Source: Thermoplasmatota archaeon
Lineage (GTDB): Bacteria; Pseudomonadota; Gammaproteobacteria; Burkholderiales; Thiobacillaceae
Assembly (NCBI GenBank): GCA_023475455.1
Contig: JAMCVR010000239.1
Coordinates: 1 to 9,932 of the forward strand
Direction of reading: 5' to 3'
Length of the DNA stretch: 9,932 bases
Shown here: positions 1 to 9,932 of the stretch, piece by piece
How positions within the stretch are numbered: position 1 is the first letter of the stretch
How the letters are laid out: every line of letters begins with the position of its first letter
Program-made: the position numbers and the translations under genes
The notes under the pieces: model-generated
Told to the model about the DNA's origin: nothing
Seen by the model: only the letters and a program-made list of their open reading frames with translations
The model's database searches: none

Positions 1-313
1 CCAGCCCGCCCCCTTTCTTGTCGATCCAGCGCGCGGACAGCCGCGCGCGGGTGCGGTAACCCCAGCTCGGGCCATGCAGGGCGGGCAGGATGATGTCGGG
101 ACGGACCTTGCCGATGCGGGCGAGGTTCTCTTCCAGCACGCGCTGCTTGGCGGCCACCTGGGCGCTGGCTTCCAGATGCTGCATCGAGCAGCCGCCGCAG
201 CGGCCGAAGTATTGGCAGCGCGGCTCGGTGCGCTGCGCGCTGGCCTTGAGAATGGCGACGGCGTTGGCCGAGTTGTATTTTGCATGTTTGCGGTAAACGG
301 CGATTTCCGCGCG
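1..313 (-). repeat. Partial copy of rlmD (codons ~34-138), direct repeat of 1474-1786
   Basis: By eye this stretch is identical to 1474-1786 (offset 1473). The match ends at 313, where the sequence switches to a copy of the region starting at 1006. It begins at the window edge, so its full length is unknown. In gene orientation it is a second jump back into the 5' half of rlmD. No promoter or start suggests separate expression. Confidence 0.9.
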
Positions 314-942
314 CAGAACAGATCGGCGAGGCGTTCACCCGCCCGGGGTTGCAGCAGGCGTATGGCGCGACTCGCCAGCGTGCGGTTGATGGCGGTGTTG
401 ACCTGGGTGAAGTCGGTCGGTTTGAACGGCATCACCAGGCCGAATTCGGGCAGGCTGTAGCTGAGTTCGGGGGCAATGTGGGGCCAGAAAGGGCGGACGC
501 TGTCGGGGCCTTTGGCCTGTTCCCATATCTGGATGCGATGCCGTTCGGCAAACGCCCGCATCCTGGCGGCATCGTCGTCGGTCCAGGGTTCGAGCAGGCG
601 GAACACCAGCACGGTGACGTGCTCGCCGACGGCAACCTCGATCTGCGGGATGCGGTCGGCGTTCGACAACTCGTTGATCAGCTCGCGCAGCGGCTGGATC
701 AGCGCCGAGACATCCGGGGTGAGCACCTCGCAGCTCGCCATGTCGGCGATGAAGCTGGAACGCTTTTCCCGAAAGCCCACCAGCCCGCCCCCTTTCTTGT
801 CGATCCAGCGCGCGGACAGCCGCGCGCGGGTGCGGTAACCCCAGCTCGGGCCATGCAGGGCGGGCAGGATGATGTCGGGACGGACCTTGCCGATGCGGGC
901 GAGGTTGTCTTCCAGCACGCGCTGCTTGGCGGCCACCTGGGC
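312..942 (-). repeat. Partial copy of rlmD (codons ~84-294), direct repeat of 1006-1636
   Basis: This 631-bp stretch matches 1006-1636 at offset 694. The only base difference I found is G907 against C1601. The match ends after ctgggc; the two sequences share gcttcc again if a 6-bp gap is allowed, so short homology lies at the junction. The offset is not a multiple of three, which explains the frameshift in the RlmD reading. Positions 780-942 are present three times in the window, including 1-163 and 1474-1636. Confidence 0.9.
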
Positions 943-1888
943 TTCCCTCGATGCCCACCACCTCGGCGCCGCTGGTTGCGATGGGCAGGGTGAAATTGCC
1001 CAGGCCGCAGAACAGATCGGCGAGGCGTTCACCCGCCCGGGGTTGCAGCAGGCGTATGGCGCGACTCGCCAGCGTGCGGTTGATGGCGGTGTTGACCTGG
1101 GTGAAGTCGGTCGGTTTGAACGGCATCACCAGGCCGAATTCGGGCAGGCTGTAGCTGAGTTCGGGGGCAATGTGGGGCCAGAAAGGGCGGACGCTGTCGG
1201 GGCCTTTGGCCTGTTCCCATATCTGGATGCGATGCCGTTCGGCAAACGCCCGCATCCTGGCGGCATCGTCGTCGGTCCAGGGTTCGAGCAGGCGGAACAC
1301 CAGCACGGTGACGTGCTCGCCGACGGCAACCTCGATCTGCGGGATGCGGTCGGCGTTCGACAACTCGTTGATCAGCTCGCGCAGCGGCTGGATCAGCGCC
1401 GAGACATCCGGGGTGAGCACCTCGCAGCTCGCCATGTCGGCGATGAAGCTGGAACGCTTTTCCCGAAAGCCCACCAGCCCGCCCCCTTTCTTGTCGATCC
1501 AGCGCGCGGACAGCCGCGCGCGGGTGCGGTAACCCCAGCTCGGGCCATGCAGGGCGGGCAGGATGATGTCGGGACGGACCTTGCCGATGCGGGCGAGGTT
1601 CTCTTCCAGCACGCGCTGCTTGGCGGCCACCTGGGCGCTGGCTTCCAGATGCTGCATCGAGCAGCCGCCGCAGCGGCCGAAGTATTGGCAGCGCGGCTCG
1701 GTGCGCTGCGCGCTGGCCTTGAGAATGGCGACGGCGTTGGCCGAGTTGTATTTTGCATGTTTGCGGTAAACGGCGATTTCCGCGCGTTCACCGGCCAGCG
1801 CGCCGTCGACGAAGGTGACCTTGCCGTCGATGCGCGCGACGCCGTGGCCCTCGTGGTCGAGGGAAAGAATGTCGACGATGGGATTCAT
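335..1888 (-). pseudogene. rlmD: rlmD, 23S rRNA (uracil-1939-C5)-methyltransferase, C-terminus scrambled by internal duplication
   Basis: The first ~316 residues are a good RlmD/RumA protein: an N-terminal TRAM-like RNA-binding region (about 1-58), a [4Fe-4S] cysteine set (C67, C73, C76 and C155, in [10 protein letters not shown] and ASCEVL), and the Rossmann SAM-binding motifs [14 protein letters not shown] (291-304) and VVGIEGS (310-316). The family transfers a methyl group from SAM to C5 of U1939 in 23S rRNA. At codon 316/317 (about position 941) the sequence jumps back to codon ~84 in another frame. Residues 317-517 are therefore a frameshifted reading of the gene's own middle. The DPPR region, the nucleophilic Cys and the general-base Glu are missing. 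A normal family member has about 430-440 residues. The ATG start at 1888 matches the family N-terminus (MNPIVDILSLDHEGHGVARI) but has no clear Shine-Dalgarno site. It is last in a minus-strand unit after the exonuclease gene. As written it should not encode an active enzyme; an assembly error is the main alternative. Confidence 0.85.
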
Positions 1889-1903
1889 GGGTTCAATGCA
1901 TTA

Positions 1904-1968
1904 ACCACAGAGGCACAGAGGCACGGAGAAAAACCCATGCGTTCTCCGTGCCTCTGTGCCTCTGTGGT
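1904..1968. repeat. 27-bp perfect palindromic repeat (CACAGAGGCACAGAGGCACGG family)
   Basis: The arms 1904-1930 and 1942-1968 are perfect reverse complements around an 11-nt loop. Each arm is itself repetitive (cacagaggcacagaggcac). There is no T-tract after the stem on either strand, so it is not a classical intrinsic terminator, although it lies between the exonuclease stop and the rlmD start. From general knowledge, dispersed repeats of this type occur in many bacterial genomes, and their conceptual translation (TTEAQRH...LCLCASVV) is often annotated as spurious protein. Its function is unknown; a transcript-stabilising or REP-like role is possible. Confidence 0.85.
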
Positions 1969-1976
1969 GAAAAGGT

Positions 1977-2753
1977 TTATCCCCAGGCTGCCAGAAACTC
2001 CTGCCAGTGCGGGGCGGCGTGGGTTTGCACGGTGCTGCGCGCCAGTTTGATTTCGGCGGCGTAGGCCGCGTCAGAAAGTGTGCCGCGCATCTTCTGGAAG
2101 CGCAGGTACACCAGCCAGGTGTTCATCACGTCGGTTTCGCAGTAGTGGCGGATGGCGTCGATTTCGCCTTGTTGAAATGCGTCCAGCACCTTCGATCCGT
2201 CCATCCCCAGCTTGCCGGGAAAGCCGCACAGCTTGGCCATCTGGTCGAGCGGGGCATTGGCGCGCGGCTGGTACATCGCCAGCACGTCCATCAGATCCAG
2301 GTGGCGTGTGTGGTAGCGGCCCAGATAGTTGTTCCACTTGAATTCCTTGTCGTCGTCGCCCCAGTCCCAGTAGCGCGCCGCTGCAATGCCGTGAATCAGG
2401 CTGCGGTAATGCAGCACCGGCAGGTCGAAACCGCCGCCGTTCCACGAAACGAGCTGCGGCGTGTAGCGCTCGATGCCGTCGTAAAAGCGCTGGATCAGTT
2501 CGGCCTCGCTGCTGTCGGGCTCGCCCAGCGACCACACCTTGAGCTGATCGCCGCTTCTGAGCACGCAGGAAATGGCGACGATGCGGTGCAGATGGTGCGG
2601 CATGAAATCGCTGCCGGTTTTCTGGCGGCGGGCGAGCAGGGCCATTTCGGCGAGCTCGGCCTGCGGCAGCGACGCTTCGTCTATGCCGTTGACTGCGGCA
2701 AACCCGGCGAGGTCGGGGATCGTTTCAATGTCGAAAACCAGGGTGGGATGCAT
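1977..2753 (-). CDS. PolB-like 3'-5' exonuclease family protein
   Basis: A 258-residue DnaQ-fold exonuclease of the type described as a predicted 3'-5' exonuclease related to the PolB exonuclease domain. All three Exo motifs are visible: ExoI FDIETIPD (D8, E10), ExoII SWNGGGFD (NGGGFD at about 105-110) and ExoIII HYCETDVMNT (YCETD at about 204-208). These supply the acidic residues that bind two metal ions and remove nucleotides from a DNA 3' end. No polymerase domain is attached. The start is placed at the ATG giving MHPTLVFDIETIPD because family members begin just before the ExoI motif. An in-frame ATG at 2780 would add nine residues (MAVLPAACL) without a better ribosome site. The HDOD gene ends 36 bp upstream and rlmD starts 88 bp downstream past the palindrome, so co-transcription is likely. 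The cellular role is not established; DNA repair is a reasonable guess. Confidence 0.88.
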   Translation of the reverse strand: MHPTLVFDIETIPDLAGFAAVNGIDEASLPQAELAEMALLARRQKTGSDFMPHHLHRIVAISCVLRSGDQLKVWSLGEPDSSEAELIQRFYDGIERYTPQLVSWNGGGFDLPVLHYRSLIHGIAAARYWDWGDDDKEFKWNNYLGRYHTRHLDLMDVLAMYQPRANAPLDQMAKLCGFPGKLGMDGSKVLDAFQQGEIDAIRHYCETDVMNTWLVYLRFQKMRGTLSDAAYAAEIKLARSTVQTHAAPHWQEFLAAWG

Positions 2754-2789
2754 AAGGCAGGCGGCAGGCAAAACCGCCATTTTACGCTG

Positions 2790-4082
2790 TCACCGCAGGG
2801 CCGCGTCGAGTGCCGAAGCCGCGATCAGGGCATCCAGATAGGCCACGGAGATCTGATGCAGCGGAATGTCCAGTTGCTGCGCGTATTGGGCCAGGGTTTC
2901 GACGTCGTTGTTTTCACAGGCATGGGTCAGCTGCAGCATGGCGCTTTCGGGCGAGGGGTGCGCGCTCAGCGCACGCGCGCTGGTTGCCGGCAATCCCAGC
3001 TTGCGAATGAGCTTTTCAACCGGCAGCGACAGCGCATGCGGGGCAATCGACAACAGGCCGATTTCGAAGGCGGCAGCGGCGCTTTCGGCGGGTGCGCCGA
3101 GACGGGTGATCTTGCCCATGAACAGCGCCCGCGTGAGGGCGGTCACGGCATAGTGGCGCATCGCCTCGGTCGGCTGCTTGCCGGTCAGCGCCAGCAATGC
3201 CGCCACCCGGCGGGCGCGCTGCGGCCCCAGCATGACCAGGGCATGGGCGGCCGATTCGGCGGGCCGGCTCAAGCCGCCGACCTGGGAGTTGGCGATGGCG
3301 AGCATGCGCGGCGCCATGTCCGGGTTCAGCCGGAAAAACTGCACCAGGGTGTCGACCGACTCGCGCAGGGCGATGGCCAGCAAATCGAGTTGTACGGCCT
3401 GTTCATGGCTGATGTCGGCGGGCTGGGTGTCGCCGGAGAAGAAGCTGCCCTTGAACCAGGCATTGTCGGGCCAGCGCGCCTGGGTATGCGCGTGTCGCAC
3501 GCCTTCCACGATCAGGCGGGCAGCATCCTTGGGCGGCGTCTCGTCGGCGTGGCAGGCAAGGTAGCGCCAGGCGGACACGCTGTCCCGCACGACCGCATTG
3601 CTGCGGCTGAGCGTGGGACAGAACGTCAGGCCGGCATCCTGCAGGGCGAGGGCGCGTCCCAGATGCTGTTCGTTGTCGATGTCCACGCACCAGATCAGCT
3701 GGCGCTGATCGAGCTGCTGCGGGATGTCGCTGAACAGCACGCCGGCGCTGATCCGCACCAGCAGGGGCAGCTTGCCGGTCAGTCCGCCCTGCGTCAGTGA
3801 ATAGAGGCCGGTCAGCAGCATGTCCTCCTCCATTTGCCGCAATTCGGGCGGGGCATCGACCGGCGCGGCGCGGCCGCGCAAAACCAGTTGATGGGCAACC
3901 AGGTTGGAAGCGGCATCGAACAGGGGATCAAACGACAAAAAGCGTGCGCGCAGGGCTTCCTCGCGAACCGGGTCGTTGTTGTCGATCCCCAGCATTTGCG
4001 TGACCACCACGGGTTGTTCCGATTCGCCGGTGTTGATGCCGCCGCCGACTATGCGCGAGGGATGAGGATCGTCTGAGGTCAT
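2790..4082 (-). CDS. HDOD domain protein with degenerate EAL-like N-terminal region
   Basis: About 430 residues. The C-terminal half is an HDOD domain (about 232-410), shown by LDLLAIALRESVDTLVQFFRL, the ANSQVGGLSRPAESAAHALVMLG block and a following helical region. HDOD domains resemble HD phosphohydrolases but usually lack the metal-binding His/Asp pair and act in signalling. The N-terminal half (about 50-220) has the layout of a YuxH-type EAL domain: FLSFDPLFDAASNLVAHQLVLRG at its start and WFKGSFFSGD near its end. The catalytic EAL signature and metal-binding acids are not recognisable, so c-di-GMP hydrolysis is unlikely and a binding or adaptor role is more plausible. The first ~45 residues look disordered. 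The ATG at 4082 is used; a GTG at 4091 would add three residues, and neither has a clear Shine-Dalgarno site. A TAGAAT -10-like box lies just upstream. It is first in the minus-strand unit with the exonuclease and rlmD. Confidence 0.82.
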   Translation of the reverse strand: MTSDDPHPSRIVGGGINTGESEQPVVVTQMLGIDNNDPVREEALRARFLSFDPLFDAASNLVAHQLVLRGRAAPVDAPPELRQMEEDMLLTGLYSLTQGGLTGKLPLLVRISAGVLFSDIPQQLDQRQLIWCVDIDNEQHLGRALALQDAGLTFCPTLSRSNAVVRDSVSAWRYLACHADETPPKDAARLIVEGVRHAHTQARWPDNAWFKGSFFSGDTQPADISHEQAVQLDLLAIALRESVDTLVQFFRLNPDMAPRMLAIANSQVGGLSRPAESAAHALVMLGPQRARRVAALLALTGKQPTEAMRHYAVTALTRALFMGKITRLGAPAESAAAAFEIGLLSIAPHALSLPVEKLIRKLGLPATSARALSAHPSPESAMLQLTHACENNDVETLAQYAQQLDIPLHQISVAYLDALIAASALDAALR

Positions 4083-4108
4083 GTTGTTCACTGCGAGGGA
4101 GTACGATC

Positions 4109-4114
4109 ATTCTA
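4109..4114 (-). promoter_or_regulatory. Candidate -10 box (TAGAAT) for the HDOD gene
   Basis: The minus strand reads TAGAAT here (5 of 6 matches to TATAAT), about 27 nt upstream of the HDOD ATG. No good -35 box is present at 16-18 bp, so an activator or a non-standard promoter would be needed. The short intergenic region (4092-4184) must also hold the plus-strand promoter of the divergent DUF4139 gene, for which I see no clear hexamers. Confidence 0.35.
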
Positions 4115-4184
4115 GCGCTGCGAACCCTTTTTCGTGTGGTTCGGTCATCATCCGGGTTTGCCGCCAGAGGTGCAGGAGACCAGC

Positions 4185-6473
4185 ATGACGAAGAACAAAC
4201 GGTTGAACACCTTGATCGCCGGTCTGATGGCCGCAACGTCCGTCGGCTGGGCCGCTCCGCGCGGTGAAATCGTCAGCGGCGCGTCCGACCAGCAGGGGGC
4301 GGCGGTCACCATTTACAACGACAATCTGGCCCTGGTGAAGGATGCGCGGCGGGTCGGGCTGGTCCGCGGTCCCAACCAGTTGGCATGGCGCGGGGTGTCG
4401 GCGCAGATGCGTCCCGAAACGGCCCGGCTGCGCAACCTGTCGAACCCTGCCGGTTTCCGGCTGCAGGAGCAGAATTTCGATTTCGATCTGCTGACGCCGG
4501 AAAAGTTGCTGGAAAAATATGTCGGGCAGGAAGTCGGCGTCATCAGGGTCAATCCCGCCACGGGCGCAGAAACCCGCGAAGCCGCCACCGTGCTGGCGAC
4601 CCACGGCGGCGTGGTGCTGAAGTTCGCCGATCGCATCGAAACCGGCGTGCCGGGCCGGCTGGCGTGTGCCGGCGTGCCCGACACCCTGCGCGACAAACCC
4701 ACGCTGGCGATCTCATTGGTCAATCCATCGGCAGGCCCGCAGAACCTGGAGCTGTCCTACCTGACCGGCGGGCTGTCATGGCGCGCCGATTACGTGGCCG
4801 AACTGAATGCCGACGACGACCGGCTCGACCTGAACGGCTGGGTGACGCTGACCAACCAGAGCGGCGCGGCCTATCCCAATGCGAAATTGACGAAGAACAA
4901 ACGGTTGAACACCTTGATCGCCGGTCTGATGGCCGCAACGTCCGTCGGCTGGGCCGCTCCGCGCGGTGAAATCGTCAGCGGCGCGTCCGACCAGCAGGGG
5001 GCGGCGGTCACCATTTACAACGACAATCTGGCCCTGGTGAAGGATGCGCGGCGGGTCGGGCTGGTCCGCGGTCCCAACCAGTTGGCATGGCGCGGGGTGT
5101 CGGCGCAGATGCGTCCCGAAACGGCCCGGCTGCGCAACCTGTCGAACCCTGCCGGTTTCCGGCTGCAGGAGCAGAATTTCGATTTCGATCTGCTGACGCC
5201 GGAAAAGTTGCTGGAAAAATATGTCGGGCAGGAAGTCGGCGTCATCAGGGTCAATCCCGCCACGGGCGCAGAAACCCGCGAAGCCGCCACCGTGCTGGCG
5301 ACCCACGGCGGCGTGGTGCTGAAGTTCGCCGATCGCATCGAAACCGGCGTGCCGGGCCGGCTGGCGTGTGCCGGCGTGCCCGACACCCTGCGCGACAAAC
5401 CCACGCTGGCGATCTCATTGGTCAATCCATCGGCAGGCCCGCAGAACCTGGAGCTGTCCTACCTGACCGGCGGGCTGTCATGGCGCGCCGATTACGTGGC
5501 CGAACTGAATGCCGACGACGACCGGCTCGACCTGAACGGCTGGGTGACGCTGACCAACCAGAGCGGCGCGGCCTATCCCAATGCGAAATTGCAACGGGTG
5601 GCGGGCGACCTCAAGCGGGTGCGCGATGCCCGGCCGCAGCCGCGTGAAACGATGACGATGGCGGCCGATGCCGCCGGGATGCAGCGGGAATCGCTGTTCG
5701 AATACCACCTCTACACGCTGCAGCGCCCCACCACGCTGGCCGAAAACCAGACCAAGCAGGTGGCGCTGATGTCGGCCGGCCGGGTGCCGGTCAAGAAAAC
5801 ATTCCTGCTCGAGGGCGCGAATTTTTACTACTCCGGGCAACACGGCGAACTGGGGCAGAAAATCAAGGTGGACGTGTTTGTCGAATTCGACAACACCGGC
5901 GAAGGACTCGGCATTCCCTTGCCGCGCGGCGTGATCCGCATGGTCAAGAAAGACAGCCAGGACAATGTGCAGTTCGTCGGCGAGGACCGCATCGACCACA
6001 CGCCGAAGAACGAAACCGTGCGCCTGAAGCTCGGCGACGCCTTCGACCTGGCGGCCGACAGGAAGCAGACCGCCTTCCAGAAGCTCGCCGGCACCGGCCG
6101 CTTCAACTACGTGTTCGAGTCGGCGTACGAGCTCGTGCTGAAGAATGCCAAGCCGGAAGCGGTGACCGTCACCGTGCGCGAGCCGATGCCGGGCGACCGG
6201 ACGATGGTCTCCGAATCGCAGCCGCACACCAGGGCGGCGTCCGGAACCGCCGAATGGAAGGTCGGGGTGCCTGCGGAAGGCAAAACCACGCTGACCTGGC
6301 GCGCGCGCGTTAAGAGCCTAATTCAGCAGGAATCATGCCCCGCGTTGAGACCAGGATCGGATGGATGCAAGGCGCGGGGTGCTGGCCATGGTCATTCCAT
6401 GGCCAAGCGCCGCAACGCCGCAGACGCCGATCCTGGTCTCAACCCGAAGGGCCGGCTGCCTGCGGGCGCATGA
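4185..6473 (+). CDS. DUF4139 domain-containing exported protein, with internal 702-bp duplication and MITE-extended C-terminus
   Basis: The ATG at 4185 follows an AGGAG ribosome site (4174-4178). It begins a Sec signal peptide (MTKNKRLNTLIAGLMAATSVGWAA, cleavage near residue 24). The ORF also reads through upstream from 4134, but that extension has no ribosome site and would place the signal peptide internally. The family core is visible in GGLSWRADYVAELNADDDRLDLNGWVTLTNQSG and continues to EWKVGVPAEGKTTLTWRARVK, typical of secreted beta-rich DUF4139 proteins of unknown function. Two oddities are seen. Residues ~2-235, including the signal peptide, are repeated exactly in frame (4188-4889 and 4890-5591). 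The natural end was RVKY-stop, but a MITE now follows RVK, adding about 53 foreign residues up to the TGA at 6471. Without the duplication and the element the protein would have about 477 residues. As written, a second hydrophobic signal segment lies mid-protein, which would probably harm folding or export. Confidence 0.85.
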   Translation: MTKNKRLNTLIAGLMAATSVGWAAPRGEIVSGASDQQGAAVTIYNDNLALVKDARRVGLVRGPNQLAWRGVSAQMRPETARLRNLSNPAGFRLQEQNFDFDLLTPEKLLEKYVGQEVGVIRVNPATGAETREAATVLATHGGVVLKFADRIETGVPGRLACAGVPDTLRDKPTLAISLVNPSAGPQNLELSYLTGGLSWRADYVAELNADDDRLDLNGWVTLTNQSGAAYPNAKLTKNKRLNTLIAGLMAATSVGWAAPRGEIVSGASDQQGAAVTIYNDNLALVKDARRVGLVRGPNQLAWRGVSAQMRPETARLRNLSNPAGFRLQEQNFDFDLLTPEKLLEKYVGQEVGVIRVNPATGAETREAATVLATHGGVVLKFADRIETGVPGRLACAGVPDTLRDKPTLAISLVNPSAGPQNLELSYLTGGLSWRADYVAELNADDDRLDLNGWVTLTNQSGAAYPNAKLQRVAGDLKRVRDARPQPRETMTMAADAAGMQRESLFEYHLYTLQRPTTLAENQTKQVALMSAGRVPVKKTFLLEGANFYYSGQHGELGQKIKVDVFVEFDNTGEGLGIPLPRGVIRMVKKDSQDNVQFVGEDRIDHTPKNETVRLKLGDAFDLAADRKQTAFQKLAGTGRFNYVFESAYELVLKNAKPEAVTVTVREPMPGDRTMVSESQPHTRAASGTAEWKVGVPAEGKTTLTWRARVKSLIQQESCPALRPGSDGCKARGAGHGHSMAKRRNAADADPGLNPKGRLPAGA
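4188..4889 (+). repeat. 702-bp tandem direct repeat, copy 1
   Basis: Copy 1 runs from codon 2 of the DUF4139 gene to the Leu codon before the junction. It is identical by eye to 4890-5591, and both the coding frame and an antisense frame translate identically in the two copies. The shared bases at the breakpoint are only TG (4186-4187, 4888-4889), so no long flanking homology explains the duplication. The unit is 234 codons, which keeps the frame. Confidence 0.93.
4890..5591 (+). repeat. 702-bp tandem direct repeat, copy 2
   Basis: Exact second copy. It starts with TKNKRLNTL directly after AYPNAKL and continues into the unique 3' part of the gene (QRVAGDLKRV). The true gene probably contains this unit once. 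Perfect identity means either a very recent duplication or an unmerged assembly overlap. Confidence 0.93.
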
Positions 6474-6579
6474 CCGCGTTGCGAGCCGTTCATTTGGAAT
6501 GACCAAATTTCACGTCCCGCGCCTCGCCCTGCATCCCGCAGGCAAGCGGCGCGGGGCATGATTTCTGCTGAATGAGGCT

Positions 6580-6583
<4 letters not shown>
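6311..6583. mobile_element. 267-bp MITE-like element (6314-6580) with 31-bp terminal inverted repeats and TAA target duplication
   Basis: The left end (6314-6344, starting gagcctaattcagcagg) and right end (6550-6580, reverse complement starting gagcctcattcagcaga) match at 29 of 31 positions. TAA flanks both sides (6311-6313 and 6581-6583). Removing the element plus one TAA gives gcgcgttaagtactga, which restores RVKY-stop for the DUF4139 gene and a TAA stop for pgi, so the empty site is well supported. It has no credible transposase ORF, so movement in trans by a transposase elsewhere is inferred. GAGCC-like ends and a 3-bp TNA duplication would fit an IS5-family (IS1031-type) source; this is a guess. 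Inside are nested inverted repeats: 6344-6360 with 6427-6443 (17 bp), 6457-6466 with 6535-6544 (10 bp), and hairpins at 6384-6404 and 6492-6508. Confidence 0.88.
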
Positions 6584-8232
<1,649 letters not shown>

Positions 8233-8264
8233 GGGCGAACGATGCATGGGGTAGACTTCGAAGG

Positions 8265-8270
8265 TATCAT
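8265..8270. promoter_or_regulatory. Candidate shared -10 region for divergent pgi and FKBP genes
   Basis: TATCAT on the plus strand is TATGAT on the minus strand (one base shifted), each 5 of 6 to the -10 consensus. It is the only AT-rich spot in the GC-rich gap between the two divergent starts. No convincing -35 box is present for either direction. Support is positional and weak. Confidence 0.3.
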
Positions 8271-8285
8271 AAGCGCGGCGCGGCG

Positions 8286-8318
8286 GCGCCAGCCGGGCAA
8301 TGGCTGGCGCGCCTTTTT
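8286..8318 (+). terminator. Intrinsic-terminator-like hairpin in the FKBP gene leader
   Basis: A 9-bp GC-rich stem (gcgccagcc at 8286-8294 with ggctggcgc at 8302-8310) has a 7-nt loop and is followed by gccttttt. It faces the plus strand and lies only ~23 bp before the FKBP ATG. No plus-strand gene lies immediately upstream for it to terminate. It may stop transcription antisense to pgi or attenuate transcription into the FKBP gene. Confidence 0.5.
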
Positions 8319-8340
8319 CGACGGTTCAGGATGAGACAGC

Positions 8341-8826
8341 ATGGTCACCGTGACGCGGAACGCACTCGTATACATCACCTATTCCATTCTCGACTCGCGC
8401 GGCATGGTCGTCGAGCAGCACGACATTCCGGTCGGCTATGTGCAGGGCGCCAACAGCGGCATCCTGCCGGCGATCGAGTCGGCCGTGGCGGGCCGCAAGA
8501 TGGGCGACCGGGTCGAGATCGCGCTGTCGCCGGAAGAAGGCTACGGGCTGCGCGACGAGAGCCTGGTATTCGTGGACGACATCGAAAACGTGCCGCCGGA
8601 ATTCCGGCGCATCGGGGCGGAAGTCATGTTCGAAAACGAGTCGGGCGAGACCAGGATTTTTTACGTCACCGCCATCGAGGACGGCAAGCTCACGCTCGAC
8701 GGCAATCCCTCCCTGGCCGGACAGAGCGTGACCTGCCTGGTGAACGTGGTGGACATCCGCGAGGCGACGCCGGAAGAAATCCGCAACGGGCGGCCGCTCG
8801 ATGTCAAAACCGGGACGGTCCATTAA
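8341..8826 (+). CDS. FKBP-type peptidyl-prolyl cis-trans isomerase, SlyD-like
   Basis: 161 residues with the SlyD/FkpB architecture: an N-terminal FKBP strand pair (VTVTRNALVYITYSILDSRG), the GILPAIESAVAGRKMGDRVEIALSPEEGYG block (about 40-69), an insert-in-flap chaperone segment (about 72-118), and a closing FKBP strand with DGNPSLAGQSVTCLVNVVDIREATPEE (about 120-146). The family catalyses proline isomerisation and assists folding in the cytoplasm. No signal peptide is seen. The His/Cys-rich metal-binding tail of E. coli SlyD is absent, so a nickel role is not supported. The ATG at 8341 follows AGGA (8328-8331) and a GAGA stretch. It is transcribed divergently from pgi behind the leader hairpin and is followed by a palindrome and the terminator at 8923-8952. 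It is single-gene, with nothing indicating a dedicated client. Confidence 0.93.
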   Translation: MVTVTRNALVYITYSILDSRGMVVEQHDIPVGYVQGANSGILPAIESAVAGRKMGDRVEIALSPEEGYGLRDESLVFVDDIENVPPEFRRIGAEVMFENESGETRIFYVTAIEDGKLTLDGNPSLAGQSVTCLVNVVDIREATPEEIRNGRPLDVKTGTVH

Positions 8827-8839
8827 AAAAAGCAGTTGA

Positions 8840-8878
8840 ACCCCAAAGATATGTCCCGAAGGGACATATCTTTGGGGT
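8840..8878. repeat. 18-bp perfect palindrome with GAA loop after the FKBP gene
   Basis: The arms 8840-8857 (accccaaagatatgtccc) and 8861-8878 are perfect reverse complements around GAA. It starts 14 nt after the FKBP stop. On the plus strand no T-tract follows. On the minus strand a run of seven Ts (8825-8831) lies about 9 nt beyond the stem, too far for a standard terminator. The regular form suggests a dispersed REP-like or 3'-end stabilising element. Confidence 0.75.
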
Positions 8879-8922
8879 AAATGAATTGCCGTTTCCACGC
8901 TAAACGGGGGGGTCGCCGACGT

Positions 8923-8952
8923 AAAAAAGCCGGGAATGCCCCCGGCTTTTTT
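8923..8952. terminator. Bidirectional intrinsic terminator between FKBP and SCP2-like genes
   Basis: aaaaaagccggg (8923-8934) and cccggctttttt (8941-8952) form a stem around a 6-nt loop, with a six-T tract on both strands. It should end transcription of the FKBP gene from the left and of the exported SCP2-like gene from the right, whose stop lies 14 bp away. Confidence 0.92.
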
Positions 8953-8966
8953 GTGGCATCAGCCGC

Positions 8967-9476
8967 TTACTTGGCGGGACAGGCCTTGTCGCCGGGAATC
9001 TTGCCCGGCAGGCGTAGGAAGGCCTCGAACGGCCCCATCACGCTCATGGCTTCCATTTTCGGGCCGGTGAACTTGAGACGCTGAAAAAACATGGCCTTCA
9101 TCGGACCGTACTCTCCGGCACCCATTTCGTTCCAGCGCTCGGTGGTGGCGTGCATGGTGTAGTCGACCGCGTGATCCATCCTGGCGTTCTGCACGGCGCC
9201 GCCGTAGACGCAGATAGCCTTGCCTTCCCGGGGCATGATCTTCAGTTCGGTCTGGGTCTCTTCGCCGCAGTCGGTGCGATACAGGTGAATGATCTTGTAG
9301 CCGCGACCCTTGTCGTTCTTGATCCACTTGTCGCCCAGACCGTTGGTCAGGGTGGCGTCCTTGTTCCAGGCATCGCACGCCTGGGCGGTCCATTCGGGGG
9401 ACATCATGGCGGGAGCGGCGTGTGCGGTGCCTGCGAGTACTGCCAGTGCGGCCAGTGCGATGGATGTGTATTTCAT
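8967..9476 (-). CDS. Exported SCP2 sterol-binding-domain-like protein
   Basis: 169 residues. A clear Sec signal peptide (MKYTSIALAALAVLAGTAHA, cleavage after about residue 20) places it in the periplasm or outside. The mature part resembles an SCP2 fold: KIIHLYRTDC...ELKIMPREGKAICVYGG followed by DYTMHATTERWNEMGAGEYGPMKAMFFQRLKFTGPKMEAMSVMGPFEAF (about 78-155), with the usual motif of a residue pair before a GEYGPMKAM-type helix and a strand-turn-helix end. SCP2 domains bind hydrophobic ligands such as lipids. Four cysteines (C34, C70, C89, C166) could form disulfides after export. The start is firm: an AAGGAGG ribosome site (9484-9490 on the opposite strand) lies 7 nt from the ATG. It is monocistronic, with its own terminator and candidate promoter. 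The ligand is unknown; bacterial members rarely bind true sterols. Confidence 0.82.
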   Translation of the reverse strand: MKYTSIALAALAVLAGTAHAAPAMMSPEWTAQACDAWNKDATLTNGLGDKWIKNDKGRGYKIIHLYRTDCGEETQTELKIMPREGKAICVYGGAVQNARMDHAVDYTMHATTERWNEMGAGEYGPMKAMFFQRLKFTGPKMEAMSVMGPFEAFLRLPGKIPGDKACPAK

Positions 9477-9555
9477 GGTATTTCCTCCTTGGAATTGATC
9501 GAATGTTCGGACTGCCGATTAATTATTGGTATATCTGTGTGTTTCCCGTGGCTGC

Positions 9556-9584
9556 ACGGTAATCATGCCGCGCGGGCTTGTCAA
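9556..9584 (-). promoter_or_regulatory. Candidate sigma70-type promoter for the SCP2-like gene
   Basis: The minus strand reads a perfect TTGACA -35 box (9579-9584), a 17-bp spacer and TACCGT as -10 box (9556-9561, three of six but keeping the conserved TA...T). It implies a leader of about 70 nt. An AT-rich stretch nearer the gene (9517-9535) offers alternative -10 boxes without a good -35. Confidence 0.45.
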
Positions 9585-9713
9585 TGTGAAAGCGGTTTTT
9601 TGCATGCCGAGGCTGTGCGGGATGAGACCCGGCGCCTCGAACGCGCCATAGGGGCCGCGAAAAACCAGGAAAAACCCGCCACGATGGCCTGTCATGATGG
9701 ATCACGGATCGGT

Positions 9714-9932
9714 TTATTGTTTGTCAGGCGCGAGGTTCTGCTCAACCAGTTGAATCCGCCTGGCGAGCCGGGCCTGTTCAGCGGCATTGCCCAGGCTGGC
9801 GGCCTGCTTTTCCAGCAGCTTCAGGTAAGTCAGCAGGGGCTGCCGCCAGCCCTGGGCGGAAGCGGTTTCCGCAGCCAGTTCCAGGGTCGCGGCATCGGCT
9901 TCCTTGCGCATCACCAGCAGGCTGGCGTCGAG
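9714..9932 (-). CDS. Hypothetical helical protein, C-terminal part only (runs off the window)
   Basis: The frame is open to the window edge and reads LDASLLVMRKEADAATLELA before continuing to the stop at 9714. About 73 C-terminal residues are visible, rich in Ala, Leu, Glu, Gln and Arg, predicted helical, with coiled-coil-like spacing around LKLLEKQAASLGNAAEQARL. A GTG at 9914 and an ATG at 9911 exist, but neither has a ribosome site and the frame continues beyond them, so the real start probably lies outside. I do not recognise the family. It is transcribed in the same direction as the SCP2-like gene, 237 bp upstream of that gene's start, with no clear hairpin terminator between. Confidence 0.6.
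   Translation of the reverse strand, partial: LDASLLVMRKEADAATLELAAETASAQGWRQPLLTYLKLLEKQAASLGNAAEQARLARRIQLVEQNLAPDKQ

Follow-up and report, generated by a model that had tools for sequence, protein, structure and literature searches.

The 9,932-nt stretch of DNA analysed here (the window) carries, between two convergent genes, a 267-bp insertion (positions 6314-6580) that has the anatomy of a type II MITE. This insertion is very probably an IS5-type MITE with a conserved folded core. The complete explanation, in which the MITE is moved in trans by IS5-type transposases while its core is kept as a DNA fold for as long as the element is mobile, can be regarded as rather probable. The element, its large family in gamma- and betaproteobacteria and its fold are well supported, and the job of the core is what we infer: the fold and the length hardly vary while the letters change freely, which suggests that the folded shape of the core itself does a job.

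The initial annotation had described an element of 267 bp, bounded by inverted repeats of 31 bp that differ at two positions and flanked by TAA at each end, and the sequence bears out this description (Table 1). The inverted-repeat search of the window returns 32 nt at 94% for the ends of the element instead of 31 bp because the flanking A/T also pairs, and the window is matched twice by the end motif, for 0.00 matches expected (200 shuffles). No transposase is encoded within the 267 bp, the frames that run over the element being those of the neighbouring genes or frames entering from outside. The frame of the DUF4139 protein reads 52 residues beyond RVK from the element, and pgi ends on a TAG codon whose G is supplied by the last base of the element. 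The core is matched by the covariance model R1 on the plus strand and also, with 115 bits, on the minus strand, both scores being those of one of the 21 sequences on which R1 was trained.

Table 1. Features of the element and of its flanking genes (positions in the window).
Feature	Position	Strand	Evidence
Left TAA target duplication	6311..6313		Sequence; single copy in L156 empty site
Right TAA target duplication	6581..6583		Sequence; empty site
Left terminal inverted repeat, GAGCC type	6314..6344	+	Inverted-repeat and end-motif searches
Right terminal inverted repeat	6550..6580	-	Inverted-repeat and end-motif searches
Structured core, model R1, 211 positions	6342..6552	+	R1 match, 171 bits, E 1.7e-40 (training sequence)
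Left hairpin arm (P2)	6344..6443	+	Folds; covariation helices 1-4
Left arm tip GGCCATGG-TCATT-CCATGGCC	6384..6404	+	Sequence, fold
Mini-hairpin CC-GAA-GG (P3), between the arms	6444..6450	+	Folds
Right hairpin arm (P4)	6451..6550	+	Folds; covariation helices 5-7
Right arm tip TTTGG-AATGA-CCAAA	6493..6507	+	Sequence; part of the family search pattern
DUF4139/DUF4140 protein, longest frame, with 52 residues from the element in place of its own end	4134..6473	+	
pgi (glucose-6-phosphate isomerase), stop now TAG	6580..8247	-	

Other repeats are present in the window. Within the DUF4139 gene (4186-5591), 704 bp recur exactly and in frame with a period of 702 bp, and the two copies correspond to a single stretch in each of the 14 relatives listed; either a recent duplication or an artefact of the assembly could explain this repeat. 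At the beginning of the window (1-1786), a gene with TRAM and uracil-methyltransferase domains is rearranged, 312-906 being equal to 1006-1600 and 1-313 to 1474-1786. The occurrence of a second exact duplication so near that of the DUF4139 gene suggests an assembly problem. Two inverted repeats were also seen, a small palindrome at 1901-1971 with a 30-bp near-perfect inverted repeat and an 11-base loop (CCACAGAGGCACAGAGGCAC...), and a perfect 18-bp inverted repeat with a 3-base loop at 8840-8878.

The site without the element is found in relatives. It had been predicted that the deletion of the element and of one TAA would restore an RVKY-stop end for the DUF4139 protein and a TAA stop for pgi. 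The junction of locus L156, CGCGTTAAGTACTGAG, is identical, letter for letter, to the window from which the element and one TAA have been removed. The comparison of the DUF4139-pgi junction in related strains, which had been set beforehand as a check, leads to the same result, since 20 of the 26 related pgi loci match an RV[RKMT]Y-stop pattern at the junction. Nineteen of these matches are clean; in L152, the pattern is matched yet extra sequence lies alongside. The core is present in none of the 26 loci (R1, E up to 0.1). Loci L145, L162 (with a shortened DUF4139) and L166 (diverged) have no insert and do not match the pattern, and L149, where the neighbour is rearranged, does not match it either and lacks the element. 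The two remaining loci without a match are L151 and L148. An apparent relic of a similar end type is found at the same place in L151 and L152, and a different IS-like end at the pgi junction of L148, so that this junction may be a repeated insertion target. The closest pgi genes among 60 relatives of G003 are 95% identical (G034 and others). In L142, near 1475-1508, the empty junction is tandemly doubled with an 18-bp step.

Further copies of the element, whose search had also been set as a check, are widespread in relatives: with seven candidates scored per genome, 55 of the 100 genomes related to G034 have matches (E<=0.001). With these matches and the empty site, the proposal withstands the refutation set for it beforehand (a lack of other copies, or copies at non-equivalent borders). 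Full-length matches elsewhere in relatives show 69-89% identity. In G003, 13 matches were counted, including partial ones and one repeat of a copy's own end. A genome scan with the tip motif retrieved at least 120 stretches, in which the conservation of the right tip is due to selection by the search pattern, which fixes it. Among the matches listed, most of the 80 that bear a title come from gammaproteobacteria, the remaining ones including Thiobacillus, unplaced Proteobacteria bins and chance matches in other phyla. Ends could be delimited at 90 of 125 sites, in some cases poorly, and at none of the other 35. The set of extracted elements gathers tip-scan sites, loci found by BLAST and loci found by end pattern (115 entries, 109 of them distinct), and leaves out low-score rows, rows above 305 bp and nine BLAST-found loci with no clear ends. 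In this set the length is nearly fixed across genera, 89 of the 109 distinct elements measuring 263-269 bp and most of the others being longer by about 14 or 30 bp. As the element is nearly symmetric, the direction in which some members (L239 for instance) should be read is ambiguous.

The model R1 was also searched for in a sample of 369 genomes from the class to which G105 belongs. With six candidates scored per genome and G105 itself contributing training rows, 119 of these genomes are matched at E<=1e-3 and 82, about a fifth, at E<=1e-15. Since locus L010, which leads to G105, belongs to Candidatus Thiodiazotropha, this class should be the Gammaproteobacteria, which in GTDB take in the betas. 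A deeper search of eight genomes (at most 150 candidates scored) gave 26 to 149 matches in each, many copies being matched on both strands. As controls, none of eight genomes from other groups in which the tip motif occurs by chance is matched, and in the class of a Bacteroidaceae bin 4 of 149 are matched at 0.001, one of them at 1e-15. This latter match (L290) lies on DNA of 68-69% G+C and may be due to a misbinned contig, and the three weaker ones (best 2.8e-9) indicate that E values near 1e-9 are not safe. Plasmids seldom carry such elements: the window element matches 2 of 72,556 records and the L015 element 4, including the same two. In two Azotobacter chroococcum plasmid records, only the inner part resembles the window element, and these copies fold with the same plan and have other ends. 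In the four matching plasmid records, whose gene table is incomplete, no feature is annotated at the place of this repeat. Phage records match neither the window element nor the L015 element, and E. coli genomes do not match the window element.

The predicted fold of the window element consists of a closing stem, two long hairpin arms and a mini-hairpin. Its energy is -179 kcal/mol, a value that no shuffle equals, with z scores of -13.3 and -13.5 on the two strands. Twenty-one members that are less than 80% alike (mean 53%) keep a core of 209-212 nt, and both sides have changed with pairing kept in 60 of its 73 pairs. Double-change cells amount to 380 versus 131.5 in shuffled data and paired cells to 84.8% versus 59.9%; none of 500 shuffles, which ignore the relatedness of the rows, is as high, all five covariation measures being above every shuffle. 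When the 3' partner is slid by 1-3 columns, pairing falls to 38-42%, in a comparison that favours the unshifted register because the structure itself derives from folding those 21 rows. The letters of the unpaired stretches are conserved across genera, the right tip belonging to the search pattern for most rows, and both pairs of the mini-hairpin P3 are CG in 89 of 89 rows and never vary. Kissing of the tip loops was considered and rejected: TCATT and AATGA are complementary in the window, and judged by eye this is not so in other members such as L010, L239 and L133.

The ends of the element were compared with those of complete insertion sequences. ISs of 834-835 bp in G105 and of 827-841 bp in G101 (Azotobacter vinelandii CA) have a PF01609 transposase, begin like the element ends (GGGCCTGTTAACA and the like) and show TA on both sides. 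The NCBIfam profile transpos_IS5_3 is matched above its cut-off in both frames of the G105 IS and of one G101 IS (110.4 and 123.2 bits versus 110), and with 186.6 bits in the one frame tested of the other G101 IS. PF01609 (DDE_Tnp_1) has matches in 4 of the 10 genomes searched and none in five Thiobacillus-type genomes or in G104, which bears the element. By exact end pattern, no GAGCC-type partner IS was found in 12 genomes; ten unpaired matches were viewed, and their surroundings, like those of one further pgi contig, showed no IS as judged by eye from the frames alone. Hence, the full-length IS that the initial annotation had named as a check on its proposal was found for the GGGCCTGTTAAC end type, in G105 and G101, and not for the GAGCC ends of the window. 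The other part of this proposal, that an element devoid of transposase is probably moved in trans, fits these data, in that members with the GGGCCTGTTAAC end type share their ends with IS5-family elements in the same genome. By kinship with such members, IS5 is the best supported candidate family for the window element. Furthermore, TA is found on both sides of 51 of the 79 GGG-type copies versus 1 of 2106 shifted control positions, and an identical TNA on both sides of 3 of the 27 GAG-type copies, including that of the window (TAA/TAA), versus 2 of 2106 controls. A 3-bp TNA duplication is a trait of the IS1031-like group of the IS5 family.

Several end sets surround the same core in G003. When 89 elements are compared pairwise, 13 pairs combine arms that are both at least 85% identical with ends that are less than 60% identical. 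Twelve of these pairs are one case (Azotobacter L036, L041, L062 and L080 versus L077, L114 and L115) and the remaining one is L074 versus L090, which makes about two independent cases. Swaps of single arms (one at least 90%, the other less than 60% identical) were found in none of the pairs among these 89 elements. Shortened copies also occur. Among the end-motif pairs listed for G105, 31 have the full spacing and 10 a shorter one, and nine loci hold forms of 159-160, 94, 57 and 18 bp that miss one or both arms. The 94-bp form is identical at two G105 loci, whose right flanks begin with TG and not with TA. The existence of copies from which both arms are gone, one form being found twice, suggests that the arms may not be needed for movement.

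According to the explanation retained here, a non-autonomous element would have inserted at the shared 3' ends of two convergent genes and duplicated TAA, its ends being cut by an IS5-family DDE transposase supplied in trans. The core of about 211 nt, single-stranded or extruded as a cruciform, would fold into two long arms and a mini-hairpin, with the terminal repeats pairing to close the structure. This fold would serve in DNA form during the mobile life of the element, for instance on a strand exposed in replication. The paired ends could then present a duplex end to the transposase, and a protein could bind the arms or their conserved loops. Over evolution, the core would pass from one IS5-type end set to another. 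The DNA-fold mechanism is plausible, although it has to be held with some doubt. Still more tentatively, the element might be a selfish module inherited as a shape, that is to say a core of near-fixed length, selected as folded DNA, which has been hitched to successive IS5-type end sets across gamma- and betaproteobacteria and recruits the transposase of its host.

Other explanations would account for part of these data. The resemblance of the ends to those of IS5-family elements could indicate an ordinary internal-deletion derivative of such an element (type I MITE), but R1 is silent in all five IS loci tested, and one and the same core is found between end sets of several kinds. For the other end types (G105, G101), only the ends resemble the partner IS, as in type II MITEs, and a type I origin is very improbable. 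It is unlikely that the element acts as RNA (in processing or stability, or as an sRNA), transcribed from the neighbouring genes or from its own promoter. The predicted RNA fold is very stable, and some copies of relatives lie a few bases from genes of the same direction, such as the same-site copies between MotA/TolQ/ExbB-type and ExbD-type genes (L173, by Pfam) or just before uvrC (L174, by Pfam). RNA selected on one strand should show more G.T than A.C mismatches, and such an excess is seen in the arms when G-U is allowed in the choice of pairs (171 versus 129, and 173 versus 105 with 62 of this count coming from a single column pair). However, there is little or no excess in GU-free folds (123 versus 94), in pairwise comparisons (874 versus 794) or in terminal stems (92 versus 104), so that the RNA strand bias in stem mismatches is at most weak. 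An RNA role acquired after insertion in operons was rejected in the same way (3 G.T versus 9 A.C in group A, 11 versus 11 in group B). Orientation preference is not clear either in 69 insertions, which a crude longest-frame gene caller places between convergent (17), divergent (18), tandem opposite (20) and tandem same (14) genes; a terminator role was discarded, since convergent neighbours are not in excess (17 of 69). In addition, no Rfam family reaches its gathering score across the whole window, and E-value runs on five elements gave sub-threshold matches only, such as ncS037 (21.2 bits versus 112), an identity that was rejected because the match is weak and many pairs are broken.

The paired changes could also result, with no selection, from template-switch correction of imperfect palindromes, the core being then a passive, self-repairing filler. 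The lack of a strong G.T excess over A.C in the GU-free and pairwise counts is what a DNA process predicts. Some double changes are found even at fixed sites: copies labelled as same-site, compared at 87-97.5% identity in 12 overlapping pairs from one clade (mean identity 0.93 versus 0.89 within that clade), show 14 double versus 149 single changes, with 8.6% of the paired-site differences compensated. However, such a correction should pair the internal loops too, yet unpaired letters are kept across genera, where the length of the element also hardly varies. Moreover, double changes are rarer at labelled fixed sites, not commoner. Copies not labelled same-site, a set that holds some same-site pairs (L029, L056 and L108 share flanks), show 839 double versus 2351 single changes (26% compensated), with 448 double and 1284 single in the Thiobacillus-type set. 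A purely mutational origin of the pairing is rather unlikely. The lower share of double changes at fixed sites, in sets that are small, overlapping and unequally diverged, suggests a renewal of pairing during the mobile life of the element. Same-site groups are formed by L172, L174, L175 and L179 and by L126, L173, L177, L181 and L182, the members other than L174 and L173 being recognized by shared flanks. When two further sites are added, giving four groups, 15 of 18 comparisons show a higher similarity in the element than in either flank, and this might point instead to a function at the host site.

Some known elements are comparable to this MITE with its folded core. MITEPsy1 from Pseudomonas syringae pv. 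phaseolicola, an IS5-related element of 100 nt, was seen moving in an entrapment assay (PMC3189936). It is likewise short and geneless, with terminal repeats like those of the IS5-family ISPsy2 and a short TA-containing duplication (CTAG or YTAA), but its end letters are different and the accessible part of that paper describes no conserved folded core common to different end sets (PMC3189936). In the same way, Chunjie (up to 235 bp), QMITE2 (about 190 bp, with a stable predicted fold shown) and ERIC-type MITEs are multi-copy and mostly intergenic. However, sizes vary within the Chunjie and QMITE families and, in a comparison made by description only, no cross-genus core supported by covariation is described in the accessible part of the source (PMC10969869). 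The IS5-family ISs with a two-frame transposase (transpos_IS5_3) identified in this work share terminal letters and TA on both sides with the element, but they are 827-841 bp long, encode a transposase and lack the core. No earlier description of this folded-core family was found in the literature searched, which mostly did not extend to subscription journals, and one may exist.

The usual view of MITEs is that of remnants of transposons, with an interior that plays no part. In the present case, the interior of a MITE is held to its length and its fold across genera while its letters turn over, and this folded core, of which the initial annotation made no mention, is the more interesting part of the element. 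R1 would give annotators a model for this repeat. What the fold does can be tested directly, given the empty site, the IS5-type partners and the range of sizes among arm-less copies. Should the fold be under selection, this would point to an unknown protein, or to a transposition step, by which folded DNA is read.
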